A stretch of DNA of 64,000 nt from Pyxidicoccus parkwaysis (GTDB taxonomy: Bacteria; Myxococcota; Myxococcia; Myxococcales; Myxococcaceae), in NCBI RefSeq assembly GCF_017301735.1, contig NZ_CP071090.1, positions 8,670,001-8,734,000 on the forward strand, written 5' to 3'. A model generated the notes under the pieces. The model saw only the letters and a list, made by a program, of their open reading frames with translations, was not told where the DNA came from and searched no databases. Below, piece by piece: positions 1-64,000 of the stretch (position 1 is its first letter; each line of letters begins with the position of its first letter). A program made the translations under genes and the position numbers.

Positions 1-1
1 G

Positions 2-25
2 GCCCTGGACCTGGAGGTGGCCTGA
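2..25 (+). CDS. Possible 3' end of an upstream gene
   Basis: The first bases can be read as seven codons (A-L-D-L-E-V-A) followed by TGA at 23-25. The composition fits a coding end cut by the window edge, but seven codons are too few to prove a gene. Another frame or non-coding sequence is equally possible. Confidence 0.2.
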   Translation, partial: ALDLEVA

Positions 26-52
26 CCTGGGTTACAGCGGAGAGACCTGCGC

Positions 53-118
53 ATGAAGACGATCGTCCAGCTCAACGCGGGCAAGCTCCAGCGCCAGGAG
101 CGGGGCCCTCTCTTCTGA
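53..118 (+). CDS. Tiny 21-codon open frame, possible small peptide
   Basis: ATG at 53 opens a 21-residue frame (begins MKTIVQLNAGK, ends RGPLF) closed by TGA. A purine-rich GGAGAGA stretch lies about 7-8 bases upstream and could serve as ribosome-binding site. The peptide is polar with no membrane segment or signal sequence. No modification enzyme, exporter or regulator is visible within the window to give it a role, so it may be chance. I do not recognise a family. Confidence 0.18.
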   Translation: MKTIVQLNAGKLQRQERGPLF

Positions 119-319
119 GCCAGCCGAAGCAGGTCCTGCCAGGGGCGACCACCGCTGAGGCCGAGACATCGAGCCTCGACGCCGCTCCCCCTGAACGGAA
201 TGGGTCGGGATGGCTCAGGCCCCCGGCAGACACGCATGTGATTCGCCCCGTGGCAGGTGTTGCCCCGGCGTGCCCGGATGAATCACGATTGCACCTGCAA
301 CACCGACCCAGGAGGACGC

Positions 320-598
320 ATGAAGAAGGCCCTGCTGCTCCCGTGCCTGCTGCTCATCGCTGCTTGTGGTGGTGCCGAAGTCGCAACCGAGGAGTCCGCT
401 CCATCCGGCACGTCCACCCCGCTGCTCGCCTCACAGGAGGAGGCCGTCATCCAGCCTGCCTTCTGGTACACGTGCACCCTGCCATGCCGGCCGGGCTACT
501 GCGTCACCAGCTCCATCTACTACCCGGACTGTGCGCCCTACGGCTCCACCACCCGGTACACCTGTACGCCGTGCGGCACCGACCCCGTCGCCCCGTGA
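320..598 (+). CDS. Small cysteine-rich lipoprotein
   Basis: This 92-residue protein has a short Lys-Lys N-terminus, a leucine-rich hydrophobic core and a lipobox ending at Cys16 (LLIAAC), so it should be a lipid-anchored envelope protein. The mature part begins with a Ser/Thr/Glu-rich linker and ends in a compact domain with six cysteines spaced C-x3-C-x4-C-x9-C-x10-C-x2-C, probably paired in disulfides. The start is set by a perfect AGGAGG at 310-315, five bases before ATG; longer in-frame extensions would destroy the signal peptide. A 10-bp hairpin follows the stop. It is a single-gene unit. I know no named family and cannot give a function. Confidence 0.75.
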   Translation: MKKALLLPCLLLIAACGGAEVATEESAPSGTSTPLLASQEEAVIQPAFWYTCTLPCRPGYCVTSSIYYPDCAPYGSTTRYTCTPCGTDPVAP

Positions 599-611
599 GC
601 TGAGCTTCCAA

Positions 612-640
612 GCCTCCCGCCCGCTCCACCGGCGGGAGGC
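612..640 (+). terminator. 10-bp GC hairpin after the cysteine-rich lipoprotein gene
   Basis: GCCTCCCGCC at 612-621 and GGCGGGAGGC at 631-640 are perfect inverted repeats around a 9-base loop, just past the stop at 598. No T-tract follows, which is common for hairpins in very GC-rich genomes. It may terminate or only stabilise the transcript. Confidence 0.5.
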
Positions 641-769
641 GTCACGTCTGACCTCTCCCGCTCCGGGTATTCCTTCCCCGACACCATCCGTGCGGCCACG
701 CAACCCGAGGGCCACCACGTCGATAATCTCCCCCGGACACCGGAAAGCCCCCACCGGGAGAGCAGTTTC

Positions 770-2227
770 ATGTCGAACCGCATCGGCCGCCCCCCGTTTT
801 CCACCCCCGTGCCCACGCCGACCGCGACGACGCCCGAGCGCGCCGCGCGCCCGGCCAGCGCGGGGAAGGCCCCGCTCTCCCGCACCCAGGCCGACGGCTT
901 CGACTCGCGCGCCACCCCGCGCGGCGCCTCGCTGCTGACGGGCACGAGCGCCCCGGCCTCCGTCCTCCCCTCGAAGGCCGCCGAGCTCCAGCCCGAGGTC
1001 CACGAGGCCAGCGGCTACGAGGCCCACTTCGGAATGGGCGCCCGCACCGCGCGCGCCCTCGTCGAGGGCCAGGGCACGGTGGCACTGCCCACGGGCAACG
1101 GCCGGGGCCCCTCGTTCCACGCGGAGGCCGGCAAGCCGCTGACGGTGACGGTGGACCCGCAGCGCATCTCCAAGTCCGCCGAGAAGGCTGAATTGGTGTG
1201 GCGCGTGGCGCCGGGCGGGACGGAAGTCGCAATCCCTCTCACGGACGGCTCGCGAGATGCGAATGGCAAGCTGAACATGGTGCCCGCGAAGATCGACATC
1301 CCCGAGGACGCGTTCGGCACGCTCCGCCTCTCCATCCGCACCACCAGCGCGGACGGCCGGGTGTCCAACTCGTGGGACCCCAGCTCCGACGCGGCCATTG
1401 CCCCGCGCGAGGGCGCCGCCGTCGTCTTCACCGACGACTGGAAGACCCAGGTCGAGGGGAAGCTGCGCGCGGGCGACAAGGTGGAGATTGCGTACGACAA
1501 GGACCGGCTCACCGCGCTGCTCGGCGGCAGGGTGCCTTCGGACGTCGTCGCGTGCGTGTCCTTCAACGGCGAGCCTCCCAGGGAAGTGCCGCTCACCGTG
1601 CAGCCGGGCGAGGGTGGCCAGCCGGGGACGATGTTCATGCCCTCGCTCCAGGTGCCCATCGAGGCGACGGAGATGTCCCTCTGGTTCAAGGGCCAGGGCG
1701 ACGGCAATACGAGCTACGACTCGTCCTTCGGGCAGAACTTCAAGTTCAAGGTGGGCCCCGCGCGCGACGACGCGGACCCGTCGTGGAAGGCGGAGCTGCT
1801 GCGCAGCAAGAGCTTCCCCAACCTCCAGGCGGAGGACTTCGTCGGCATCGGCCCGTCGTCGCAGCGCTACAACTGCATTGCCTGGACGCTCGGCATCCAG
1901 GACCAGTGGGTGTGGCCGGGCACGCGCCTGGAGGACTTCGACAAGCTCTACGCGCAGCACGGCTACCAGCCGATGTCCTCGGTGGACTTGAGCAACGACC
2001 CCAATCTGGAGAAGGTCGTCGTCTACGGGCTGAAGCCGAAGACGGGCTCGGGGCCGATTGAAGTCACGCACGGCGCGCTCATGGACGAGCAGGGCCGCCT
2101 GACGAGCAAGATTGGCACCCAGCCGCTCATCCGCCACAACAGCGCTGACGACCTCACCGGTCCTTCGTATGGTGAGCCGGTGCGCGTCTACGTCCGTCCC
2201 CGTCAGCCCGCGGTGAGCAACGCATGA
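770..2227 (+). CDS. Multidomain protein with C-terminal Cys/His (YNCxAW) domain, possible effector
   Basis: This protein has 485 residues. Residues 1-75 are a disordered Pro/Thr/Ala-rich tail. Residues about 100-325 are beta-rich, with motifs such as TSYDSSFGQNFKFKV that recall DUF6209-type domains. The C-terminal domain, about 345-480, carries RYNCIAW (Cys369), THGAL (His434) and IRH (His456) with several Trp/Pro positions. This pattern resembles the DUF7689-type family often paired with a small helical protein. A papain-like Cys/His catalytic site is my inference. ATG at 770 has GGGAGAG upstream. The stop overlaps the next start (ATGA), so the two products are probably made together. There is no classical signal peptide, so any export would need a non-Sec route. 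Confidence 0.7.
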   Translation: MSNRIGRPPFSTPVPTPTATTPERAARPASAGKAPLSRTQADGFDSRATPRGASLLTGTSAPASVLPSKAAELQPEVHEASGYEAHFGMGARTARALVEGQGTVALPTGNGRGPSFHAEAGKPLTVTVDPQRISKSAEKAELVWRVAPGGTEVAIPLTDGSRDANGKLNMVPAKIDIPEDAFGTLRLSIRTTSADGRVSNSWDPSSDAAIAPREGAAVVFTDDWKTQVEGKLRAGDKVEIAYDKDRLTALLGGRVPSDVVACVSFNGEPPREVPLTVQPGEGGQPGTMFMPSLQVPIEATEMSLWFKGQGDGNTSYDSSFGQNFKFKVGPARDDADPSWKAELLRSKSFPNLQAEDFVGIGPSSQRYNCIAWTLGIQDQWVWPGTRLEDFDKLYAQHGYQPMSSVDLSNDPNLEKVVVYGLKPKTGSGPIEVTHGALMDEQGRLTSKIGTQPLIRHNSADDLTGPSYGEPVRVYVRPRQPAVSNA

Positions 2228-2526
2228 GCGACGTGAGCACCCGCTTCGAGACGCTGGCGAAGGAATGGGAGGCGCACTGCGCGGACCACCGCGAGGCGTC
2301 CAATCCCTACGTGTTCCTCAACCATCCCTCGTTCGAGGCAATCGTCGCGCTCGGCCGTCCCGCCGTGCCGCTGATTGTCGAGCGCTACCGCGAGGGCAGC
2401 GTCTTCTGGGGCGCGGCCCTGCGGCGGATTACCGGTGTCACCACGTTCGGTGATGGCGTCGTGGGGAATCTCGACGCCACCCGGCGCGGCTGGCTGAAGT
2501 GGTGGGACGCGCACCGCGCCTCGTAG
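2224..2526 (+). CDS. Small helical partner protein, possible immunity/antitoxin
   Basis: This 100-residue soluble protein starts inside the stop codon of the preceding gene (4-base ATGA overlap, translational coupling). The pattern SNPYVFLNHPSFEAI, then LGRPAVPLIVERY, FWGAALRRITGVT and a terminal WLKWWDAH matches a widespread small family of unknown function, usually about 100 residues. From memory, members often sit beside proteins with a YNCxAW-type domain. The HEAT-like helical look and the strict coupling suggest it binds and restrains its partner, like an immunity protein or antitoxin. That role is inference only. Confidence 0.65.
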   Translation: MSDVSTRFETLAKEWEAHCADHREASNPYVFLNHPSFEAIVALGRPAVPLIVERYREGSVFWGAALRRITGVTTFGDGVVGNLDATRRGWLKWWDAHRAS

Positions 2527-2855
2527 AGAGAAGCACTCTCATGTCTCGCGGGCTGACACTCCCGGTGAGGGCCTGAGCGGCGTCACGGTGACGAAGCCGA
2601 AGAGGCTCCGCGCAGCGGCTCAGCGCTCCCGATGACAGGGCAGTGGTCGCTGCTTGCCCGGCGAACGCACGGCGTCATGCAGGGCGGCGGATGCCCCTCC
2701 CCCTCCCCGTGCAATCGCCAGGGCGGATGTCAGTATCACATCACTGCTCGACATCAGGATGTGCCCGTGACATCGACGGGCCCGCCCGCCCCTCGTCCTT
2801 CCAGGCACTTGCCGCAGGCTCACGGTTGGAACGGCATGTGCTCTCCCGTCCGGAC
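2527..2855. other. Intergenic region, 329 bp
   Basis: This gap lies between the small helical protein and the Omp85-like gene. It should hold the promoter of the outer-membrane gene. A less GC-rich patch (about 2728-2760) is the only place where promoter elements look plausible, but I cannot define -35/-10 boxes with confidence. Open frames through it show no protein-like composition. Confidence 0.4.
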
Positions 2856-5306
2856 ATGAACCGCTTCGCGCTCATCTTCTGCTGCCTCTCCCTCGCCGCC
2901 GGTGCGCAGCCCGCGCCCGTGACGGCTCCGGTTCCCGACGATGCCGGGACGCCACCCACCGTCTCCGAGCCCGCGCACACCCGTGACGACGAGGACGCCG
3001 AGTCCCGCAACGAGTCCCGCGACGAGCACGATGGCGAGGACGCCCGGCCCGGCGCCGAGGAGCGCAACGAGGCACGCGCGGAGGACACCCGGCACGGCCG
3101 GGACGAGTGCCCCGACGACTACGACGACGAGGAGGAGACCGAGGACACGGCCATGGTCCTCGCCCCGCTCCAGCTCACCGTGGACGGGCGGCAGGTGACA
3201 CCTGGCAGCATGGAGCTGCTCGGGCTCCAGCGGCTCACCGAGGCGCAGGTGCGCGCGCTCATCGGAGCACCGCCCCCCGGCACGCCGGAGGCGCTGACGC
3301 CGCAGAAGGCGCAGACGTTCCTCCGCCGCCTCGCGCACTCGGGCCTCTTCGCCCGCGTCGAGCCGCGCCTGCGAGCCACCGAGCAGGGCACGGCCGTGCT
3401 GGAGGTCCACCTCGAGGAGAACCCCACCGTGACGTCCGTGGAGGTCGAGGGCCTCCATGACCTCCAGGAGCGCGAAGTCCTGGAGGAGCTGTTCCGCCTC
3501 CCGCACCGCTTCCCCTCCGAGGACGAAGACGAGGACGAGGACGTCATCGCCACGCTGCGCCTGGACTCGCGGCGCGGGACGCTGTCCGTCGTGCGCCCGT
3601 GCCCGCCGCCGCGTCCGCCTCGCGAGTGGCTGGCCCGCCTGGAGCGCGGTGACTTCCGCCGCGGCATCCTCCTGGGCGGCGCGGCCACGGCGCTGGAGCA
3701 CACGGTGAAGGACCTGCGCGACGACGGCTACCTCCTCGCGAGCCTCACCGCCACGCTGCACCCGGATGGCCGGCTGGTGGTGACGGTGGACGAGGGCCGG
3801 CTGGAGGACGTGGACGTGCGCGGCGTGGGCCCGGAGATGGCCACGCGGGTGCGCGAGGCGCTGGACGTGAAGCCCGGCGACGTCTTCCTGCGCAGCGACG
3901 CGCGGCGTGCCATGCAGCGCCTGGAGGCGAAGCTGCCCTTCCTGGAGCCCGCCAAGGTGGATGACGACGACGACGGGCTCTACCGCCGCGTGCGCATCCT
4001 CGAGGAGCGCGGCGCCGACGGCACACGCACGTACCGCACGCAGGAGGAGGAGCGGCGGCACAAGCGGCGTCGCGAGCAGGTGGAGTTCGAGCTGAGCTGG
4101 CGCCAGTTCGTCGACTGGTGGGAGCACGGCGAGGACGGCGAGGGCATCTCCCTCGAGGGCAAGCGCCTCATCGTGCACGTGCGCCCGCGCCGGCCGGACG
4201 TGGACGTGGACCTGCTCCCGGTGCACACGCAGGTGACGGGCTTCGCGCCGGGCCTGGCGGGCGAGCTGCGCATCTGGGACCCGAAGGACAGGGCGCACCT
4301 CACGGTGGACGCAGCGCTCTTCATCCCGCTGCGGCTGGGCGGCCAGCACCTCCCGGATGACCCGGAGGGCACGAAGCGCCAGCGCCGGCTCAACCTGCTG
4401 GGCGGCGCGAAAGTCTCTGTGCCCGCCACCGGCTTCGCGGAGCTGGGCGTGCAGGGCCACGACTTCACCGACACGCTGGACCGCTGGCGGCTGGGCGATA
4501 TCGACTCGTTCATCTACTCGTTCCTCATCAACCGGCCGGACCGCGAGTACTTCCGCCGCAAGGGCTTCGCGGCCTTCGCCACCTGGCGCTGGGCGGACGA
4601 GTGGCTCGCGGGCGTCGAGTACCGGGCGGACCGCTACGAGTCGATGCGCAGCTTCACCCCGCCCCTCTCCCTCTTCCGGCGCGACTCGGCGCCCTTCACG
4701 AACTCGCCCGTGACGGAGGGGCACTTCAGGTCCGTGGTGGTGCGCCTGGAGTACACCAGCAACGCGGAGCCCGGCACGAAGGTGGGCTCGCTCTTCCGCA
4801 CGCCGGAGACGTCCCTCTTCGAGCGGGACGGCGACTGGGAGAGCCGCGCCTCGCTGCGCGGGCTCCTCACGCTGGAGGTGGGTGACGGCCCTGCCGCCTC
4901 CGGCGGGGACGCGCGCTTCTGGAAGCTGGTGAGTGATGTGTCGCTGGACGTGCCCACGGGCTGGAAGACGGGCGTGCACCTGCGCGTGCGCACCGCGGGC
5001 GGACACGCTTTGCCCGAGCAGAAGCGCGAGGCGCTGGGAGGCTGGAGCGCGCTGCGCGGCGTGGGCTTCAAGGAGCTGCGCGGTGACGTGTCGCTGCTCG
5101 CCACCGCGGAGTACCGGTGGCACGTCTTCGGCATCTTCACGGACGTGGGCTCGGTGCGCGCGGACAAGGAATGGACGGAGGCGAAGCTGGGGCTGGGCGG
5201 CAGCCTCCACTTCGGCGACGACGTGCGGCTGGACGTGGCGTGGCGCACGGATGACAAGGCCACGGCCACTCCCGAGGCACGGCTGCTCTTCGTGCGGACC
5301 TTCTGA
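2856..5306 (+). CDS. Omp85/BamA-family outer-membrane protein with acidic linker
   Basis: This 816-residue protein has a signal peptide (MNRFALIFCCLSLAAGA), a very acidic low-complexity linker (about 40-100), POTRA-like modules and a C-terminal beta-barrel. The POTRA modules (about 105-380) show repeated patterns such as VTSVEVEGLHDLQEREVL and RLEDVDVRGVGPEMATRVREAL. The barrel shows LRGVGFKELRGD, the usual (V/L)RGF/Y signature, and a terminal Phe. The family inserts or translocates proteins at the outer membrane. With few POTRAs and an acidic insert this looks like an accessory paralogue rather than the essential BamA. ATG 2856 is chosen because the signal peptide begins there, although no strong ribosome-binding site is seen. 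The DUF4390-like gene follows after 5 bp. Confidence 0.82.
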   Translation: MNRFALIFCCLSLAAGAQPAPVTAPVPDDAGTPPTVSEPAHTRDDEDAESRNESRDEHDGEDARPGAEERNEARAEDTRHGRDECPDDYDDEEETEDTAMVLAPLQLTVDGRQVTPGSMELLGLQRLTEAQVRALIGAPPPGTPEALTPQKAQTFLRRLAHSGLFARVEPRLRATEQGTAVLEVHLEENPTVTSVEVEGLHDLQEREVLEELFRLPHRFPSEDEDEDEDVIATLRLDSRRGTLSVVRPCPPPRPPREWLARLERGDFRRGILLGGAATALEHTVKDLRDDGYLLASLTATLHPDGRLVVTVDEGRLEDVDVRGVGPEMATRVREALDVKPGDVFLRSDARRAMQRLEAKLPFLEPAKVDDDDDGLYRRVRILEERGADGTRTYRTQEEERRHKRRREQVEFELSWRQFVDWWEHGEDGEGISLEGKRLIVHVRPRRPDVDVDLLPVHTQVTGFAPGLAGELRIWDPKDRAHLTVDAALFIPLRLGGQHLPDDPEGTKRQRRLNLLGGAKVSVPATGFAELGVQGHDFTDTLDRWRLGDIDSFIYSFLINRPDREYFRRKGFAAFATWRWADEWLAGVEYRADRYESMRSFTPPLSLFRRDSAPFTNSPVTEGHFRSVVVRLEYTSNAEPGTKVGSLFRTPETSLFERDGDWESRASLRGLLTLEVGDGPAASGGDARFWKLVSDVSLDVPTGWKTGVHLRVRTAGGHALPEQKREALGGWSALRGVGFKELRGDVSLLATAEYRWHVFGIFTDVGSVRADKEWTEAKLGLGGSLHFGDDVRLDVAWRTDDKATATPEARLLFVRTF

Positions 5307-5311
5307 GGCGC

Positions 5312-5917
5312 ATGGCACGGACGTGGACGAGGGCGGGCAGGTGGCTCGGCGCGGCGTGGGTGGCCGCGGCGGGACTGCTCGCGCCCATGGCCCATGCCGA
5401 GGAGCCGCGCGCGGCGTGCACGGCCACGCTTTCCGGACGGCGCGTGGTGGTGCGGCCGGAGGCCTCCGCCTTCATCTCGCCGGAACTGGACCGGCTGGTG
5501 CGGCTGGGCATGGCGGGACGGGTGGAGGTGGAGGTGACGCTGTTCAAGCGTCACTCGCTCTGGTTCGACGCGCGGGTGGACGTCACGCGGCTCACGCAGG
5601 TGCTGGTCTTCTCGCGCGGCACCTATGTGCTGGATGGACGGTCGCTGCCGGAAGGGCCCGGAGTGTTGGAGCTGGAGCGCGTGGCCTGGACGCTGGAGGA
5701 GCGTCCCGAGGCGGGGGACCGCTTCCTGGTGCAGGTGGAGGTGCGGCTGCACGTGGTGACGGCCGCGAGCCTCGGCCGGGTGGCGTCGTGGCTCACGCAG
5801 GAGAAGAAGAACGGCGAAGAGGAGCGCTCCGGAATCACCAGCACCCTGCTCCGCTCCGTCGCCGAGGACCTGTCACGCACTGCTTCAGGGCGGTGTGACG
5901 TCAGCCGCGCCCCCTGA
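5312..5917 (+). CDS. DUF4390-like secreted protein
   Basis: This 201-residue protein has a signal peptide (hydrophobic 10-25, cleavage after AHA). The mature part is rich in beta-strands and shows the pattern DRLVRLGMAGRVEVEVTLF, then a long strand region ending in LEERPEAGDRFLVQVEVRL. This resembles DUF4390, a family of periplasmic proteins of unknown role. It begins 5 bp after the Omp85-like gene, so they are almost certainly co-transcribed and probably work at the outer membrane together. The DUF4390 assignment is from pattern memory. Confidence 0.7.
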   Translation: MARTWTRAGRWLGAAWVAAAGLLAPMAHAEEPRAACTATLSGRRVVVRPEASAFISPELDRLVRLGMAGRVEVEVTLFKRHSLWFDARVDVTRLTQVLVFSRGTYVLDGRSLPEGPGVLELERVAWTLEERPEAGDRFLVQVEVRLHVVTAASLGRVASWLTQEKKNGEEERSGITSTLLRSVAEDLSRTASGRCDVSRAP

Positions 5918-5983
5918 GGGCACAGCCCTGGCTTCAAGACTCGTGGATTGCCCGGCGCCTGCGCCGAGGCAAGGAGGACCGTC

Positions 5984-6409
5984 ATGTCTCGTTGGATGTC
6001 CCTGTTGTTCGTCATGGCGTCGGCGTGCGGTCCCTGGCGCGAGCCGCTCTCGCAGCCCCTGGACTTCGACACCGTCGCGACGGAACTCGCCGCGCAGGTG
6101 CGCAAGCACATGCGTACCGAGAAGCCCCGCCGCACGGTGCACGTCTACGTCCCGGAGGGCGTGGACGCCGAAGGCAGCCACGTGCCCCTCCTCTACCTGG
6201 AGGAAGGACGGGCCCTGTTCTTTCCCGATGGTGCCGCGAGCACCGCGCGCGCGGTGGTGCCCAGGCCGAGCGAGCTGATTGCCCTCGGCCAGCGACGAGA
6301 CATCGTCATCATCGCGGTGGACCCGGAGCCATCGGCCGACGCGGTCACCCTGTCCGACGGCCGGACCCGCTACATCACCCATGTCGCCATGAGCCCTCCG
6401 CCGACCTGA
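5984..6409 (+). CDS. Short lipoprotein resembling the N-terminal half of a putative esterase
   Basis: This 141-residue protein has a lipobox ending at Cys15 (FVMASAC). AGGAGG at 5972-5977, six bases before ATG, fixes the start; a longer in-frame start would spoil the signal peptide. The mature sequence RTVHVYVPEG...VPLLYLEEGRALFF...ELIALGQRRDIVIIAVD follows the opening strands of the Fes/esterase-D alpha/beta-hydrolase family (VYLPpgY...pvlYllDG...). The protein stops before any GxSxGG nucleophile elbow, so it cannot be an ordinary esterase. It may be a decayed remnant or a binding-only domain. Confidence 0.6.
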   Translation: MSRWMSLLFVMASACGPWREPLSQPLDFDTVATELAAQVRKHMRTEKPRRTVHVYVPEGVDAEGSHVPLLYLEEGRALFFPDGAASTARAVVPRPSELIALGQRRDIVIIAVDPEPSADAVTLSDGRTRYITHVAMSPPPT

Positions 6410-6494
6410 GCAGCCAGGGGCTCCTGCCCGACCGCTCGTCTGCCCTACGGGGGTTGCTGGCCAGGCACGCGGCATCCTTCATAGGCTCGCCGCC

Positions 6495-7688
6495 ATGACG
6501 AGCCCGCTCCCGCATGCCGCCTCCGCCCACGCCGAAGCCTCTTCGCACCCGCTGCTGTCCGCAGCCGAGGCGATGTTCCCGCGACTGTCCGCGCGCTCCG
6601 AAGAAATCGAGAACGCGCGCCGGCTGCCGCCGGACCTCGCCGCCGAGCTGGCCCGGGATGGCTACTTCCGCATGATGATTCCTGAGGCCCTCGGCGGACT
6701 GGAGTTGCACCCGGCCGTGTCCTTCCAGGTGATGGAGTCCATCGCGAAGGCGGACGGCTCCACCGGCTGGTGCGTGATGATTGGCGCCGCCACCGCGCTG
6801 ACGGCCGCGTGGATGTTCGAGCCCGCGGCCCGCGCCATCTTCACCCGCCCGGATGTCATCACCGGCGGCGTCGCCGCGCCCATCGGTCGCGCCGAGCATG
6901 TCGAGGGTGGCTACCGTCTCTCCGGCCGCTGGCCCTGGGCGAGCGGCGCGCAGCACTGTCACTGGCTGGTGGGAGGCGCCATCGTGACGGAGGGCGGCAA
7001 GCCCCGCATGGTGCGCGAGGGCGTGCCGGAGATGCGCTCGTTCTTCTTCCCCGCGGAGCGCGCGGTGCTGCATGACACGTGGTTCGCCCAGGGCCTGTGC
7101 GGCACGGGCAGCGTCGACATGGAGGCGAAGGACGTCTTCGTGCCGGACGAGTACACGTTCTCCCTCTCGGGACAGGCACCGCGCATCGCGCGTCCGCTGT
7201 ATGGCTATGCCTTCGGACTGCTGGGCATGGGCATCTCCGCCGTGGCGCTCGGCATCGCCCGTCGCGCCATCGACGAGCTGATGTCCCTGGCGGGCCGCAA
7301 GACGCTGATGCTGGAGCGCCGCCTGCTCTCCGCGCGCCCGGCCGCGCAGGAAGCCATCGCCGACGCCGAGGCCACCGTGCGCTCCGCTCGCGCCTTCATG
7401 CTGGAGGCCCTGAACACCATCCACGCCGAGTCCACGCGAGGCCCCGTCTCCGTGCGCACCCGCGCGGAATTGCGACTGGCCATGACGCACGCCACCCGGA
7501 GCGCCGCGCGCGCGGTGGACCGCATGTACGAGGCCGCGGGAGGCACCGCCGTCTTCCGCGCCAGCCCGCTGCAGCGCTGCTTCCGCGACGTCCACACCGC
7601 CACCCAGCACGCCATGGTGTCCCCGGCGACTCTGGAGCTCACCGGAGGGCTGTTGCTGGGCCTGGAGCTGCCCACGTTCACCCTTTGA
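6495..7688 (+). CDS. Acyl-CoA dehydrogenase-fold flavoprotein (HsaA/HpaB-like)
   Basis: This 397-residue protein has full acyl-CoA dehydrogenase-fold architecture. The N-terminal helical part includes RDGYFRMMIPEALGGLELHP, the middle beta-domain has ADGSTGWCVMIG and RWPWASGAQHCHW, and the C-terminal helical bundle ends QHAMVSPATLELTGG. The WCVMIG/SGAQHCHW style is that of group D flavin monooxygenases (HsaA, HpaB, DszC relatives) rather than beta-oxidation enzymes, so FMNH2/FAD-dependent hydroxylation or acyl-CoA desaturation are both possible. No flavin reductase is adjacent. It appears monocistronic; ATG 6495 precedes a plausible cytosolic N-terminus. Confidence 0.75.
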   Translation: MTSPLPHAASAHAEASSHPLLSAAEAMFPRLSARSEEIENARRLPPDLAAELARDGYFRMMIPEALGGLELHPAVSFQVMESIAKADGSTGWCVMIGAATALTAAWMFEPAARAIFTRPDVITGGVAAPIGRAEHVEGGYRLSGRWPWASGAQHCHWLVGGAIVTEGGKPRMVREGVPEMRSFFFPAERAVLHDTWFAQGLCGTGSVDMEAKDVFVPDEYTFSLSGQAPRIARPLYGYAFGLLGMGISAVALGIARRAIDELMSLAGRKTLMLERRLLSARPAAQEAIADAEATVRSARAFMLEALNTIHAESTRGPVSVRTRAELRLAMTHATRSAARAVDRMYEAAGGTAVFRASPLQRCFRDVHTATQHAMVSPATLELTGGLLLGLELPTFTL

Positions 7689-7780
7689 ATATCCGGAGCG
7701 GTGGCACGTCCTGGACGAGCGGCAAATTGAACGCCCGGCTGATTCCGGGCGCCTCACACCCTTCGTCGCAAGGACTCCCC

Positions 7781-8476
7781 ATGAATCATCTGACTCGCGC
7801 CCTGCTTGCCTCGACGCTGTTCCTCTCCTCCGCCGCCTTCGCGCAGGACGCGGAGATGAACATGAACATCCAGGTCGACGACTCGGACATGCCCTCGGCC
7901 AACATCCAGGTGAAGGGCATGGGCCCCGACGGCGAGACGCAAGGCGTGGACATGAAGGTCCAGGCCGGCGGAGCGCGAGTAGGCGTCGAGATGAACGTCC
8001 AGGGAGGCGAGACGCGGTCCTCCGAGCGCGTCGAGAGGCACGAGCGCCACGAGCGCCGCGAGCGCCGCGAGGAGCCCCGGTACGAGGAGCCCCAGGCGAT
8101 GCCCGCGAGGGCCCCCGCTTACGAGCCTGCCTTCCGCGACTGTGGCACCGGCGAGGACTCGGGCTGTACCACGCGGCGTGACGGCCAGTTCGCGATGGAC
8201 GCGGAGACCTTCAGCGGCGTCATGAAGTCCCTCAAGAGCACGGCCAACGAGCTCACCCGCGAGGAGATGGCCGAGAAGATGTTCCGCCGGAACTACCTCA
8301 CCGCGAAGCAGTTCGGCCAGGTGCTGGACCTGTTCAAGAACGAGCTCACCCGCCTGGACGTGGCGAAGAACGCGGCGCCCCACGTGGTGAACCCGCAGCA
8401 CGCGCTGGGCTTCTCCTCCAAGTGGAAGAACTCCCTCACGGGCGACGAGTACGTCGAGGTCATGACCGCCCAGTAG
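7781..8476 (+). CDS. Secreted DUF4476 protein
   Basis: This 231-residue protein has a Sec signal peptide (MNHLTRALLASTLFLSSAAFA). A Met/Asp/Gly-rich segment follows (about 22-85), then a highly charged RHERHERRERREE stretch (about 85-105), then a C-terminal DUF4476 domain (about 140-230) with MKSLKSTANELTREEMAEKM and LTAKQFGQVLDLF. DUF4476 proteins are secreted, of unknown function and frequent in myxobacteria and Bacteroidetes. The start is the ATG that opens the signal peptide; AAGGA lies about five bases upstream. A strong terminator hairpin follows. Confidence 0.75.
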   Translation: MNHLTRALLASTLFLSSAAFAQDAEMNMNIQVDDSDMPSANIQVKGMGPDGETQGVDMKVQAGGARVGVEMNVQGGETRSSERVERHERHERRERREEPRYEEPQAMPARAPAYEPAFRDCGTGEDSGCTTRRDGQFAMDAETFSGVMKSLKSTANELTREEMAEKMFRRNYLTAKQFGQVLDLFKNELTRLDVAKNAAPHVVNPQHALGFSSKWKNSLTGDEYVEVMTAQ

Positions 8477-8496
8477 GTCCCACCCCGCAACGACGA

Positions 8497-8535
8497 GGGC
8501 CCGGCCCCACCGCTCGGGTGGAGACCGGGCCCTTT
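8497..8535. terminator. Bidirectional terminator hairpin
   Basis: GGGCCCGG (8497-8504) pairs with CCGGGCCC (8525-8532), with an inner CCACC/GGTGG stem, and is followed by TTT. It lies between convergent genes (DUF4476 on plus, M23 lipoprotein on minus). Confidence 0.7.
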
Positions 8536-8554
8536 CAACTCGGCCTCACGCGGC

Positions 8555-10363
8555 CTACTGGCAGGTGCCGCTGCCCTTGTCGAAGATGGCCGTGAAGTTG
8601 GCGCCGTTGTTGTACACCTGCACCTTCTTCAGGCTGTACCCCATGGCGGACTCGGTGTTGTGCGCCGTCTGGTACGTGGACATGGCGGCGTTGACGTAGA
8701 CGTGGGGCGTGCAGCCGCTGGCGTCATTGGCGATGTACGCGAAGCGCGGCGGGCTGACGGTGGGGTCCGCGACGATGTTCTCCACGTGCAGCCCCTGCGC
8801 GGGCAGCGAGGCAATCTCCGACTCGGCATACGCCTGCGTCGCGCTGTAGCGCAGCCAGCGCGTGCTGTCGGAGTTGCTGAAGAGCACCGCGTAGTACTGC
8901 ACGCCCGCCTCGCGGTACGGGAAGATGTCCTCCACGCGCCAGCCCGCGTTCACCACGTACGTCGTGTAGAGCGAGTCCAGGCTGGCCTGCGTCAGCCGGT
9001 GCTCGAAGCGCGTCGACTCGTTGGTGCGCAGCTTGCCGAAGAGGGTGCTGTAGCGGGCATTGCCGGCCCCATCGATGCGGATGCGCGTCTCGCGCGGCAC
9101 GTAGCCGGCCTGCCGCCACTGCTCCACCACCGTGTCGAAGCCCGCGCTGTCCAGGCCGGCCTGCACGCCCCAGTTCTTGTCACTGGAGTACTGGTACGAG
9201 CCCGCCACCTTCAGCACGCCGCTCTGCTCGTAGAAGCTGAGCGTCTGCGGCCGGTAGCTCATGCCGCTGTAGTACTCGGGTTGCTCGACGAAGGTGTCCC
9301 AGGTGACGTTGTGGAAGTCCGGGTAGTGCGGCAGCCACAGGCGCGGGTAGTACGTGGGCTGGAAGTCGGCGTAGCAGCCGGAGGACTGCTTCTCGTAGAC
9401 GCCGTAGGGGTCCACCTCCACGACGACCTTCGGGTCCGTGGGCGTGGGCACGGCGATGTACACGTGCAGGTGGTTTCTGGCGTGATTGCTCGCGGGCTTG
9501 CCGTCCGCCGCGAAGGGGCTGGCCGTCATCGTGTTGCCGGACTTCGCAATCTTCTGACCCTGCGTCACCCACTGGCCCGGCACGACGGTGATGGTGTCGC
9601 TGTCGGTGCCCCACGACGGGTGGTTCGGGTAGTTCTGCGCCATCAACTTGTAGCCCGAACACTCAGTGTCCCCCACGGGGCACGTCAGGGCCTTCACGGC
9701 GGCCACGTCGTGGGCGCGGCCGTTCCGCAGGTGCATGTAGAAGCTATAAATCTTCTTCCCGTTGGCGCCGGTGTGCTCGATGACGATGGTGTTGCCGCCA
9801 CCGCCCGGGGGCCCGTCGAAGTAGACGGCGATGACCTTGCCGTCCGCGACGGCCAGCACGTCGAAGCTGGGGTCCTTGTCGTCGGGCGTGTTGTCGCGGC
9901 TGATGTCCAGGCCGCGGTGGATGCCACCGCCGTTGTAGCGCCAGGCATGGCCCAGGTTCACCTCGGTGCCGGCGATGTACGGCGAGTTCGCGGTGAAGGG
10001 CAGCTTCAGCGGCAGCGGAGTGCGAATGCCGCGCAGGAACGCCTGCGCCTCGGCGGGGGTGGCGAAGGCCGCGTACGGGCTCTTCAGGGCGGTGAGCATC
10101 CGGTTCTGCAGGTCCGTCTTCGTGGCGGAGGCCGGCATGGCATCCACGGACTCGCGCCACTCCTCCAGCGCGCCGCCGTAGACCGTGCTGATGGACTCGT
10201 AGCCGGAGGGGTCCGGGGTGATGCAGGTCTCGGCAACCGAGTCGACCAATTCGGGCTGTGCCTGCTGGCCCAGGGCCTTGGTTGGAGTGTCGTTGAAAGG
10301 AGCTCCACACGCGGTGAGGACGAGTGGGAGAAGCGCCGCGGAAGAAAACAGTTTTGGGTTCAT
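8555..10363 (-). CDS. M23-family metallopeptidase lipoprotein with C-terminal tandem-repeat domain
   Basis: This 602-residue lipoprotein has a lipobox ending at Cys19 (LVLTAC). Residues about 120-330 form an M23 (LytM) endopeptidase domain with zinc and catalytic residues in HRGLD (His149, Asp153), YMHL (His211) and HLH (His298, His300), so an intact active site on peptidoglycan cross-links is likely. From about 375 to the end, aromatic repeats (YYAVLFSNSDSTRWLRY and neighbours) match the bacterial tandem repeat domain seen in serine-hydrolase-linked proteins. ATG 10363 is chosen over an in-frame start nine codons upstream because it opens the signal peptide. It could be a cell-wall hydrolase used in predation or remodelling. 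Confidence 0.82.
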   Translation of the reverse strand: MNPKLFSSAALLPLVLTACGAPFNDTPTKALGQQAQPELVDSVAETCITPDPSGYESISTVYGGALEEWRESVDAMPASATKTDLQNRMLTALKSPYAAFATPAEAQAFLRGIRTPLPLKLPFTANSPYIAGTEVNLGHAWRYNGGGIHRGLDISRDNTPDDKDPSFDVLAVADGKVIAVYFDGPPGGGGNTIVIEHTGANGKKIYSFYMHLRNGRAHDVAAVKALTCPVGDTECSGYKLMAQNYPNHPSWGTDSDTITVVPGQWVTQGQKIAKSGNTMTASPFAADGKPASNHARNHLHVYIAVPTPTDPKVVVEVDPYGVYEKQSSGCYADFQPTYYPRLWLPHYPDFHNVTWDTFVEQPEYYSGMSYRPQTLSFYEQSGVLKVAGSYQYSSDKNWGVQAGLDSAGFDTVVEQWRQAGYVPRETRIRIDGAGNARYSTLFGKLRTNESTRFEHRLTQASLDSLYTTYVVNAGWRVEDIFPYREAGVQYYAVLFSNSDSTRWLRYSATQAYAESEIASLPAQGLHVENIVADPTVSPPRFAYIANDASGCTPHVYVNAAMSTYQTAHNTESAMGYSLKKVQVYNNGANFTAIFDKGSGTCQ

Positions 10364-10564
10364 GTCCCTGTCAACGGGAGCCGCCCGCAAGGTTCCTCAC
10401 GGCGACTTTCTGTCAGCTCCGCGCGGCGAAGCGTTGAGCGGCGAGCACCTGAGAAGACGTGACACGCGGGGCGATTGAGCCCTCCGGTCGCCGTTCCTAC
10501 CCTGCCCGGCCTCACACACCCGTGTGCGTGCCCGCCTGGAGTGGCGAGGCAAGGAGGAGGAACC

Positions 10565-10957
10565 ATGAGCCTGCAGGACAGCTACAAGGACGTTCTGGAT
10601 GTCGCGAAGACCGTGGGTGCCCAGGTCGAGCCTCGCGAGGAGAACGGCAAGCTCATCATCAAGGGGAAGGTGGGCTACGCGTTCGACCGCGACCGCATCT
10701 GGGACCAGATCAAGGCGAAGCACTCGAACTGGCAGAACGAAATCATGGTGATGCTCGACGTGACGCACAACGACCCGTATGGCGTCTACACCGTCAAGTC
10801 GGGCGACACGCTGAGCAAGCTCGCCAAGGACATCTACGGGGACATGAAGCTCTACCCGAAGATTTTCGAGCTCAACAAGGACCAGCTCAAGAACCCCGAC
10901 ACCATCAAGGTCGGCCAGGTCCTCAAGCTGCCGCCCAAGTCCATTGCCAACGCCTGA
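10565..10957 (+). CDS. LysM protein with BON-like N-terminus (KbpA/YgaU-type)
   Basis: This 130-residue soluble protein has an N-terminal region (about 1-75) resembling a BON domain and a LysM domain from about 80 to 127 ([19 protein letters not shown] ... [10 protein letters not shown]). The same order is seen in E. coli KbpA/YgaU, a cytoplasmic potassium-binding protein, and in phage-derived XkdP-like proteins. There is no signal peptide. The start at 10565 has an excellent AAGGAGGAGG just upstream; a longer in-frame start would bury that site inside the gene. Confidence 0.8.
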
Positions 10958-10976
10958 GGCGTGACACGGGCCCGGG

Positions 10977-11000
10977 GCCCGGGGACACGCTGCCCCGGGC
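10977..11000. terminator. GC-rich hairpin between convergent genes
   Basis: GCCCGGGG (10977-10984) and CCCCGGGC (10993-11000) form a perfect 8-bp stem with an 8-base loop, between the LysM gene and the amine oxidase gene that converge here. There is no T-tract. Confidence 0.5.
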
Positions 11001-11006
11001 CTCGCT

Positions 11007-12650
11007 TCACAGCCAGCTCGCCTCGCGCCGTCCCAGCTCCGCGAGGACGCGCTCCGCGGCCTTCACGCCGAACCAGTTGGCCTCCTCGAAGAGGGCCATG
11101 CCGCCCAGGTCCGTGTGCGCGAAGTGCAGGCTGCGCCCCAGGCTCTCGCGGGCCGCCTGCTTCGCCGCGCTCCACATGAAGCCAGGAGAGGGCCGCACCA
11201 TGGCGTGGCCCCAGCGCTGGACTTCCAGCCGCTGCGCCTGCTCGGCGATGCCCGGGTGCGCCGGCAGCAGGTCCGCCATGACGAGCGCCTCCCAGTCCGC
11301 GTAGCTCGCGGACAGCGCCTTCTCGCGCTCCGCCTTCGCGTCCGCGCCGGACATGGGGAGGTACCACGTGAGGACGGTGGGGCCGCGCTCGTCCTGGCGG
11401 AGCTGCTGGTGCGTGGCGACGACGTAGCCCAGGCTGCGGCTCTCGTAGAAGACGTTGTCCCAGGCCAGCGGGAAGCCCCGCGAGCGCGGCGGCGAGGACA
11501 GCGTCAGGTTGGCCACCACCCAGGGCCCGTAGGTGAAGGCGCCGAGCCACTCGGGGCGCTGCTGGCGCCACGGGGCCACGACGTGCGCCGCGACGAAGCG
11601 CGGGCAGGCCAGCACCACCTGCCGAGCCTGAAAGGAGCGTGGCTTTCCCGTGCCGGCTTCGAGCGCGTCCACGCGGCAGCCGTGCTCATTGGGCTCCACG
11701 GTGTGCACCAGCACGTTGCGCTCGACGGCGGCGGGCGGCAGCGCGGACTGGAGCTGCTTCACCAGCCGGCCATTGCCCTCGGGCCAGGACAGGAAGCCCT
11801 CGCTGCGCTCGCCCTTTCCGTCCTGCCGCGCGGCGAAGTACCAGATGCCGGCCCAGGCGGAGACATGCTCGGACGTGGTGCCGTAGTCGTCGCGGCAGGC
11901 GTAGTCCACCAGCCACTTCAGGCGGGCGGACGTGAAGCCCTCGCGCGTGAGCCACGCGGCCATGCTGAGCCCGTCGAGCGCCGTCCACTCCGCGTCGTCG
12001 CTGGACAGCGCGGAGGGCACGGCGAAGGCCTTGCGTCCCTTCGCATCTCTCGCGGCGGCGAAGGCGTTCATCCGCGCGTCGAAGCGCTCCAGCTCCGCGA
12101 CGTCCTGCGGGCTCGCTCCCGCGCGCAGGTAGAGGCCTTCGTACCAGTGGCCCCGGTAGAAGAGGCGCTCCTCCGGTTCGTGGATGAGCAGCGTCTCCTC
12201 GAAGGTGGGGTGGTCTTCCGAGTCGGTGCCGGTGACGGCGCCCATCTCACGGAGCAGCCGCACCACGGGGCCCCGGTCCTCCAGCGGCGCGGGCAGGTAG
12301 TGCGCGCCCCACGGATACGCGGACACGGCGTTGTGGCCGGAGCGCGACGTGCCACCCGCCTCGGCCTCCAATTCCAGGACGCGCACGCCCTTCAGGCCCG
12401 CGCCCGCGAGGCGCCACGCCGCGGACAGCCCCGCGATGCCCGCGCCCACGACGAGCACATCCACCGGCTCCAGCACGTCCGCGCGAGGCAGCGGCCCACC
12501 GCGCAGCTTGTGTCCCGTGTCCACCGCGCGGTCGACGATGGCACCGGGCACGGGCTCACGAGGCGCCACGCGCTTGCACGCACTGGCAGCCACCGCCGAG
12601 CCGAGGAACGCGGCCACCAGCTCCCGCCGCGTCAGTTCCACCGCCGCCAC
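11007..12650 (-). CDS. FAD-dependent amine oxidase-type oxidoreductase
   Basis: This 547-residue protein has an N-terminal twin-arginine-like stretch (TRRELVAAFLG) and a lipobox-like AASAC (Cys25), so Tat export with lipid anchoring is possible. The dinucleotide-binding fingerprint VGAGIAGLSAA sits near residues 68-78, followed by the acidic ELEAEAGGTSRSG FAD loop of the monoamine/polyamine oxidase superfamily. The C-terminal GMALFEEANWFG region closes the FAD site. It is the last gene of the polyamine operon and overlaps the upstream membrane aminopropyltransferase gene by 19 bp. A polyamine substrate is therefore plausible: it could oxidise what the operon makes. That substrate is inference. 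Confidence 0.8.
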   Translation of the reverse strand: MAAVELTRRELVAAFLGSAVAASACKRVAPREPVPGAIVDRAVDTGHKLRGGPLPRADVLEPVDVLVVGAGIAGLSAAWRLAGAGLKGVRVLELEAEAGGTSRSGHNAVSAYPWGAHYLPAPLEDRGPVVRLLREMGAVTGTDSEDHPTFEETLLIHEPEERLFYRGHWYEGLYLRAGASPQDVAELERFDARMNAFAAARDAKGRKAFAVPSALSSDDAEWTALDGLSMAAWLTREGFTSARLKWLVDYACRDDYGTTSEHVSAWAGIWYFAARQDGKGERSEGFLSWPEGNGRLVKQLQSALPPAAVERNVLVHTVEPNEHGCRVDALEAGTGKPRSFQARQVVLACPRFVAAHVVAPWRQQRPEWLGAFTYGPWVVANLTLSSPPRSRGFPLAWDNVFYESRSLGYVVATHQQLRQDERGPTVLTWYLPMSGADAKAEREKALSASYADWEALVMADLLPAHPGIAEQAQRLEVQRWGHAMVRPSPGFMWSAAKQAARESLGRSLHFAHTDLGGMALFEEANWFGVKAAERVLAELGRREASWL

Positions 12651-14128
12651 TCCTCCTCGTAGTAGTGCACGAGGACCTGGTTGTTCAGCCGGTTCACCTC
12701 CGCGGGCACCGGCCCCATGTCCGGAGGGAACTGCGTCAGCGAGTCCAGCGTGGACTCATCCAGGAACTGCAACCCCTCCGGCAGCGCCCGGTGCCGAGCG
12801 GGCGCCTCGTGCGCCACCAGCACGTAGCCCCACTCTCCGAACGACGGCACCAGCGCGTGGTACGGCTGCGTCCAGAAGCCCGCCGCCTTGAGCGTCTGCT
12901 CCACGCACCAGAACGAGCGCCGCGCGAACAGCGGGCTGGTGCTCTGCACCACCGCCACCCCGTCCGGCGCCAACCGCTTCTTCAAGAGCTTGTAGAACCC
13001 CGTCGTGTACAGCTTCCCCAGCGCGAAGTTGTTCGGGTCCGGGAAGTCCACCACCACCACGTCGTACTGCTCGTCCCCTTCCGCGAGGAAGCGCATGGCA
13101 TCCGTGTTCAGCACCCGCATCTTCGGGTCCGTCATCGAGTGCCTGTTGAGCTTCACCAGCTCGTTGAAGCTCGTCGCCAGCCCCGTAATCGCCGGGTCCA
13201 GGTCCACCAGCGTCACCGAGCGCACCTCCGGGTGACGCAGCACCTCGCGCGCGGCCAGCCCGTCCCCACCGCCGAGGATGAGCACCCGCTCCACCTTCCC
13301 CGCCCGCACCATGGCCGGATGCACCAGCGACTCGTGGTACCGGTACTCGTCGATGCTCGCGAACTGGAGATTGCCATTGAGGAACAGCGAGAAGCCCCGC
13401 TTGCCGCGCGTCAGGATGATGCGCTGGTACGGCGAGCTGGACGCGTGCACCACGTCGTCCGCGTAGAGCTGGTCCTCGTAGAACGTGGTGAGCCTGTCCC
13501 CCAGCGCGAAGCCCGCCAGCAGGAACACCGTCAGCACCACCGCCTTGACGCGCAGCCGCAGCGGGTTGCCGAGCAGCGGCGCCAACAGCCACGTGCTCCA
13601 CAGCCCCACGCCCGCATTCAGGATGCCGAACAGCAGCGACGTGCGCACCAGCCCCAGCTTGGGCACCAGGAGCAGCGGAAACGCGACGCTCGCCGCCAGC
13701 GCGCCCAGGTAGTCCAGCGACAGCACCTGGCTGACCAAATCTTTGAACTTGAGCTGGTCCTTCAGGATGCGGAGCAGCAGCGGAATCTCCAGCCCCACCA
13801 GCGTGCCAATGGCAATCACGCTGCCGTACAGCGCCACCTGGAACAGGCTGGTCAGCGTGAAGGTGAGGAACAGCAGCGGCGCGCACAGGCCGCCCAGCAG
13901 CGCCACGGCCAGCTCCACCTCCACGAAGCGCTGCGCCACCCCGCGCTCGATGTAGCGCGACAGGTAGCTGCCGATGCCCATGGCGAACAGGTAGCCGCCG
14001 ATGACGGTGGAGAACTGGGTGATGGAGTCCCCGAGCAGGTAGCTCGCGAGCGCCCCGACGACGAGCTCGTAGATGAGCCCGCACGTCGCGATGACGAGGA
14101 CGGTGATGTACAGCAGCGTCTTGTTCAC
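12632..14128 (-). CDS. Membrane-embedded spermidine synthase-like aminopropyltransferase
   Basis: This 498-residue protein has about seven to eight transmembrane helices in residues 5-220 and then a spermidine synthase (SpeE-fold) domain. The SAM-type motif VLILGGGDGLAAREVL, the acidic VDLDPAI and the catalytic VVVDFPDPN are all present. Aminopropyltransferases move the propylamine group of decarboxylated SAM to putrescine or a similar amine. The decarboxylated SAM could come from the speD gene that opens this operon. The membrane fusion form is typical of clusters with DUF350 and DUF4178 genes. Its start is 28 bp after the DUF350 stop. Confidence 0.85.
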   Translation of the reverse strand: MNKTLLYITVLVIATCGLIYELVVGALASYLLGDSITQFSTVIGGYLFAMGIGSYLSRYIERGVAQRFVEVELAVALLGGLCAPLLFLTFTLTSLFQVALYGSVIAIGTLVGLEIPLLLRILKDQLKFKDLVSQVLSLDYLGALAASVAFPLLLVPKLGLVRTSLLFGILNAGVGLWSTWLLAPLLGNPLRLRVKAVVLTVFLLAGFALGDRLTTFYEDQLYADDVVHASSSPYQRIILTRGKRGFSLFLNGNLQFASIDEYRYHESLVHPAMVRAGKVERVLILGGGDGLAAREVLRHPEVRSVTLVDLDPAITGLATSFNELVKLNRHSMTDPKMRVLNTDAMRFLAEGDEQYDVVVVDFPDPNNFALGKLYTTGFYKLLKKRLAPDGVAVVQSTSPLFARRSFWCVEQTLKAAGFWTQPYHALVPSFGEWGYVLVAHEAPARHRALPEGLQFLDESTLDSLTQFPPDMGPVPAEVNRLNNQVLVHYYEEEWRRWN

Positions 14129-14156
14129 GTCGTCACTTCACTTCTCACGGGGCCGC

Positions 14157-14384
14157 TCAGCCGCTGATGGCGGCCGCCACGATGATGGCCAGGCCGATGA
14201 TGAAGGAGCCGATGACGATGCCGAGCGCCGTGTTCTGGTCGACCTCCAGCTCCTTGTTCACGTCGAAGGGCAGGATGAGGCGGATGACGTAGAAGCCCGC
14301 CACGAACACCGCCAGGCCGATGAGCGAGTAGATGACGCTCGCCAGCACTCCCTCCAGGCTCACCACCACTCCGAGCAGCAACAT
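14157..14384 (-). CDS. DUF350 small membrane protein
   Basis: This 75-residue protein has two transmembrane helices and the DUF350 pattern (VIYSLIGLAVFVAGFYVI ... ELEVDQNTALGIVIGSFII). DUF350 proteins are small inner-membrane proteins of unknown activity found beside PspA-like, DUF4178 and aminopropyltransferase genes in envelope-stress-type operons. The start at 14384 overlaps the stop of the 53-codon gene by one base (TGATG), and GGGAGG lies six bases upstream inside that gene. An in-frame start ten codons earlier is less likely. Confidence 0.82.
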   Translation of the reverse strand: MLLLGVVVSLEGVLASVIYSLIGLAVFVAGFYVIRLILPFDVNKELEVDQNTALGIVIGSFIIGLAIIVAAAISG

Positions 14385-14545
14385 CACTTGCCTCCCTGGT
14401 AGCCACCGGTCCACAGCAGGATGCCGCCCGGCCCGCGCCGCACGTTGCCCGGCACCTGTTCCTTCTCCTCGTTGCTGAAGGGCTGCCAGCCCGTAAACGA
14501 CAGGGCCGCATAGACCAGCAGCACGAGCCCACCGAAGTACTTCAT
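14384..14545 (-). CDS. 53-residue membrane peptide of the polyamine operon
   Basis: This gene is too short for ordinary gene callers. ATG at 14545 is preceded by GGAGG seven bases upstream and opens 53 codons that begin MKYFGGLVLLVYAALSF, one hydrophobic helix, followed by a polar tail with NVRRGPGGILLW and a Gly-rich end. The stop shares one base with the DUF350 start (TGATG), a classic coupling arrangement. Its position between DUF4178 and DUF350 argues for a real gene product in the same membrane complex. I recognise no named family. Confidence 0.68.
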   Translation of the reverse strand: MKYFGGLVLLVYAALSFTGWQPFSNEEKEQVPGNVRRGPGGILLWTGGYQGGK

Positions 14546-14570
14546 TCCGTGCCTCCGTGAGTCATGTGGC

Positions 14571-16478
14571 CTAATCCGAGTCCGCGAGGTTGCTCTCCGC
14601 CCAGCGCTGCGTTTCGAAGCCGTGCGAGCGGAACAGCGCCCACGCGGGGCCCACCAGCAGCAGGATGAACGCGACGCAGAACCAGCTCCCGTTGGGCGAG
14701 TCGTGCGTGAGCGTCACGTTGAAGGCTCGCGGGCGCGCCGGCCCCGGGTCGAAGGACGCCGTGGTGCGCAGCACGTACTTGCCCGGCGGCAGCGGGGACA
14801 GCTTCGTGCTCCCCGAGTGCGAGCCCTCGCTCCACGAGCCGTCGCTGTCGGTGCCGCTGTAGTAGCTCAGCTCCTCGTAGAACCCCACCACCTCGCCCGT
14901 GTCCTGATTGACGAGGTCGCCCTGGATGCCCAGCCAGTCGTTGTCGAGCGCGGCGGAGGAGACCTCCACCTCCATGTTGCCGCGCTTGGGCAATTCGAAT
15001 GGCTCGCTGAAGTGCATCGCCGTGGGCGTGCCGGGCTGCGCGTCCGCGGGCACCGTCACCGCCTCCTCCAGCACCTTGCGGTTGTCCGCGCGCACGGTGA
15101 AGAAGCCGGCCAGGACGAACAGGCCCAACAGCCACATCAGCGTCCACTTGAAGGTGGAGGCCATCCCCGCCTTGTGCGGATTGGGCTCGCTGGGGGCGAT
15201 GCCCTGAGGCTTCGGCAGGGACTCCTTCAGCCCGAAGGCGTCCTTCACCACACCGGGCGCGAGGTACTCGCCGTGGGTGTACGTCACCTCGTCCTCGGTG
15301 GCGTCGACATTCACGGAGTACGGCGGCGCCACGTACTCGGTGGCCTTCGCGCGCTCGCCCGCCGTCACCTCCCAGTAGAACTCGCCCAGCACCGCCTCGG
15401 TGACGGCCGTGACTTGCTGGAAGGCCTTGTAGCGGCGGCGGTCGTAGAAGGCGGCCACGCCGGGGACGAGCTGCACGTCACCGGCGGCCATCGGCTTCAG
15501 GAACACCCAGTGGCCGTTGGAGTGCATCAGCCACGTGAAGCCGCGCGCCGGGTGGTAGAGGAGGTACTCCTCCCACGGGTAGCGCACGCCCTCCACGGTG
15601 CACGAGCGCACCAGGTAGCCGATGCACAGCCACTCCGTGCCATCCAGCGTGCCCTTCGCGCCCAGCGGGATGAGGGGCGTCTCGGAGGGCTTCTCCAGGA
15701 GGCGCAGGAAGGACAGCCTCCCCTGGCTGACGTCCAGCAGCGCGCCGCAGTAGGGGCACGCCACGCGCAGCGACTTGTCCGGCGCGCGCAGCTCCAGCGG
15801 GCCGTTGCAGTTGGTGCAGCGCGCCTGCTTCAGCTCCACCCTTTGAGCGCGCGGGCGGAGCTGGCTGGCGGCGATGCCGAGCTGCTCCAGCTTCAGCGCC
15901 TCGCCGGTGAAGACCTCCGGGTCCTGCGCGCGGGTGCCGAAGTCCAGCGTGAGGAAGGTGCCCTTGGGGCCGGTGGCGTCCACGTACCAGCTGTCTTCCG
16001 TGGGGTCCACGTCGCTGGGGAGCTGTCCCTCCGCGGACACCACGCGCCCATGGCCACGCTCCTCAATCACCCACGCGCGGTTGCGCAGGCGCAGGCGCTC
16101 ACCGGGCGCCAGCCCTTCCAGCGGAAGCCCCTCCTCCACGCCCGCTTCGAAGAGCAGGTGGAAGGCGCCCTCGGACTCGCTAATCCAGCCGGTGCGGCCG
16201 TCGTCGAACTCGACGTACCACTCGTCCCACGGGCCCGCGCCGTGGTCCTTCTGGAGGTGGCCGATGATGCGGTAGCCCGTGCGCGCGTAGCGTCCCTCCG
16301 CGCCCAGCTGCAGCGGCGAGTCGGTGGGGACGATGCGGCCAATCTTCCCGTGCGCCTCGAAGGTGGCCCCGCTGCGCGCCACCACCGTCTGGCAGTGCGC
16401 GCACACCACCACCTGCGCCGAGCCGGCGGTGAACTCAATCGTCGCGCCGCATGATGGACACTGGCCCTGCTGCGTCAC
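14571..16478 (-). CDS. DUF4178 protein with two zinc ribbons and membrane anchors
   Basis: This 635-residue protein opens with a zinc ribbon (CPSC at 7-10, CAHC at 26-29) and has a DUF4178 domain (about 55-190; YRIIGHLQKD, WDEWYVEFDDG). A second ribbon follows (CTNC ... CPYC, about 216-245), then a second DUF4178 domain (about 265-400; WLCIGYLVRS, YPWEEYLLY). Two membrane helices lie near residues 440-465 and the C-terminus, flanking an extracytoplasmic beta domain. The start is GTG at 16478, overlapping the speD stop by four bases (GTGA). DUF4178 is of unknown function but recurs with DUF350 and SpeD/SpeE-like genes, so it probably forms an envelope complex with them. Confidence 0.82.
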   Translation of the reverse strand: MTQQGQCPSCGATIEFTAGSAQVVVCAHCQTVVARSGATFEAHGKIGRIVPTDSPLQLGAEGRYARTGYRIIGHLQKDHGAGPWDEWYVEFDDGRTGWISESEGAFHLLFEAGVEEGLPLEGLAPGERLRLRNRAWVIEERGHGRVVSAEGQLPSDVDPTEDSWYVDATGPKGTFLTLDFGTRAQDPEVFTGEALKLEQLGIAASQLRPRAQRVELKQARCTNCNGPLELRAPDKSLRVACPYCGALLDVSQGRLSFLRLLEKPSETPLIPLGAKGTLDGTEWLCIGYLVRSCTVEGVRYPWEEYLLYHPARGFTWLMHSNGHWVFLKPMAAGDVQLVPGVAAFYDRRRYKAFQQVTAVTEAVLGEFYWEVTAGERAKATEYVAPPYSVNVDATEDEVTYTHGEYLAPGVVKDAFGLKESLPKPQGIAPSEPNPHKAGMASTFKWTLMWLLGLFVLAGFFTVRADNRKVLEEAVTVPADAQPGTPTAMHFSEPFELPKRGNMEVEVSSAALDNDWLGIQGDLVNQDTGEVVGFYEELSYYSGTDSDGSWSEGSHSGSTKLSPLPPGKYVLRTTASFDPGPARPRAFNVTLTHDSPNGSWFCVAFILLLVGPAWALFRSHGFETQRWAESNLADSD

Positions 16479-16861
16479 GCCACCCCTCCCCGCTTCAGCT
16501 CACGCACGGTGCAGGACGCCGCGCCCAGGTGGCGCGTGAGCAGGGACTCGAAGTCCGGGCGCGCGCGGGTGCGGCAGCAATAGACGTTGAGCGCGGCGAA
16601 GCCGTGCTCCGGGAAGGTGTGGATGGTGAGGTGGCTCTCCGCCAGGAGCGTCAGGCCGGTGATGCCGCCCGGCTCCGGGAAGACGTGCCACTGCGGCTGG
16701 CCCACCACCTTCAGCGACAACAGGACGATGAGCTCCTCGAAGAGCGCGGCGAGCGCGGCCGCGTCCTTGAGGCGCTCGGGCGCGCAGCCGCTGGCGTCCA
16801 CCAGCCACTCCTGTCCTGTCGTCAGCGTCGGAACCCCTCCTGCGTGCCGGCTTTCTATCAT
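16475..16861 (-). CDS. speD: S-adenosylmethionine decarboxylase proenzyme
   Basis: This 128-residue protein of the bacterial class 1B family makes decarboxylated SAM, the aminopropyl donor for polyamine synthesis. The self-cleavage motif is present: ESH with Ser76, which becomes the pyruvoyl group, then His81 and Cys96 at the spacings seen in the Thermotoga enzyme (Ser63/His68/Cys83). The start at 16861 is set by family length; an alternative ATG lies nine codons upstream. It is the first gene of a six-gene minus-strand operon and its stop overlaps the DUF4178 start. The 99-bp gap to the divergent lipase-like gene should hold its promoter. Confidence 0.88.
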   Translation of the reverse strand: MIESRHAGGVPTLTTGQEWLVDASGCAPERLKDAAALAALFEELIVLLSLKVVGQPQWHVFPEPGGITGLTLLAESHLTIHTFPEHGFAALNVYCCRTRARPDFESLLTRHLGAASCTVRELKRGGVA

Positions 16862-16960
16862 GTCGCCTGCCCTCGAAGGTGAGCCCATGTCGGCCACCCG
16901 GGCAGGCGTGGCGGGGCCATTGGCGCGACGCGTCCGCTTCCCGGTACGCTTCCGCGCGAG

Positions 16961-17962
16961 ATGACGCAGTCGCTGCCCGACGTCGCCCTTCCGCCGCCCG
17001 CTCCCACTCCCACGCCCGCTCCGGCCCGCGAGCGCGGCGCCATCGCCCGGCTGTCGCGCTCGCTGCGCGGCCTGCCTCCCGCGGAGCGCTGGTGGGGGCT
17101 CGGCTGCGGAGGCCTGGCGGGCTGGCTGCAACGCTCCGCGCAGGGGCTCGCGGGCGAGGACCTCACCGCGCGCTTCATGGCGCTGCTCACGCGCGTGCGC
17201 GAGGGCGAGCCCGTGCTGCCGGACGCGGCGAAGCGGTACCAGTACGTGCTGGTGCGCGGAATGCTGGGGGACGAATTGCCCGGCTACCTGCTGGACAACG
17301 TGCAGCGGCTGGAGCGCCGGGGCCTGGACGTGCTCGAGGCGCCGGTGGACACGGAAGGGCTGCTCAGGGACAACGTGGCGGTGCTGCGCGAGGCGCTGCT
17401 GGACGCGGAGCACTTCGGCCGCACGGTGGTGCTGGTGGGCCACAGCAAGGGCGGCGTGGAGTGCACGGCCACCCTGGCCCTGTACCCGGAGTTGCGCCGG
17501 GTGGTGCGCGCGGTGGTGACGTTGCAGGCGCCGTACGGCGGGTCCTCGATTGCACACGACCTGGCCACCACGCCGGAGATGCGGCGGCTCATCGACTTCG
17601 CCTTCCCTCTGCTGTTCCATGGCGTGTCCCGGTCCGTGGAGGAGCTTTCCTATACAAGTCGGATGGAGTTCATCCGAAAGCACCCCTACCCGGCCGGCAT
17701 CCCCACCGTGTCCCTGGCCACCTCACGCCTGTCGCGCCTGTCCAGCCTGTACCCGCTCCAGCGCTACCTGCATGACAGGTACGGCTACGCGTCCGACGGC
17801 ATGGTGACGGCCGTGGACGCGGAGGTGCCCGGCGCGGGCGTGGTGCGCCTCTCCGACATGGACCATGCGGAGGCCGCGCTGCGAGCCCTGCCCGGCTTCA
17901 ACCGCTACCACCCCGGCGACATCACCGAGGCCATGGTGGCCCTGGCCCTGGACGCGCGCTGA
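16961..17962 (+). CDS. Alpha/beta hydrolase, lipase-like
   Basis: This 333-residue protein has a Pro-rich N-terminal tail and a hydrolase core. The nucleophile elbow VGHSKGG, the following PYGGSS loop and a late MDHAEAA His fit a triacylglycerol-lipase-like serine hydrolase. No signal peptide is evident, so action is probably cytoplasmic. It is transcribed away from speD and converges with the trigger-factor-like gene 10 bp downstream. The substrate is unknown. Confidence 0.75.
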   Translation: MTQSLPDVALPPPAPTPTPAPARERGAIARLSRSLRGLPPAERWWGLGCGGLAGWLQRSAQGLAGEDLTARFMALLTRVREGEPVLPDAAKRYQYVLVRGMLGDELPGYLLDNVQRLERRGLDVLEAPVDTEGLLRDNVAVLREALLDAEHFGRTVVLVGHSKGGVECTATLALYPELRRVVRAVVTLQAPYGGSSIAHDLATTPEMRRLIDFAFPLLFHGVSRSVEELSYTSRMEFIRKHPYPAGIPTVSLATSRLSRLSSLYPLQRYLHDRYGYASDGMVTAVDAEVPGAGVVRLSDMDHAEAALRALPGFNRYHPGDITEAMVALALDAR

Positions 17963-17972
17963 AGCACGAGCC

Positions 17973-19067
17973 TCACGGCGCGGGCGCGGTCAGCTTCACC
18001 TTCTTCATCACGTGGTCCACCGTGGCCAGGTGCAGCGCCAGGTCGTACAGCTTCCGGGCGAGCGCCGCGTCGTCCTTCACCGCCTTGCCCAATTCCTGAC
18101 GGGACACGTTGGACAGGCGGGCCAGGTCGTCGATGAGCGCGTCCGTGGCCTTGCGCTCCGGCTGCACGTTGTCCCGCGCGGCAATGGCCCGCAGCGCCAG
18201 CGACAGCGTCAGCCGCCGCGCCGCGTCCGCGCGTGTGAGCGGGTCCTTCAGCCAGCCGTCCAGCGCCTCCTGCAGTTCGTCCGGCTGGAAGCTCCTGCGG
18301 GCGAGGATGGGGCGCTCGGCGTCCGCCCAGCGGCGGCGAATCTCCTCGTCCACCAGCGCGGTGGAGAGCGACACCTGCGTGCGCTCCACCAGCACGTCCA
18401 GGACGCGCTCCTGGGTGAGGCGGTCCATCTCCTCGGTGCGCTCGCGCGCGAGGTCATCCCCCAGGCGGCGCATGACGTCCGTGAGGCTGCCCAGCTTCAG
18501 CCGCTTGAGCAATTCCGGCGAGTCGTCCGGCAGGAGCTTCAGCTCGCGCGCGGCCTTCACGTCGAGGAGGAAGCGCGCCGTCTGCCCGCGCAGGGACTCC
18601 ACGGCGTAGGTGTCCGGCAGCTTGAGCTCGATGCCGAAGGACTGGCCCACCTTCGCGCCCTTCAGCGCCTCGAAGAAACCCGGCAGCATCGGGTCCGGCA
18701 CCACGTACGTGAGCCAGTTCTCCCGCGTGGAGAAGGGCATCAGCCGGCCGTTGGCGAAGCCGAGCACGTCCAGCAGCACCTCGTCCCCGTCGCCCACGTC
18801 CTCGCCCGGCTTGCGCTCGCGGCGGTCGGCGTGCTGGCGGCGGAGCCCGTCGAAGCGCTCGAGGAGGTCCTGCTCGGTGAGCGGAGCCGGCGGCACCAGG
18901 GCCACCGTCAGGCCGTCCAGCGAGGGCGCCGTCGCGGTGGGGATGTCCAGCTTCTCCGTGCTGTCCAACGAATAGGCGGCGGGCATCCGCTTCATGATGC
19001 CGAGAGCGTGAAGCTCGGCCAGCGAACGCGCACCGCCGCCTTTGTTGGAATCATCCTTGGTCGTCAT
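17973..19067 (-). CDS. Trigger-factor-like chaperone lacking the ribosome-binding domain
   Basis: This 364-residue protein has an FKBP-like insert with GDEVLLDVLGFANGRLMPF and LPGFFEALKGAKVGQSFGI (about 95-190) and a long helical C-terminal arm (about 190-360) like trigger factor. The N-terminal ribosome-docking domain and its GFRxGxxP signature are absent; only about 60 residues precede the core. It should bind unfolded chains away from the ribosome, possibly as a dedicated chaperone. The gene lies 70 bp downstream of an Ala-rich protein gene on the same strand, a possible client. It has no signal peptide. Confidence 0.7.
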   Translation of the reverse strand: MTTKDDSNKGGGARSLAELHALGIMKRMPAAYSLDSTEKLDIPTATAPSLDGLTVALVPPAPLTEQDLLERFDGLRRQHADRRERKPGEDVGDGDEVLLDVLGFANGRLMPFSTRENWLTYVVPDPMLPGFFEALKGAKVGQSFGIELKLPDTYAVESLRGQTARFLLDVKAARELKLLPDDSPELLKRLKLGSLTDVMRRLGDDLARERTEEMDRLTQERVLDVLVERTQVSLSTALVDEEIRRRWADAERPILARRSFQPDELQEALDGWLKDPLTRADAARRLTLSLALRAIAARDNVQPERKATDALIDDLARLSNVSRQELGKAVKDDAALARKLYDLALHLATVDHVMKKVKLTAPAP

Positions 19068-19137
19068 GGCTCGCTCAGGAGGCCTCGAATACTACAAAGG
19101 CTGAGGCTCCGGAGCGGCGATACCAGCGCGGCGTCTC

Positions 19138-20094
19138 CTAGAAGAAGGAGCCGATGAAGCTGGACACCGTCGAGACGACGGCACCCGCCTGGCTGACCAC
19201 CGGGATGTTGGTGGCGGCGGCGATGGAGCCCAGCGCGGTGATGCCGGCCGTAATCTTCTTCCCGGCGGAGGCGTTCGGGTCCGCGATGGTGCTCACGGCG
19301 ACGGCGGTGTCCGCCGCGGCGATGGCCACGTTGAGGCCCGGAGCGAAGCGGCCGGCGGCACGAGCCACCGCGGTGCCACCGCCGTGCAGCGCGGTACGGG
19401 CCGCGTTGGCGCCCAGGCGGCCGGCGGTCTCCAGGCCCTCACCCGCGACGCGGGCGGCCACGTTGCGCACCACCTGGCGCGAAGCACCCTCCACCGCCTC
19501 GCGAGCGGCGGCACCGGCGACGCGGTTGGCCACGGCCCGGCCCGCGTCCGGCGCCGCCTGCGTGAAGGCGGTGCGGGCCGCGTTGGCGGCGGCGCGGTAG
19601 TTGCTCACGTTGCCGGCCAGTTCCAGGCCGCCCTTCGCCACGTTGAGGCCGGTGGAGGCGGCGCTGGCCACGGAGCCCGCCGCCTTGTTGGCGCTCTCCA
19701 GCGAGGGATTGCGGAAGAAGTCGCGCGTGTCGCGGAAGGCCAGGTAGGCGGCGCCGGGAAGCTGCGCCACGCTGGCGGCCGTGCCCGCGGCGCCGGCCCA
19801 GCGCGCGCCCCGGGTGTTGACGCCTTCCACGGTGGCGCTGTTGCCGCGGCCCGGAATCTCCAAGGGGCCGAAGCGCTGCGGGCCCGGCGCGCGGCGCACC
19901 TGCGTGGCGGCCACACCGTCCGACAGGGACTTCACGCCGTTGGCGACCTGGCTCAACCGGTTGTGGGCCGACTCGAACTGGTCGCCGCCCTGCGACTGCG
20001 CCGGGGCCTGCGGCCGGGCCGGAGGCGGCGTCGTGGGACGCGCGTTCGGCGCAGGCGTCGGCGTGAGGCGGGGGTCGTTACGGATGGGCGCCAT
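19138..20094 (-). CDS. Ala/Gly-rich protein with disordered Pro-rich N-terminus
   Basis: This 318-residue protein has an N-terminal 40 residues rich in Pro, Thr and Ala, then a long run of small-residue helices (AARTAFTQAAPDAGRAVANR and similar) and a C-terminal amphipathic/hydrophobic region ending in FIGSFF. The helices repeat A-x-x-A-A-R patterns and could insert into membranes or form a bundle. There is no signal peptide or known domain. The Pro-rich N-terminus resembles that of the Cys/His-domain protein at 770. The neighbouring trigger-factor-like gene may serve it. Function unknown. Confidence 0.65.
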   Translation of the reverse strand: MAPIRNDPRLTPTPAPNARPTTPPPARPQAPAQSQGGDQFESAHNRLSQVANGVKSLSDGVAATQVRRAPGPQRFGPLEIPGRGNSATVEGVNTRGARWAGAAGTAASVAQLPGAAYLAFRDTRDFFRNPSLESANKAAGSVASAASTGLNVAKGGLELAGNVSNYRAAANAARTAFTQAAPDAGRAVANRVAGAAAREAVEGASRQVVRNVAARVAGEGLETAGRLGANAARTALHGGGTAVARAAGRFAPGLNVAIAAADTAVAVSTIADPNASAGKKITAGITALGSIAAATNIPVVSQAGAVVSTVSSFIGSFF

Positions 20095-20276
20095 GAGGAC
20101 GGGGCTCCAAAAAAGACACTTCGGGGAACTCTGCCCGGATCATCGGGCCTTGCGCCGCCGAGTTGCGTCGGAGCGGCGGATTCGCGTCGTTTTTACTCCA
20201 GGTGATGGACAGTGGACAGGGCCCCCCCGGCTAAACCCCTGGAATCCGTTGGAAGCGGCGGTAAGGTTCGCCGGCC

Positions 20277-21013
<737 letters not shown>

Positions 21014-21014
<1 letters not shown>

Positions 21015-21763
21015 TGGGCAACCGGACGGCGCGGCGCATCGCCACCCGCCTGGGTGAGCTGGACTGCAACGTGGTGGACGCGCTCGCTGAGGGCACCACG
21101 CCTGATTTGGCCGTGGTGCTCTGCCACGGCTTCGGCGCGCCGGCGACGGACCTGGTGCCGCTGGCGCCGGAGCTGATGTCGCTGGATGCCCGGCTCGCCG
21201 AGCGCGTGCGCTTCATCTTCCCCGGCGCGCCGCTGACGCTGGCGGAGTGGGGCATGCCCGCCGGCCGCGCGTGGTTCCACCTGCCCGAGGAAATCATGCG
21301 CGGGCAACTGCGCGACTGGGACCTCTTCGCGCGCGAGGTGCCGCCGGGCCTGCCGGCCGCGCGCCGCGCGGTGATGAGCGTGGTGGAGGCGGTGTCCACC
21401 ACGATGAAGCTGCCGTACGGGCGCATCGTCCTGGGCGGCTTCAGCCAGGGCGGCATGGTGACGACGGACGTGGCGCTGCGGCTGGAGGAGGCGCCCGCCG
21501 GGCTGTGCATCCTGTCCGGCACGCTCACCTCGGAGGCGGAGTGGCGGCAGAAGGCCCAGGCCCGCAAGGGACTGCCGGTGTTCCAGGCCCACGGCCGCGA
21601 CGACACGGTGCTGCCCTTCTCCGCCGCCGAGCGCCTGCGCGACGTGCTGACGGAGTCCGGGCTGTCGGTGGACTTCCTCCCCTTCCATGGGCCGCACACC
21701 ATCGACTCCGAGGAACTGGAGCGGCTGGCCGCGTTCCTGGCGGCGCGGCTGGGAGGGCGCTGA
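21014..21763 (+). CDS. Phospholipase/carboxylesterase-family hydrolase
   Basis: This 249-residue serine hydrolase belongs to the phospholipase/carboxylesterase family. It shows an oxyanion region LCHGFGAPATDL, the nucleophile elbow GGFSQGGMV, the acid in AHGRDDTVLPF and a histidine in FHGPHTI. There is no signal peptide. It is translationally coupled to the cyclophilin gene and four bases from yjbQ. The physiological ester is unknown. Confidence 0.83.
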
Positions 21764-21767
21764 GGGC

Positions 21768-22181
21768 ATGTACCACGCGAAGGAGCTGACGGTGTCCACG
21801 CGGGGCCGCGGCTTCACGGACATCACCAGTGAGGTACAGCGCGCGGTGTCCGAGAGCGGCGCGCGGCAGGGACTGTGCACGGTGTTCCTGCACCACACGA
21901 GCGCGTCGCTGCTGCTGTGTGAGAACGCAGACCCGGACGTGCGCAGGGATTTGGAGTCCTTCTTCTCCAGGCTGGTGAAGGACGGAGATTCGCTCTTCGT
22001 GCACGACGCGGAAGGGCCGGACGACATGCCCGCGCACGTGCGCACGGTGCTGACGCAGAATTCGTTGAGCATCCCCGTGAAGGACGGCTCCGCGGACCTG
22101 GGGACGTGGCAGGGCGTCTACGTGTGGGAGCACCGCACGTCGCCGCACCGCCGCCGCGTCACCGTGTCCGTGGTCGGCTGA
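21768..22181 (+). CDS. YjbQ (UPF0047) family protein
   Basis: This 137-residue protein has the UPF0047 signatures FLHHTSASLLLCENADPDV and LGTWQGVYVWEH and a typical length. The E. coli homologue YjbQ has weak thiamine-phosphate synthase activity, but the real role is unknown. The typical GHxxAHL region is altered here to DDMPAHVRTVL. ATG 21768 follows the esterase stop by four bases and starts where family members start. Confidence 0.85.
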   Translation: MYHAKELTVSTRGRGFTDITSEVQRAVSESGARQGLCTVFLHHTSASLLLCENADPDVRRDLESFFSRLVKDGDSLFVHDAEGPDDMPAHVRTVLTQNSLSIPVKDGSADLGTWQGVYVWEHRTSPHRRRVTVSVVG

Positions 22182-22459
22182 GGCCTGCCCGGCCCCCCCT
22201 CCTCGAAGCACTCGAGTGAGAGGAAGCGGACGGCCCGCGGGCAACCCGCATGGCTGGTGGATCTCCGACAACCGGAGCGCCCCCCTGTCGGATGGAAGTC
22301 CTCTCGCCCATGAAGGACAAACCCGTCACGGACGGGCGTCGCGCACACCACCCGGACAGTCAGCTGCGTCGCTCGTGAGCGAGCCATTCATCTGGGGGCA
22401 GACATCCCTAACAGGGGACGTGTCTGTGAATGGACTCGACAGGCCTCGAGGAGAAATCA

Positions 22460-24184
22460 ATGTCAGCGCAGAAGCCAGAGCCTGTGGGCGTCAGGTTCAC
22501 CGAGACGATGAGAGGCTATTTCTCGCCTCTGGTGAAGGACGACTACAAGAAGGGGTACGAGGTGGGCCGTGCGGCTGACTCGCCGTTCGAGTTCACGGTG
22601 ACCATCACCGCGGATGACATCGACCAGATGGTCCGCGACTCCAGCCACATGTCCAGGCTGGAAGGCACCGTCGTCGCTCCGGCCCTCTCAGCCACGCCGC
22701 TCACCGTGCGCGAGGGTTGGTTCTCCCTGTTCGCCAGAGACCCGGACAGGGCCCTGACGCGCAAGATGAACTACGGCATGCCGATGACCACCTCGGACGG
22801 CAAAGCCTTCTACATGGAAGGCTTCAAGACGATTCACGACGACCTGGGCCCGGACCTCTGGTCCGACACCACCACCCTGTACATCACCCTTCACGAGGGA
22901 AGGGATGCCAACGGGCCGGTCCTCGGGAAGGGCATCGTCAAAATCGAGGTGGCGGACTTCAAGAAGCAGCTCGCGTCGATGGAGGCGGTGAACGCGAAGA
23001 GCCCGGCTGAAGCCCTGCGGGCCGTGGCGAAGCTCGGTGAGTTCTTCACCGGAGTGCTGAGCGAAATCTACGGAGGCATCTTCGCCCAATCGAGCATCTT
23101 CAATCCCTCCGCCCCACCCCGCCCGCAGCGCAAGCCGCGCCTCGGCGAGCCGGACGTGCACTTCGTGAACACCCGCGACGGCGTGCGCCTGAGGCTGACC
23201 CGCTATGAGGGAGGCAGGAAGGGGCCCGTCATGCTCTCCCCCGGCTTCGGGACTTCCTCGCTCGCGTGGACCATCGACACCACGGAGCAGAACCTCCCCG
23301 AGTTCCTCTACGAGCGCGGCTACGACGTCTGGACGTTCGACTACCGCGCCAGCCCGGCGCTGCCCTCGGCGAGCACCCAGTTCAGCCTCGATGACATCGC
23401 CCTGTATGACTATCCCGCGGCCGTGGACACGGTCCGCTCGGTGAGCGGCGCCGACGACGTGCAGATGGTCGCCCACTGCGTCGGCTCGCTCACCCTGCTG
23501 ATGTCGATGACGGCCGGGCTCGAGGGCATCCGCTCGGTCGTCTCGTCACAGCTCACGCTGCATCCCGTCGGGCCGACGCTGAACGAAATCAAGGCGGGGC
23601 TGTACCTCGCGAGCTTCCTGTCGACCCTGGGCGTGGACACCCTGAACACCGACTTCGACACGGAGTCTGACTGGCAGGACAGGGTCTACGACACGCTGCT
23701 GCGGCTCTATCCCACGCAACAGCGCTGCAACAGCCCCGTCTGCCGCCGAATCCTCTTCATGTACGGCGAGGTCTACAAGCACGAGCAACTCAACGACGCC
23801 ACGCACGATGCGCTCCACGAGATGTTCGGCATCTCGAACATGACGACGTTCAAGCAGATCTCCCTCATGCTGCGCAAAGGCCATGCGGTCTCCGCGGAGG
23901 GGGAGGAGGTCTACCTGCCCAACATCCACCGCCTCAGGCTCCCCATGGCCTTCATCCACGGGGCGGAGAACCGCCTCTTCCTGCCCCGGGGAAGCCAGGA
24001 GACCTTCAAGCTCCTGAGCGAGAAGAACGGTCCCGACTACTACGTGCGCCACGTCATCCCCGACTACGCACACATGGACTGCTTCATCGGCAAGAACGCC
24101 AACAGGGACGTGTATCCCCTCGTCGTGGCGGAGCTCGACAAGCACAGCTGGCCCCAGGGCCCATCCGCGAGCAGGGCGCCATGA
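22460..24184 (+). CDS. Two-domain alpha/beta hydrolase with Cys in the nucleophile elbow
   Basis: This 574-residue protein has two parts. Residues 1-215 (VRFTETMRGYFSPLV, EFTVTITADDIDQMV, TTTLYITLHEG) match a domain I recall as the middle part of very long GMC-oxidoreductase/hydrolase fusion proteins. Residues 230-560 are an alpha/beta hydrolase with an oxyanion loop SPGFGTSS, an elbow AHCVGSLTLL with Cys340 where Ser is usual, and a late His in DYAHMDCF. The GMC dehydrogenase part is missing. ATG 22460 has GAGGAG seven bases upstream; an in-frame start ten codons earlier lacks a site. It is the first gene of the 22.5-30 kb operon and overlaps the next gene by 4 bp. A lipid or sterol ester/lactone substrate is a guess. 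Confidence 0.75.
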   Translation: MSAQKPEPVGVRFTETMRGYFSPLVKDDYKKGYEVGRAADSPFEFTVTITADDIDQMVRDSSHMSRLEGTVVAPALSATPLTVREGWFSLFARDPDRALTRKMNYGMPMTTSDGKAFYMEGFKTIHDDLGPDLWSDTTTLYITLHEGRDANGPVLGKGIVKIEVADFKKQLASMEAVNAKSPAEALRAVAKLGEFFTGVLSEIYGGIFAQSSIFNPSAPPRPQRKPRLGEPDVHFVNTRDGVRLRLTRYEGGRKGPVMLSPGFGTSSLAWTIDTTEQNLPEFLYERGYDVWTFDYRASPALPSASTQFSLDDIALYDYPAAVDTVRSVSGADDVQMVAHCVGSLTLLMSMTAGLEGIRSVVSSQLTLHPVGPTLNEIKAGLYLASFLSTLGVDTLNTDFDTESDWQDRVYDTLLRLYPTQQRCNSPVCRRILFMYGEVYKHEQLNDATHDALHEMFGISNMTTFKQISLMLRKGHAVSAEGEEVYLPNIHRLRLPMAFIHGAENRLFLPRGSQETFKLLSEKNGPDYYVRHVIPDYAHMDCFIGKNANRDVYPLVVAELDKHSWPQGPSASRAP

Positions 24185-25620
24185 AGGACGGACACACCCA
24201 TCGCGAGGCGCGGGGCGTCCTCGCGGACCTGTTCCAGTACCCGTTCATGTCGGCCCTCGTCGAGCGCCGCACCCGGCGCATCGCCCGGGGCACGTCCATT
24301 GAAGCGGGGCCGCTGAGCCACACGAGCACCAACGCGGCGGCGCCGCTCAGCAAGCTCGAGGAGGCCATCCTCATCGCCTCCATGGGCGTCACCGGGGTGA
24401 CGACCCATGATGGACCGCTCATCAAGCCGGGCGGCGACCTGGAGCTCGGGACACCGTTCCTGAACGTGGCGGCGCGCACCGGGAGCAGCGCCGACAACGC
24501 CCAGGCCACCAGCTTCATCATGATCAACGACGAGGGCATCTGGCTCCTGAAGCAGCCCACGGGACGCAAGGCCATCGAGTCGCTCAAGGACCTGCCGCCG
24601 AAGTGGACCGACTGGAAGGAGCAGGACTGGCTCCACGCCGCCGAGGCGGCCAAGGTCCGCATCTCCGACCGGCGTCTGGAGTTCCCCCGCGAGTACCCCT
24701 ACTACCTGGGCTGGAACAAGCAGACATCCAACCGTCCGGGGACGACCCTCTTCTACCCGGTGGTGGACTGCACCCGTCAGTACATCAATGCCCTGCTCAT
24801 CATGCTCTCCGAGCCGGAGGGCCAGCGTCCCCTCTTCGTGGACGACTGGCGGTCCTTCCACCCGAAGGGCCTGGTGGAGACGCTGGCCTGGCTCGGCGGC
24901 AGGCTTGGCCTGGGCCCGCGAATTCCCTATCAGCCCATCGGTGGGCTCAAGTGGATTCGCAATGGCTTCGTCAACAAGGACAACGTCGGGCCGCTCGGGT
25001 TCGGCAACACACTGCGGACGGACCACGAGTGCTTCTTCTACCTGCAGAACCTGATGCTCCTATGCCAGGGCATGGGGCTCGGAGGGTGGATTCACAGCGC
25101 GGTCTTCACGCCCTACATCTGGCAGCAAGACGCCTCCAAGGGCTGGCACGGCCTGGGGTTCCGGCTGGAGAAGCCCCGGCAGCGAAGCCCCATGCCGCCG
25201 GTTCCCGCCTCGCAGCCCAACCCCGTCGGAATCGACGGCATCCTCGAGGGACTGTGCCCGCCGTACGTGAAGTCCATGGACGACGCCGTCGAGCAGGTGC
25301 TCGCGGAGAAGTACGGCGAGCACGGCACCTACGGAGACGTCACCGCCTTCGCCCGGTCCTATAACGACGTGAAGAACGCCGACGCGTACCTCAAGAACGC
25401 GAGGCGCTTCTCACCGAAGGCCATCGAGTACACGAAGGACATCTGCAACTACATCTTCGACACGTATGGGCGCTTCCCGGCTCACGTGGATGCCTTCTAC
25501 ACCCCGGGCATCTGGCTGCAGTGCGCCCATCTGGAGTTGGAGTACTACGAGAAGTTCTACGACATGGCGCAATACACGCGTCAGGCCGAGCACGACTCGC
25601 GGTGGGGCCACCCCGGATGA
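24181..25620 (+). CDS. Unrecognised 479-residue protein of the oxidation cluster
   Basis: This soluble protein has no signal peptide. The N-terminal part (FQYPFMSALVERRTRRIARG, then PLSKLEEAILIASMGVTG) has the feel of a nitroreductase/FMN fold: an Arg-rich motif followed by a PLS-x-E-E helix. Nothing else confirms flavin binding. The middle region is rich in aromatics (EYPYYLGWNK, FFYLQNLMLL) and the C-terminal third has DAFYTPGIWLQCAHLELEYY. It starts inside the stop of the hydrolase gene (ATGA) and ends 10 bp before the cytochrome c gene, so it works with them. It could be a redox enzyme delivering electrons to the di-haem cytochrome, but no function is claimed. Confidence 0.7.
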   Translation: MKDGHTHREARGVLADLFQYPFMSALVERRTRRIARGTSIEAGPLSHTSTNAAAPLSKLEEAILIASMGVTGVTTHDGPLIKPGGDLELGTPFLNVAARTGSSADNAQATSFIMINDEGIWLLKQPTGRKAIESLKDLPPKWTDWKEQDWLHAAEAAKVRISDRRLEFPREYPYYLGWNKQTSNRPGTTLFYPVVDCTRQYINALLIMLSEPEGQRPLFVDDWRSFHPKGLVETLAWLGGRLGLGPRIPYQPIGGLKWIRNGFVNKDNVGPLGFGNTLRTDHECFFYLQNLMLLCQGMGLGGWIHSAVFTPYIWQQDASKGWHGLGFRLEKPRQRSPMPPVPASQPNPVGIDGILEGLCPPYVKSMDDAVEQVLAEKYGEHGTYGDVTAFARSYNDVKNADAYLKNARRFSPKAIEYTKDICNYIFDTYGRFPAHVDAFYTPGIWLQCAHLELEYYEKFYDMAQYTRQAEHDSRWGHPG

Positions 25621-25630
25621 GGACGTGCCC

Positions 25631-27181
25631 GTGAAGAGAGCGCTCCAGCTCACCGCGATTGCGCTCACGGCGCTGGTCCTGCTCGCAACGGTGGCGCTCA
25701 TCGTCATCGAGCCGGGCTGGGCCAAATCCGAGCAGCGGGCGCCGAAGGACACGTTCCTCTACGGCTCCGTGGGCGTCGAGCTCATGCCGCTGCCGGTCCT
25801 CCAGGTGATGCCAGACCTCTTCCCGGAGCGCTTCCAGCCCGCGGGGGCGGCCGCCGGGGATTGGATTGACCAGTTCGGCTTCGTCCGCGGAAAGCCTGGC
25901 GTGAACGAGGGGCTGCCCATCGGCCTCATGGTCTCCAACTACCGCGCGAAGTCCGGAGACCCGTCCCCCACCCGGTGGGTGGGGTTCAGCTGCGGGCTCT
26001 GCCACACCGCCATCATCCAGACCGACGAGCAGGACCCGGGCGTGGTGGTCGTCGGCATGGGGAACCATTCGCTCGACCTCTTCGCGTGGCTCGAGGCGGT
26101 GCAGGGCTCGCTGCTGGACGAAGAACGGCTCACCGTCGACACCATCTCCAGGGCCTACGAGGCGCGGTTCAAGAAGCCCCTCGGCGCCGTGGAGCGACTG
26201 ATGGTCAAGCTCTCGCTGGATGCGGCCCGGGCGGACCTCCAGTCCCACCTGCCGGGCTGGGATGCGCCCCACGAGGCCGCGAAGCTCCGCGTCCCCCGAT
26301 ACCTGACCAACGGGCCGTCCCGCACCCAGGCCTTCCGGGAGCTCGTGCGCTTCTTCATGAACCGCCCCGCGTCCGAGGACCGGGCGCACAGCAAGCTTCC
26401 CTCCATCTTCCTCCAGCGGAACCGGGACTGGGCGCAGGCCGATGGGAGCGTCAGCGACCCGACGACCCGGAGCGTCTTCGCGGTGCTCGCCGCGGGCGCG
26501 ACGCCGGAGAACCTGGTCGTGCCGGGCATCCGCGGCAACCTCCAGCAGGTGGTGGACCTGACACTGCACCTCCAGGGCCCGCGCTACGCGGACGTCTTCC
26601 CCAAGCACCCCATCGACCCGGCGAAGGCCGAGCGCGGGCGGAACGTCTACATGCGGTACTGCAATGACTGCCATGGCGCTCCGGGTCCGGACGGGACCTG
26701 GCAGCGTGGGCGCCTGCAGGGGCAGGTGATGTCGGTGGAAGCCATTGGCACCGACCCCGAGCGGGTGGGCTTTCGCTACTACGAGCAGCTCATTCCCGCC
26801 GTCTACGACGCAATCCCAGACGGGCACCCCTTCAAGCCCAGACGAGACACCTTGCGGAGCACGGGAGGCTATGTCAACGCGCCGCTCGAGTCCGTCTTCA
26901 CCCGCGTGCCGTATCTCCACAATGGCAGCGTGCTGACCCTGGCGGAGCTCATCAACCGGGTCCCCCGGCGCGAGGTCTTCTACCGGGGAAGGAACTTCTA
27001 CGACCCGGTGGCGGTCGGCCTGAAGTCGCCGGAGCAGCCAGACAGCAGGCACTACTACCTCTTCGATACCCGGGTGCGGGGCAACTCGAACCGGGGGCAT
27101 GCCTATCCCTGGGCCTACCAGGGACCGGGCTGGGACCCGGTCGCCCTGGATGACCTGCTCGAGTACCTCAAGACGTTGTGA
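25631..27181 (+). CDS. Membrane-anchored di-haem cytochrome c
   Basis: This 516-residue protein has an N-terminal membrane anchor (hydrophobic 5-26) and two CxxCH haem sites, CGLCH at 121-125 and CNDCH at 344-348. The second lies in a typical c-type domain (AERGRNVYMRYCNDCHG ... VPYLHNGS). It resembles large di-haem cytochromes (c peroxidase/MauG or dehydrogenase-linked types) working outside the membrane. The start is GTG 25631, seven bases after GAGGA; a GTG two codons earlier is the alternative. Its place between soluble oxidation enzymes and a membrane protein suggests it carries electrons for the pathway. Confidence 0.82.
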   Translation: MKRALQLTAIALTALVLLATVALIVIEPGWAKSEQRAPKDTFLYGSVGVELMPLPVLQVMPDLFPERFQPAGAAAGDWIDQFGFVRGKPGVNEGLPIGLMVSNYRAKSGDPSPTRWVGFSCGLCHTAIIQTDEQDPGVVVVGMGNHSLDLFAWLEAVQGSLLDEERLTVDTISRAYEARFKKPLGAVERLMVKLSLDAARADLQSHLPGWDAPHEAAKLRVPRYLTNGPSRTQAFRELVRFFMNRPASEDRAHSKLPSIFLQRNRDWAQADGSVSDPTTRSVFAVLAAGATPENLVVPGIRGNLQQVVDLTLHLQGPRYADVFPKHPIDPAKAERGRNVYMRYCNDCHGAPGPDGTWQRGRLQGQVMSVEAIGTDPERVGFRYYEQLIPAVYDAIPDGHPFKPRRDTLRSTGGYVNAPLESVFTRVPYLHNGSVLTLAELINRVPRREVFYRGRNFYDPVAVGLKSPEQPDSRHYYLFDTRVRGNSNRGHAYPWAYQGPGWDPVALDDLLEYLKTL

Positions 27182-27196
27182 CGGGAGGACGCGACG

Positions 27197-27724
27197 ATGG
27201 AAAACCCCAGCCTGCGCGCCGGTATCTCCCTGACGGAGCTCACCGCGACGTTCGTCCCCGCCGGCCTGCTGATTGCGACCTCGCTGCTCGCGGCCGAGTT
27301 CACCTTGAGCCTGGACCGGTACCGCGCCCTCTACCCGCTCTGGGCCGCGGCCGCCCTGGCCATCCCCGCGGTCTACGCCCATGTGGCGGCCGACGGCGTG
27401 CGTTCGATGCAGCGCTACTGGCTCCTGTTCTGGACCTTCAGCTTCGCGGCGTTCCTGATTCACCTGGGCTATTCGTTCAAGGGCTACCACCGGGGCTCCT
27501 GGCTCGAGGTCGCGCTCGCCGCGGTATGGGCCGTGGACCTGGCGCTCGGCTGGTTCAGCGACTCGCAGGCGCGGTGGGTGGCCTTCCTGCGGGCCGGCGT
27601 GCTCCTGGGCGTGCTCGCCTGGTTCACGTACGCGCTGGTGAGTCATTCCGGAGAGTGGCTGCCGTTGCTGCTCGGCTTCGCCCTCGTGGGCGCCGCGGTG
27701 CTGGGCCTCTGGCCACGAGGCTGA
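27197..27724 (+). CDS. Six-helix membrane protein
   Basis: This 175-residue integral membrane protein has about six hydrophobic helices (for example LLIATSLLAAEF, WTFSFAAFLIHLGY, LRAGVLLGVLAWFTY). It begins 15 bp after the cytochrome c gene, with GGGAGG about nine bases upstream. It carries conserved-looking His and Trp residues in or near the helices (YAHVAADG, IHLGYSF, LVSHSGEW) that might bind haem or quinone, which is speculative. No family recognised. It is probably the membrane partner of the cytochrome. Confidence 0.68.
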   Translation: MENPSLRAGISLTELTATFVPAGLLIATSLLAAEFTLSLDRYRALYPLWAAAALAIPAVYAHVAADGVRSMQRYWLLFWTFSFAAFLIHLGYSFKGYHRGSWLEVALAAVWAVDLALGWFSDSQARWVAFLRAGVLLGVLAWFTYALVSHSGEWLPLLLGFALVGAAVLGLWPRG

Positions 27725-27745
27725 GCGCGAGAAAGGGGGAGTCCG

Positions 27746-29362
27746 ATGAGGTCCATGAGAAGTGACTCGACAGGCGAGGTGTCCTCGCAGGCCCGTCCGC
27801 GCGGGCTCACCGCGCTGAGCGCCACGCAAATCGCCGAGAGCGTCAGCAAGGGTGAGCTCTCCGCCGCCGAGGTCGTGGAGGCATTCATCCATCGCATCGA
27901 GGAGGTGGACGGGCGGCTGAATGCCGTGGTCACCCGTCGCTTCGGCCAGGCGCGAGCGGATGCGCGCGAGCTCGATGCGGCGCGCGCCCGCGGTGAGCCC
28001 CTGGGGCCGCTCGCCGGCGTCCCCATGACGGTCAAGGACCCGTTCGACGTCGCCGGATTGCCGACGACCTTCGGCCTGCCGACGCGCGGCAATCACGTGG
28101 CCCGGGAGGACGGCCCCCTCGTGAAGAGGCTGCGCGGCGCGGGCGCCGTCATCCTCGGCAAGACGAACGTGTCGGAGCTGCTGTTCTTCCAGGAGGGAGA
28201 CAACCCTCTCTTCGGCCGGACGAACAACCCCTGGAACCTGGAGCGCACGTCCGGCGGTGGCAGCGGTGGCGAGGGCGCCATCATCGCGGCCCGCGGCTCT
28301 GCCCTCGGGCTGGCCTCGGACGTGGGCGGGAGCATCCGCACCCCGGCGCACTTCAACGGCATCCACGGCTTCCGGCCGACCTCCCGGCGCCTCACCATCG
28401 TCGGCTCGCCGCCCGAGCTGTTCTTCCCCGGCTTCGAGGCCATCGCGTTGGACCCCGGGACGCTGGCGCGGCATGTCGCGGACCTGAGCCGCGCGATGGC
28501 GGTCCTCGCCGCCCCGGGGCAGGAGCGCCTCGACGTGCGGGTGCCGCCCGTCCCCTGGCGAGAGCCCGCCGAGGTGGACGTGTCGGGGCTTCGCATCGCG
28601 ATGTTCGACGACGACGGCTACTGGCCGGCCTCGCCCGCCCTGCGCCGTGCCGTGCACGAGGCCGCGGCCGCGCTGCGCGGGCGTGGCGCGCAGGTGGAGA
28701 CGTTCTCTCCGCCGGGCCCCGGGACGGCCCCCAGGCTGTACAACGCCTTCCTCTCCGCGGACGCGCTGGAGTGGACGAAGCCGGTGCTCCACGGCAACCC
28801 GGTCGACTCGCGCATCCGCATCATGACCCAGGGCATGTTGCTCCCCCGCGTGCTGCGGGCGCCGCTGGGGCGGCTGCTCACCGTCGCGGGTCAGCGCCGG
28901 CTCGCCGCCGGAGTCACGACGGCGCGAGGCCGCTCGGCGGGTGAGTACTGGGCGCTGGTGGCGGAGCGCGACGCGTGGCGTGGCGCGTTCCTCGCCGCGA
29001 TGGATGCGGGCGGCTTCGACGCCATCCTCTGCCCGGCGCACACCCTCCCGGCCCTGCGCCACGGCGCCAGCCGCGACCTCTACGACACGACCAGCTACCT
29101 GGTCACCTACAACGTCCTCGGGATGCCGGCGGGCGTCGTCGCCGCCACGCGGGTGCGTGCCGGCGAGGAGAGCGACCGGCCGTCCAGCCTGGACATCATC
29201 GAGTGCGCCGCGCGCCGGACGGAGGAGGGCAGCGCGGGCCTGCCCGTCGGCGTCCAGGTCGCGGCGCGGCACTGGCGCGACGACGTGGTGCTCGCCGTCA
29301 TGGCGGCCCTCGAGGAGCACTTCCGGCGGCAGCCGGACTACCCGGGAGAGCCGCCGCTGTAG
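27746..29362 (+). CDS. Amidase-signature family hydrolase
   Basis: This 538-residue amidase-signature enzyme has a complete Ser-cisSer-Lys triad: Lys97 in MTVKD, cis-Ser173 in GGGSGGEG and nucleophile Ser196 in SDVGGSIRTP. The size and LCPAHTLPA/NVLGMPAG C-terminal motifs fit fatty-acid-amide-hydrolase-type or broad aryl/alkyl amidases rather than GatA, and no gatB/gatC are nearby. ATG 27746 has GGGGGAG upstream. It is in the same operon, 21 bp after the membrane protein gene, so an amide bond is likely cut or formed in the pathway. Confidence 0.85.
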   Translation: MRSMRSDSTGEVSSQARPRGLTALSATQIAESVSKGELSAAEVVEAFIHRIEEVDGRLNAVVTRRFGQARADARELDAARARGEPLGPLAGVPMTVKDPFDVAGLPTTFGLPTRGNHVAREDGPLVKRLRGAGAVILGKTNVSELLFFQEGDNPLFGRTNNPWNLERTSGGGSGGEGAIIAARGSALGLASDVGGSIRTPAHFNGIHGFRPTSRRLTIVGSPPELFFPGFEAIALDPGTLARHVADLSRAMAVLAAPGQERLDVRVPPVPWREPAEVDVSGLRIAMFDDDGYWPASPALRRAVHEAAAALRGRGAQVETFSPPGPGTAPRLYNAFLSADALEWTKPVLHGNPVDSRIRIMTQGMLLPRVLRAPLGRLLTVAGQRRLAAGVTTARGRSAGEYWALVAERDAWRGAFLAAMDAGGFDAILCPAHTLPALRHGASRDLYDTTSYLVTYNVLGMPAGVVAATRVRAGEESDRPSSLDIIECAARRTEEGSAGLPVGVQVAARHWRDDVVLAVMAALEEHFRRQPDYPGEPPL

Positions 29363-29409
29363 CGGTCCTCACCGGGCCCGTCACAAGACTCTGGAGGAAA
29401 GGAAAAGCC

Positions 29410-29952
29410 ATGCTCCAACTGACCGAGACCCACCCGAACACGGATGTGATTCGCGCCTACTGGAACGCGACGACGACAGGCAACGTCGAGGCGCTGCGGC
29501 CCATCGTCGCGGAGGACGCCGTCTTCCACTACCCCGGCAACCACTTCATCTCCGGCGACTACCGGGGCAAGGATGAAGTCGTGGGGCTCTACACCATGCT
29601 GACGGGCATGGCGGGCGGCACCTTCGAGGCGCGGCTGCACGGCGTCGCCGCCGACTCACAGTACGCGGTCGCCATCCTGAGCTATCACCTCAACATCCTC
29701 CCGAAGCACTACCTGCCGGGGCGCGCCTGCGGCCTCTTCCGGGTCGCCGACGGCCAGATTCACGAGTACTGGCTCTTCGAGTGGGACCAACTCATGATCA
29801 ACGACGTCTTCCGGACGCTCGGCATGCGCGTCGCGCTCCAGCACGGGAAGTTGGGGACCCTCGTCCTGTCGCTGCCTCGCTCGCTCATCGCCGCCGCGCG
29901 AACGGCGTGGCGCCTCTTCGGCGGCACCTACCGGGCGCCCACCGACTTCTGA
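29410..29952 (+). CDS. SnoaL/NTF2-like protein
   Basis: This 180-residue protein has a SnoaL/NTF2-like fold pattern: VIRAYWNATTTGNVEALRPI, then AEDAVFHYPG, YRGKDEVVGLY and GQIHEYWLFEWDQ. Such domains act as isomerases, cyclases, hydratases or simple binders. It extends about 40 residues past the fold into a basic amphipathic tail (SLIAAARTAWRLFGG). ATG 29410 follows a purine-rich GGAGGAAAGGA. It is the last plus-strand gene of the cluster and converges on the P450 gene 55 bp away. Confidence 0.75.
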   Translation: MLQLTETHPNTDVIRAYWNATTTGNVEALRPIVAEDAVFHYPGNHFISGDYRGKDEVVGLYTMLTGMAGGTFEARLHGVAADSQYAVAILSYHLNILPKHYLPGRACGLFRVADGQIHEYWLFEWDQLMINDVFRTLGMRVALQHGKLGTLVLSLPRSLIAAARTAWRLFGGTYRAPTDF

Positions 29953-30007
29953 TGCCCGCCAGCGGCGAGCGGGAGTCCGGGGCTCGCACCCCGGGCTCCG
30001 CGCACGG

Positions 30008-31438
30008 CTACCCCGGCAGCCGGCGGAACTTCACCTTCAGGCCCGAGCACGGGGTCGGAAAGAAGTCGCGATTGAGCTTCAGGTCCTGCGGCGGAAGCTC
30101 CCACGTGTAGTCGCGCAGCAGGAGCGTGCCCACGATTTTCAGGAGGAGCGTTATCACCGGCTCGCCAGGGCAGCGGTGGCCGTCGGGGGCGCCCCCACCG
30201 TGGGGGATGTAGCTGTTCTCCTCGAGGTGCATGGGGCAGCGCGCGTCGAAGCGGTCCGGGTCGAAGCGCTCGGGCTGGGGGAACACGTCCGGGTCATGCA
30301 TGGCCACGTGGACGCAGGCCGCCGCCCGCCAGCCCGCCGGGACGTGGTAGCCCCCGTACTCGAACGGCGCCTTCACCTGGGCGAAGAACGTCGTGGAGTT
30401 GATGGGAAAGAACCGCCGCAGCTCCTGGGAGAACTGCCCCAGGAACGTGAGCTTCTCGAGCTGCTCCGGGGTGATGGGCCCCTCCGGTGAGACGCGCCGC
30501 ACCTCGTCGCGAGCGCGCTGCCAGAGCTCCGGGTGCTGGCTGAGCGCCAGGGTGAACAGCGTGAGCGAGACGTACACCCCGCCGTAGGCCGCGAAGAACA
30601 GGTGCATCAGCTCGAGCCGGAGCACGTCGTCCTCGAGCCGCGAGCCGTCCGGGGACCGGGCCTCCATCAGCTCGGAGAGGACGTCCTCGAACCGCCGCTG
30701 GTGATGCTGGCGGAGGGCCTCGTCGATGTGAGCGAGGAGCTGGTCGCGACCGCGGATGGCGCGGCCATAGGTCGTGAATGGCAGCTTGATGGGCGCGGCG
30801 GTGAAGCCCTTGAGGAAGTCATTGATGGCCGAGGCGACATGCGCGTTCGCCGGCCCTGCCACCTGACCGGTGAAGAGCTCGAGCACGAGCGCGGACCCCA
30901 TCTTCTGGAACTCGTCGCGCCAGGTGAGGTCGCCACGACGCGCCCACTGCTCGATGAACTTCGAGGTGATGCGCTGGATGATGGGGACGTACGCGTCGAG
31001 CGCCTCCTTCCGGAAGGCGTGGAGGATGAGCCGCTTCCGCGTCCGGTGCGTCTCCCCGTCAATCAGGGGCAACGAGTCGTAGCAAAGCAGCTCCTGGACA
31101 TGCCCCGGGCTTCCGCGCGCGCGGGTGAAGTAGCGCTCGTCCAGGAAGAACGTGAAGGCCTCCGGCCCGACGAAGAACACGACCCGCTCGCCGAAGAGAT
31201 GGCTCTTGAAGACATGGCCGTACTTCTTGAAGCGCTTGATGAAGAAGCCGTGGTTGTTCCAGGCAATCGAGAGGGTCTCCCCGAGGAGCGGCAGCCCGAA
31301 GCTCCCGGGCGGCAGGGGCTTCTGCGCGGAGGCAAGCCGCTCCCCTCCACCACGGCGCAGGCGGGCCGCTGGCAGGGCACCGGGCGCCCAGAAGGATTTG
31401 CGGAGCGTGGCCCTGTCGCTGACGTCCGGTCTGTCCAT
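30008..31438 (-). CDS. Cytochrome P450, CYP120-like, without the acid-alcohol pair
   Basis: This 476-residue P450 has no membrane anchor. The N-terminal PPGSFGLPLLGETLSI and YGHVFKSHLFG follow the CYP120/CYP26 style. It has ExxR (ELRR), a PERFDPDRF loop and haem-ligand Cys423 in PHGGGAPDGHRCPGE. The I-helix, normally AGxET, reads AAYGG, so the acid-alcohol pair that delivers protons to O2 is gone. The haem loop, GGG-x4-GHRCPGE, resembles CYP152 peroxygenases. This suggests a peroxide-using or rearranging P450 rather than a standard monooxygenase. No ferredoxin or reductase gene is nearby. It converges on the 22.5-30 kb operon and probably shares its substrate. Confidence 0.85.
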   Translation of the reverse strand: MDRPDVSDRATLRKSFWAPGALPAARLRRGGGERLASAQKPLPPGSFGLPLLGETLSIAWNNHGFFIKRFKKYGHVFKSHLFGERVVFFVGPEAFTFFLDERYFTRARGSPGHVQELLCYDSLPLIDGETHRTRKRLILHAFRKEALDAYVPIIQRITSKFIEQWARRGDLTWRDEFQKMGSALVLELFTGQVAGPANAHVASAINDFLKGFTAAPIKLPFTTYGRAIRGRDQLLAHIDEALRQHHQRRFEDVLSELMEARSPDGSRLEDDVLRLELMHLFFAAYGGVYVSLTLFTLALSQHPELWQRARDEVRRVSPEGPITPEQLEKLTFLGQFSQELRRFFPINSTTFFAQVKAPFEYGGYHVPAGWRAAACVHVAMHDPDVFPQPERFDPDRFDARCPMHLEENSYIPHGGGAPDGHRCPGEPVITLLLKIVGTLLLRDYTWELPPQDLKLNRDFFPTPCSGLKVKFRRLPG

Positions 31439-31683
31439 GGTTGCGTCTCCCCCTCCAGGGCGTGCCGCCGTTTCACGGGCCCACGCTTCGCGTGACTTGC
31501 CGCGCGCGCGAGGCGCGGTGCATCCGCCGGTATGCGCGCTGCCCCGTGTCCGTGCCAGTGCCCTGGCGTCCCGCTCGATGGTGACTTTTGGTGCGGAGTC
31601 CTGGCGCTCGTGGTGCGCGAAGACGGAGTGAATATTCCATTCCGCCGCGCGTCACCCGCCTGGCCTCACACCCGGGAGCACCC

Positions 31684-32712
31684 ATGGCTCTGGCCGCCAG
31701 CGGACTCGCGTTCCTCATGCTGTCGCACCTGCTGCTTGCCGCTCCCGTGAATGCGGGCTTCCGTGCGCCCGAGCACTTCGCGAAGAACGAGCACGTCGCC
31801 TACGAGGCCGTGAAGACACACGACGGAGGGCTCCGGGTCCGCTTCCAGTTCATGGACCCGTTCGACACGTTGCAGGTCTTCGAGCACACGTACGACTACC
31901 AGCGCGTCCTCGAATTGAGCGCTCGCTATGGCATTCCCGACACGCTCTTCGAGCCCATTCCCGTCACGGAGTTGCCCAATCGGGACAAGGTCCTCGACAA
32001 CGGACTGTTCCATGCGCGCGGAGACATGCTGGAGCCGGACCTCAGCGCGGTGAGCACGTTCTATGGGCCGGAATTCACGCGACCGATTGCCCGCTTCATC
32101 ATCGCCAGCCTGAAGGAGCGCGGCCTGGACACCCGCGCCCACCGCATCGCCATGGCGATGGCCTTCACGCAGGACATCCCCTACGGGATTCCGTCGCTGG
32201 ATGGGGATGGCCTCTTCCGCTCGGGGCTGTCACCCGCGCCGCTCATCCTGCTCACGGGTTATGGGGATTGCGATTCGAAGGCCACGCTCTTCGTCGGCAT
32301 CCTCCGCTACCTCATCTCGCCGGAGGACATCCTGTTCCTCACGCCCGAGGACGAGCCGCACATGCTCACCGCCATCCGCGGCGAGCCCGGCCCGGACGAG
32401 CGCTTCATCGTCTGGGAGGGACATCCCTATCTTCTCGCCGACGTGTCGGGCCCCGGCCGGGCGACGCTGGGCGAGCGGGAGAATGAATCGCAGGACAGCC
32501 ACGTGTACCGGGTGGAGCCCTACGAGGCGAAGTCCCTGCCCTACCATCCGGACGCGGACTACTCGCTCTTCGGGAGGCCGAGGTTCCACATCCCCGGCGC
32601 GGGGCAGGTCCACATCGGGCTGGGTCGCGTGCCGGACGAGGATGACGAAGACGCGCGGTCCGCTCGGGACTTCGGGTACGGCCCGGAGGACGCACCGGGC
32701 CGTGAGCCGTGA
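31684..32712 (+). CDS. Secreted transglutaminase-like protein
   Basis: This 342-residue protein has an N-terminal hydrophobic signal (LAFLMLSHLLLAAPVNA). Its central motif GYGDCDSKATLFVGILRYL, with Cys196, has the form of the transglutaminase-like (papain-fold) core, where Cys starts the helix. The following His/Asp are not obvious; EDEPHMLTA and GHPYLLADVS are candidates. The C-terminal 70 residues are acidic and Gly-rich. It may be a periplasmic cysteine peptidase or crosslinking enzyme. ATG 31684 is preceded by GGGAG five bases upstream. It converges with a small lipoprotein gene. Confidence 0.65.
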   Translation: MALAASGLAFLMLSHLLLAAPVNAGFRAPEHFAKNEHVAYEAVKTHDGGLRVRFQFMDPFDTLQVFEHTYDYQRVLELSARYGIPDTLFEPIPVTELPNRDKVLDNGLFHARGDMLEPDLSAVSTFYGPEFTRPIARFIIASLKERGLDTRAHRIAMAMAFTQDIPYGIPSLDGDGLFRSGLSPAPLILLTGYGDCDSKATLFVGILRYLISPEDILFLTPEDEPHMLTAIRGEPGPDERFIVWEGHPYLLADVSGPGRATLGERENESQDSHVYRVEPYEAKSLPYHPDADYSLFGRPRFHIPGAGQVHIGLGRVPDEDDEDARSARDFGYGPEDAPGREP

Positions 32713-32730
32713 AGGTGCCGCGCCGACGAC

Positions 32731-33168
32731 TCAGCCGCAGACGTAGAAGTCGGAGAGGGCAAGTCCGGCAGACGCGCCCGTGGAATCCTTCACGGAGACC
32801 CTGTACCGGGACGAGTAGTCACCGGGCGAGGTCTCGTCAGGCTGCCAGCAGAAGAACACCTGGGTCGTAGAGGGTCCACTGCCGGCTGAAATGATGTCCG
32901 TTCGCGGAGGGACGAACAGGTTCCGCTGCTCGGACCAGAAATACGTGTAGGGCGGGACTCCGCCAGAGCCAGACGCCGTACAGGTGATGTCCTGATAGGA
33001 CGTGCGGCTGCACGAGATGCCGACGGACAGTCCAGCCTGGGAGGTCCCCAGGTTCGAGCCAGCCTCCGGCGCGGAGTCGAGCCCCTCCTGAGGTGCACCT
33101 CCACAGGCCGCCATCAGCAGCGCCGTGGAAACGAGGGGAAGAGCATCACGAAGTGCAAAGCGTTGCAT
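32731..33168 (-). CDS. Small lipoprotein with PKD/Ig-like domain
   Basis: This 145-residue lipoprotein has a lipobox at Cys22 (LMAAC). The mature part has the beta-sandwich pattern CTASGSGGVPPYTYFWSE ... YRVSVKDSTGASA, which follows the PKD/Ig-like plan, and ends in Cys. Four further cysteines in the domain could form disulfides. Probably an adhesive or structural surface protein. It is monocistronic; ATG 33168 opens the signal peptide. Confidence 0.7.
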   Translation of the reverse strand: MQRFALRDALPLVSTALLMAACGGAPQEGLDSAPEAGSNLGTSQAGLSVGISCSRTSYQDITCTASGSGGVPPYTYFWSEQRNLFVPPRTDIISAGSGPSTTQVFFCWQPDETSPGDYSSRYRVSVKDSTGASAGLALSDFYVCG

Positions 33169-33262
33169 CAGGTCTGCCTCCAGATGGGCACGCGCGGCAA
33201 TGCGCCTACTGATGCAACGAAATCACGTCAACGAACCAAATCAACCCATACGGGAATCAACG

Positions 33263-35251
33263 TCATTCCGGGGTCGACCGGACGACAGCGCCCTTCCGTT
33301 GCCGCCCCCGGTGCGAGGCGGCCGCGACGGCGACCTTGCGCTCCGGGCCCTTCGCCTGCCCCCGGATGCGCACCCACGAACCAGGCGCATCCGGCGTCGC
33401 GTGCACCATGGACCAGCCGGTGGGCACCTCGGGCGCGGCCCAGGTGTAGAGGGCGCGCGCGTCCTTCGGTGACAGGTTGATGCAGCCATGGCTCATCGGC
33501 TCGCCGAAGCGGTCGTGCCAGTAGGCGGTGTGCAGTGCGTAGTCGTCCTGGAAGAACATCGTCCACGGCACCGTGGCCACGCGGTACGTCTCGTTGCCCG
33601 CGGTGTTGTTGCCCGTCATGTCCGCCTCGGCGAACTTCAACCAGATGCGGTAGAGCCCCTCCGGCGTGTCCGTGCCCGGCTTCCCCGAGGAGATGAGCGT
33701 CGCGTACACCGGCCGCTCGCCCTCGTAGGCCACCAGCACCTGCGCCTCCAGGTCCACGTCCAGCCAGCGCTCACCGGGCTCCACTCCGGGCGGCGCGGGG
33801 GTGAACCACGCCACGTGCAAGTCCTCCCTCGCCACCCACTGGTTCTCCGCGATGAGCACCCACCTGCCATCCGCGGACAACTCCTTCACCGCGACCAGCG
33901 TGCGCGGCGGCAGCAGCGTCTCGCGCGCGGCCTTCGCGTCCGGAGCCACCTTCACCTCCACGTCGGCCTGCGGCTTCGTGCGCGACTGCGCCCACGCGAA
34001 GGGCGCCGGCAGTTCCGCGAGCGTCTCGGCATCCACGCCCTCGAAGGCGGAGGGCCGGTACTCGCGCAGCACCCGCGCCTCCAGGTACTGGCCTTCCGTG
34101 GTGCGCCAGAAGGTGCGGCGGCCCACGCGCACCTGCCCGCGCAACTGCACCGTCACCGAGCCCTTGAGCAGCACGCCCTTCCGCTTCTTCTTCGCGAGGG
34201 CGAGGCTCGGATAGGCCTTCACGTGCCGGCCCACCACGCGCGCGTAGATGCCCGGCGTGAGCTCGCCCTCGCGCAGCTTGGGCAAATCCCTCACACGCGG
34301 CTCGCGAAAGTTGGGCTCCAGGTAGCGATTGCACACCCAGCCGCGCGGCTGGATTTGAATCCACGCCTCGCAGTCCGGCCCGCTCATGGCCGTCTCGCCC
34401 TGCCAGCGCACGCGCATGTCCTGGGCCACCGTGCCCAGCGGCGGCGCATCCCGGCGAGGCTCCTGCCGCACGGCGATGGAGCGCCTCACCCGCAGCGAGC
34501 CGGCGTCGGGCACATAGGGAATGGCAACAGGCGCCGTCCCCGCGTCCGCGCCAGCCACGGGCTTCGAGTCCGGCTCGAACTCCTCCGGGTCCAGCGACGG
34601 GTCGACGTCACCGAGCACGAGGCTCGTGTCCTCCAGGGGCTCGCCGTCGGGCCCGAGCACCAACTCCGCGCCCGGGTTCTTCTTGTCCGGGATGACGACG
34701 AGCTGCTCGGCGGGAAGGGGCTCCGCGTCCGAATGCTCGGCCTTGCCGTGGCGCTCGGGCCTGGGCATGGCGCTCAGCGCCGGGTCGATGGCGAGCTCGG
34801 GAACCTCTTCGTGTGAGTCATTGGAGTCCGGAGACTCGGAGGCCTCGACGCGCGCCAACTTCGCGTTGACGGAGGTCGTGCCGCCATCCGTTCCCGTGTC
34901 CGTCGAGGTCCGCTGCCACGCGGCGAGCAGCTCTTGCGAGGTAGGACCCGCGCCAAGGCCTCGTGCATGCACGCCCCCGTCAGTAGACGGGGTAACGCCG
35001 GTGGCCGGCGTACCCGCCGCGACAGAGGGCTCACCCGCCCCCATCGACGCGCTCGCGCTGCCCGTGCCTGACGCGGCATTGGCAACGACAGACGTCACAC
35101 CCATCCCCGCGTCCACCTGGGCAATGGCACCGGCAGGCGCAGGCGAGGGAGCCATCACCACGCCGGCATCCACAGGCGCCGCATCCGGATTGGACCCGGG
35201 AGCACACGCAAGACCGGAGAGGAGCAGAGCGAGCGGGAGCCAACGGCGCAT
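33263..35251 (-). CDS. L,D-transpeptidase (YkuD) lipoprotein
   Basis: This 662-residue lipoprotein has its lipobox at Cys16 (LSGLAC). Residues 20-230 are a long low-complexity linker rich in Ala, Gly, Asp and Pro. SH3-like segments follow (about 245-440; for example SLRVRRSIAVRQEP and DVEVKVAPDAKAA). The catalytic YkuD domain (about 475-640) has AYEGERPVYATLISSGKPG and SHGCINLSPKDARALY with His588 and Cys590. It forms 3-3 peptidoglycan cross-links or attaches lipoproteins to the wall. The last 30 residues are basic. It is monocistronic. Confidence 0.87.
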   Translation of the reverse strand: MRRWLPLALLLSGLACAPGSNPDAAPVDAGVVMAPSPAPAGAIAQVDAGMGVTSVVANAASGTGSASASMGAGEPSVAAGTPATGVTPSTDGGVHARGLGAGPTSQELLAAWQRTSTDTGTDGGTTSVNAKLARVEASESPDSNDSHEEVPELAIDPALSAMPRPERHGKAEHSDAEPLPAEQLVVIPDKKNPGAELVLGPDGEPLEDTSLVLGDVDPSLDPEEFEPDSKPVAGADAGTAPVAIPYVPDAGSLRVRRSIAVRQEPRRDAPPLGTVAQDMRVRWQGETAMSGPDCEAWIQIQPRGWVCNRYLEPNFREPRVRDLPKLREGELTPGIYARVVGRHVKAYPSLALAKKKRKGVLLKGSVTVQLRGQVRVGRRTFWRTTEGQYLEARVLREYRPSAFEGVDAETLAELPAPFAWAQSRTKPQADVEVKVAPDAKAARETLLPPRTLVAVKELSADGRWVLIAENQWVAREDLHVAWFTPAPPGVEPGERWLDVDLEAQVLVAYEGERPVYATLISSGKPGTDTPEGLYRIWLKFAEADMTGNNTAGNETYRVATVPWTMFFQDDYALHTAYWHDRFGEPMSHGCINLSPKDARALYTWAAPEVPTGWSMVHATPDAPGSWVRIRGQAKGPERKVAVAAASHRGRQRKGAVVRSTPE

Positions 35252-35405
35252 GGATGCGACACGCTACGTAGGCTCGCGCCGAGTCTCAACGTCGGCCGAG
35301 GTGAGCCCGACTCCGCACGGGTGCGCATTCCGTGCGCCCGGGGCGGCGGTTGTCACATGCAACGGAATGTATCAATCCGGAGGGCACAGACTTCGCCCTT
35401 CGCGC

Positions 35406-36221
35406 TCACTTCCGCGAGCCCACCGTGAGGTACGCGTTGAACAGGACGACCTGCGGCCCCGTGCCCACCTCCGCCACGACCTTGTCCAATAGGGCCTGCT
35501 CCACGTCCTTCCACTTCGAGCCGAGCGCCCGTTGCGCCAGCACGATGGGCGCGCTCGAACGGACCATCGCGTCCACCAGCGCCGCCGTCGACGCGTAGTC
35601 CACGCTCGCGGTTGCTTCGTGCACGGAGACCTCCACGAAGCCCGCGCCGGACATCTCCCTCCGGCACGTCTCCGGGTCCGACAGCGGCATCATCCCGTCG
35701 CGCGGCGCCCCGCCGCCGTTCATCAGCTCGGCGAAGCTCCGGTAGAGCACGTTCATCACCGGCGAGCGCTCCATCGGAACCCAGCTCGACACCACGGCCC
35801 GGCCTCCCGGAACGAGCACCCGGAGCAGCTCGCGGAAGCCGCGCGGACGGTCGGGGAAGAACATCAGCCCGAACAGCGAGAACGCCGCGTCGAACGCGCG
35901 GTCCGGCAGCGCCAGCGCCATGCCGTCGCCGACGAGCGCTTCCACCTCCAGCCCCTCCGCCGCCGCGCGCGCCCGCAGCGCCTCAATCATCCGGGGCGCG
36001 AAGTCCACCGCCGTCACCCGCGCGCCCTCGCGCGCCGCGAGGAGCGCCAGCGTCCCGGGCCCCGCCGCCACGTCCACCACGCGCGAGCCGTGCCGCACGC
36101 CCACGCGCGAGAGCGCATCCCGCGCGAAGGTCTCGAACGCGGGCTGCAACTCGCGCACGTACTCGGGGACCACGAGGTCCCACGCATCCGGAGCGGCGAG
36201 GGGCGAAAAGGCCGACGACAT
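35406..36221 (-). CDS. Class I SAM-dependent methyltransferase (UbiE-like)
   Basis: This 271-residue methyltransferase has motif I VVDVAAGPGTLAL, the acidic VTAVDFAPRM and the post-motif region FDAAFSLFGLMFFPD, followed by the usual REL-LRVLVPGGRAVV strand. The substrate cannot be read from the sequence; UbiE/ArsM-like small-molecule methylation is the usual role. ATG 36221 has GGAGG seven bases upstream. It lies 33 bp downstream of the C39-like peptidase gene on the same strand and may be co-transcribed. Confidence 0.83.
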   Translation of the reverse strand: MSSAFSPLAAPDAWDLVVPEYVRELQPAFETFARDALSRVGVRHGSRVVDVAAGPGTLALLAAREGARVTAVDFAPRMIEALRARAAAEGLEVEALVGDGMALALPDRAFDAAFSLFGLMFFPDRPRGFRELLRVLVPGGRAVVSSWVPMERSPVMNVLYRSFAELMNGGGAPRDGMMPLSDPETCRREMSGAGFVEVSVHEATASVDYASTAALVDAMVRSSAPIVLAQRALGSKWKDVEQALLDKVVAEVGTGPQVVLFNAYLTVGSRK

Positions 36222-36254
36222 GGGGGCTCCTCCAGGGAATGGCCAGACGCGACG

Positions 36255-37508
36255 TCAGCGCAGCACTTCCACCACGCCCTCGGGCAGCGCGGTGCCCGCG
36301 GGCCACAGCACATACGCGGAATGGCGCGAGTGACGCCAGGCCTGCCAGAGCTGCTCACGCCGGTACGTCACCTGCACCGTCTCGTCCGTCTTGAACGCGG
36401 GGTCGTTGCACACCACGTCCCCTTCCGGTGTGAAGCCCTTCACCACGATGAGGTGCCCATCCGAGCGGCGCACGGGAGAGCCGGCCAGCGTCCCCTCCTC
36501 GTACGCGATGCTGATGCTGACGGGGATGCCCGCGACGATGAGCCGCTCCACCTGCGCGAAGCTGTCCAGGCGCAGCACCATGCCGTGCAGCGCTCCGTTG
36601 CCCATGGCTGCGCCGTACGCGGTGTTGAAGGGCCAGTTGCCCGTGCCTTTGTATGCCCAGTCATAGGTGCGCTCGGCGGACGCGGGCACCGTGGTGTGCA
36701 GCTCCGGCCGGCCCAGCCGCTTGCCCCAGTACCCGAGCAGCATCGTGGTGGACGTGGGCGAGCACCACACCGGCCCGCCCTCCGGGTAGAGCATCTGCGA
36801 GTAGCCCGGCACGTCCAGCACCGTCCCCCACGCCACGTGCTCCGACGCGGCATCTCCGGCGAGGCCGCGCTTGTCGCTCACCGCCGCCGACAGCGCGCGC
36901 ACGTGGGGCGTGGCCTCCGGCCGCGACGAGTAGAGCCACACCGTCATCCGCAGCGCGTCCGCCCGGCGCTGGAGGTTGAGCGTGTCCGTGGACACCGCGC
37001 CGTCCGCGTCGCGCTGGCCGTCCACGCTGTGCCGCGCCACGGGCTCCTTGTCGAAGGCCCACACGCCCAGCACATAGTCCCTCGTCCAGGTGCCCTCGAT
37101 GCGCGCCGCCAGCGCCACCTTCAGCCACGTGCCCGGCGGAGTGAGGGCATCGAAGGACGGCACCACGGTGGTGAAGCCACCCGGGACGACCTGCGTGTCG
37201 GAGACCGCCATGCCCAGACGGTACGCCCCGTCGACGTAGCGCGTGCCCCCATCCGCCTCCACGCCCGAGGCGAACGGCTCGCTGACGGACGGCGCCGCAG
37301 CGTCCAGCTCCAGTGCGCCATCCGTTGCGAGCACCGTGCCCTCACGAGAGAAGCGCTCGAAGTCCGCGTCCGCCGCGCTCCGCCTCCACAGCCGTGCCGG
37401 AGGGCCTACTTCGGCGGGGGACTCCTCGGGGCCTTTCGGTTGCGAGACACAGGCCGTCAGGTTGGAAGCCACGAGCAGGGCGAGCGTCGGCAGGGTGCGC
37501 GAGTTCAC
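36255..37508 (-). CDS. C39-like cysteine peptidase lipoprotein
   Basis: This 417-residue lipoprotein has a signal peptide with lipobox at Cys20 (SNLTAC). A beta-rich N-terminal half of unknown kind (about 40-215) precedes a peptidase C39_2-type domain: GYSQM then WCSPTSTTMLLGYWG with catalytic Cys249, GHLIVVKGF with His, and CNDPAF supplying the third residue. Likely a surface peptidase. The start is GTG 37508, chosen because the signal peptide begins there; no strong ribosome-binding site is visible. Confidence 0.78.
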   Translation of the reverse strand: MNSRTLPTLALLVASNLTACVSQPKGPEESPAEVGPPARLWRRSAADADFERFSREGTVLATDGALELDAAAPSVSEPFASGVEADGGTRYVDGAYRLGMAVSDTQVVPGGFTTVVPSFDALTPPGTWLKVALAARIEGTWTRDYVLGVWAFDKEPVARHSVDGQRDADGAVSTDTLNLQRRADALRMTVWLYSSRPEATPHVRALSAAVSDKRGLAGDAASEHVAWGTVLDVPGYSQMLYPEGGPVWCSPTSTTMLLGYWGKRLGRPELHTTVPASAERTYDWAYKGTGNWPFNTAYGAAMGNGALHGMVLRLDSFAQVERLIVAGIPVSISIAYEEGTLAGSPVRRSDGHLIVVKGFTPEGDVVCNDPAFKTDETVQVTYRREQLWQAWRHSRHSAYVLWPAGTALPEGVVEVLR

Positions 37509-37683
37509 GCCGCGCAGTCTGGAGGGGCCGGGGCGAAAGACACAAGGCGCAACCCACGCCTGCCTGTCCACCAAGAACGATTCAACGTGGACATCCACTT
37601 CCCGAACGAGGCACGTCCTCCTCGGCGCGTCCCGCCTCGGGGTACGTTCGGGCCGACGTCGCAGTCCGCCGGAGGATGAACCG

Positions 37684-38160
37684 ATGATGAAGCCACTCGC
37701 CACGTGTCTCGTGTTGCTCGTCCTGGCCGCTCCCGCCCTGGCCGCCCAGAAGGAGGAGGACGTCGTCATCGCCACGCTCCACTCGACGTGTGAGACCTTC
37801 CGCACCGGAAACGAGAGCCTCGCGGCCGAGTACCTGGGCGACGGCTTCACCCTCACCGACACGTCCGGCAACGTGACGACGCGCGAGCAGACGCTCCTCG
37901 AGCTGCGCAACAAGGAGCCCCGCTACGAGGTCTTCCGCAACCACGACATGAAGGTGCGCCTCTACGGCGACACGGCGGTGGTGAATGGCATCACCTCCGT
38001 GAAGGGCGTGGCCGGAGGCAAGGCCTTCGCCGCCGAGCTGCGCTTCACCGACACGCTCGTGAAGCGCAATGGCCGGTGGCGCGTCGTCGCCAGCCACGTG
38101 TCCCCGATGCCGAAGCCCGCGGAGGCAAAGCAGGGCCGCCGCCCGGCGGCCACGCGCTGA
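37684..38160 (+). CDS. Secreted NTF2-like (DUF4440-type) protein
   Basis: This 158-residue protein has a signal peptide (ATCLVLLVLAAPALA) and an NTF2-like domain with ETFRTGNESLAAEYLGDGF, GNVTTREQTLLELRN and RWRVVASHVSP. Such secreted one-domain proteins often bind small ligands; no catalytic residues can be assigned. Tandem ATG codons lie at 37684 and 37687, with GGAGG eight bases upstream. It is monocistronic and divergent from the C39-like peptidase. Confidence 0.75.
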   Translation: MMKPLATCLVLLVLAAPALAAQKEEDVVIATLHSTCETFRTGNESLAAEYLGDGFTLTDTSGNVTTREQTLLELRNKEPRYEVFRNHDMKVRLYGDTAVVNGITSVKGVAGGKAFAAELRFTDTLVKRNGRWRVVASHVSPMPKPAEAKQGRRPAATR

Positions 38161-38351
38161 CGGAGAGTACGGATAGTCGGCGCTCCAAGTGTCCGGAAGG
38201 GCAGGACTCCACCGACGTCGCGGCACCGCGTACCAGCGGCCATGCCACACGGGGTGACTTGCGGAATGACGGATGGGATGATCCGCTGCGTTCCGCCGGG
38301 TCGGGTGCCCGGGCAGGCGCAGCCACCACCCCGCAGAGCCCCGCCCGGACC

Positions 38352-40592
38352 ATGTCCCCACGTCCCCGTCATCCCCGGCCGCTGAGATGGCATCTGGTGC
38401 GGCTGGTGCTGGGCGCGCTGCTGCCCGTCGTCGCCTTCTCGTGCGGCCTCTTCGTCTACCTCGCGCGCGCCGAGCGCCAGTCCTCCGAGCGACGCGTGCT
38501 CACCTCGGCGCGCTCGCTGGCGGAGTCCTTCGACAGCGAAATCGCCGGCTCGCTGCGCGCGCTCGAGGCGATAGCCGCCTCCACCCGGCTGGACTCGGGT
38601 GACCTCCAGGGCTTCTGGACGCAGGGCACGCGGGTGATGAAGACGCAGCACGGGTGGCTGGCGCTCATCCTCCTGACGCCCGACGGCGTCCCGCTGCTCA
38701 ACACGGGCTTCCCTCCGGGCAGCCCCCTTCCCCCCGTCGCCGAGCCGGAGAGCTTCGCCCGGGTGCGGGAGACGCTGCGGCCCATGGTGGGAAACCTCGC
38801 GGTGGGCAAGGGACCGAGCCACGCGCTCGCCCTGCCCCTGCGCGTCCCCGTGGTCCGCGACGGAAGCCTGCGCTACGTGCTCACGGCCGTCATCTCCACG
38901 GACGCGCTCGGCGACGTGGTGGCCCGGCAGGCCTCGGGCGATGTCGAGTGGACGCGCACGCTGGTGGACCCGAACGGCATCGTGGCCGCCCGCACCCGGG
39001 ACCCGGCGCGCTTCGTGGGCCAGTCCGCGACGCCGTCCTTCCTGCAGCGCACGCGCGCCTCGAACGAGGGCGTCTACGCCGACCACTCCCTGGAGGGCGA
39101 GCCCGTCTACGCGGCGTTCAGCCACACCGCCTCCGGCTGGACGGTGACGGTGGTCAGCCCGCGCCATGTGCTGGACGCCCCGCTGCAGCGCTCGCTCGTG
39201 GCCGGCGGCGCGCTCGGGCTGGCCATGCTGCTGCTCAGCGCCGCCGGGGCGTGGGCGCTCTCGCGGCGCATCGGCCGCTCCATTGCCGGCGCCGCGGACG
39301 CGGCGGATGCGCTCGCCAGCGGCGGCGCGGTGCACGTGGACGCCTCGGACGTGCGCGAGCTGGCGCGGCTCAACGAGGCCCTGGTTCGCTCCGGCCAGCT
39401 CCTGGAGGCGCAGGACCGCGAGCGCGAGGCCCACCTGGAAATGGCCGAGACGGCGCGGGCCGAGGCTATCGCCGCCACGCAGGCGAAGGACGCCTTCCTC
39501 GCCATGCTCGGGCACGAGCTGCGCAACCCGCTGGCCCCCATCGTCAGCTCGCTGGAGTTGCTGCGCCTGCGCGGCCTGGCGCAGACGCCCGAGCACGACG
39601 TCATCCGCCGCCAGCTCAGCCACGTGGTGCGGCTGGTGGATGACCTGCTCGACCTGGCGCGCATCGTCCGGGGGCAGATGTCGCTCCACCGCGCGCCGCT
39701 GGAGCTGTCCACGGTGGTGGCCCGCGCGGTGGAGTCGGTGACGCCGTTGGTGGAGCAGCGCCAGCACCGGCTCGACGTGGCGGTACCCGCCGAGGGGCTG
39801 CCCGTGCTGGGCGACGCGGACCGGCTCACGCAGGTGGTGACGAACCTGCTCACCAACGCGGCGAAGTACACGCCGCCCGGAGGCCGGCTCCAGGTCCGCG
39901 CGCAGTCCCGCGCCGACGAGGTCGTGCTCACCGTCACCGACGACGGCGAGGGCATTCCCCCCGAGCTGGCGGAGCGCATCTTCGCGCCCTTCGTGCAGGG
40001 GCCGCGCTCGGTGGACCGCAACGTGGGCGGACTGGGCATCGGCCTCGCGCTGGTGCACAGCGTGGTGACGGCGCACGGCGGCCGCGTGGCGGTGCACAGC
40101 GACGGGCCCGGGCAGGGAAGCACCTTCACCGTCGAGCTGCCGCGCCACACCGCGCCGCTGGAGCCCGCCTCCGCACCGCCACCGCCGCCCCGTCCCGCCG
40201 CGAAGCCCGTGCCGCTGCGCGTGCTGGTGGTGGACGACAACGTGGACGCGGCCGAGGCGCTGACGGACCTGCTGGAGATGTCCGGCTACTCGGTGGCCAT
40301 GGCGCATGACCACCGGCAGGCGCTGCAGCGGCTCGACGTCTTCACGCCCGACGTGGCCATCCTCGACATCGGCCTGCCGGAGGTGGACGGCTACGGGCTG
40401 GCCATGCTCATCCGCGAGCGCCTGGGCGACGCGAGCCCCACGTTCGCCGCCCTCACCGGCTATGGCCAGCACGAGGACCGGGCCCGCAGCGCGGCGGCCG
40501 GCTTCCACCGTCACTTCGTGAAGCCGGTGGAGTTGGCGGACCTGGTGGTCTTCCTGGAAGAGGCCCGGCAGCCACGGCGCGGCGCCGCCTGA
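38352..40592 (+). CDS. Hybrid sensor histidine kinase with receiver domain
   Basis: This 746-residue protein has a first membrane helix (about 18-40), an extracytoplasmic sensor of about 240 residues (dCache/PAS-like; LNTGFPPGSPLPP, TLVDPNGIVAARTRDP), a second helix (about 280-300) and a HAMP-like linker. The HisKA domain has GHELRNPL with phospho-acceptor His388, followed by HATPase motifs LLTNAAKYTPPG, DDGEGIPPE and GGLGIGLALV. A C-terminal receiver (about 620-740) has Asp672 in LDIGLP. No DNA-binding partner is adjacent, so signal goes to a remote target. It ends 9 bp from the convergent PAS/GAF kinase. Confidence 0.88.
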   Translation: MSPRPRHPRPLRWHLVRLVLGALLPVVAFSCGLFVYLARAERQSSERRVLTSARSLAESFDSEIAGSLRALEAIAASTRLDSGDLQGFWTQGTRVMKTQHGWLALILLTPDGVPLLNTGFPPGSPLPPVAEPESFARVRETLRPMVGNLAVGKGPSHALALPLRVPVVRDGSLRYVLTAVISTDALGDVVARQASGDVEWTRTLVDPNGIVAARTRDPARFVGQSATPSFLQRTRASNEGVYADHSLEGEPVYAAFSHTASGWTVTVVSPRHVLDAPLQRSLVAGGALGLAMLLLSAAGAWALSRRIGRSIAGAADAADALASGGAVHVDASDVRELARLNEALVRSGQLLEAQDREREAHLEMAETARAEAIAATQAKDAFLAMLGHELRNPLAPIVSSLELLRLRGLAQTPEHDVIRRQLSHVVRLVDDLLDLARIVRGQMSLHRAPLELSTVVARAVESVTPLVEQRQHRLDVAVPAEGLPVLGDADRLTQVVTNLLTNAAKYTPPGGRLQVRAQSRADEVVLTVTDDGEGIPPELAERIFAPFVQGPRSVDRNVGGLGIGLALVHSVVTAHGGRVAVHSDGPGQGSTFTVELPRHTAPLEPASAPPPPPRPAAKPVPLRVLVVDDNVDAAEALTDLLEMSGYSVAMAHDHRQALQRLDVFTPDVAILDIGLPEVDGYGLAMLIRERLGDASPTFAALTGYGQHEDRARSAAAGFHRHFVKPVELADLVVFLEEARQPRRGAA

Positions 40593-40601
40593 GGCGTGAC
40601 G

Positions 40602-43109
40602 TCAGCCCCGGCGGTGACGGGGCAGCCGCACGCGGAACACGGTGCCCGTCTCTCGAGTGGAGGTCACCTGGATGCCGCCTCCGTGCGCGGCGACGATTTC
40701 GTGCACGATGAAGAGGCCCAGCCCCACGCCCTTGAGCGGGTCTCCGGCCTCGTCCGCGCGGGTGAAGGGCTGGAAGAGGCGGGGCAGCAGCGAGGCGGGA
40801 ATGGGCGTGCCCGCGTTGGCCACCTCCAGCACCACGTCCGTCCCGTCGCCGTCCGCCCGCACCTCCACCGGCACGCCCCGCGCGCCGTGCGTGAAGGCAT
40901 TCACCACCAGGTTGCCCAACAGCTGCGCCAGCCGGTCCAGGTCCCACTCGCCGCACAGGTCCCCGCATAGGTCCAGGTGGATGTCCCGGTCCGGATACGC
41001 GGCGAGCAACTCGTCCACGACGACGCGGCAGGGGTCCTCCAGGCTCATGCGCCGGCGCTCGATGGGGAGCGTGCCGCCCTGGGCCACGCGCGCGAAGTCC
41101 AGCAGGTCGCGGATGAGGTGGTCCATGCGCCGCACGCTGGTGGTGATGCGGGCCAGGCGCTTGCGCTGCGGAGAGTCGGGCGCGGCCTCCCTCAGGAGCA
41201 GCGCGCTGGACGTGGCGATGGCCTGCAGCGGGTTGCGCAAGTCATGGCCCAGGATTCCCATCAGCCGGTCGCGCGTCTCGCCCTCGCGGCGCAGGGCCTC
41301 GCGCATCGCATGGTGCGCGGTGACGTCCATGGACACCGCCACCGCCGCGAGCGGCCGTCCCTGCGCGTCGCGGACGCTGGTGGAGCTGACGTCGATGTGG
41401 CGCGCGCCGCCGTCGTCCGTGCGCAGGTGGACCGGCTCGCGTATCACCGTCTCCCCGCGCGTCAGCGAGCGCGCCAGCGGCCACTCCTCGGGCGCATACG
41501 GCGTGCCGTCCGGCCGGAAGCCCTGGTAGGCCGCGTAGCCGGAGATGTCCTCCGAGGCCACGAAGCTGTGGCCCCAGAGCGCCTCCACCGCCGCGTTGCC
41601 GCGGATGAGCTGGCCACCGGGCGCGGCGATGACGACGCCCACCGGGAGCTGCTGCAGCACGGCCTCCAGCAGGCCACGCTCGGTGGCCAGCTTGTCGCGG
41701 AGCTGCTCGGCCTCCTCGCGGGCGCGGCGCTCGGACTCGTACAGGCGTGCGCGCTCCAGCGCCTGGGCGCACTGCTGGCCGAGCGACTCCATGAACTGGA
41801 GCTGCTCCGGAGCGAAGGACTGCTCGCGCGCGAAGGCGAAGCTGAAGGCGCCCAGCGTGCGCCCGTCCAGCACCAGCGGCAGCGCGGCGAAGGCCCGCCC
41901 CAGCAGCATCGGCGAGTCCTTCAGACCCGGGTAGCTCCGCAGGAAGGCGTCCAGGTCCCCGTACAGCACGGGGCGGCCCGTGCGCACCGCGTCCCGGAAC
42001 ATGACGGGCGTGTCCACGGGGAAGCACCGCCAGGGCTCCAACGAGCCCTCGGGGAAGCCGTGCGCGGCGCTCAGCTCGAAGGAGGCGCCATCCTCGCTCA
42101 GCAGCACCACCGAGGCGCAGAGGGCCTCGAGCGCCTCGGCCCCCTCGCGCACCACCACACCGGACACCTGCTCGGGCCGGAGCGCGCGGGACAGCGCGGA
42201 CGACACCGCGGCCAGCCGGTCCGCGCGCAGACGCGACTGGCGCGACGCGGTGATGTCCTGGAGGATGCCGATGAAGCGCACCGGGCGCCGCTGCGCATCG
42301 AAGTGCATCCGCCCGAAGGACGACAGCCAGCGCTCCTCCTTCACGCACGGCCCCACCGCGCGGAAGTCGATGCGGAAGACGCCGTCCCCGTCCGGGTCGA
42401 AGGCCGCCTTCCGGGCCCGGTCCAGGAGGTGGCGGTCCTCCGGATGGATGCACTCCAGGAGGTGCGCCTCGTCCATGACGGAGTCGGGCGGCAGGCCCAG
42501 CAGCTCCAGGCTCCGGGCGCTGTAGCTGCGCTGGCGCGTGGACAGCTCGTAGTCCCACGTGCCCAGGTCCGCGCCCTCGAGCGCGAGACGCAGCCGGTCC
42601 TCGCTCTCGCTCAACTTGCGGGCGATGCGCGCGGCCTCCTCGCCCCGGCGCAGCTCGGTGATGTCGGCCACCATGGCCACGAAGCCGGCGACGCGGCCGT
42701 CCGTGCCCACGTGGGGCAGGTAGTCCGACTGCACCACGCGCGTGCCGCTCCCGCGGAGGGGCAGGGCCAGCTCGAAGCGCTCCGTCTGGCCGGAGAGTGC
42801 CGCCTTCACGTGCGCCCGGATGGCCTCATAACCAGCGGGCCCCAGCACCGAGGGCAGGCTCCGTCCGAGGAGCTGCTCACGGGGTACGCCGAACCAGCGC
42901 TCGTAGGACTGGTTGCAGAAGCGGTAGCGCTCCTCGGCGTCCACGTACGAGAGCAGCACGGGCGCGGCGTCCACCGTCACCAGCAGCCTCTCGATGAGGC
43001 CCCGGTCGTCCAGCACACCGTGGCCGCGGGGACGCAGCCGGTCCAGCACGAGCAACTGGTCAATGACTTCGCGCAGGGGGATGGGGGACGACAACGGAGA
43101 AGGAGTCAT
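40602..43109 (-). CDS. Soluble PAS/GAF sensor histidine kinase
   Basis: This 835-residue protein has no membrane helix. In order: PAS (about 45-165), a second PAS (about 180-310, HPEDRHLLDRAR), GAF (about 330-480, FRDAVRTGRPVLYGD), a short coiled coil, a third PAS (about 490-610), HisKA with GHDLRNPLQAI (His622) and HATPase with LLGNLVVNAFTHGA and GLGLFIVHEI. The ATPase lid is short but complete. Several PAS/GAF units suggest sensing of cytoplasmic ligands or redox state. ATG 43109 is my choice; a GTG ten codons earlier is possible and no clear ribosome-binding site decides. No response regulator is adjacent on this strand. Confidence 0.83.
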   Translation of the reverse strand: MTPSPLSSPIPLREVIDQLLVLDRLRPRGHGVLDDRGLIERLLVTVDAAPVLLSYVDAEERYRFCNQSYERWFGVPREQLLGRSLPSVLGPAGYEAIRAHVKAALSGQTERFELALPLRGSGTRVVQSDYLPHVGTDGRVAGFVAMVADITELRRGEEAARIARKLSESEDRLRLALEGADLGTWDYELSTRQRSYSARSLELLGLPPDSVMDEAHLLECIHPEDRHLLDRARKAAFDPDGDGVFRIDFRAVGPCVKEERWLSSFGRMHFDAQRRPVRFIGILQDITASRQSRLRADRLAAVSSALSRALRPEQVSGVVVREGAEALEALCASVVLLSEDGASFELSAAHGFPEGSLEPWRCFPVDTPVMFRDAVRTGRPVLYGDLDAFLRSYPGLKDSPMLLGRAFAALPLVLDGRTLGAFSFAFAREQSFAPEQLQFMESLGQQCAQALERARLYESERRAREEAEQLRDKLATERGLLEAVLQQLPVGVVIAAPGGQLIRGNAAVEALWGHSFVASEDISGYAAYQGFRPDGTPYAPEEWPLARSLTRGETVIREPVHLRTDDGGARHIDVSSTSVRDAQGRPLAAVAVSMDVTAHHAMREALRREGETRDRLMGILGHDLRNPLQAIATSSALLLREAAPDSPQRKRLARITTSVRRMDHLIRDLLDFARVAQGGTLPIERRRMSLEDPCRVVVDELLAAYPDRDIHLDLCGDLCGEWDLDRLAQLLGNLVVNAFTHGARGVPVEVRADGDGTDVVLEVANAGTPIPASLLPRLFQPFTRADEAGDPLKGVGLGLFIVHEIVAAHGGGIQVTSTRETGTVFRVRLPRHRRG

Positions 43110-43359
43110 GACCGGGGGCGCCTTCAGGTTGATTGTCACCCGGCGATACGAACCGCAAGACCCGGCACCTCGCTCTGTCCGGCAGTCGGCCAGGTGAGGC
43201 CCCGAGTCGGACGCGCGGCGCGAAGAGTTGGACCTGAAAATGAAGTGGGGAATTCCGAGAGCGAACTTCGTTGGGATGTCAGGGGGGCATCCCATGCTCT
43301 CCACGCCGTGTCAGGGCCCAGGCCCTACGGCTGACGGGCAATGTCCCGAGGAGACGACC

Positions 43360-43728
43360 ATGAAGCGTCTTTCCCTGTTCTGCGCAGTGATGATGTCGAT
43401 GTTCTTCGCCGGCACGGCCGATGCCGCGGCGACGACGGTGACGGGCTATGTCTGCTCCGCGATGTACACGCGGCAGAACAACGTCGGCTATGGCCAGGGC
43501 TACGTGACGGTCCAGGTCCACAACGGGCCGGGCTGTACGGGTGGCGTCGTCGGCACCTACCAGTACCTGGGCACGGGCGCGGCCAACACCGGCTACCAGT
43601 ACAGCGAGGCCGAGCGGCTCCAGCTCTTCGACACCGCCAGGACGGCGGCCACCCAGGGCACCCGCGTCAACCTGTTCATCGAGAGCGTGGGCGGCGCCAT
43701 CTACCAGACGACCTACTCCGCCAACTGA
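43360..43728 (+). CDS. Small secreted protein
   Basis: This 122-residue protein has a signal peptide (MKRLSLFCAVMMSMFFAGTADA) and a beta-rich mature domain with two cysteines (GYVCSAMY, GPGCTGG) and a QYSEAERLQLFDTARTAA helix. AGGAG sits before the ATG. No family recognised. The upstream 250 bp holds an inverted repeat GGGATG/CATCCC (43273-43278, 43288-43293), possibly a leader hairpin. It is monocistronic between convergent kinase and regulator genes. Confidence 0.68.
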   Translation: MKRLSLFCAVMMSMFFAGTADAAATTVTGYVCSAMYTRQNNVGYGQGYVTVQVHNGPGCTGGVVGTYQYLGTGAANTGYQYSEAERLQLFDTARTAATQGTRVNLFIESVGGAIYQTTYSAN

Positions 43729-43794
43729 GCGCGGAGCGTTACGTCGAACCACGGGGGCTGGAGCCGCGGGGCACGCGGCTTCCGGCCCCGCTCG

Positions 43795-45141
43795 CTAAGA
43801 CTCCGCTCCGCCCTCGGGCGACTCGAGCAGCTTGTAGAGCGTCTTGCGGTCCACATCGAGCAGCCGCGCCGCCTCGCTCTTGTTGCCACCCACGTGCTGG
43901 AGCACGTGCGCCGCGTACCGGCGCGACAGCTCCGCGAGGCTCGGCATGTCTCCCGCCAGGCCCGTGAGCTTCTGCGTCGCGTCTCCAATGGGCTCCGGGA
44001 AGTCCTGCGGCCCGAGCACGCCCGTCACATTCAAGGCGAGCGCCCGCGCCACCACGTTCTCCAGCTGGCGCACGTTGCCCGGCCAGTCGTAGCCCGTCAG
44101 CCGCGTCATCGCCTCGGGCGTCACCACCGGCCGCACGCCGCCGCGCGCGTGCCTCGCCGCGAAGTGCTCCACCAGCGCCGGCACGTCCTCGCGCCGCTCG
44201 CGCAGGGGCGGCAGGTGCAGGTGCACCACGTCCAGGCGGTACAGCAAATCCTCGCGGAACAGCCCCTCCGCCACCCGCGCCTTGAGGTCCTTGTTCGTCG
44301 CCGCCACCACCCGCACGTCCACCTTCACCGGGACGCTCTCGCCCACGCGGCGAATCTCGCCCTCCTGCAACACGCGCAACAGCTGCGACTGCACCTTCAT
44401 CCCCACGTCGCCAATCTCGTCCAGAAAGAGCGTGCCGCCGCTGGCCTCCTCGAAGACGCCCCGCCGCGCGCCCGAGGCGCCCGTGAAGCTGCCCTTCGCG
44501 TGGCCGAACAGCTCGCTCTCCATCAGCGACTCGGTAATCGCCCCGCAGTCCACCGGGATGAAGGGGCCGCTCGCGCGCGGCGAGCGCTTGTGCAGCGCCC
44601 GCGCCACCATCTCCTTGCCCGTGCCCGTCTCGCCCGTAATCAGCACCGGCACGTTGCTGGCCGCCGCGCGCGCCACGTGTTTGTAGACCTCCAGCAGCGC
44701 CGGGCTGCGCCCCACCAGCACCAGCGAGGTGCGCTCCACCTGCTGCCGCAGCGAGCGGTTCTCCTCCACCAGCCGCTTCTGCTCCAGCGCCCGCTTCGCC
44801 ACGCGCAGAATCGCGTCCACGTCGAAGGGCTTGGCCAGGTAGTCGAAGGCGCCCTGCTGGATGCTGTCCAGCGCGCCCTCGATGTTGCCGAACGCCGTCA
44901 CCACGATGACCGGCGTGTCCGGCGACTGCGTCTTCACCGCATGGAGGACTTTCAGCCCATCCCCCGGCTCGGGCATGGCCATGTCCGTCATCACCAAATC
45001 GAACGGGCCTTCCGCCAGCCGCTCCAGCGCGCGCTTCGGGTCCGGCGCCTGCGTCACCGCGCCCAGCGTGCCCAAGAGCCGCTGGAGCAGGTCACGGGCC
45101 TGGGGGTCATCGTCCACCACGAGGATGCGGGCTGTGCTCAT
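43795..45141 (-). CDS. NtrC-type sigma-54-dependent response regulator
   Basis: This 448-residue protein has a receiver domain (phospho-acceptor Asp53 in MTDMAMPEP), an AAA+ domain (about 140-370) and a C-terminal Fis-type helix-turn-helix (GGNKSEAARLLDVDRKTLYK). The AAA+ domain has Walker A GETGTGKE and Walker B GGTLFLDEIGD. The sigma-54-contacting loop reads GSFTGA, with Ser for the usual Ala. It activates sigma-54 promoters after phosphorylation by the kinase whose stop it overlaps by 4 bp (ATGA). No TGGCAC-N5-TTGC promoter is obvious in the flanking gaps, so targets are probably elsewhere. Confidence 0.9.
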   Translation of the reverse strand: MSTARILVVDDDPQARDLLQRLLGTLGAVTQAPDPKRALERLAEGPFDLVMTDMAMPEPGDGLKVLHAVKTQSPDTPVIVVTAFGNIEGALDSIQQGAFDYLAKPFDVDAILRVAKRALEQKRLVEENRSLRQQVERTSLVLVGRSPALLEVYKHVARAAASNVPVLITGETGTGKEMVARALHKRSPRASGPFIPVDCGAITESLMESELFGHAKGSFTGASGARRGVFEEASGGTLFLDEIGDVGMKVQSQLLRVLQEGEIRRVGESVPVKVDVRVVAATNKDLKARVAEGLFREDLLYRLDVVHLHLPPLRERREDVPALVEHFAARHARGGVRPVVTPEAMTRLTGYDWPGNVRQLENVVARALALNVTGVLGPQDFPEPIGDATQKLTGLAGDMPSLAELSRRYAAHVLQHVGGNKSEAARLLDVDRKTLYKLLESPEGGAES

Positions 45142-46598
45142 GTGCCGACCTTGCGCATTCCGGAAGCGGCGGACGAAACAACCACGGGCTCACCGGTGCC
45201 GTCCGCCGCCACCGGGCGCACCACGCGCGGGAAGCGCACGACGACGCGCGTGCCCTTCCCCTCCTCCGAGCGCACCACCAGCGTGCCGCCGTGCGCCTCC
45301 ACCACGCGCTTGGTGGTGACGAGCCCCAGGCCATGGCCCGGCAGGCCCCGCACCTCCGGCGCGCGGAAGAACGGCTGGAAGAGCGAGGCCAGCGTCGCCG
45401 GCGCCATGCCGATGCCGTTGTCCTCCACCTCCAGCACCGCCTCCTCGCCCTCGGCGGCCACGCGCACCTTCACCTGCGCGTCCGGACGCCCCGCCGAGTA
45501 CTTCACCGCGTTGGTGAGCAGGTTGCGCGCGCTCACCTGCAACAGCTGCCCGGGGCAGTCCACCGCCACGCCGGGCGTCAGCTCGCGCTCCAGCGCCACG
45601 CCCTGCGCCGCCGCCGTCTGCGCCACCTCCAGCAGCACCGTGGTGACGGCCGTGTCCAGCTCGCCCACCGTGCGCTCGCCCCGCGTGCCCGCGCGGCAGA
45701 AGCGCAGCAGCGCCTCGATGAGCTCGCCCATGCGCAGCGCGCTGGACTCGCACTGCGCCAGCATCTCCAGCGCGCCCGCGTCCTTCACCGCGCCCGTGCG
45801 GCGGATGAGCGTGAGGTAGCCCTTGAGCGGCGCCAGCGGGGAGATGAGGTCGTGCGCCACGCGCCGCGTGAAGGCGTCCAGCTCCTGGTTGTGCCGGTCC
45901 AGCTCCTCGAGCTGTCCCTGAATCGTCGCGTCCTGGCGCTTGAGCAGCGAGGTGATGTGCCAGCCCACGCCCAGCGACAACAGCAGCGCCAGCAGCGTGG
46001 CGCCCGCGCCCAGCGCGGTGTTGCGCACGCGCAGGTCCGCCAGCCGGCCCACCAGCTCGCGCGCCTCGTCGGTGTTCTCCTGCGCCAGCGTGCCGGCCAG
46101 CGAGTCCAGCTCCGAGGCCAGCGGGCGGATGCGCTCGGCCAGGTGACGCCGCGCCCGGTCCGCCTCGCGCCGCTGCGACAGCACCGCCGCCGCGCGCACC
46201 TGATTGGCCAGCCCCTGGCAGCCCGCGTTGAAGCGCTGCCACGCCGCCTTGTCTCCAGGTGGGAGGTTGCGCGTGTACGCCTCAGATGCGGCGCGGATGT
46301 CGTTGAGGATTTCCTCCATCACCGCGTCCGCCGCGGCGCGCTCGCCGTCATCGGTGGCGCGGATGTGCGCTTCAATGGCGGACTCCAGCGACAGCGCGTC
46401 CACGCGGATGCGGCCGATGAGGCCCGCGCGCTCCAGCGCCTCCTGCACCAGTGCGTCCACCTGCCGCCCGGTGCGCACCTCCGTCCACAGCGTGAAGGCC
46501 GTAACGGCGGACAGGAGCAGCACCACGAAGAAGAAGCCGGCGCGGTAGCCGCGGATGGGTGTGCGGGAGGAGCTCACGGGGATGGGTTCCTCTACCAC
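45138..46598 (-). CDS. Membrane sensor histidine kinase partner of the NtrC-type regulator
   Basis: This 486-residue protein has a first membrane helix (about 20-40), a helical periplasmic sensor of about 150 residues, a second helix (about 196-215) and a coiled linker (QGQLEELDRHNQELDAF). HisKA follows with VAHDLISPLAPLKG (His249), then HATPase with LLTNAVKYSAG, DNGIGMAP and GHGLGLVTTKRV. The four-helix-bundle-like sensor fits small ligand or envelope sensing. It is coupled to the regulator by an ATGA overlap and lies 41 bp after a coiled-coil lipoprotein gene, which may be its accessory sensor. Confidence 0.88.
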   Translation of the reverse strand: MVEEPIPVSSSRTPIRGYRAGFFFVVLLLSAVTAFTLWTEVRTGRQVDALVQEALERAGLIGRIRVDALSLESAIEAHIRATDDGERAAADAVMEEILNDIRAASEAYTRNLPPGDKAAWQRFNAGCQGLANQVRAAAVLSQRREADRARRHLAERIRPLASELDSLAGTLAQENTDEARELVGRLADLRVRNTALGAGATLLALLLSLGVGWHITSLLKRQDATIQGQLEELDRHNQELDAFTRRVAHDLISPLAPLKGYLTLIRRTGAVKDAGALEMLAQCESSALRMGELIEALLRFCRAGTRGERTVGELDTAVTTVLLEVAQTAAAQGVALERELTPGVAVDCPGQLLQVSARNLLTNAVKYSAGRPDAQVKVRVAAEGEEAVLEVEDNGIGMAPATLASLFQPFFRAPEVRGLPGHGLGLVTTKRVVEAHGGTLVVRSEEGKGTRVVVRFPRVVRPVAADGTGEPVVVSSAASGMRKVGT

Positions 46599-46639
46599 GG
46601 CGCGGCCTGAAGCTCCGCGAGCGCCGTGCGTCCGTCTGA

Positions 46640-47104
46640 CTAGGGAGCGCCCGTCTTGCCGTCCTGGGGCGAAGTGCCGGACGGCTGCTGCGGAGGCTGC
46701 ATGCGGCGCCGCGCGCGCTCCAGCGCGGACTCGTACCAGACGTCCGACAGCTCCTCGTGCATCTCCTTCAGTTCCTTCAGCTCGTTGAGCTGCCGCTCCA
46801 GCGCCAGCAACTGCGCGTTGTGCTCCTCCAGCGCGTGCCGGTCCGCCTCGGTGCGCACCAATTCCTCCAGCACGGCCGCGCGCCCCTGCTCCGCCTCGGC
46901 GCGCTCCAGCGTCAGCCGCTCCAGCCGGGACTCCAGCGCGGCGATGCGCATCGCCAGTGCTTCCGTCCGCTCACGCTCCGCCGTGTACTCGCGCTGCCAG
47001 CGCTCTGCTTCCAGCACCTGGGCCTCGAGCTGCGCGGGCGTGATTCTTCCCGCACAGCCGACGCCCAGCCATGCCACCGCCGTCACGAGCCGCAGGGACC
47101 GCAT
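46640..47104 (-). CDS. Coiled-coil lipoprotein upstream of the two-component system
   Basis: This 154-residue lipoprotein has its lipobox at Cys17 (LGVGC) and one long heptad-repeat coiled coil (about 25-125; IAALESRLERLTLERAEAE, ERQLNELKELKEMHEEL), ending in a Gln/Pro/Gly tail. It is first in a three-gene unit with the sensor kinase and NtrC-type regulator. It might sense envelope state and touch the kinase sensor domain; that is inference. The ATG at 47104 opens the signal peptide. Confidence 0.75.
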   Translation of the reverse strand: MRSLRLVTAVAWLGVGCAGRITPAQLEAQVLEAERWQREYTAERERTEALAMRIAALESRLERLTLERAEAEQGRAAVLEELVRTEADRHALEEHNAQLLALERQLNELKELKEMHEELSDVWYESALERARRRMQPPQQPSGTSPQDGKTGAP

Positions 47105-47236
47105 ACACCGTCTCTCCCGCGCCGCGGCCGCGCGACATGCGCGGCGTGAGGCCCGGGCCTGCCACCGGCTGTCAGCCAGTAGCGCACGCAGCTTGCTCAA
47201 CTGCTCCGGTGTCGTCAAAGCGACATGCGCTCGCTT

Positions 47237-47273
47237 GGGGAGCAAGCCCCCACTGTTGGTTCGCCAACCGTGG
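47237..47273. other. Adjacent hairpins in the 300-bp divergent region 47105-47404
   Basis: The divergent gap holds promoters for the coiled-coil lipoprotein (minus) and the AEAKPAA protein (plus). Within it, GGGG (47237-47240) can pair with CCCC (47247-47250), and a longer stem-loop follows: CCAC-T-GTTGG, loop TTCG, CCAAC-C-GTGG (47250-47273). These could be part of the 5' leader of the plus-strand gene or a small RNA. No protein-like frame is seen here. Confidence 0.35.
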
Positions 47274-47404
47274 AGTTTCTCCCCAGGCGCACACGCCTTG
47301 CGCGAGCGCTCCCCTCGGAAGGGCCTGCTGGCATGCCGGCTGCTCATGTGTCCCGCAGGCAACGCGACGCAATCCAGCGTCGTCGCCCCCCAACGGAGCT
47401 TTCC

Positions 47405-47653
47405 ATGAAGACCGTGTTCGCCGCCGCCCTCCTCGCCGCCGCCACCGCGTTTGCCAACACGCCTGCCCCGGCCGCCGCCGAGGCCAAGCCGGCCGCCGCC
47501 GAGGCCAAGCCCGCCGCCGCTCCTGCTCCCGAGGCCAAGCCCGCCGAGGCCGCCCCGGCCCCCACCGCCGAGGCCAAGCCCGAGGCCAAGCCCGCGAAGA
47601 AGTCCGGCAAGAAGGCCGCCCCCAAGACCGAGACGGCCGCCGACACCAAGTAA
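47405..47653 (+). CDS. Small exported Ala/Lys/Pro-rich repeat protein
   Basis: This 82-residue protein has a signal peptide (MKTVFAAALLAAATAFA) and a mature part built almost only of Ala, Glu, Lys and Pro in imperfect AEAKPAA repeats, ending with a basic KKSGKKAAPK patch. It should be an extended, unstructured periplasmic peptide, perhaps a wall or nucleic-acid binder. Its ATG opens the signal peptide. A strong terminator follows, so it is a single-gene unit. Confidence 0.68.
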   Translation: MKTVFAAALLAAATAFANTPAPAAAEAKPAAAEAKPAAAPAPEAKPAEAAPAPTAEAKPEAKPAKKSGKKAAPKTETAADTK

Positions 47654-47684
47654 TTCCTGTTTTACAGGTTCATGTCGTACGGAC

Positions 47685-47724
47685 GGGGGTGCCTCCTCAG
47701 CGGAGGCGCCCCCGTTGTCTTTTC
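47685..47724 (+). terminator. Rho-independent terminator
   Basis: GGGGGTGCCTCC (47685-47696) pairs with GGAGGCGCCCCC (47702-47713) with one G-U pair and a 5-base loop, followed by GTTGTCTTTT. It ends the small repeat-protein transcript. Confidence 0.8.
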
Positions 47725-47841
47725 TCGGGTCCAACTCCACCCAGCCTGCGCGTCGCAGCGGGCACGCACTCGACAAGGATGAGAGGTCTGTTTCGCCCCG
47801 CCCGGGTCATTCGCTCCGTAACGCAATCGACGTATTCAGTG

Positions 47842-47882
47842 ACTCTGTCGTTTGACAGGGACAGAGTAATCCTGCTTAATAC
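47842..47882 (+). promoter_or_regulatory. Sigma-70-like promoter inside an 8-bp inverted repeat
   Basis: TTGACA (47852-47857) and TAATAC (47877-47882; 19-base spacing) or TTAATA (18-base) lie in an AT-rich patch about 80 bases before the GAF gene. ACTCTGTC (47842-47849) and GACAGAGT (47860-47867) are perfect inverted repeats that straddle the -35 box, an ideal place for a repressor. The assignment is by eye. Confidence 0.45.
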
Positions 47883-47959
47883 GACTTAAGCGAATGACAG
47901 ACCGTTCCGGATAGTGACGGAACTCCCTGTTCCCCCCTCGTTCTGGAGTGCCCCCTCAC

Positions 47960-48550
47960 ATGATTGAAGCCTTCGCGAAGGTGTCGGAAGCGTCGAAGCT
48001 GCTGCTGGAGAAAGGCCTGGGTGTCGCCACGGGCTCCGAGGCGCTGAGGATGGTGGGCCACGCGCTCGGAGTGGACCGGGCGTACATCTTCGAGAACCGG
48101 GTCCACGGCACGTACGGCCGCTTCATCACGGACATGCGCCACGCCTGGGCGGAGCCGCCCACGCCGTCGCCGCTGGCCAACCCGGTGCTGCGCGCCTTCT
48201 CCTTCCGCGACTTCGCGCCGGGCTGGGTGGACATGCTGGAGGCGGGCATGGTGGTGGCGTGCCCCACGCGTGACGCTCCGCCGATGATGAAGGACCTGCT
48301 GGAGCGCCAGGGCACGCAGTCGGTGCTGCTGTGCCCCATCCACCCCTCGCGGACGCAGTGGTGGGGCGTGGTGGGCTTCGAGGACTGCCGGCAGGCGCGC
48401 GTGTGGAAGCCGGAGGACATCAGCCTCCTGAAGTCACTGTCGCGCGCGGTGGCGGCATCGGTGCGCCACGGGCAGATGCGCTCGTCGCTGGACCAGGTCC
48501 GCAACAGCCTGCGGCAGGCGGTGGGCCGCACGCCCGTCTCGGGGCACTGA
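47960..48550 (+). CDS. Stand-alone GAF-domain protein
   Basis: This 196-residue soluble protein is almost entirely one GAF domain: LLLEKGLGVATGSEALRMV, VDRAYIFENR, TQSVLLCPIHPS, WWGVVGFEDC, WKPEDISLLKSLSRAVAAS. GAF modules bind small ligands or haem and usually sit in sensors; this one has no output domain, so it may act on a partner such as the Ser/Thr kinase encoded 97 bp downstream. ATG 47960 is used; a GTG four codons earlier overlaps its own ribosome-binding site. A promoter/operator-like site lies upstream. Confidence 0.75.
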   Translation: MIEAFAKVSEASKLLLEKGLGVATGSEALRMVGHALGVDRAYIFENRVHGTYGRFITDMRHAWAEPPTPSPLANPVLRAFSFRDFAPGWVDMLEAGMVVACPTRDAPPMMKDLLERQGTQSVLLCPIHPSRTQWWGVVGFEDCRQARVWKPEDISLLKSLSRAVAASVRHGQMRSSLDQVRNSLRQAVGRTPVSGH

Positions 48551-48557
48551 CGGCCGC

Positions 48558-48591
48558 CGGGTCGTCTGCCTGGGGGGGCACCGACGACCCG
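48558..48591 (+). terminator. 9-bp hairpin between the GAF and kinase genes
   Basis: CGGGTCGTC (48558-48566) and GACGACCCG (48583-48591) form a perfect stem after the GAF stop. There is no T-tract, so it may be an attenuating or stabilising structure rather than a full stop. Confidence 0.4.
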
Positions 48592-48647
48592 CGTTGACCG
48601 GATAGTACAGCCTCGCGTTTCTGCTACCCTGGCGGCCCGCAACCGCC

Positions 48648-50507
48648 ATGTCCTCAATCGACCCCACCGCGATCAGCCGGCCACGTTCTCCGGACCTCAT
48701 CAGCGGCTACCACCTCGAGAAGCTCGTCGGTAGCGGCGGCATGGGCGAGGTGCACAAGGCCACGCAGCTGTCGCTGGGCCGCACGGTGGCGGTGAAGCTC
48801 CTCAACCCCGAGCTGGCGAAGGACCCGTCCTTCATCGCGCGCTTCCAGAAGGAGGCCGCCGCGCTGGCGGCGCTGAGCCACCCGCACATCGTCTCCATCG
48901 TGGACAAGGGGAAGAACGACACCACGTACTACCTGGTGATGGAGTTCGTGGATGGTCCGTCGCTGCGCGAGCTCATCCGCACGCCGGACCTGGACCCGAT
49001 GGTCGCCCTGCGGCGGATGCTCGAAATCTGCCGGGCCATCGAGTACGCGCACGGCCGCGGCGTCATCCACCGGGACCTGAAGCCGGAGAACATCCTGCTG
49101 GACCAGCAGGCGGGCGGCATCGCCAAGGTGTCGGACTTCGGGCTGGCGTCGTTCCTCGCGGATGCCAGTCCCTCCTCGCGCTACGCGCTCACGTCCACGC
49201 ACGTGTCCATGGGCACGCTGTCGTACATGGCGCCCGAGCAGCGGGTGGACGCGAAGAACGCGGACGCGCGCGCGGACATCTTCTCGCTGGGCGTCATCCT
49301 CTACGAGTGGCTGACGGGTGAGGTGCCGCTGGGGACGTTTGATCCTCCGTCGCGGCGCAAGCAGGGCATCGACCCGCGGCTGGATGCCATCGTCACGCGG
49401 TGCCTCAAGCCGGACCCGGATGACCGCTACCCGTCGGTGACGGCGCTCATCGCGGACCTGGAAGTGCTGGTGCCCGGCAGCCTGCCGTCGCTGCTCCCGA
49501 TGAAGCAGACGCGCATGCAGCGCTTCCGCCAGGGCGTGCGCAAGGTGGTGCGCCGCACGCTGCAGACGGCGGAGGTGCTGACCGTGGTGGCGGCGCTCGG
49601 CGTGCTGGGCGTGGCCTGGCTGCGCAGCACCGAGCATCCCCCGGAGCTACAGCCGGGCGAGGCCCTCATGGGCAAGCTGGCGCCGCTGCCGATAGACCCG
49701 GGGCCGGGCCGGATAGTGGAGAGCCAGGACAAGCGCACGGTGTCCGTGGGTGAGGGGCCGGTTCCCCTGAAGTTGCTCCTGAATGGCCGGCCATTGGCCA
49801 TCGAGAACAAGGCTTTCGTCTTCCCTCCCGTGGCCGACGACGGCCCGGCGCGGGCGGGGCTCGTCCGCGTGGACAGCTCGCCCATGGAGGGCGACATCGC
49901 CTCGCTCAGTGCCCGCATCCGCGCGGAGGCCCCGCCCCCCACGTGGCAGAGCCGCATTCGGACCGTGGCCTTCGGGCCTCAGCCCAAGGCGATGGCCGCG
50001 CTGCTGCTCGTGGGCACCGAGGGCCGCTACGTGGCGCTCTTCTACAGCGGAGCCAAGGCACCGCTGCGGCTGGAGTGGTCGCTTGGCGAGCGCAGCGGCA
50101 CCATGCTGGGCCAGGCCGCCCCTGAGGGAGAGGCGGTGGAGCTGGAAATCAAGGTGGACGCCGACGGCATCCTCCAGGCGTACCTGGGCCGCGGCAGGGA
50201 CCAGCGCGCCATCGCCGAGCCGCTCAACCTGGGGCCGGGGTGGATGGAGCAATTCAGCATCACGCCGCTGTCCGCCTTTGGCTGCCTCGAGGGCACCTGC
50301 CGCGCCGACGAATTCGTCTATACCGTGCGACAGGCTCCGCCCCCGGGCACGACGGCCCCGGTGTCCACCGTGGTGCCGCCCGTGGCGAAGGCCGTCACGG
50401 CCAGCACGGTGCCGGCCAAGGCGGTGACGCCCAAGAAGCCGCCTCCGCCTCCGCCGCCCAAGAAGCAGCCCGCCAAGGCACCGCCCAAGGGCGGCAAGCG
50501 ACGGTAG
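48648..50507 (+). CDS. Membrane Ser/Thr protein kinase
   Basis: This 619-residue protein has a complete eukaryotic-like kinase domain (about 20-285): VGSGGMGEV loop, Lys50, HRDLKPEN with Asp143, DFG with Asp163 and an APEQ motif. A basic juxtamembrane stretch and one helix (about 305-322) lead to an extracytoplasmic beta-rich domain (about 345-540) of unknown type; no PASTA repeats are present. The tail is a Pro/Lys run. The RD-type catalytic loop and intact motifs indicate activity. Such kinases are abundant in myxobacteria and act in development and stress. Confidence 0.9.
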   Translation: MSSIDPTAISRPRSPDLISGYHLEKLVGSGGMGEVHKATQLSLGRTVAVKLLNPELAKDPSFIARFQKEAAALAALSHPHIVSIVDKGKNDTTYYLVMEFVDGPSLRELIRTPDLDPMVALRRMLEICRAIEYAHGRGVIHRDLKPENILLDQQAGGIAKVSDFGLASFLADASPSSRYALTSTHVSMGTLSYMAPEQRVDAKNADARADIFSLGVILYEWLTGEVPLGTFDPPSRRKQGIDPRLDAIVTRCLKPDPDDRYPSVTALIADLEVLVPGSLPSLLPMKQTRMQRFRQGVRKVVRRTLQTAEVLTVVAALGVLGVAWLRSTEHPPELQPGEALMGKLAPLPIDPGPGRIVESQDKRTVSVGEGPVPLKLLLNGRPLAIENKAFVFPPVADDGPARAGLVRVDSSPMEGDIASLSARIRAEAPPPTWQSRIRTVAFGPQPKAMAALLLVGTEGRYVALFYSGAKAPLRLEWSLGERSGTMLGQAAPEGEAVELEIKVDADGILQAYLGRGRDQRAIAEPLNLGPGWMEQFSITPLSAFGCLEGTCRADEFVYTVRQAPPPGTTAPVSTVVPPVAKAVTASTVPAKAVTPKKPPPPPPPKKQPAKAPPKGGKRR

Positions 50508-50591
50508 CAGGCGCAATCGCCCGCGCGCGGACATCCAGCGCAGGGGAATATGGCCACCCACGAGGGATTGCATTATCCCTTCGGCCCTCCT

Positions 50592-53500
50592 ATGCGCACC
50601 TTCCGTCGCGGACTCACCGCGCTCGCCGTCCTCGCCGCCCTCACCGGCTGCCCCAAGTCCACCTCCTCCGTCACGCCACACGTGCTGGAGTCCGCCGCCG
50701 AGCGGGCCCAGAAGGGCACCGACGAGGCGCGCACGCTCGCGCTCGCGGGCTTCCACGCGTACCTGGTGGCGGGGGACAACGCGCTCGCGCAGCAGCGCTT
50801 CGACGCCGCCGTGGCCAAGGACGCGGGTGACCCGTACGCGCTCGCCGGGCAGCACCTGATGGCGCGCCGAGCGGGCCGCACGGACCGGGCGCTGGAAGCC
50901 GCGATTGAATTGGCGGCGCGCGCCCCCCAGCACCCGCTGGCGGTGTTCGCCGCGCGCTACATGCTCGACTCGGTGGGCACGTCGAAGGCGCTGGACGACG
51001 AAATCCTCAAGGGCGCGGACCGGGCGCTGGCGGCGGGCGCGGCAGGGGAGACCGCATACCTGCTGCGTGGCACGCGCCTGTCCGTGCAGGTGGTGCGCGG
51101 CGACGCGAAGGCGCGAGACGCGGCGCTGCGCGAGCTGGGCGGCGCGGGCGAGGCCTCCCTCGTGGGCCCCTTCTCTCCCTTCCACGTGCTGTCGTGGGCT
51201 GAAGAAGACCCCGTGAGCAAGACGGGCGCCGTGACGGGCCCCTTCAACAGCCCCTTCGGCCCGCAGCCCGTGCGCACGCTGCACGCGCCGGACGGCCGGC
51301 TGGATTTGGGCGGCGAGCCCGGCGAGGGGGACCTGTACCTGCTCGCCTTCGACGCCGAGGTGACGGAGCCGGGCGCGTACGTGGTGCGCTCGGTGAGCGG
51401 CACGTCGCACCAGGTGATGATGGACGGCACGCCGCTCCTGGAGCGCAAAGGCTGGCAGGGCACCACCTCCACCGTCACCGCGCGCACGGTGGACCTGCCC
51501 GCGGGCAAGCACCGCTTCCTGATTCGCCAGCTCAAGGCCGGCACCTCCGGCGTGCTCACCTTCTCCCTGCTGCGCGTGGACGGGCGCCCGTCCAACGTGC
51601 GCTTCACCGCCGCCACCGGGGCCGCGCCGCAGGCCTGGGGCAGCGGGCCCAAGGGCCGCGAGGAGACGCCGGGCGTCTACCCCACGGCGGAGTCGCTGAA
51701 GGTCGCGCTGGAGGAGGAGGCCGGTGATTTGCTCGCCACCGTGCTGGCGATTCGCGACGGCATGGGGCGCGACGCGGACGGCGCGCGCAGGCTGATGACG
51801 ACGGTGGACGCCCTCACGCCGGCCCTGCTGGAGCTGCGCGCGGAGCTGGCCGTGGTGGACCGCACCATCCCCACCAAGGTGGCGCGCGGCCGGGCCACGC
51901 GGGACCTGGAAGCGGTGCTGGCGAAGGACGCGAGCAACGTGGCGGCGATGCTGGTGCGCGCGGACCTCTTCCTGGATGACGGCCAGCCGGCCGCCGCGCT
52001 GGAGACGCTGAAGGCCGTGGACGCGACGAAGGGCCCGCCGCCCTTCCTCGTGTCGCTGACGCGGGCCCGCGCGGCGCTGGCGCTGGACGTGGAGTCGCTG
52101 GCGGAGGAGTCCCTCCAGACGGCGCTGGATGCGCAGCCGGGCCTGTGCGAGGCGCTGGGCCTCCAGTACAGCCTGGCGCGCCGGCGCGACGCGGTGGAGC
52201 GCGGAGACTCGCTGGTGGAGGCGCAGCGCGGCTGCCCGGGCGTGACGGTGCGCGAGGCCGAGCACGCGCGCACGCGTGGCGACATGGAGGCCTCCGCGAG
52301 GCTGTACGCGGAACTGCTGGAGAAGGACCCGGCCAGCGTGAGCACCGGCACCTCGCTGGCCAACATCTACGTGGGCCTGCGCCGCTACGACGACGCGACG
52401 GCGGTGCTGCGCGAGCTGGCGAAGGTGTGGCCGCGCAACGCGGACCTCGTGAAGCGGATGGCGGACGTGCGCGAGTACGCGGGCCAGCCCGCCGAGGCGC
52501 TGGCCCTGCGCGAGAAGGCGCTGGCCATGGAGGGCGAGGACTTGTCCCTGCGCCGCGCGGTGGAGCGCGCGAAGACGGGCAAGGAGGTGCTGCAGGACCA
52601 GGCCATCGACGGGCGAGAGGCCATCCGCGCGTACGAGGCGGAGCCGGTGACGGGCGGCAGCTCGGCGGCCTTCGTGCTGGACGCGGCCGCGGTGCGCGTG
52701 AACCCGGACGGAAGCCTCATCAACCGCATCCACACGGTGCAGAAGGCGCTGGAGCAGTCCGGCGTGCAGGACATCGCCGAAGTCACGGTGCCCCGCGGCG
52801 CGCAGGTGCTGGCGCTGCGCACGGTGAAGGCGGACGGCCGGGTGATGGAGCCGGAGAACATCGAGGGCAAGGAGACGGTGAGCCTGCCCGGCGTGCAGGT
52901 GGGTGACTACGTCGAGGTGGAGTACCTGCTGGCGGAAGGCCCGCGCGGCCCCGCGCAGCCCGGCTTCACCGCGTCCGCCTTCTACTTCCAGATTGCCAAC
53001 ACGCCGAACGCGTGGACGACGTACACGGTGGTGGCCCCCAAGGGCACCGGCATGAAGGTGGACGCGCACGGCATGAAGGCGCCGCCGCCGAAGGTGGAGG
53101 GTGACTCCGAGGTCTTCCACTACGAGGCGCACCGCGTGCCGCCGTTCATCGCCGAGCCGGACTCGCCGCCCTCCTCCAACGAGTACCTGCCCTTCGTGCT
53201 GGTGGGCGCCGGGGCCACGGGCAACGACGGCCTGGTGCGCGTCTACGGCGACGTGTTCCAGGAGCGCTGGATGCGCACGACGGAGGTGGAGGCCTTCGCG
53301 CGCAAGGCGGCCGAGGGCAAGACGGGCCTGGACGCGGTGAAGGCGCTGCACGCGGCGGTGATGCAGCGCTTCTCCGGGCACGACTCGGGGCTGGGCCAGT
53401 CCGCGGCGTCCACGGTGGCGCAGGACCGGGGCAGCCGGCTGCTGGTGATGAAGGCGGCCCTGAACGTGCTGGGCATTCCGGCGCGCGTGGCGGCCATCCG

Positions 53501-54371
53501 GACGTTCAACACGGACCCGGCGCCGTACCTCTTCCCGCAGGACAGCCTGCTGCCCTTCGCCGCGCTCCGCGTGGACGTGCCGGGCACCGGGCCGGTGTGG
53601 GTGGACACGTCGGTGCGCTTCGGCCCCTTCGGCGAGCTGCCGGAGCCGGCCATGGGCGGGCGCGAGGCGTACCTCCTGCCCGAGCCCGGCCGCCCGCTGG
53701 AGAAGGTGGAGACGCCGCCCATGAAGGAGGCGCCCGGCAAGGAGGTGAAGCTGAGCCTGAAGCTCTCCGCGGACGGGCAGCTCACGGGCAAGGGTGACGA
53801 GGTCTACTCCGGCTTCGAGGCCGCGCAGCTTGCCGAGGCCTTCAACCAGCTGTCGGCGGAGAGCCGCAACCAGGCGCTCCAGGGCGCGGTGGCGCGGTAC
53901 TTCGGCGGGGCGTCCCTGTCCGGCGTGAAGCTGGAGCACGAGGAGCAGGTGGGCGCGCCCTTCGTGCTGCACTACGAGTTCACCGTGCCGCGCTTCGGCC
54001 GGCAGGAGGGCGACAAGCGGATGGCGCTGGGGCCCCTCACCTTCCCCGCGCAGCTCGGCCGGCGCTACGTGCAGCTCAGCACGCGCACCACGCCGCTCTA
54101 CATCGACAACACCGAGTCCAGCCGCACGCAGGTGACGCTGGAGCTGCCGGGCGGCTGGAAGCTGTCGGACCCGCAGGCGTCGCTCAACGTGGACAGCCCC
54201 TTCGGCCGCTTCACGCGCTCGGAGAAGCAGGAGGGCAACACCCTCTCCATCAACGAGTCGCTGCGTCTGCCGCGCAACCGCGTCTTCCCGAAACAGTACG
54301 AGCAGTTCTCCGGCTTCACCGGCGACGTGGACCTCATCCAGACGCGCGAGCTGGTGCTGGTGAAGCAGTAG
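50592..54371 (+). CDS. Giant TPR/DUF3857/transglutaminase-like lipoprotein
   Basis: This 1259-residue lipoprotein has a lipobox at Cys20 (LAALTGC). TPR-like helical repeats fill about 30-660, interrupted by a beta insert near 200-350. A DUF3857 domain follows (about 680-850; AVRVNPDGSLINRIHTVQKA, GVQVGDYVEVEYLL), then a transglutaminase-like domain (about 890-1040) and a beta-rich end. In the transglutaminase-like core the usual Cys position reads DRGSRLLVMKAAL near residue 945, so the nucleophile looks lost. The start at 50592 opens the signal peptide; an upstream in-frame start would block it. It may be a peptide-binding scaffold on the envelope. Confidence 0.8.
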   Translation: MRTFRRGLTALAVLAALTGCPKSTSSVTPHVLESAAERAQKGTDEARTLALAGFHAYLVAGDNALAQQRFDAAVAKDAGDPYALAGQHLMARRAGRTDRALEAAIELAARAPQHPLAVFAARYMLDSVGTSKALDDEILKGADRALAAGAAGETAYLLRGTRLSVQVVRGDAKARDAALRELGGAGEASLVGPFSPFHVLSWAEEDPVSKTGAVTGPFNSPFGPQPVRTLHAPDGRLDLGGEPGEGDLYLLAFDAEVTEPGAYVVRSVSGTSHQVMMDGTPLLERKGWQGTTSTVTARTVDLPAGKHRFLIRQLKAGTSGVLTFSLLRVDGRPSNVRFTAATGAAPQAWGSGPKGREETPGVYPTAESLKVALEEEAGDLLATVLAIRDGMGRDADGARRLMTTVDALTPALLELRAELAVVDRTIPTKVARGRATRDLEAVLAKDASNVAAMLVRADLFLDDGQPAAALETLKAVDATKGPPPFLVSLTRARAALALDVESLAEESLQTALDAQPGLCEALGLQYSLARRRDAVERGDSLVEAQRGCPGVTVREAEHARTRGDMEASARLYAELLEKDPASVSTGTSLANIYVGLRRYDDATAVLRELAKVWPRNADLVKRMADVREYAGQPAEALALREKALAMEGEDLSLRRAVERAKTGKEVLQDQAIDGREAIRAYEAEPVTGGSSAAFVLDAAAVRVNPDGSLINRIHTVQKALEQSGVQDIAEVTVPRGAQVLALRTVKADGRVMEPENIEGKETVSLPGVQVGDYVEVEYLLAEGPRGPAQPGFTASAFYFQIANTPNAWTTYTVVAPKGTGMKVDAHGMKAPPPKVEGDSEVFHYEAHRVPPFIAEPDSPPSSNEYLPFVLVGAGATGNDGLVRVYGDVFQERWMRTTEVEAFARKAAEGKTGLDAVKALHAAVMQRFSGHDSGLGQSAASTVAQDRGSRLLVMKAALNVLGIPARVAAIRTFNTDPAPYLFPQDSLLPFAALRVDVPGTGPVWVDTSVRFGPFGELPEPAMGGREAYLLPEPGRPLEKVETPPMKEAPGKEVKLSLKLSADGQLTGKGDEVYSGFEAAQLAEAFNQLSAESRNQALQGAVARYFGGASLSGVKLEHEEQVGAPFVLHYEFTVPRFGRQEGDKRMALGPLTFPAQLGRRYVQLSTRTTPLYIDNTESSRTQVTLELPGGWKLSDPQASLNVDSPFGRFTRSEKQEGNTLSINESLRLPRNRVFPKQYEQFSGFTGDVDLIQTRELVLVKQ

Positions 54372-54376
54372 GCGGA

Positions 54377-55345
54377 CTAGCCTTCCGACGTCCGGGGCAG
54401 CGGCGGAGCCACCACCGCCGCGCCCTCCTGCTGGGTGGTGGGCTCCGGCGCCACGGACGTCACCGCCGCCCGGGCCCCCGCCTCCTCCAGCAAGGCCGCC
54501 ACGGCGGCGTGTCCCTCGGCGCGGGCCACGTCCACGGGCTTCTGTCCCAAATCATTGGCAGCGAGCGGGTTGGCTCCGGCGGCCAGCAGCGCGGAGACCA
54601 GGTCCTCCAGGCCGCGCAGCGCCGCCAGGTGCAGCGGGGTGAACTCCATGGGCCCGCGCGCGTGCGGGCTGGCGCCGTGGGCCACCAGCAGCGCCGCCAG
54701 CGCGGTGCGCTTGTACGCCAGCGCCAGCATCAGCGGCGTCTGCCCCAGGCAGTCCACCGCGTCCACCGCGCAGCCGAGCGCCAACAGTCGCCGCGCCACC
54801 TCCACCGAGCCGGAGCGCGCAGCCACCTCGTGCAGCGCGGAGAGGGCACGCTCGTCCACCGAGTCCCACGCGGCGCCCTTCTCCAGCAGGGCGTTCAGGA
54901 CCTCGAGCTGCCCGGCGCCGCAGGCGAAGTGCAGCGGGGTGGCGCCCGGCCGCGCCGGCACCTTGTCCGAGGTGGCCCGCCGCGCGCGCTGATTCACGTC
55001 CACGCCCAGCTCCAGGAAGCGCCGCACCAATTCCACGTGGCCGTGCAGCGCCGCCACGTGCAGGGCGCCCTGCCCCCAGCCGTCGATGCCCGCCGGGTCC
55101 ACGCCGTGTGCGAGCAGCAGGTCGACGATGTCGCGGCGCCCCGTGGCCGCGGCGGCCTGGAGCGGCCCGCGCACGGACTCGCGCGCGGCGGCGAGCGCCT
55201 GCGGCTTCCCGCGCAGCAGGGCCTCCACCCGGGCGGCCTTCCCCTGCCGGATGGCGCCCAGCAGGCCCCCGCGTGAGCGCAGGACGCGGAGCACGAGCAG
55301 CGACACACCCACCAGGGCTACCACCACCGCGGCGATGAGGTACAT
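54377..55345 (-). CDS. Membrane-anchored ankyrin-repeat protein
   Basis: This 322-residue protein has one N-terminal membrane helix (YLIAAVVVALVGVSLLVL) and about seven ankyrin repeats from about 35 to 285 (GQGALHVAALHGHVELVRRF, GATPLHFACGAGQLEVLNAL, PMEFTPLHLAALRGLEDLV). Ankyrin stacks bind proteins. A 35-residue tail is disordered. The start at 55345 opens the membrane helix; a longer in-frame start exists. It converges with the giant lipoprotein gene 5 bp away. Confidence 0.8.
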   Translation of the reverse strand: MYLIAAVVVALVGVSLLVLRVLRSRGGLLGAIRQGKAARVEALLRGKPQALAAARESVRGPLQAAAATGRRDIVDLLLAHGVDPAGIDGWGQGALHVAALHGHVELVRRFLELGVDVNQRARRATSDKVPARPGATPLHFACGAGQLEVLNALLEKGAAWDSVDERALSALHEVAARSGSVEVARRLLALGCAVDAVDCLGQTPLMLALAYKRTALAALLVAHGASPHARGPMEFTPLHLAALRGLEDLVSALLAAGANPLAANDLGQKPVDVARAEGHAAVAALLEEAGARAAVTSVAPEPTTQQEGAAVVAPPLPRTSEG

Positions 55346-55514
55346 GCCGGGAGTTTCTTCGGAAATCGCCGGCTTGCAACAGTGGACAGGCAACACTTCG
55401 GGGTGCGCTTGAATAGAAGCGAACCGTAGCCGTTCCTACCTTCGAACCCCGGGGCGAGGCTTCCGTCCGCTGCCCTGGCGCGCACACAGTCCCGCATCCA
55501 ACGGAGAAGACGTC

Positions 55515-56585
55515 ATGACGCCTCGAAACTGGGTCTGCCTGATGGCCATGCTGGCGGCGCCGGTGGTGCACGGCCAGACGAGCCCTCGCCCCGCCGAGGA
55601 CCCCGACGACTCCCGCTACCAGTCCTACAACGACGACGACGGCAACCAGGACGACGGTGAGGATGACGTCCCCACCGCGCCGTACGCGCCCCCCGAGCTG
55701 CCGGACGAGCGCCCCTCCGCCCGGCCGTATGCGGGCGCGGTGTGGGCCTCCGGCCACTGGGACTGGGACGGCAACGAGTGGCGCTACGTCTCCGGCACAT
55801 GGGTGGCCTCCATGCCGGGCTACCGCTACATCAACGGCTACTGGGAGCAGGACAGCCAGGGCTTCCGGTGGGTGCCCGGCGGCTGGGCGCGCCCCGACTC
55901 GAACATGGTGGAGATTCCCGTGGAGCCCTCGGGCGAGGAGCTGGCGACGACGCAGGCGCCGCCCGAGCCCCGGATGGAGGAGCAGCCCCCGGCGCCCGCG
56001 ACGAACCTCACGTGGACGCCCGGCTACTGGTACTGGGAGGGTGACGACTGGGTGTGGATTGCGGGCTCCTGGGTGGAGCCGCCCCGGCCCGGCCTCGTCT
56101 TCGTCTCGCCCCGCTGGGTCCACCGGGGCCCGTCCTGGTACTTCTCGTGGGGCGGCTGGGCCCTGCGCGGCTCGGTCCGGGTGACGGTGCCCGTCTACCC
56201 GTACGTGACGGTGCGCACGCGCTGGGGCGCCCCGAACGTCTACCGCTACGCGTGGCACCGCTACCCGGTGTACCACCACTCCTACCGCGTGCGGGATTAC
56301 GGCTACCGCTACCGGAACTACAGCTCCCGGAGCCACGACTACGGCTACCGGCGCTACGACAACAGCTACCGGAGCCATGACTACGGCTACCGCAGCCGTG
56401 ACAACGACAACGGCTACCGCGGCCACGACAGCAGCTACCGCGGCCACGACAGCAGCTACCGCGGCCACGACAACGGCTACCGCGGCAACGGCACGGGGCG
56501 GTGGGGCAACTCGTCCTCGAACTCGAACAGCCACTCGGCGTCGCCCGGGGGCGGAGGCCACTCGCGGGGCCGCGGCCGGCACTGA
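55515..56585 (+). CDS. YXWGXW-type repeat protein with Tyr/Arg-rich tail
   Basis: This 356-residue exported protein has a signal peptide (WVCLMAMLAAPVVHG) and an acidic segment (about 22-55). Tryptophan-rich modules follow (WASGHWDWDGNEWRYVSGTW, GYWEQDSQGFRWVPGGW, GYWYWEGDDWVWIAGSW), like the YXWGXW/BcpO outer-membrane-associated family. After a beta segment near 205-250, the last 100 residues are repeats built on DYGYR and GYRGHDS, very rich in Tyr, Arg, His and Ser. It is likely a surface structural protein. The tail repeats are nearly perfect at DNA level. Confidence 0.78.
   Translation: MTPRNWVCLMAMLAAPVVHGQTSPRPAEDPDDSRYQSYNDDDGNQDDGEDDVPTAPYAPPELPDERPSARPYAGAVWASGHWDWDGNEWRYVSGTWVASMPGYRYINGYWEQDSQGFRWVPGGWARPDSNMVEIPVEPSGEELATTQAPPEPRMEEQPPAPATNLTWTPGYWYWEGDDWVWIAGSWVEPPRPGLVFVSPRWVHRGPSWYFSWGGWALRGSVRVTVPVYPYVTVRTRWGAPNVYRYAWHRYPVYHHSYRVRDYGYRYRNYSSRSHDYGYRRYDNSYRSHDYGYRSRDNDNGYRGHDSSYRGHDSSYRGHDNGYRGNGTGRWGNSSSNSNSHSASPGGGGHSRGRGRH
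56412..56492 (+). repeat. 21-bp tandem coding repeats
   Basis: Three nearly identical 21-bp units (56412-56432, 56433-56453, 56454-56474) plus a partial fourth encode GYRGHDS, SYRGHDS, SYRGHDN and GYRGNG. More degenerate copies of the same plan extend back to about 56287. This is a recent in-frame expansion within the repeat-protein tail. Confidence 0.85.
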
Positions 56586-56697
56586 GCACGGGCCACACAG
56601 GCGGGGAGCCACACAGGGAGTGCCGGGTTTTCTCCCGGGAGTTGCGAATAAATTCTCTCAAGCAACAAGAGAGACACGTGAACCGATAAGGCTCGCA

Positions 56698-57117
56698 ATG
56701 GCTACCTCCATTCCCCCTCGCTCCCCGAACATGCCCCCCGTCAAGCCGCAGCCCGCGCCCGGCACGCAGACTTCGGACAAGTACGGCAACGTCGTCTCCA
56801 CCCGCCCGGCGCCCCAGCCGCAGCCGCCCCCGTCTACCGGCCCCAAGGCCCCGACGTCGGACCGCTACGGCCACGTCATCGACGGCACGGAGTTCCCGAC
56901 GCCGCTGCCTCCTGGCGCCGTGACGACGAAGCCCTCCGGCTCCAGCATGCCTCCCGTGAAGCCGCAGCCGGCCCCGGGCACGCAGACGTCGGACCAGTAC
57001 GGCAACGTCATCTCCACCCGTCCCGCACCGCAGCCCCAGCCGCCTCCGTCCACCGGCCCCAAGGCCCCGACGTCGGACCGCTACGGCCACGTCATCGACG
57101 GCTTCACCAGCAAGTAG
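56698..57117 (+). CDS. Pro-rich protein made of two 52-residue duplicates
   Basis: This 139-residue protein has no signal peptide or membrane helix. It consists of two near-identical 52-residue units, each with two short polar motifs set in proline-rich linkers: TSD(K/Q)YGNV(V/I)STRP and TSDRYGHVIDG, four copies in total. A central 20-residue segment (TEFPTPLPPGAVTTKPSGSS) separates the units. It is probably disordered, with four repeated linear motifs for binding or modification. The start at 56698 follows AAGG; a well-formed terminator follows. I know no family. Confidence 0.7.
   Translation: MATSIPPRSPNMPPVKPQPAPGTQTSDKYGNVVSTRPAPQPQPPPSTGPKAPTSDRYGHVIDGTEFPTPLPPGAVTTKPSGSSMPPVKPQPAPGTQTSDQYGNVISTRPAPQPQPPPSTGPKAPTSDRYGHVIDGFTSK
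56731..57102 (+). repeat. Internal 156-bp duplication (two copies)
   Basis: Copy 1 spans 56731-56886 and copy 2 spans 56947-57102, both 156 bp. They differ mainly at third codon positions, with few amino-acid changes (K/Q, V/I), so the protein sequence has been kept under selection since the duplication. Confidence 0.85.
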
Positions 57118-57139
57118 CCCACCTTCCGGTGCGGCAACG

Positions 57140-57174
57140 AACGGGCTCTGGCCTCCTGGCCAGGGCCCGTTTGC
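57140..57174. terminator. Terminator hairpin after the duplicated Pro-rich gene
   Basis: AACGGGCTCTGGCC (57140-57153) pairs with GGCCAGGGCCCGTT (57158-57171) around a TCCT loop, with one G-U pair. It lies between convergent genes (Pro-rich protein, TetR) and may serve both. Confidence 0.7.
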
Positions 57175-57212
57175 CGTTCAGCGCCCGGCAGGCGTGGGAA
57201 TCCCTCCGCGCC

Positions 57213-57842
57213 TCACGCCGGTATCAGCGTCCGCGCCACGTGCTGCACGTACTCGGACCGGGCGCGACTGGTGCTCAGCGTCTCCGGGTTTGCGACGGCG
57301 AGGTTCAGGAGGCCCACGTACGTGGAATACGCCTGGAGCGCCCAGTTGCGCGCCTCGCGGGCCGGCAGCCCGAGCGCCCGGTACAGCTTCACCAGGTAGT
57401 CGATGCGCCGCTGCGACACACGCGCCAGCACCGGCTGGATGCGAGGGTCCGAGGCCGCCCCCGCGACGATGGCCACCTCAATCCTCCCGTGAGGGCCCAG
57501 TTCGAAGGTCAGCGTCAGCAACTGGCGCAGCCGCTCCCTCGGGTCCGGCAGGGACTCCAGCCGCTGGATGACATTCGTGGTCGCCAGTTCCTCCCACCGC
57601 GAGAGCGCGGCCTGGAGCACGTCCGCCCGGTCCTTGAAGTGCCAGTAGAAGCCGCCCTTCGTCACGCCCAGGCCACGGGCCAGCCGCTCCACCGACAGCG
57701 CCTCCACACCGTCCGCGAGGCTCCACAGGGCGGCATCCGCCCAGTCCTCCGGCGTCAGCCCCGGCCCCCGGGGCTTCTTGCGGATGTCCTCGATGCTCCG
57801 GAAGGGCGCCGTCTGCGGCGGGCGGGAAGTAGTGCGTCTCAT
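57213..57842 (-). CDS. TetR-family transcriptional repressor
   Basis: This 209-residue regulator has a TetR helix-turn-helix near residues 35-75 (LSVERLARGLGVTKGGFYWHF) followed by a helical ligand domain (FELGPHGRIEVAIV, PVLARVSQRRIDYLVKLYRAL, QAYSTYVGLL). It is divergent from the membrane DUF6463/DUF2867-like gene across a 121-bp gap that carries perfect palindromes, so it most likely represses that gene and itself. ATG 57842 is chosen because a longer frame would run through the operator. Confidence 0.86.
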   Translation of the reverse strand: MRRTTSRPPQTAPFRSIEDIRKKPRGPGLTPEDWADAALWSLADGVEALSVERLARGLGVTKGGFYWHFKDRADVLQAALSRWEELATTNVIQRLESLPDPRERLRQLLTLTFELGPHGRIEVAIVAGAASDPRIQPVLARVSQRRIDYLVKLYRALGLPAREARNWALQAYSTYVGLLNLAVANPETLSTSRARSEYVQHVARTLIPA

Positions 57843-57906
57843 CGTCCGCCGCAGTCTGGCGGACCCCTCCCCTGGCGTCCAGGACGCATTCCCGTGGGCC
57901 CGGCCT

Positions 57907-57938
57907 ATACGGTACCGTATCGCGATACGGTAGCGTAT
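57907..57938. promoter_or_regulatory. TetR operator: overlapping palindromes
   Basis: ATACGGTACCGTAT (57907-57920) is a perfect 14-bp palindrome. A second copy with one mismatch lies 18 bp on (57925-57938). Together they create a perfect 20-bp palindrome TACCGTATCGCGATACGGTA (57913-57932). The block sits 65 bp from the tetR start and 25 bp before the divergent start, so a bound TetR dimer pair would block both. Confidence 0.82.
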
Positions 57939-57963
57939 CGGATGACCGGAATGGAGGCCGCAC

Positions 57964-58815
57964 ATGCGAGTGACGAACGGGTCGCTGCTGATGCTCATCG
58001 CCACGCTTCACGAAGCCATCGGGCTGGTGGTCTTCAGGGGTCCGCTGCTGGAGATGGCGCGAGCCGGCGTGCTCGACAGCGTGGGCAGGGACTCCAGCGC
58101 CCGCGCGGTGGCCTTCTGGTTCCTGGCGATGGGCGCGTGCCTGCTGCTCGCCGGGGCCCTGTGCCACTGGCTCGAGCGCGAGCTGCACCGCCCTCCTCCG
58201 CCGGGCTTCGGGTGGGGACTGCTCGGCCTGGCGCTCTTCTGCATCCTGCCCATGCCCATCACCGGCGCGTGGGCCGTCATCCCGCTGGGCCTGCGCGTGC
58301 TCTTCCAGTCGCGCACGCCCGCCGCGCTGCCGGAGGTGCTGCGCTCCTTCGCCCGGGGCGCGGACCACGTGGACGTGAAGACGGTGGAGTCCCAGGCCAC
58401 GCTGCGCGAGTTCCTCGCGGGGCTCATGTCGTACCAACCCGCGTGGGTGACGGCCCTGTTCGGCGTGCGGGCCGTCTTCGTGCGGCTGCTCGGGATGCGG
58501 CAGCACGGCATGCCCCGGCCGCAGCGCCACCTGCGCCCGGAGGACATCCCCATGACGCCGGGCAGCGCGGCCTCGTTCTTCACCGTGCGCCACGCCGAGG
58601 AGGAGCACGTCTGGGTGGTGGCCGCCACGGACAGGCACCTGGAGGCCACGCTGGCCGTGGTGATGGAGCCCATCGGCGGCCCGCGTCACCGCTTCCACGT
58701 GGTGACGCTGGTGCACTACCGGAACTGGGCCGGGCCCGTGTACTTCAACGTCATCCGGCCCTTCCACCACCTCGTCGTCGGAGGCATGGCTCGCAACGCG
58801 GCGAGCCCCGGCTGA
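57964..58815 (+). CDS. Membrane DUF6463-like domain fused to DUF2867-like domain
   Basis: This 283-residue protein has two parts. Residues 1-120 have four membrane helices with the DUF6463 plan (LIATLHEAIGLVVFRGPLLEM, AFWFLAMGACLLLAGAL, PITGAWAVIPLGL). Residues 125-280 resemble DUF2867 (DHVDVKTVESQATLREFLAG, PGSAASFFTVRHAEEEHVWVV, LVHYRNWAGPVYFNVIRPF). DUF2867 usually occurs alone or after an NAD-binding domain, so this fusion is unusual. GGAGG lies six bases before the start. TetR and the operator suggest induction by a lipophilic compound. Confidence 0.72.
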   Translation: MRVTNGSLLMLIATLHEAIGLVVFRGPLLEMARAGVLDSVGRDSSARAVAFWFLAMGACLLLAGALCHWLERELHRPPPPGFGWGLLGLALFCILPMPITGAWAVIPLGLRVLFQSRTPAALPEVLRSFARGADHVDVKTVESQATLREFLAGLMSYQPAWVTALFGVRAVFVRLLGMRQHGMPRPQRHLRPEDIPMTPGSAASFFTVRHAEEEHVWVVAATDRHLEATLAVVMEPIGGPRHRFHVVTLVHYRNWAGPVYFNVIRPFHHLVVGGMARNAASPG

Positions 58816-58821
58816 TGGCGC

Positions 58822-60159
58822 TCAGAGAGGCAGCCCCACCGCGAGCACGTCCCGCAGCGCGGCGCTCGTGTACTGCGTGCCCCAGAGCATGTTGATGACC
58901 GCCGTCACCCAGTCCGCGCCGCCCACCACCTTGCCGGTGGACGGCTCGAACAGGAACACGCGCGGGTCCATGAGCTCGCGCAGCAGCGGCGCCACGGCCC
59001 GCACGTCTCCGCCAATCCACTGCAACACGCGCACGTCCCACAGCCAGGTGGCCAGCGTCTGCTCCGTGAAGGGGACGACGAGGAACTGGGTGGGGCGTCC
59101 CAGGTTCGTCAGCAGGTGCCCCACGCTCACCGTCTCCACGACGCTCCAGTACTTCGTCGACACCAGCGGACCGTGGTCGAGCGCCCGGCTGTTCCAGTCC
59201 ACCGGGTCCCAGTGCTGGAAGTACAGCGGGGTGATTCGCGGCCCCGCCAGCGCCGACAGCGTCGCCGTCTGCTCCACCGGCACGAGCGTGTCCCAGTCCT
59301 CGTGCACCACCAGGAACGGAGTGGCCAGCGTCGACGCCAGATGCTCGCGCGTCCACCGGCTGAAGTCCGGAGGCGTACCGCCCGAGCCATCGCCCGTGGT
59401 GGCGATGATGCGGCGCAGGTAGGGCTCGAAGAACGTCGCATACTGCTGGCGCTTCGTCGGGTCCGTCACCCGCGTGGGAACGACGTTGAAGACGTAGTCC
59501 ACCTCCCGCGCGAAGTCGGAGAGCGGAAAGAGCGCCACGCCCACGCGGGGACGTGACTCGGCCGGCGCATCCACCGCGGCGTACAGCGCCTCGAAGCCGC
59601 CCCACGAGCCGCCGTAGACGCCGATGCGCGAGCGGTCCACGCCCGGTGCCTGCGCGAGGAAGCGCATGCCCGCGTGCATGTCGTCGCGGTCATTCTGGAT
59701 GTCGCCGCCCGCGTAGAAGCGGCCGAAGACAGCGAGCACGCCGAAGTCGTTGAACAGGTAGTAGAAGGACTCGGCTGCGATGGAGTCGGGGTTGCTGAGC
59801 ACGTAGGAGATGACCGAGGAGCCCGCGTGGTAGTGCGGCTCGCTGTCGTCGGGGTGCAGGCCGTCGCCGCGCGCGGCCCACTTCGCGTCCACCGCCTCTC
59901 CCGTCCAGGAGATGCCGTCATAGGGACGCGTGAGCATCATCGCGGGCGAGACGCCCGGCTGACGGGGCGGGAACCACTGGGCATACGTGGGGGCCTTGCC
60001 GGGCTCCTGCAACCGGAGCAGTTGGTACGGCCACACCTGGTCACCAAACACAGCCTGCCCGGTGCCGAGCACCGTGACGGAGAGGTCTCCGTCCGCCGCG
60101 AGGGCGGGCCGGCCCACGAGGGCCAGCCCCAACAACGTCAGAAGAAGAAGGAAGCGCAT
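58822..60159 (-). CDS. Secreted S9-like alpha/beta hydrolase
   Basis: This 445-residue protein has a signal peptide (LLLLTLLGLALVGRPALA). The core has the elbow GVYGGSWGGFEALYAA, and DWDTLVPVEQT may supply the Asp. The catalytic His is less clear, with SVGHLLTN a candidate. The layout resembles prolyl-oligopeptidase-like/dipeptidyl hydrolases with a large insert. It is probably periplasmic or secreted. The start is the ATG that opens the signal peptide. It converges with the preceding gene 6 bp away. Confidence 0.75.
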   Translation of the reverse strand: MRFLLLLTLLGLALVGRPALAADGDLSVTVLGTGQAVFGDQVWPYQLLRLQEPGKAPTYAQWFPPRQPGVSPAMMLTRPYDGISWTGEAVDAKWAARGDGLHPDDSEPHYHAGSSVISYVLSNPDSIAAESFYYLFNDFGVLAVFGRFYAGGDIQNDRDDMHAGMRFLAQAPGVDRSRIGVYGGSWGGFEALYAAVDAPAESRPRVGVALFPLSDFAREVDYVFNVVPTRVTDPTKRQQYATFFEPYLRRIIATTGDGSGGTPPDFSRWTREHLASTLATPFLVVHEDWDTLVPVEQTATLSALAGPRITPLYFQHWDPVDWNSRALDHGPLVSTKYWSVVETVSVGHLLTNLGRPTQFLVVPFTEQTLATWLWDVRVLQWIGGDVRAVAPLLRELMDPRVFLFEPSTGKVVGGADWVTAVINMLWGTQYTSAALRDVLAVGLPL

Positions 60160-60200
60160 GCCGCCACAGACACGGCGGACGGATTTCCGTGAAAGACGGT

Positions 60201-60308
60201 CCGCGCGAATTCCTGCTTCGACTGCACCGGCTCCGGCCCGTCCTTGAAGATGGGCCGCGCGGATTCCTACTTCGACTGCACCGGCTCCGGCCCGTCCTTG
60301 AAGATGGC
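60201..60308. repeat. 54-bp tandem duplication over the asparaginase gene end
   Basis: 60201-60254 and 60255-60308 are 51/54 identical direct repeats. The second carries the real 3' end of the isoaspartyl peptidase gene (residues FKDGPEPVQSK and the stop at 60267-60269). In the first, outside the gene, the stop triplet has changed from TAG to CAG. Part of a third, more degenerate copy may lie just before 60201. Confidence 0.85.
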
Positions 60309-61406
60309 CACGACGGGCTTGCCGTCCTCGCCCATATAGCCGCGGTACATGCCGCTGGAGTTGAACGGCGTGGTGACGTTGCCATGGTTGTCCATGGCGA
60401 TGACGCCGCCCTCGCCGCCGGCCTTCACCAGCACATCGTTGATGACGACGTTGGCGGCCTCGGACACGGGCACGCGCTGGTACTCCGTGCGGGCGCAGAT
60501 GTCGCGCGCCACGGTGTAGCGGATGAAGAACTCGCCGTGGCCGGTGGCGGAGACGGCACACTGAGGGTCGGCGTAGGTGCCGGCGCCGATGATGGGCGCG
60601 TCACCCACGCGGCCGAAGCGCTTGTTCGTCATGCCGCCGGTGGACGTGCCCGCCGCGAGGTTTCCAGCCTGGTCCAGCGCCACTGCGCCCACGGTGCCGA
60701 ACTTGTGGTCCCCCGTCACCGGGTCAATCCCCGGCTGGAGCGACGACGACGGCTGCTTGCCCTGGGCGTCGCGCTCCTTGTCCGCGCGCTCCTGCTCCAA
60801 CGCGCGCTGGAGCGACTGCCAGCGTTCCTCTGTGTAGAAGTACTTCGGGTCCACCAATTCAAAGCCCTGCGTCTTCGCGAAGGCCTCGGCGCCGTCGCCA
60901 ATCATCATCACGTGCGGCGACTTCTCCATCACCGCGCGCGCCAGGTCGATGGGGTTCTTCACGCGGTGCAGCCCCGCCACCGAGCCGGCCTTGCGCGTCT
61001 TGCCATCCATGATGGCGGCGTCGAGCTCGTTGACGCCGTCATGGTTGAAGACAGCGCCCTTGCCTGCGTTGAAGTACGGCGAATCCTCCAGGACGCGGAT
61101 GGCGGCGCCCACCGCGTCCACGCTGCTGCCACCCTTCGCGAGCACGGCATGGCCGGACTGGAGCGCCTGGGTGAGCACGGCGCGGACGGCGGCCTCGCGC
61201 TCGGGCGCGAAGTGCTCCTTCGCCATGACGCCCGCGCCGCCGTGGATGACGATGCCCCACTTCGGCTTCACCGAGGGCGTGTCCCTCGTGGCGACGTGGG
61301 ACTCCTCCACCCGCGTGGACTCGACGCTGGTGCAGCCCACGGGGCCGAAGAGCAGCGCGGTGCCCGCGAGCAGGCCACGGTGAAGGGGAGAGAGCGAAGC
61401 GAACAT
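60267..61406 (-). CDS. Isoaspartyl peptidase/L-asparaginase (T2 family) lipoprotein
   Basis: This 379-residue N-terminal-nucleophile hydrolase shows the family motifs IVIHGGAGV, SPYFNAGKGAVFN, the processing site GTVGAVALD (the Thr becomes the N-terminal nucleophile after self-cleavage) and GTSTGGMTNKR. A 25-residue signal with lipobox (FGPVGC, Cys25) makes it an envelope enzyme that cleaves isoaspartyl dipeptides or asparagine. GGAGG eight bases before ATG 61406 fixes the start; a start seven codons earlier would overlap that site. The 3' end lies in a tandem duplication. Confidence 0.88.
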   Translation of the reverse strand: MFASLSPLHRGLLAGTALLFGPVGCTSVESTRVEESHVATRDTPSVKPKWGIVIHGGAGVMAKEHFAPEREAAVRAVLTQALQSGHAVLAKGGSSVDAVGAAIRVLEDSPYFNAGKGAVFNHDGVNELDAAIMDGKTRKAGSVAGLHRVKNPIDLARAVMEKSPHVMMIGDGAEAFAKTQGFELVDPKYFYTEERWQSLQRALEQERADKERDAQGKQPSSSLQPGIDPVTGDHKFGTVGAVALDQAGNLAAGTSTGGMTNKRFGRVGDAPIIGAGTYADPQCAVSATGHGEFFIRYTVARDICARTEYQRVPVSEAANVVINDVLVKAGGEGGVIAMDNHGNVTTPFNSSGMYRGYMGEDGKPVVAIFKDGPEPVQSK

Positions 61407-61670
61407 TCGGGGGACCTCCGGGAGCATCCGAGGGGACGAGGACCACGGCCATCAACCGAAACCACCGGGACAGGGCGCACCGCTCGCGCCGCCACCACCG
61501 GTCCGTCGGGTCGCTAGCACGCCCTCCAGGGAGGCACAACGCCGCTGCCATGAAGTGACGCCTGGACGGAGGGGGAAGGGCCTCCCTGTCCGCCTCCTCC
61601 TTCCATTCACGGAGCGGGCGGTCATGCACAGGGTCAGGAACGACAACCTTCCGAATGACAGGTGCGCGCA

Positions 61671-62339
61671 ATGAAGAAGCTCAAGGGGCTCAAGGTGGCC
61701 GTGCTCGCGGCGGATGGCTTCGAGCAGGTGGAGCTGACCATTCCCGTCAAGAAGCTGAAGCGCGAGGGCGCGGACGTGACGATTGTCTCGCTCCACAAGG
61801 GGACGATTCGGGGGATGAACCTGCTGGCCCCCGGGAAGAAGGTGGACGTGGACGCCACGCTTCACGAGGTGAAGGCGGCGGACTTCGACGCGGTGCTTCT
61901 TCCCGGCGGCTTCGTGAATCCTGACTTCCTGCGGCAGAGCGCGCTGGCGCAGGACTTCGTGCGCGACGCGGACACGTTGGACCTGCCCATGGCGGTCATC
62001 TGCCATGGCCCGTGGCTGCTGATATCCGCGGGCCTCATCGAGGGACGCAAGGTCGCCTCGTGGCCGGGCATCAAGGACGACGTGAAGAACGCGGGCGGCG
62101 AGTGGGTGGACGAGGCCGCCGTGAGGGACCGCAACTGGGTTTCGAGTCCGGGGCCGCACCACATGCTCGCGTTCCTCAAGGGCATGGTGGCGCTGTTCGC
62201 GGAGAAGATGCCGGAGGTGAAGGCGCGCGTGCCGGCCGCCGTCGAGGCACCGCGACGCAGGTGGCCGAAGCTGCTCGCGGGGAGCGTGGCCACGGCGATG
62301 CTCGGGGTGGGCGCACGCAGGCTGGCGGCGGCGCGCTGA
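61671..62339 (+). CDS. DJ-1/PfpI-family protein with C-terminal hydrophobic tail
   Basis: This 222-residue protein has a PfpI/YhbO-type domain: VAVLAADGFEQVELTIPVKK with the conserved Glu, LLPGGFVNPDFLRQ, and AVICHGPWLLISAG with the nucleophile Cys and following His. PfpI relatives are deglycase/protease-like stress proteins. After residue 190 a basic patch leads to a hydrophobic helix (LLAGSVATAMLGVGA) that could anchor it to the membrane, unlike the usual soluble forms. ATG 61671 is chosen; a GTG three codons earlier is possible. Confidence 0.82.
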   Translation: MKKLKGLKVAVLAADGFEQVELTIPVKKLKREGADVTIVSLHKGTIRGMNLLAPGKKVDVDATLHEVKAADFDAVLLPGGFVNPDFLRQSALAQDFVRDADTLDLPMAVICHGPWLLISAGLIEGRKVASWPGIKDDVKNAGGEWVDEAAVRDRNWVSSPGPHHMLAFLKGMVALFAEKMPEVKARVPAAVEAPRRRWPKLLAGSVATAMLGVGARRLAAAR

Positions 62340-62365
62340 CGTCTGCGTCTGCCCGTGCGCCAGCG

Positions 62366-63349
62366 CTACCCGCGCACGTGTGGCCAGGCCCATGACGTGA
62401 ACAAGCCGTCCCAGTCCTCCGGCCGCGTCCCGGGCGGACGCTTCGGATACGCCTCCAGGATGCTGGACCGCCAGGCGTCCTCCTTCATGGGCCAGGCGCG
62501 CGTCACCGCAAGCCGCATCGAGGGCCACCCCGGTCTGCCCAGCATTTCTGTCACGGTCCACAGCCCCAGCACCGGAGGCGCCTTGCCTTCGAGCACGGCT
62601 GCGTGAAGGCGGTCATGGCCATCGAGCACCAGCCACATGTCCGCCAGCCGCGCGTAGAACATCAGGACTGGCGGCAGCGTTCCGTCCCGGGCGTGCTTCC
62701 GCCACGCCTTCACGCGACCGTCCTCCGCTGACGACGGAGCACGCAGGGCCAGCACGTCCCCGCGCTTGATGAACGGCCAGCCACATTCGCTCTCCGTCCA
62801 GCGCCGCCAGCCCTTGATTTCGAAGCGCTCGAACCGGAGCGCGGTCTCCGGCGCGTACGGGGGCGGAGGAGGATTTCCAAGGCCGACCTGCAAGGGGATG
62901 TTCTGCTCCGCGGCCTCCTCGGTGATGACCTTCATGGGGCGGAGACACCAGCGGCCGGAGTGGAGCAGCGACGCGTCGGCGTCCTCGAGCTGTCGCAGGA
63001 AATGATGCGCCCACCCCTCCCACCAACCGTCGGAGCACGGCTCGTGCGCGATGCCACGCACCTGCGTCGCGAGGATGGGCGGCAGGCCCCATGGGAAGGG
63101 CGGCTTCGCGACTCCTCGCAGAACACCCCGGCAATGCCACCGGGGATGGATGCGAATCCACAGGAGCGGCTGCCCGCCGCTCATCAACCGCAGGTCCTCG
63201 TCCTGAGGAGCCTCGAAGTGCAGCGACGGCCTTCGCCGCCATGCGCCCTCATACGGCACGTCGACGAGGAAGCCCGGCCCCGCCGTCACCGGTCCCGCCA
63301 TCACGCTCCACCGCGTGTCGTCCGGCATCACCGTGAAACGTCCAGGCAT
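62366..63349 (-). CDS. Unrecognised 327-residue protein with ParB-like motif
   Basis: This soluble protein has many Trp, Pro and His residues. One stretch, MFYARLADMWLVLDGHDRLHAAVLEG near the C-terminal third, resembles the ParB/sulfiredoxin N-terminal motif (xLDGHHRLaAA). The rest has WWEGWAHHFLRQLE and PPPPPYAPETALRFERFEI. Start 63349 is chosen because GGAGG lies seven bases before it; a start 28 codons earlier has no site. It could be a ParB-fold NTPase/nuclease or an immunity-type protein. I cannot decide. Confidence 0.6.
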   Translation of the reverse strand: MPGRFTVMPDDTRWSVMAGPVTAGPGFLVDVPYEGAWRRRPSLHFEAPQDEDLRLMSGGQPLLWIRIHPRWHCRGVLRGVAKPPFPWGLPPILATQVRGIAHEPCSDGWWEGWAHHFLRQLEDADASLLHSGRWCLRPMKVITEEAAEQNIPLQVGLGNPPPPPYAPETALRFERFEIKGWRRWTESECGWPFIKRGDVLALRAPSSAEDGRVKAWRKHARDGTLPPVLMFYARLADMWLVLDGHDRLHAAVLEGKAPPVLGLWTVTEMLGRPGWPSMRLAVTRAWPMKEDAWRSSILEAYPKRPPGTRPEDWDGLFTSWAWPHVRG

Positions 63350-63446
63350 CCGACCGCCTCCGGCTGGTCCCGCCACATCGAGCCGAACCGCAGGAGCGCG
63401 ACATCCACCCCGCGCCCCTCGGTCCAGGTTCATCCAGCTGGCGCCG

Positions 63447-63998
63447 TCACATCCATCCGAGCTGGAGCCGCGCCACGTCCGTCATGCGGTCCTGGCTCCA
63501 GGGTGGGTCCCACACGAGCTCGACATTCGCTTCCTTCACGCCGGGCACCGAGGACACCTTCGTCCGCACGTCGTCCACCAGCACCGGGCCCATGCCGCAG
63601 CCGGGCGCGGTCAGCGTCATCTGGATGTCCACGCGCTGACCGCCCTCCGGCAGCGGCTCGGCCTTGCATGCGTACACGAGCCCGAGCTCCACGATGTTCA
63701 CCGGAATCTCCGGGTCATACACCGTGCGCAGCTGCTCCCAGACGTTCTCCTCGTTGAACGTCCCGTCGTCCGCCGCGGCCTTCTCCTTGGGCGCGTACTC
63801 CTCGCCCAGCGCGCCGCCGTCCTTCTCGTCGATGCGGAAGAGCTGGCCGTACGGGTCCTGCACCGTGATGTTGCCGCCGAGCGTCTGCATCACCCGCAGC
63901 TCCGCGCCCGCCGGCAGCAGCACCCGGTCTCCACTGGGGATGATGGTGGCCGACACGTCCTGCCCCAGCACCGCCGTCATTCCTCTCATGGTGCTCAT
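63447..63998 (-). CDS. sufT: SufT-like (MIP18/DUF59) Fe-S assembly protein, start near window end
   Basis: This 183-residue protein has the SufT plan: an N-terminal domain with SATIIPSGDRVLLPAGAELRVMQTLGGNITV, a charged linker, and a MIP18/DUF59 domain with TVYDPEIPVNIVELGLVYACK and MTLTAPGCGMGPVL. SufT helps mature Fe-S proteins. The ATG at 63998 is within two bases of the window end, so an earlier start cannot be excluded, though the family N-terminus fits it. Partner suf genes, if any, would lie beyond the window. Confidence 0.83.
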   Translation of the reverse strand: MSTMRGMTAVLGQDVSATIIPSGDRVLLPAGAELRVMQTLGGNITVQDPYGQLFRIDEKDGGALGEEYAPKEKAAADDGTFNEENVWEQLRTVYDPEIPVNIVELGLVYACKAEPLPEGGQRVDIQMTLTAPGCGMGPVLVDDVRTKVSSVPGVKEANVELVWDPPWSQDRMTDVARLQLGWM

Positions 63999-64000
63999 CC

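Follow-up and report, generated by a model that had tools for sequence, protein, structure and literature searches.

To our knowledge, few bacterial oxylipin pathways have been worked out. Several enzyme types matter for the comparison made here: alpha-dioxygenases, which produce hydroperoxides; cytochromes P450, whose I helix carries Arg-Pro in CYP152 and an acid-Thr pair in ordinary P450s; and acid lipases, which have a Ser nucleophile. Bacterial fatty-acid alpha-dioxygenases are haem enzymes that oxygenate free fatty acids. Two cyanobacterial ones have been described with a tree across bacteria, in a paper whose main text contains none of the words catalase, fusion or gene cluster (PMC8720084). 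Another described system is the oleate-diol synthase of Pseudomonas aeruginosa, with the enzymes PA2077 (10S-DOX) and PA2078 (7,10-DS) of the FadCcp subfamily (PMC4496055). The oxylipins of P. aeruginosa are reported to act in cell-to-cell communication (PMC6377657).

Here, we describe a locus of Pyxidicoccus parkwaysis located in a 64,000-nucleotide stretch (contig NZ_CP071090.1, positions 8,670,001 to 8,734,000; hereafter the window). It probably is a horizontally acquired cluster for fatty-acyl oxygenation of the oxylipin type, in which a membrane-anchored di-haem cytochrome (C), together with the membrane protein D, would be the haem oxygenase.

Gene content and probable acquisition of the island

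All seven open reading frames (A to G) proposed as a cluster in a sequence-only reading are present, with the tight spacing of the plus-strand genes A to F and the facing P450 gene G that it described. The gaps range from -4 to +47 bp (A/B -4; B/C +4 or +10 depending on the start of C; C/D +15; D/E +21; E/F +47), and F and G lie tail to tail, 55 bp apart. An eighth gene, H, absent from that reading, belongs to the same inserted block (Table 1). A scan for promoters and terminators gave 0 promoter-like sites and 4 terminator-like sites, for a mean of 3.7 in shuffled sequences. A hydrophobic N-terminus is present in C (residues 3-32) and H, and none was found in A, B, E or F.

Table 1. Features of the island (positions in the window)
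Feature	Positions	Strand	Description	Basis
Inserted block (island)	22193..32934		about 10.7 kb	blastn and gene-order comparison with L153-L156
A	22460..24184	+	Cys-nucleophile alpha/beta hydrolase, predicted acid-lipase fold and N-terminal beta-rich domain (about residues 10-205)	PF00561; predicted structure
B	24181..25620	+	protein of 479 aa with a predicted nitroreductase fold; marks the conserved module	no Pfam family over cut-off; predicted structure
C	25631..27181 (GTG start at 25625 possible)	+	di-haem cytochrome c, hydrophobic N-terminus, RoxA/FadCcp-like	NF040606; two CXXCH
First CXXCH of C	25991..26005	+	residues 121-125	invariant in 12 sequences
Second CXXCH of C	26660..26674	+	residues 344-348	invariant in 12 sequences
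D	27197..27724	+	small hydrophobic protein, partner of C	D family adjoins C
E	27746..29362	+	amidase, nearest solved relatives are fatty-acid amide hydrolases (FAAH)	PF01425
F	29410..29952	+	SnoaL_2-like protein	PF12680 (query started 3 codons upstream)
G	30008..31438	-	CYP120/CYP152-like P450 lacking the ordinary acid-Thr pair of the I helix	PF00067
H	31684..32712	+	342-aa protein, hydrophobic N-terminus	within inserted block; no family

Nucleotide similarity to four genomes of the same genus ends at 22182-22193 and restarts at 32935 in two of them (L153, L154) and at 33317/33354 in the two others (L155, L156). These genomes carry 32-667 bp in place of the island, with collinear flanks. The GC content of A, B and H is below that of all 35 background genes, that of F equals the lowest, and B is placed with an actinobacterial clade in the tree (support 100/99). 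Absence from the site in four relatives, composition and the actinobacterial grouping of B thus make horizontal acquisition the best reading of the block. Among the 147 genomes of the class to which the window belongs, only three besides its own encode C, all at 31-33% identity; in the class of the genome that carries locus L043 (399 genomes), C was found at E 1e-60 in that genome only. H is probably a passenger. Profile searches assigned it to no family, same-genus genomes gave only weak partial matches apart from the window copy, and loci L011-L097 gave no match. Homology between H and the transglutaminase-like gene adjoining D in L043 was rejected (BLASTP E 4.3). The clean insertion in one genome provides a natural comparison with close relatives that lack the island.

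Protein B and its neighbourhoods in other bacteria

B had been regarded as a protein of unknown family, and this view holds: no Pfam family matches it over its cut-off, the nitroreductase family PF00881 reaching 11.8 bits for a gathering score of 23.5. The model of B (pLDDT 87.6) matches 8cqs (VIA-align Z 14.8, rmsd 2.6, 177 aligned residues), the oxidase BmdC (7ly4, Z 13.2) and CLA-ER (4qlx, Z 11.2); Foldseek alone found nothing within an E threshold of 0.001 (best E 2.0e-3). Based on this consistent list of fold matches and on the VIA-align Z score, the core of B is predicted to adopt the nitroreductase fold, but some 300 further residues of B lie outside the aligned 177. An Arg-rich N-terminal motif and an S-x-D-N motif are conserved in the alignment of B. 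No viral relative was confirmed among 35 candidate stretches.

Linkages were counted in the 80 best of 155 confirmed B loci, a set that includes some short contigs, many related Streptomyces and two loci (L036 and L037) with identical B. Genes in the fetched loci were called with a GC-position caller, and membership of neighbour families was mostly established by clustering rather than by a profile search for each member. In this set, a gene of the alpha-dioxygenase family is the commonest neighbour of B (60/80). Some haem oxygenase or peroxidase (alpha-dioxygenase, C, DyP-type peroxidase or G) occurs in 73 loci, no haem partner being found within the fetched DNA of the seven others. When loci are collapsed to 42 groups by hand-assigned genus labels, 29 of them have the alpha-dioxygenase family and 36 have a haem partner of one kind or another. 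The alpha-dioxygenase neighbour matches the fatty acid alpha-oxidase 4kvj at E 1.7e-114. A long form (E 2.3e-99) also matches Pfam Catalase with its N-terminus (28-29.5 bits, cut-off 25). Among plasmids, this long form is confined to 16 records, the very ones that encode B at an identity of 37% or higher; 10 of these records are near-identical.

No PF03098 match was found in the genome of the window, in a run in which 12 of 20 genomes matched; because 14 control genomes had been silent in a first run, this one included loci in which the gene is established. Since PF03098 is broader than alpha-dioxygenases, a match elsewhere is not necessarily an alpha-dioxygenase; Solirubrobacter, for instance, has up to five matches. 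Nor was PF03098 found in the genomes of L043 and L044, which are the only other loci where C and D occur without alpha-dioxygenase. However, four A-B type loci without C (L026, L028, L031 and L038) belong to genomes that lack PF03098 as well, hence this lack is not linked to C. Moreover, five B loci (L014, L046, L081, L092 and L093) hold both C and alpha-dioxygenase, so that C is not simply a substitute for this enzyme.

The sequence-only reading treated the seven genes as a unit whose homologues should co-occur. This proved true for parts of the cluster. Among the 25 loci nearest to the B of the window, 22 have an A-type hydrolase and/or a GMC oxidase directly upstream of B. B, C and D are found together in Terriglobia (L043), Acidobacteria (L044), Roseibium (L081 and L092), Labrenzia (L093) and R. 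phaseoli (L014). D is encoded by seven of the ten loci with C, window included, and always adjoins C, the D proteins of the window and L014 sharing 29% identity. Furthermore, all seven Microbacterium/Nocardioides loci carry G and five of them F; relatives of F occur in L019-L022, L025 (with G and alpha-dioxygenase), L040 and L042. By contrast, none of the 80 loci carries the full set of seven genes. The earlier suggestion that D may be a haem/quinone membrane protein found nothing to sustain it beyond hydrophobicity and position beside C, profile searches giving no family match for D.

Hydrolases, haem proteins and alternative readings

E resembles FAAH over almost its full length (2wj1, E 2.2e-61, residues 20-526), and keeps the Lys and both Ser of the amidase signature, but it is bacterial, has no hydrophobic N-terminus and lies in an oxygenase cluster. 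This resemblance would suit the degradation of N-acyl amides or other acyl conjugates, a rather unlikely reading in which E would split amides, A would split esters and the oxygenases would trim the freed chain by alpha-oxidation, as a carbon source. In alpha-oxidation generally, an alpha-dioxygenase and a TPP enzyme fit chain shortening, and the TPP-enzyme family present in 27 of the 80 B loci could act in this way with alpha-dioxygenase. However, the island encodes no TPP enzyme, and the one family member scanned matched best, below cut-off, models of the acetolactate-synthase type. Neither transporters nor beta-oxidation families were found among the proteins of the island. E itself is an irregular member, with matches in only three of the 80 loci and high identity in one, L029, where the amidase adjoins B (350 identities in 546 columns).

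The label of Cys-hydrolase given to A is confirmed by the alignment, since the nucleophile position is Cys in all 27 sequences that have the domain, the 14 others of the 41 being gapped there. The model of A (pLDDT 89.1) predicts an acid-lipase fold, with Cys instead of the Ser of these enzymes. Its best match is a lysosomal acid lipase, an enzyme that hydrolyses cholesteryl esters (6v7n, Z 34.0, rmsd 2.9, 327 aligned). Although the fold of PhaC is also close (Z 27.1), A was rejected as a PHA synthase (TIGR01838, 16.7 bits for a cut-off of 622.65).

C scores narrowly above the cut-off of NF040606, 'di-heme cytochrome C peroxidase' (154.7 bits for 150, from the GTG at 25625); in a six-frame search of the genome, it appeared as two pieces of 82.6 and 72.5 bits, each below cut-off. 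Its best PDB match in the profile search is RoxA (4b2n, E 1.6e-21), but its scores against the rubber oxygenases RoxA, RoxB and RoxC (21.2, 23.2 and 31 bits) are far from cut-offs of 900-1000, and this identity was rejected. By description, C resembles PA2077 and PA2078 in its two CXXCH, relationship to RoxA, predicted export, C-terminal leucine and PYLHNGSV signature, which is reported for fatty-acid di-haem oxygenases (PMC4496055). This signature is not specific, because MauG-type proteins share it. C differs by its size (516 aa, for 624-634 aa in PA2077/PA2078) and by its neighbours, namely the small hydrophobic D and the products of A, B, E, F and G, partners not mentioned in the passages on the P. 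aeruginosa system (PMC4496055).

The structural relatives of A and C could also point to oxidation of sterols or isoprenoids. A would split sterol esters, a GMC partner resembling cholesterol oxidase (elsewhere in the genome or lost) would oxidise the ring, G would hydroxylate, F would isomerise and C would cleave an isoprenoid chain as RoxA does. Relatives of A are indeed fused to or adjoin GMC oxidoreductases, one of which weakly matches cholesterol oxidase (200 bits, cut-off 850), and B loci include an MMPL protein of Solirubrobacter (L032) and a thiolase (L036). This reading is nevertheless quite unlikely, because B most often neighbours a relative of fatty-acid alpha-dioxygenases, C scores far below the Rox cut-offs, E is FAAH-like and no GMC match was obtained among the proteins of the island.

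G resembles CYP120 overall (2ve3, E 2.3e-66) and also matches 5yhj (E 3.2e-31), which we take to be a CYP152 (the database record says only Cytochrome P450). Its Cys loop (GHRCPGE) is like that of CYP152-type enzymes, but its I helix has AAYGG where 5yhj has Arg-Pro. G was thus rejected as a canonical CYP152 (NF053744, 139.3 bits for a cut-off of 600). No redox partner for G was found within the island. Disposal of lipid hydroperoxides by C, G and B, as a peroxide defence, is very unlikely: the NF040606 score of C and relatives with catalase-like stretches or a DyP-type peroxidase agree with it, but the alpha-dioxygenase neighbours make hydroperoxides and do not only remove them, and a lipase-like enzyme is the constant partner in the closest clade.

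The proposed fatty-acyl oxygenation pathway

Fatty-acyl oxygenation is favoured by the recurrent A-B, C-D-B and G-F linkages in unrelated bacteria, by the alpha-dioxygenase family, either by itself or extended at the N-terminus by a catalase-like stretch, as the commonest neighbour of B, and by the resemblance of A, C, E and G to enzymes whose substrates are fatty acyl chains or related lipid chains. The link with lipids is well supported. The guess of a fatty-acid, sterol or N-acyl-amide route gains support for fatty acids and N-acyl amides from the alpha-dioxygenase neighbours, the FAAH-like E and the FadCcp-like C; for sterols, it retains only the weak match of the GMC partner.

We infer the substrate, steps and product as follows, their order and the product being guesses. 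A and E would act on esters and amides, releasing their acyl chains or passing them on. C, membrane-anchored together with D and facing the periplasm, would oxygenate a fatty acid, either unsaturated or free, taking the role held by alpha-dioxygenase in sister clusters. G may use a peroxide for a rearrangement or hydroxylation, which is proposed because the acid-alcohol pair that activates O2 is missing from G and the block encodes no redox partner for it. B, as a putative flavoprotein of nitroreductase fold, could reduce or oxidise a conjugated carbonyl intermediate, and F could bind or isomerise a product. Since C is predicted to be exported and A, B, E and F have no hydrophobic N-terminus, products would have to cross the membrane.

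More tentatively, B may be the marker of an undescribed, laterally mobile pathway of lipid oxidation that spans, in addition to the lineage of the window, at least five named bacterial phyla. A flavoprotein/acyl-hydrolase core would be combined with interchangeable haem oxygenases: a COX-like alpha-dioxygenase, a RoxA/FadCcp-like di-haem cytochrome accompanied by a membrane partner of its own, or a DyP-type peroxidase. In P. parkwaysis, C and D would have replaced alpha-dioxygenase, possibly leading to an oxylipin signal or a defence compound. Such a marker would assign a function to a large family without Pfam entry, to D and to the alpha-dioxygenases fused with catalase-like stretches. Moreover, by linking unrelated kinds of fatty-acid oxygenases across phyla, it would make these pathways findable and testable by genome search.

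Insertion and origin of the block

The open reading frames and gaps reported by the sequence-only reading are borne out in the window sequence (see table). The block carrying A to H (about 22193-32934) is an insertion. The region round a conserved neighbouring gene was compared with that of four genomes from the same genus (L153-L156). Both flanks are collinear with these four genomes (protein identity 60-97%), and A to H are missing at the corresponding site in all of them, where 32-667 bp occupy the place of the block. DNA similarity ends at 22182-22193 on the left and is back at 32935 (L153, L154), 33317 and 33354 (L155, L156) on the right. The flank marker (window 21014-21763) is found in 27 of 27 genomes of the genus. 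Among 100 relatives searched, distant B relatives are harbored by four of 26 other same-genus genomes (about 27-28% in local tblastn alignments spanning most of the protein) and by one family member (30%).

Compared with 35 background window genes of at least 150 codons, A, B and H have a GC content below all 35 and F ties with the lowest; three of the 35 are lower than each of C and G and 11 are lower than D, E being above 32 of them. A tree was built from 78 B sequences, the ones 430-530 aa long out of 88 loci; the B relatives are labelled in it as Actinomycetota, Acidobacteriota, Chloroflexota, Cyanobacteriota and Pseudomonadota. Window B is placed as sister to nine sequences from Microbacterium, Nocardioides and Propionicimonas (support 100/99). 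H has no match in loci L011-L097. The motif ending the next native gene is reminiscent of L,D-transpeptidases.

Genes of the inserted block and next native gene (window coordinates; Pfam and NCBIfam scans; hydropathy scan)
Gene	Position	Strand	Family or motif	Hydrophobic stretches
A, hydrolase	22460-24184	+	PF00561	none
B, 479 aa	24181-25620	+	no family above cut-off	none
C, di-haem cytochrome c	25631-27181	+	RoxA-like_Cyt-c and NF040606, 154.7 bits (cut-off 150; query from GTG 25625); two CXXCH motifs	N-terminus
D	27197-27724	+	zero families	several
E, amidase	27746-29362	+	PF01425	none
F, SnoaL_2	29410-29952	+	PF12680 (query started three codons upstream of ATG)	none
G, P450	30008-31438	-	PF00067	one, internal
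H, 342 aa	31684-32712	+	no family match; GDCDSKA	N-terminus
Next native gene	33263-34768	-	HGCINLSP at end	

Recurrent neighbours of B

Scanning genome contigs with the B alignment confirmed 155 B relatives, and neighbours were counted by gene-family clustering across the best 80 of these 155 loci. An alpha-dioxygenase family gene is present in 60 of these 80 loci, a TPP enzyme in 27, A or GMC relatives in 25, a G-like P450 in 11, a DyP-type gene in nine, C in eight, F in seven and D in five; one or more of alpha-dioxygenase, C, DyP-type and G are present in 73. Among the 25 loci nearest to window B (L018-L042; 54-68% in the best segment), B is immediately preceded in 22 by an A-type hydrolase, its GMC relative or both, at -4 to +175 bp by gene calls; three of these 22 (L030, L033, L035) are devoid of the hydrolase domain. 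Microbacterium loci harbor A-B, then on the opposite strand an alpha/beta hydrolase, G, F (present in four of five loci) and an alpha-dioxygenase. The order in L043 (Terriglobia) is a GMC-A fusion, one more gene, B, C and D. An E relative is divergent beside B in L029 (Acidimicrobiia; 350 identities over 546 columns), and two further B loci have weak E matches (35-37%).

All six Solirubrobacter loci encode two paralogous proteins of ~170-210 aa and a DyP-type peroxidase family gene after A-B (L032:11412-13938), the DyP identity being checked in L032 alone. In Phyllobacterium sp. A18/5-2, the B relative (L011:10001-11345) is annotated as two ORFs, with an apparent frameshift. At the start of two called alpha-dioxygenase genes are short stretches similar to D of L014 (L059:11491-11658, L060:11441-11644); these may be a D-like membrane portion joined to the oxygenase, or may simply reflect shared hydrophobicity.

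The alpha-dioxygenase and the di-haem cytochrome

Judging from its matches, the alpha-dioxygenase neighbour of B is a predicted fatty-acid enzyme: the Microbacterium peroxidase and the long form of R. phaseoli match fatty acid alpha-oxidase 4kvj (E 1.7e-114 and 2.3e-99, respectively). The N-terminal stretch of the R. phaseoli long form matches Pfam Catalase (28.1 bits, cut-off 25; 29.5 in L013) and also 3e4w, named putative uncharacterised protein. A cyanobacterial linoleate dioxygenase works with a catalase-related lyase. On plasmids, the long form (at least 80% query cover and 56% identity) is found in 16 records, exactly the 16 with B at 37% or above, ten of which are near-identical. Three records with the alpha-dioxygenase part alone have no B match, and three with a distant B have no alpha-dioxygenase match. 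C at 47% is confined to the ten near-identical B records; a further 19 records encode C-like proteins at 28-34% and show no match to B. On Qingshengfaniella plasmid NZ_CP042265.1 (356377-361735), an alpha-dioxygenase lies 2.2 kb from a distant C-like di-haem cytochrome, with no B match.

The first match of C in a profile search is 4b2n (E 1.6e-21), which is RoxA according to PMC4496055. That paper presents PA2077 and PA2078 of Pseudomonas aeruginosa as di-haem oxygenases of fatty acids that are related to RoxA and carry the PYLHNGSV signature, a motif found in MauG as well; C has this signature. Tandem pairs of di-haem cytochromes near B in L030:12097-15044 and L035:16638-19547 (28-32% to C) recall the PA2077-PA2078 pair. 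Two more distant NF040606-like di-haem proteins, under the curated cut-off, are encoded by the window genome (G000:C1:10578008-10578970, G000:C1:3600709-3601254).

A search of 20 genomes for PF03098, the Pfam family that contains alpha-dioxygenases, gave matches in 12. The window genome yielded none, and neither did the genomes of L043 and L044 (both MAGs, completeness not given), the only other loci in which C and D stand without an alpha-dioxygenase nearby. PF03098 was not found either in the genomes of L026, L028, L031, L035 and L038, among which only L035 has C-like proteins (31-35%). C and alpha-dioxygenase occur together in five other loci. These data suggest, for the window lineage, a possible replacement of one of the two by the other.

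Protein resemblances and a putative fatty-acyl route

The model of A (pLDDT 89.1) is structurally closest to lysosomal acid lipase (Z 34.0 over 327 residues); next come gastric lipases and PHA synthase (Z 27.1). Its nucleophile is Cys in all 27 aligned sequences having the domain; PHA synthases also use Cys. The A family extends beyond the B module, since relatives at 38-45% are encoded without B on plasmids from Leptospira, Azospirillum, Persicobacter, Bernardetia, Rhizobium and Variovorax. Proteins of ~1100 aa annotated as alpha/beta fold hydrolases (L162, L163, L164; 40-45% to A) are carried by plasmids of Azospirillum, Rhizobium and Leptospira that lack B.

For the AlphaFold model of B (pLDDT 87.6), nitroreductases top the Foldseek ranking, yet with no E under 0.001. 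VIA-align superposes it on 8cqs (Z 14.8, rmsd 2.6, 177 residues aligned), and the 50 matches listed all bear the names of nitroreductases, flavin oxidoreductases or oxidases related to them. The best solved relatives of E are FAAH (E 2.2e-61, nearly full length). G is related to CYP120 and CYP152-type enzymes, with a CYP152-like Cys loop, and the I-helix acid-Thr pair is absent from G and its eight closest relatives (L018-L023, L025, L026).

Based on these families, C would be the oxygenase, G may be a peroxide-using P450 and B might reduce or oxidise a conjugated carbonyl in a flavin-dependent way. Three observations count against this mechanism: the seven genes occur together in none of the 80 loci, E is seldom near B and the predicted location of C differs from that of the rest. 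Among the open-licence papers listed on alpha-dioxygenases, RoxA homologues, oleate-diol synthase, FadCcp and Myxococcus oxylipins, no title or abstract opening gives an account of this cluster. Our analysis supports fatty-acyl release, oxygenation and processing as the probable theme of the cluster.
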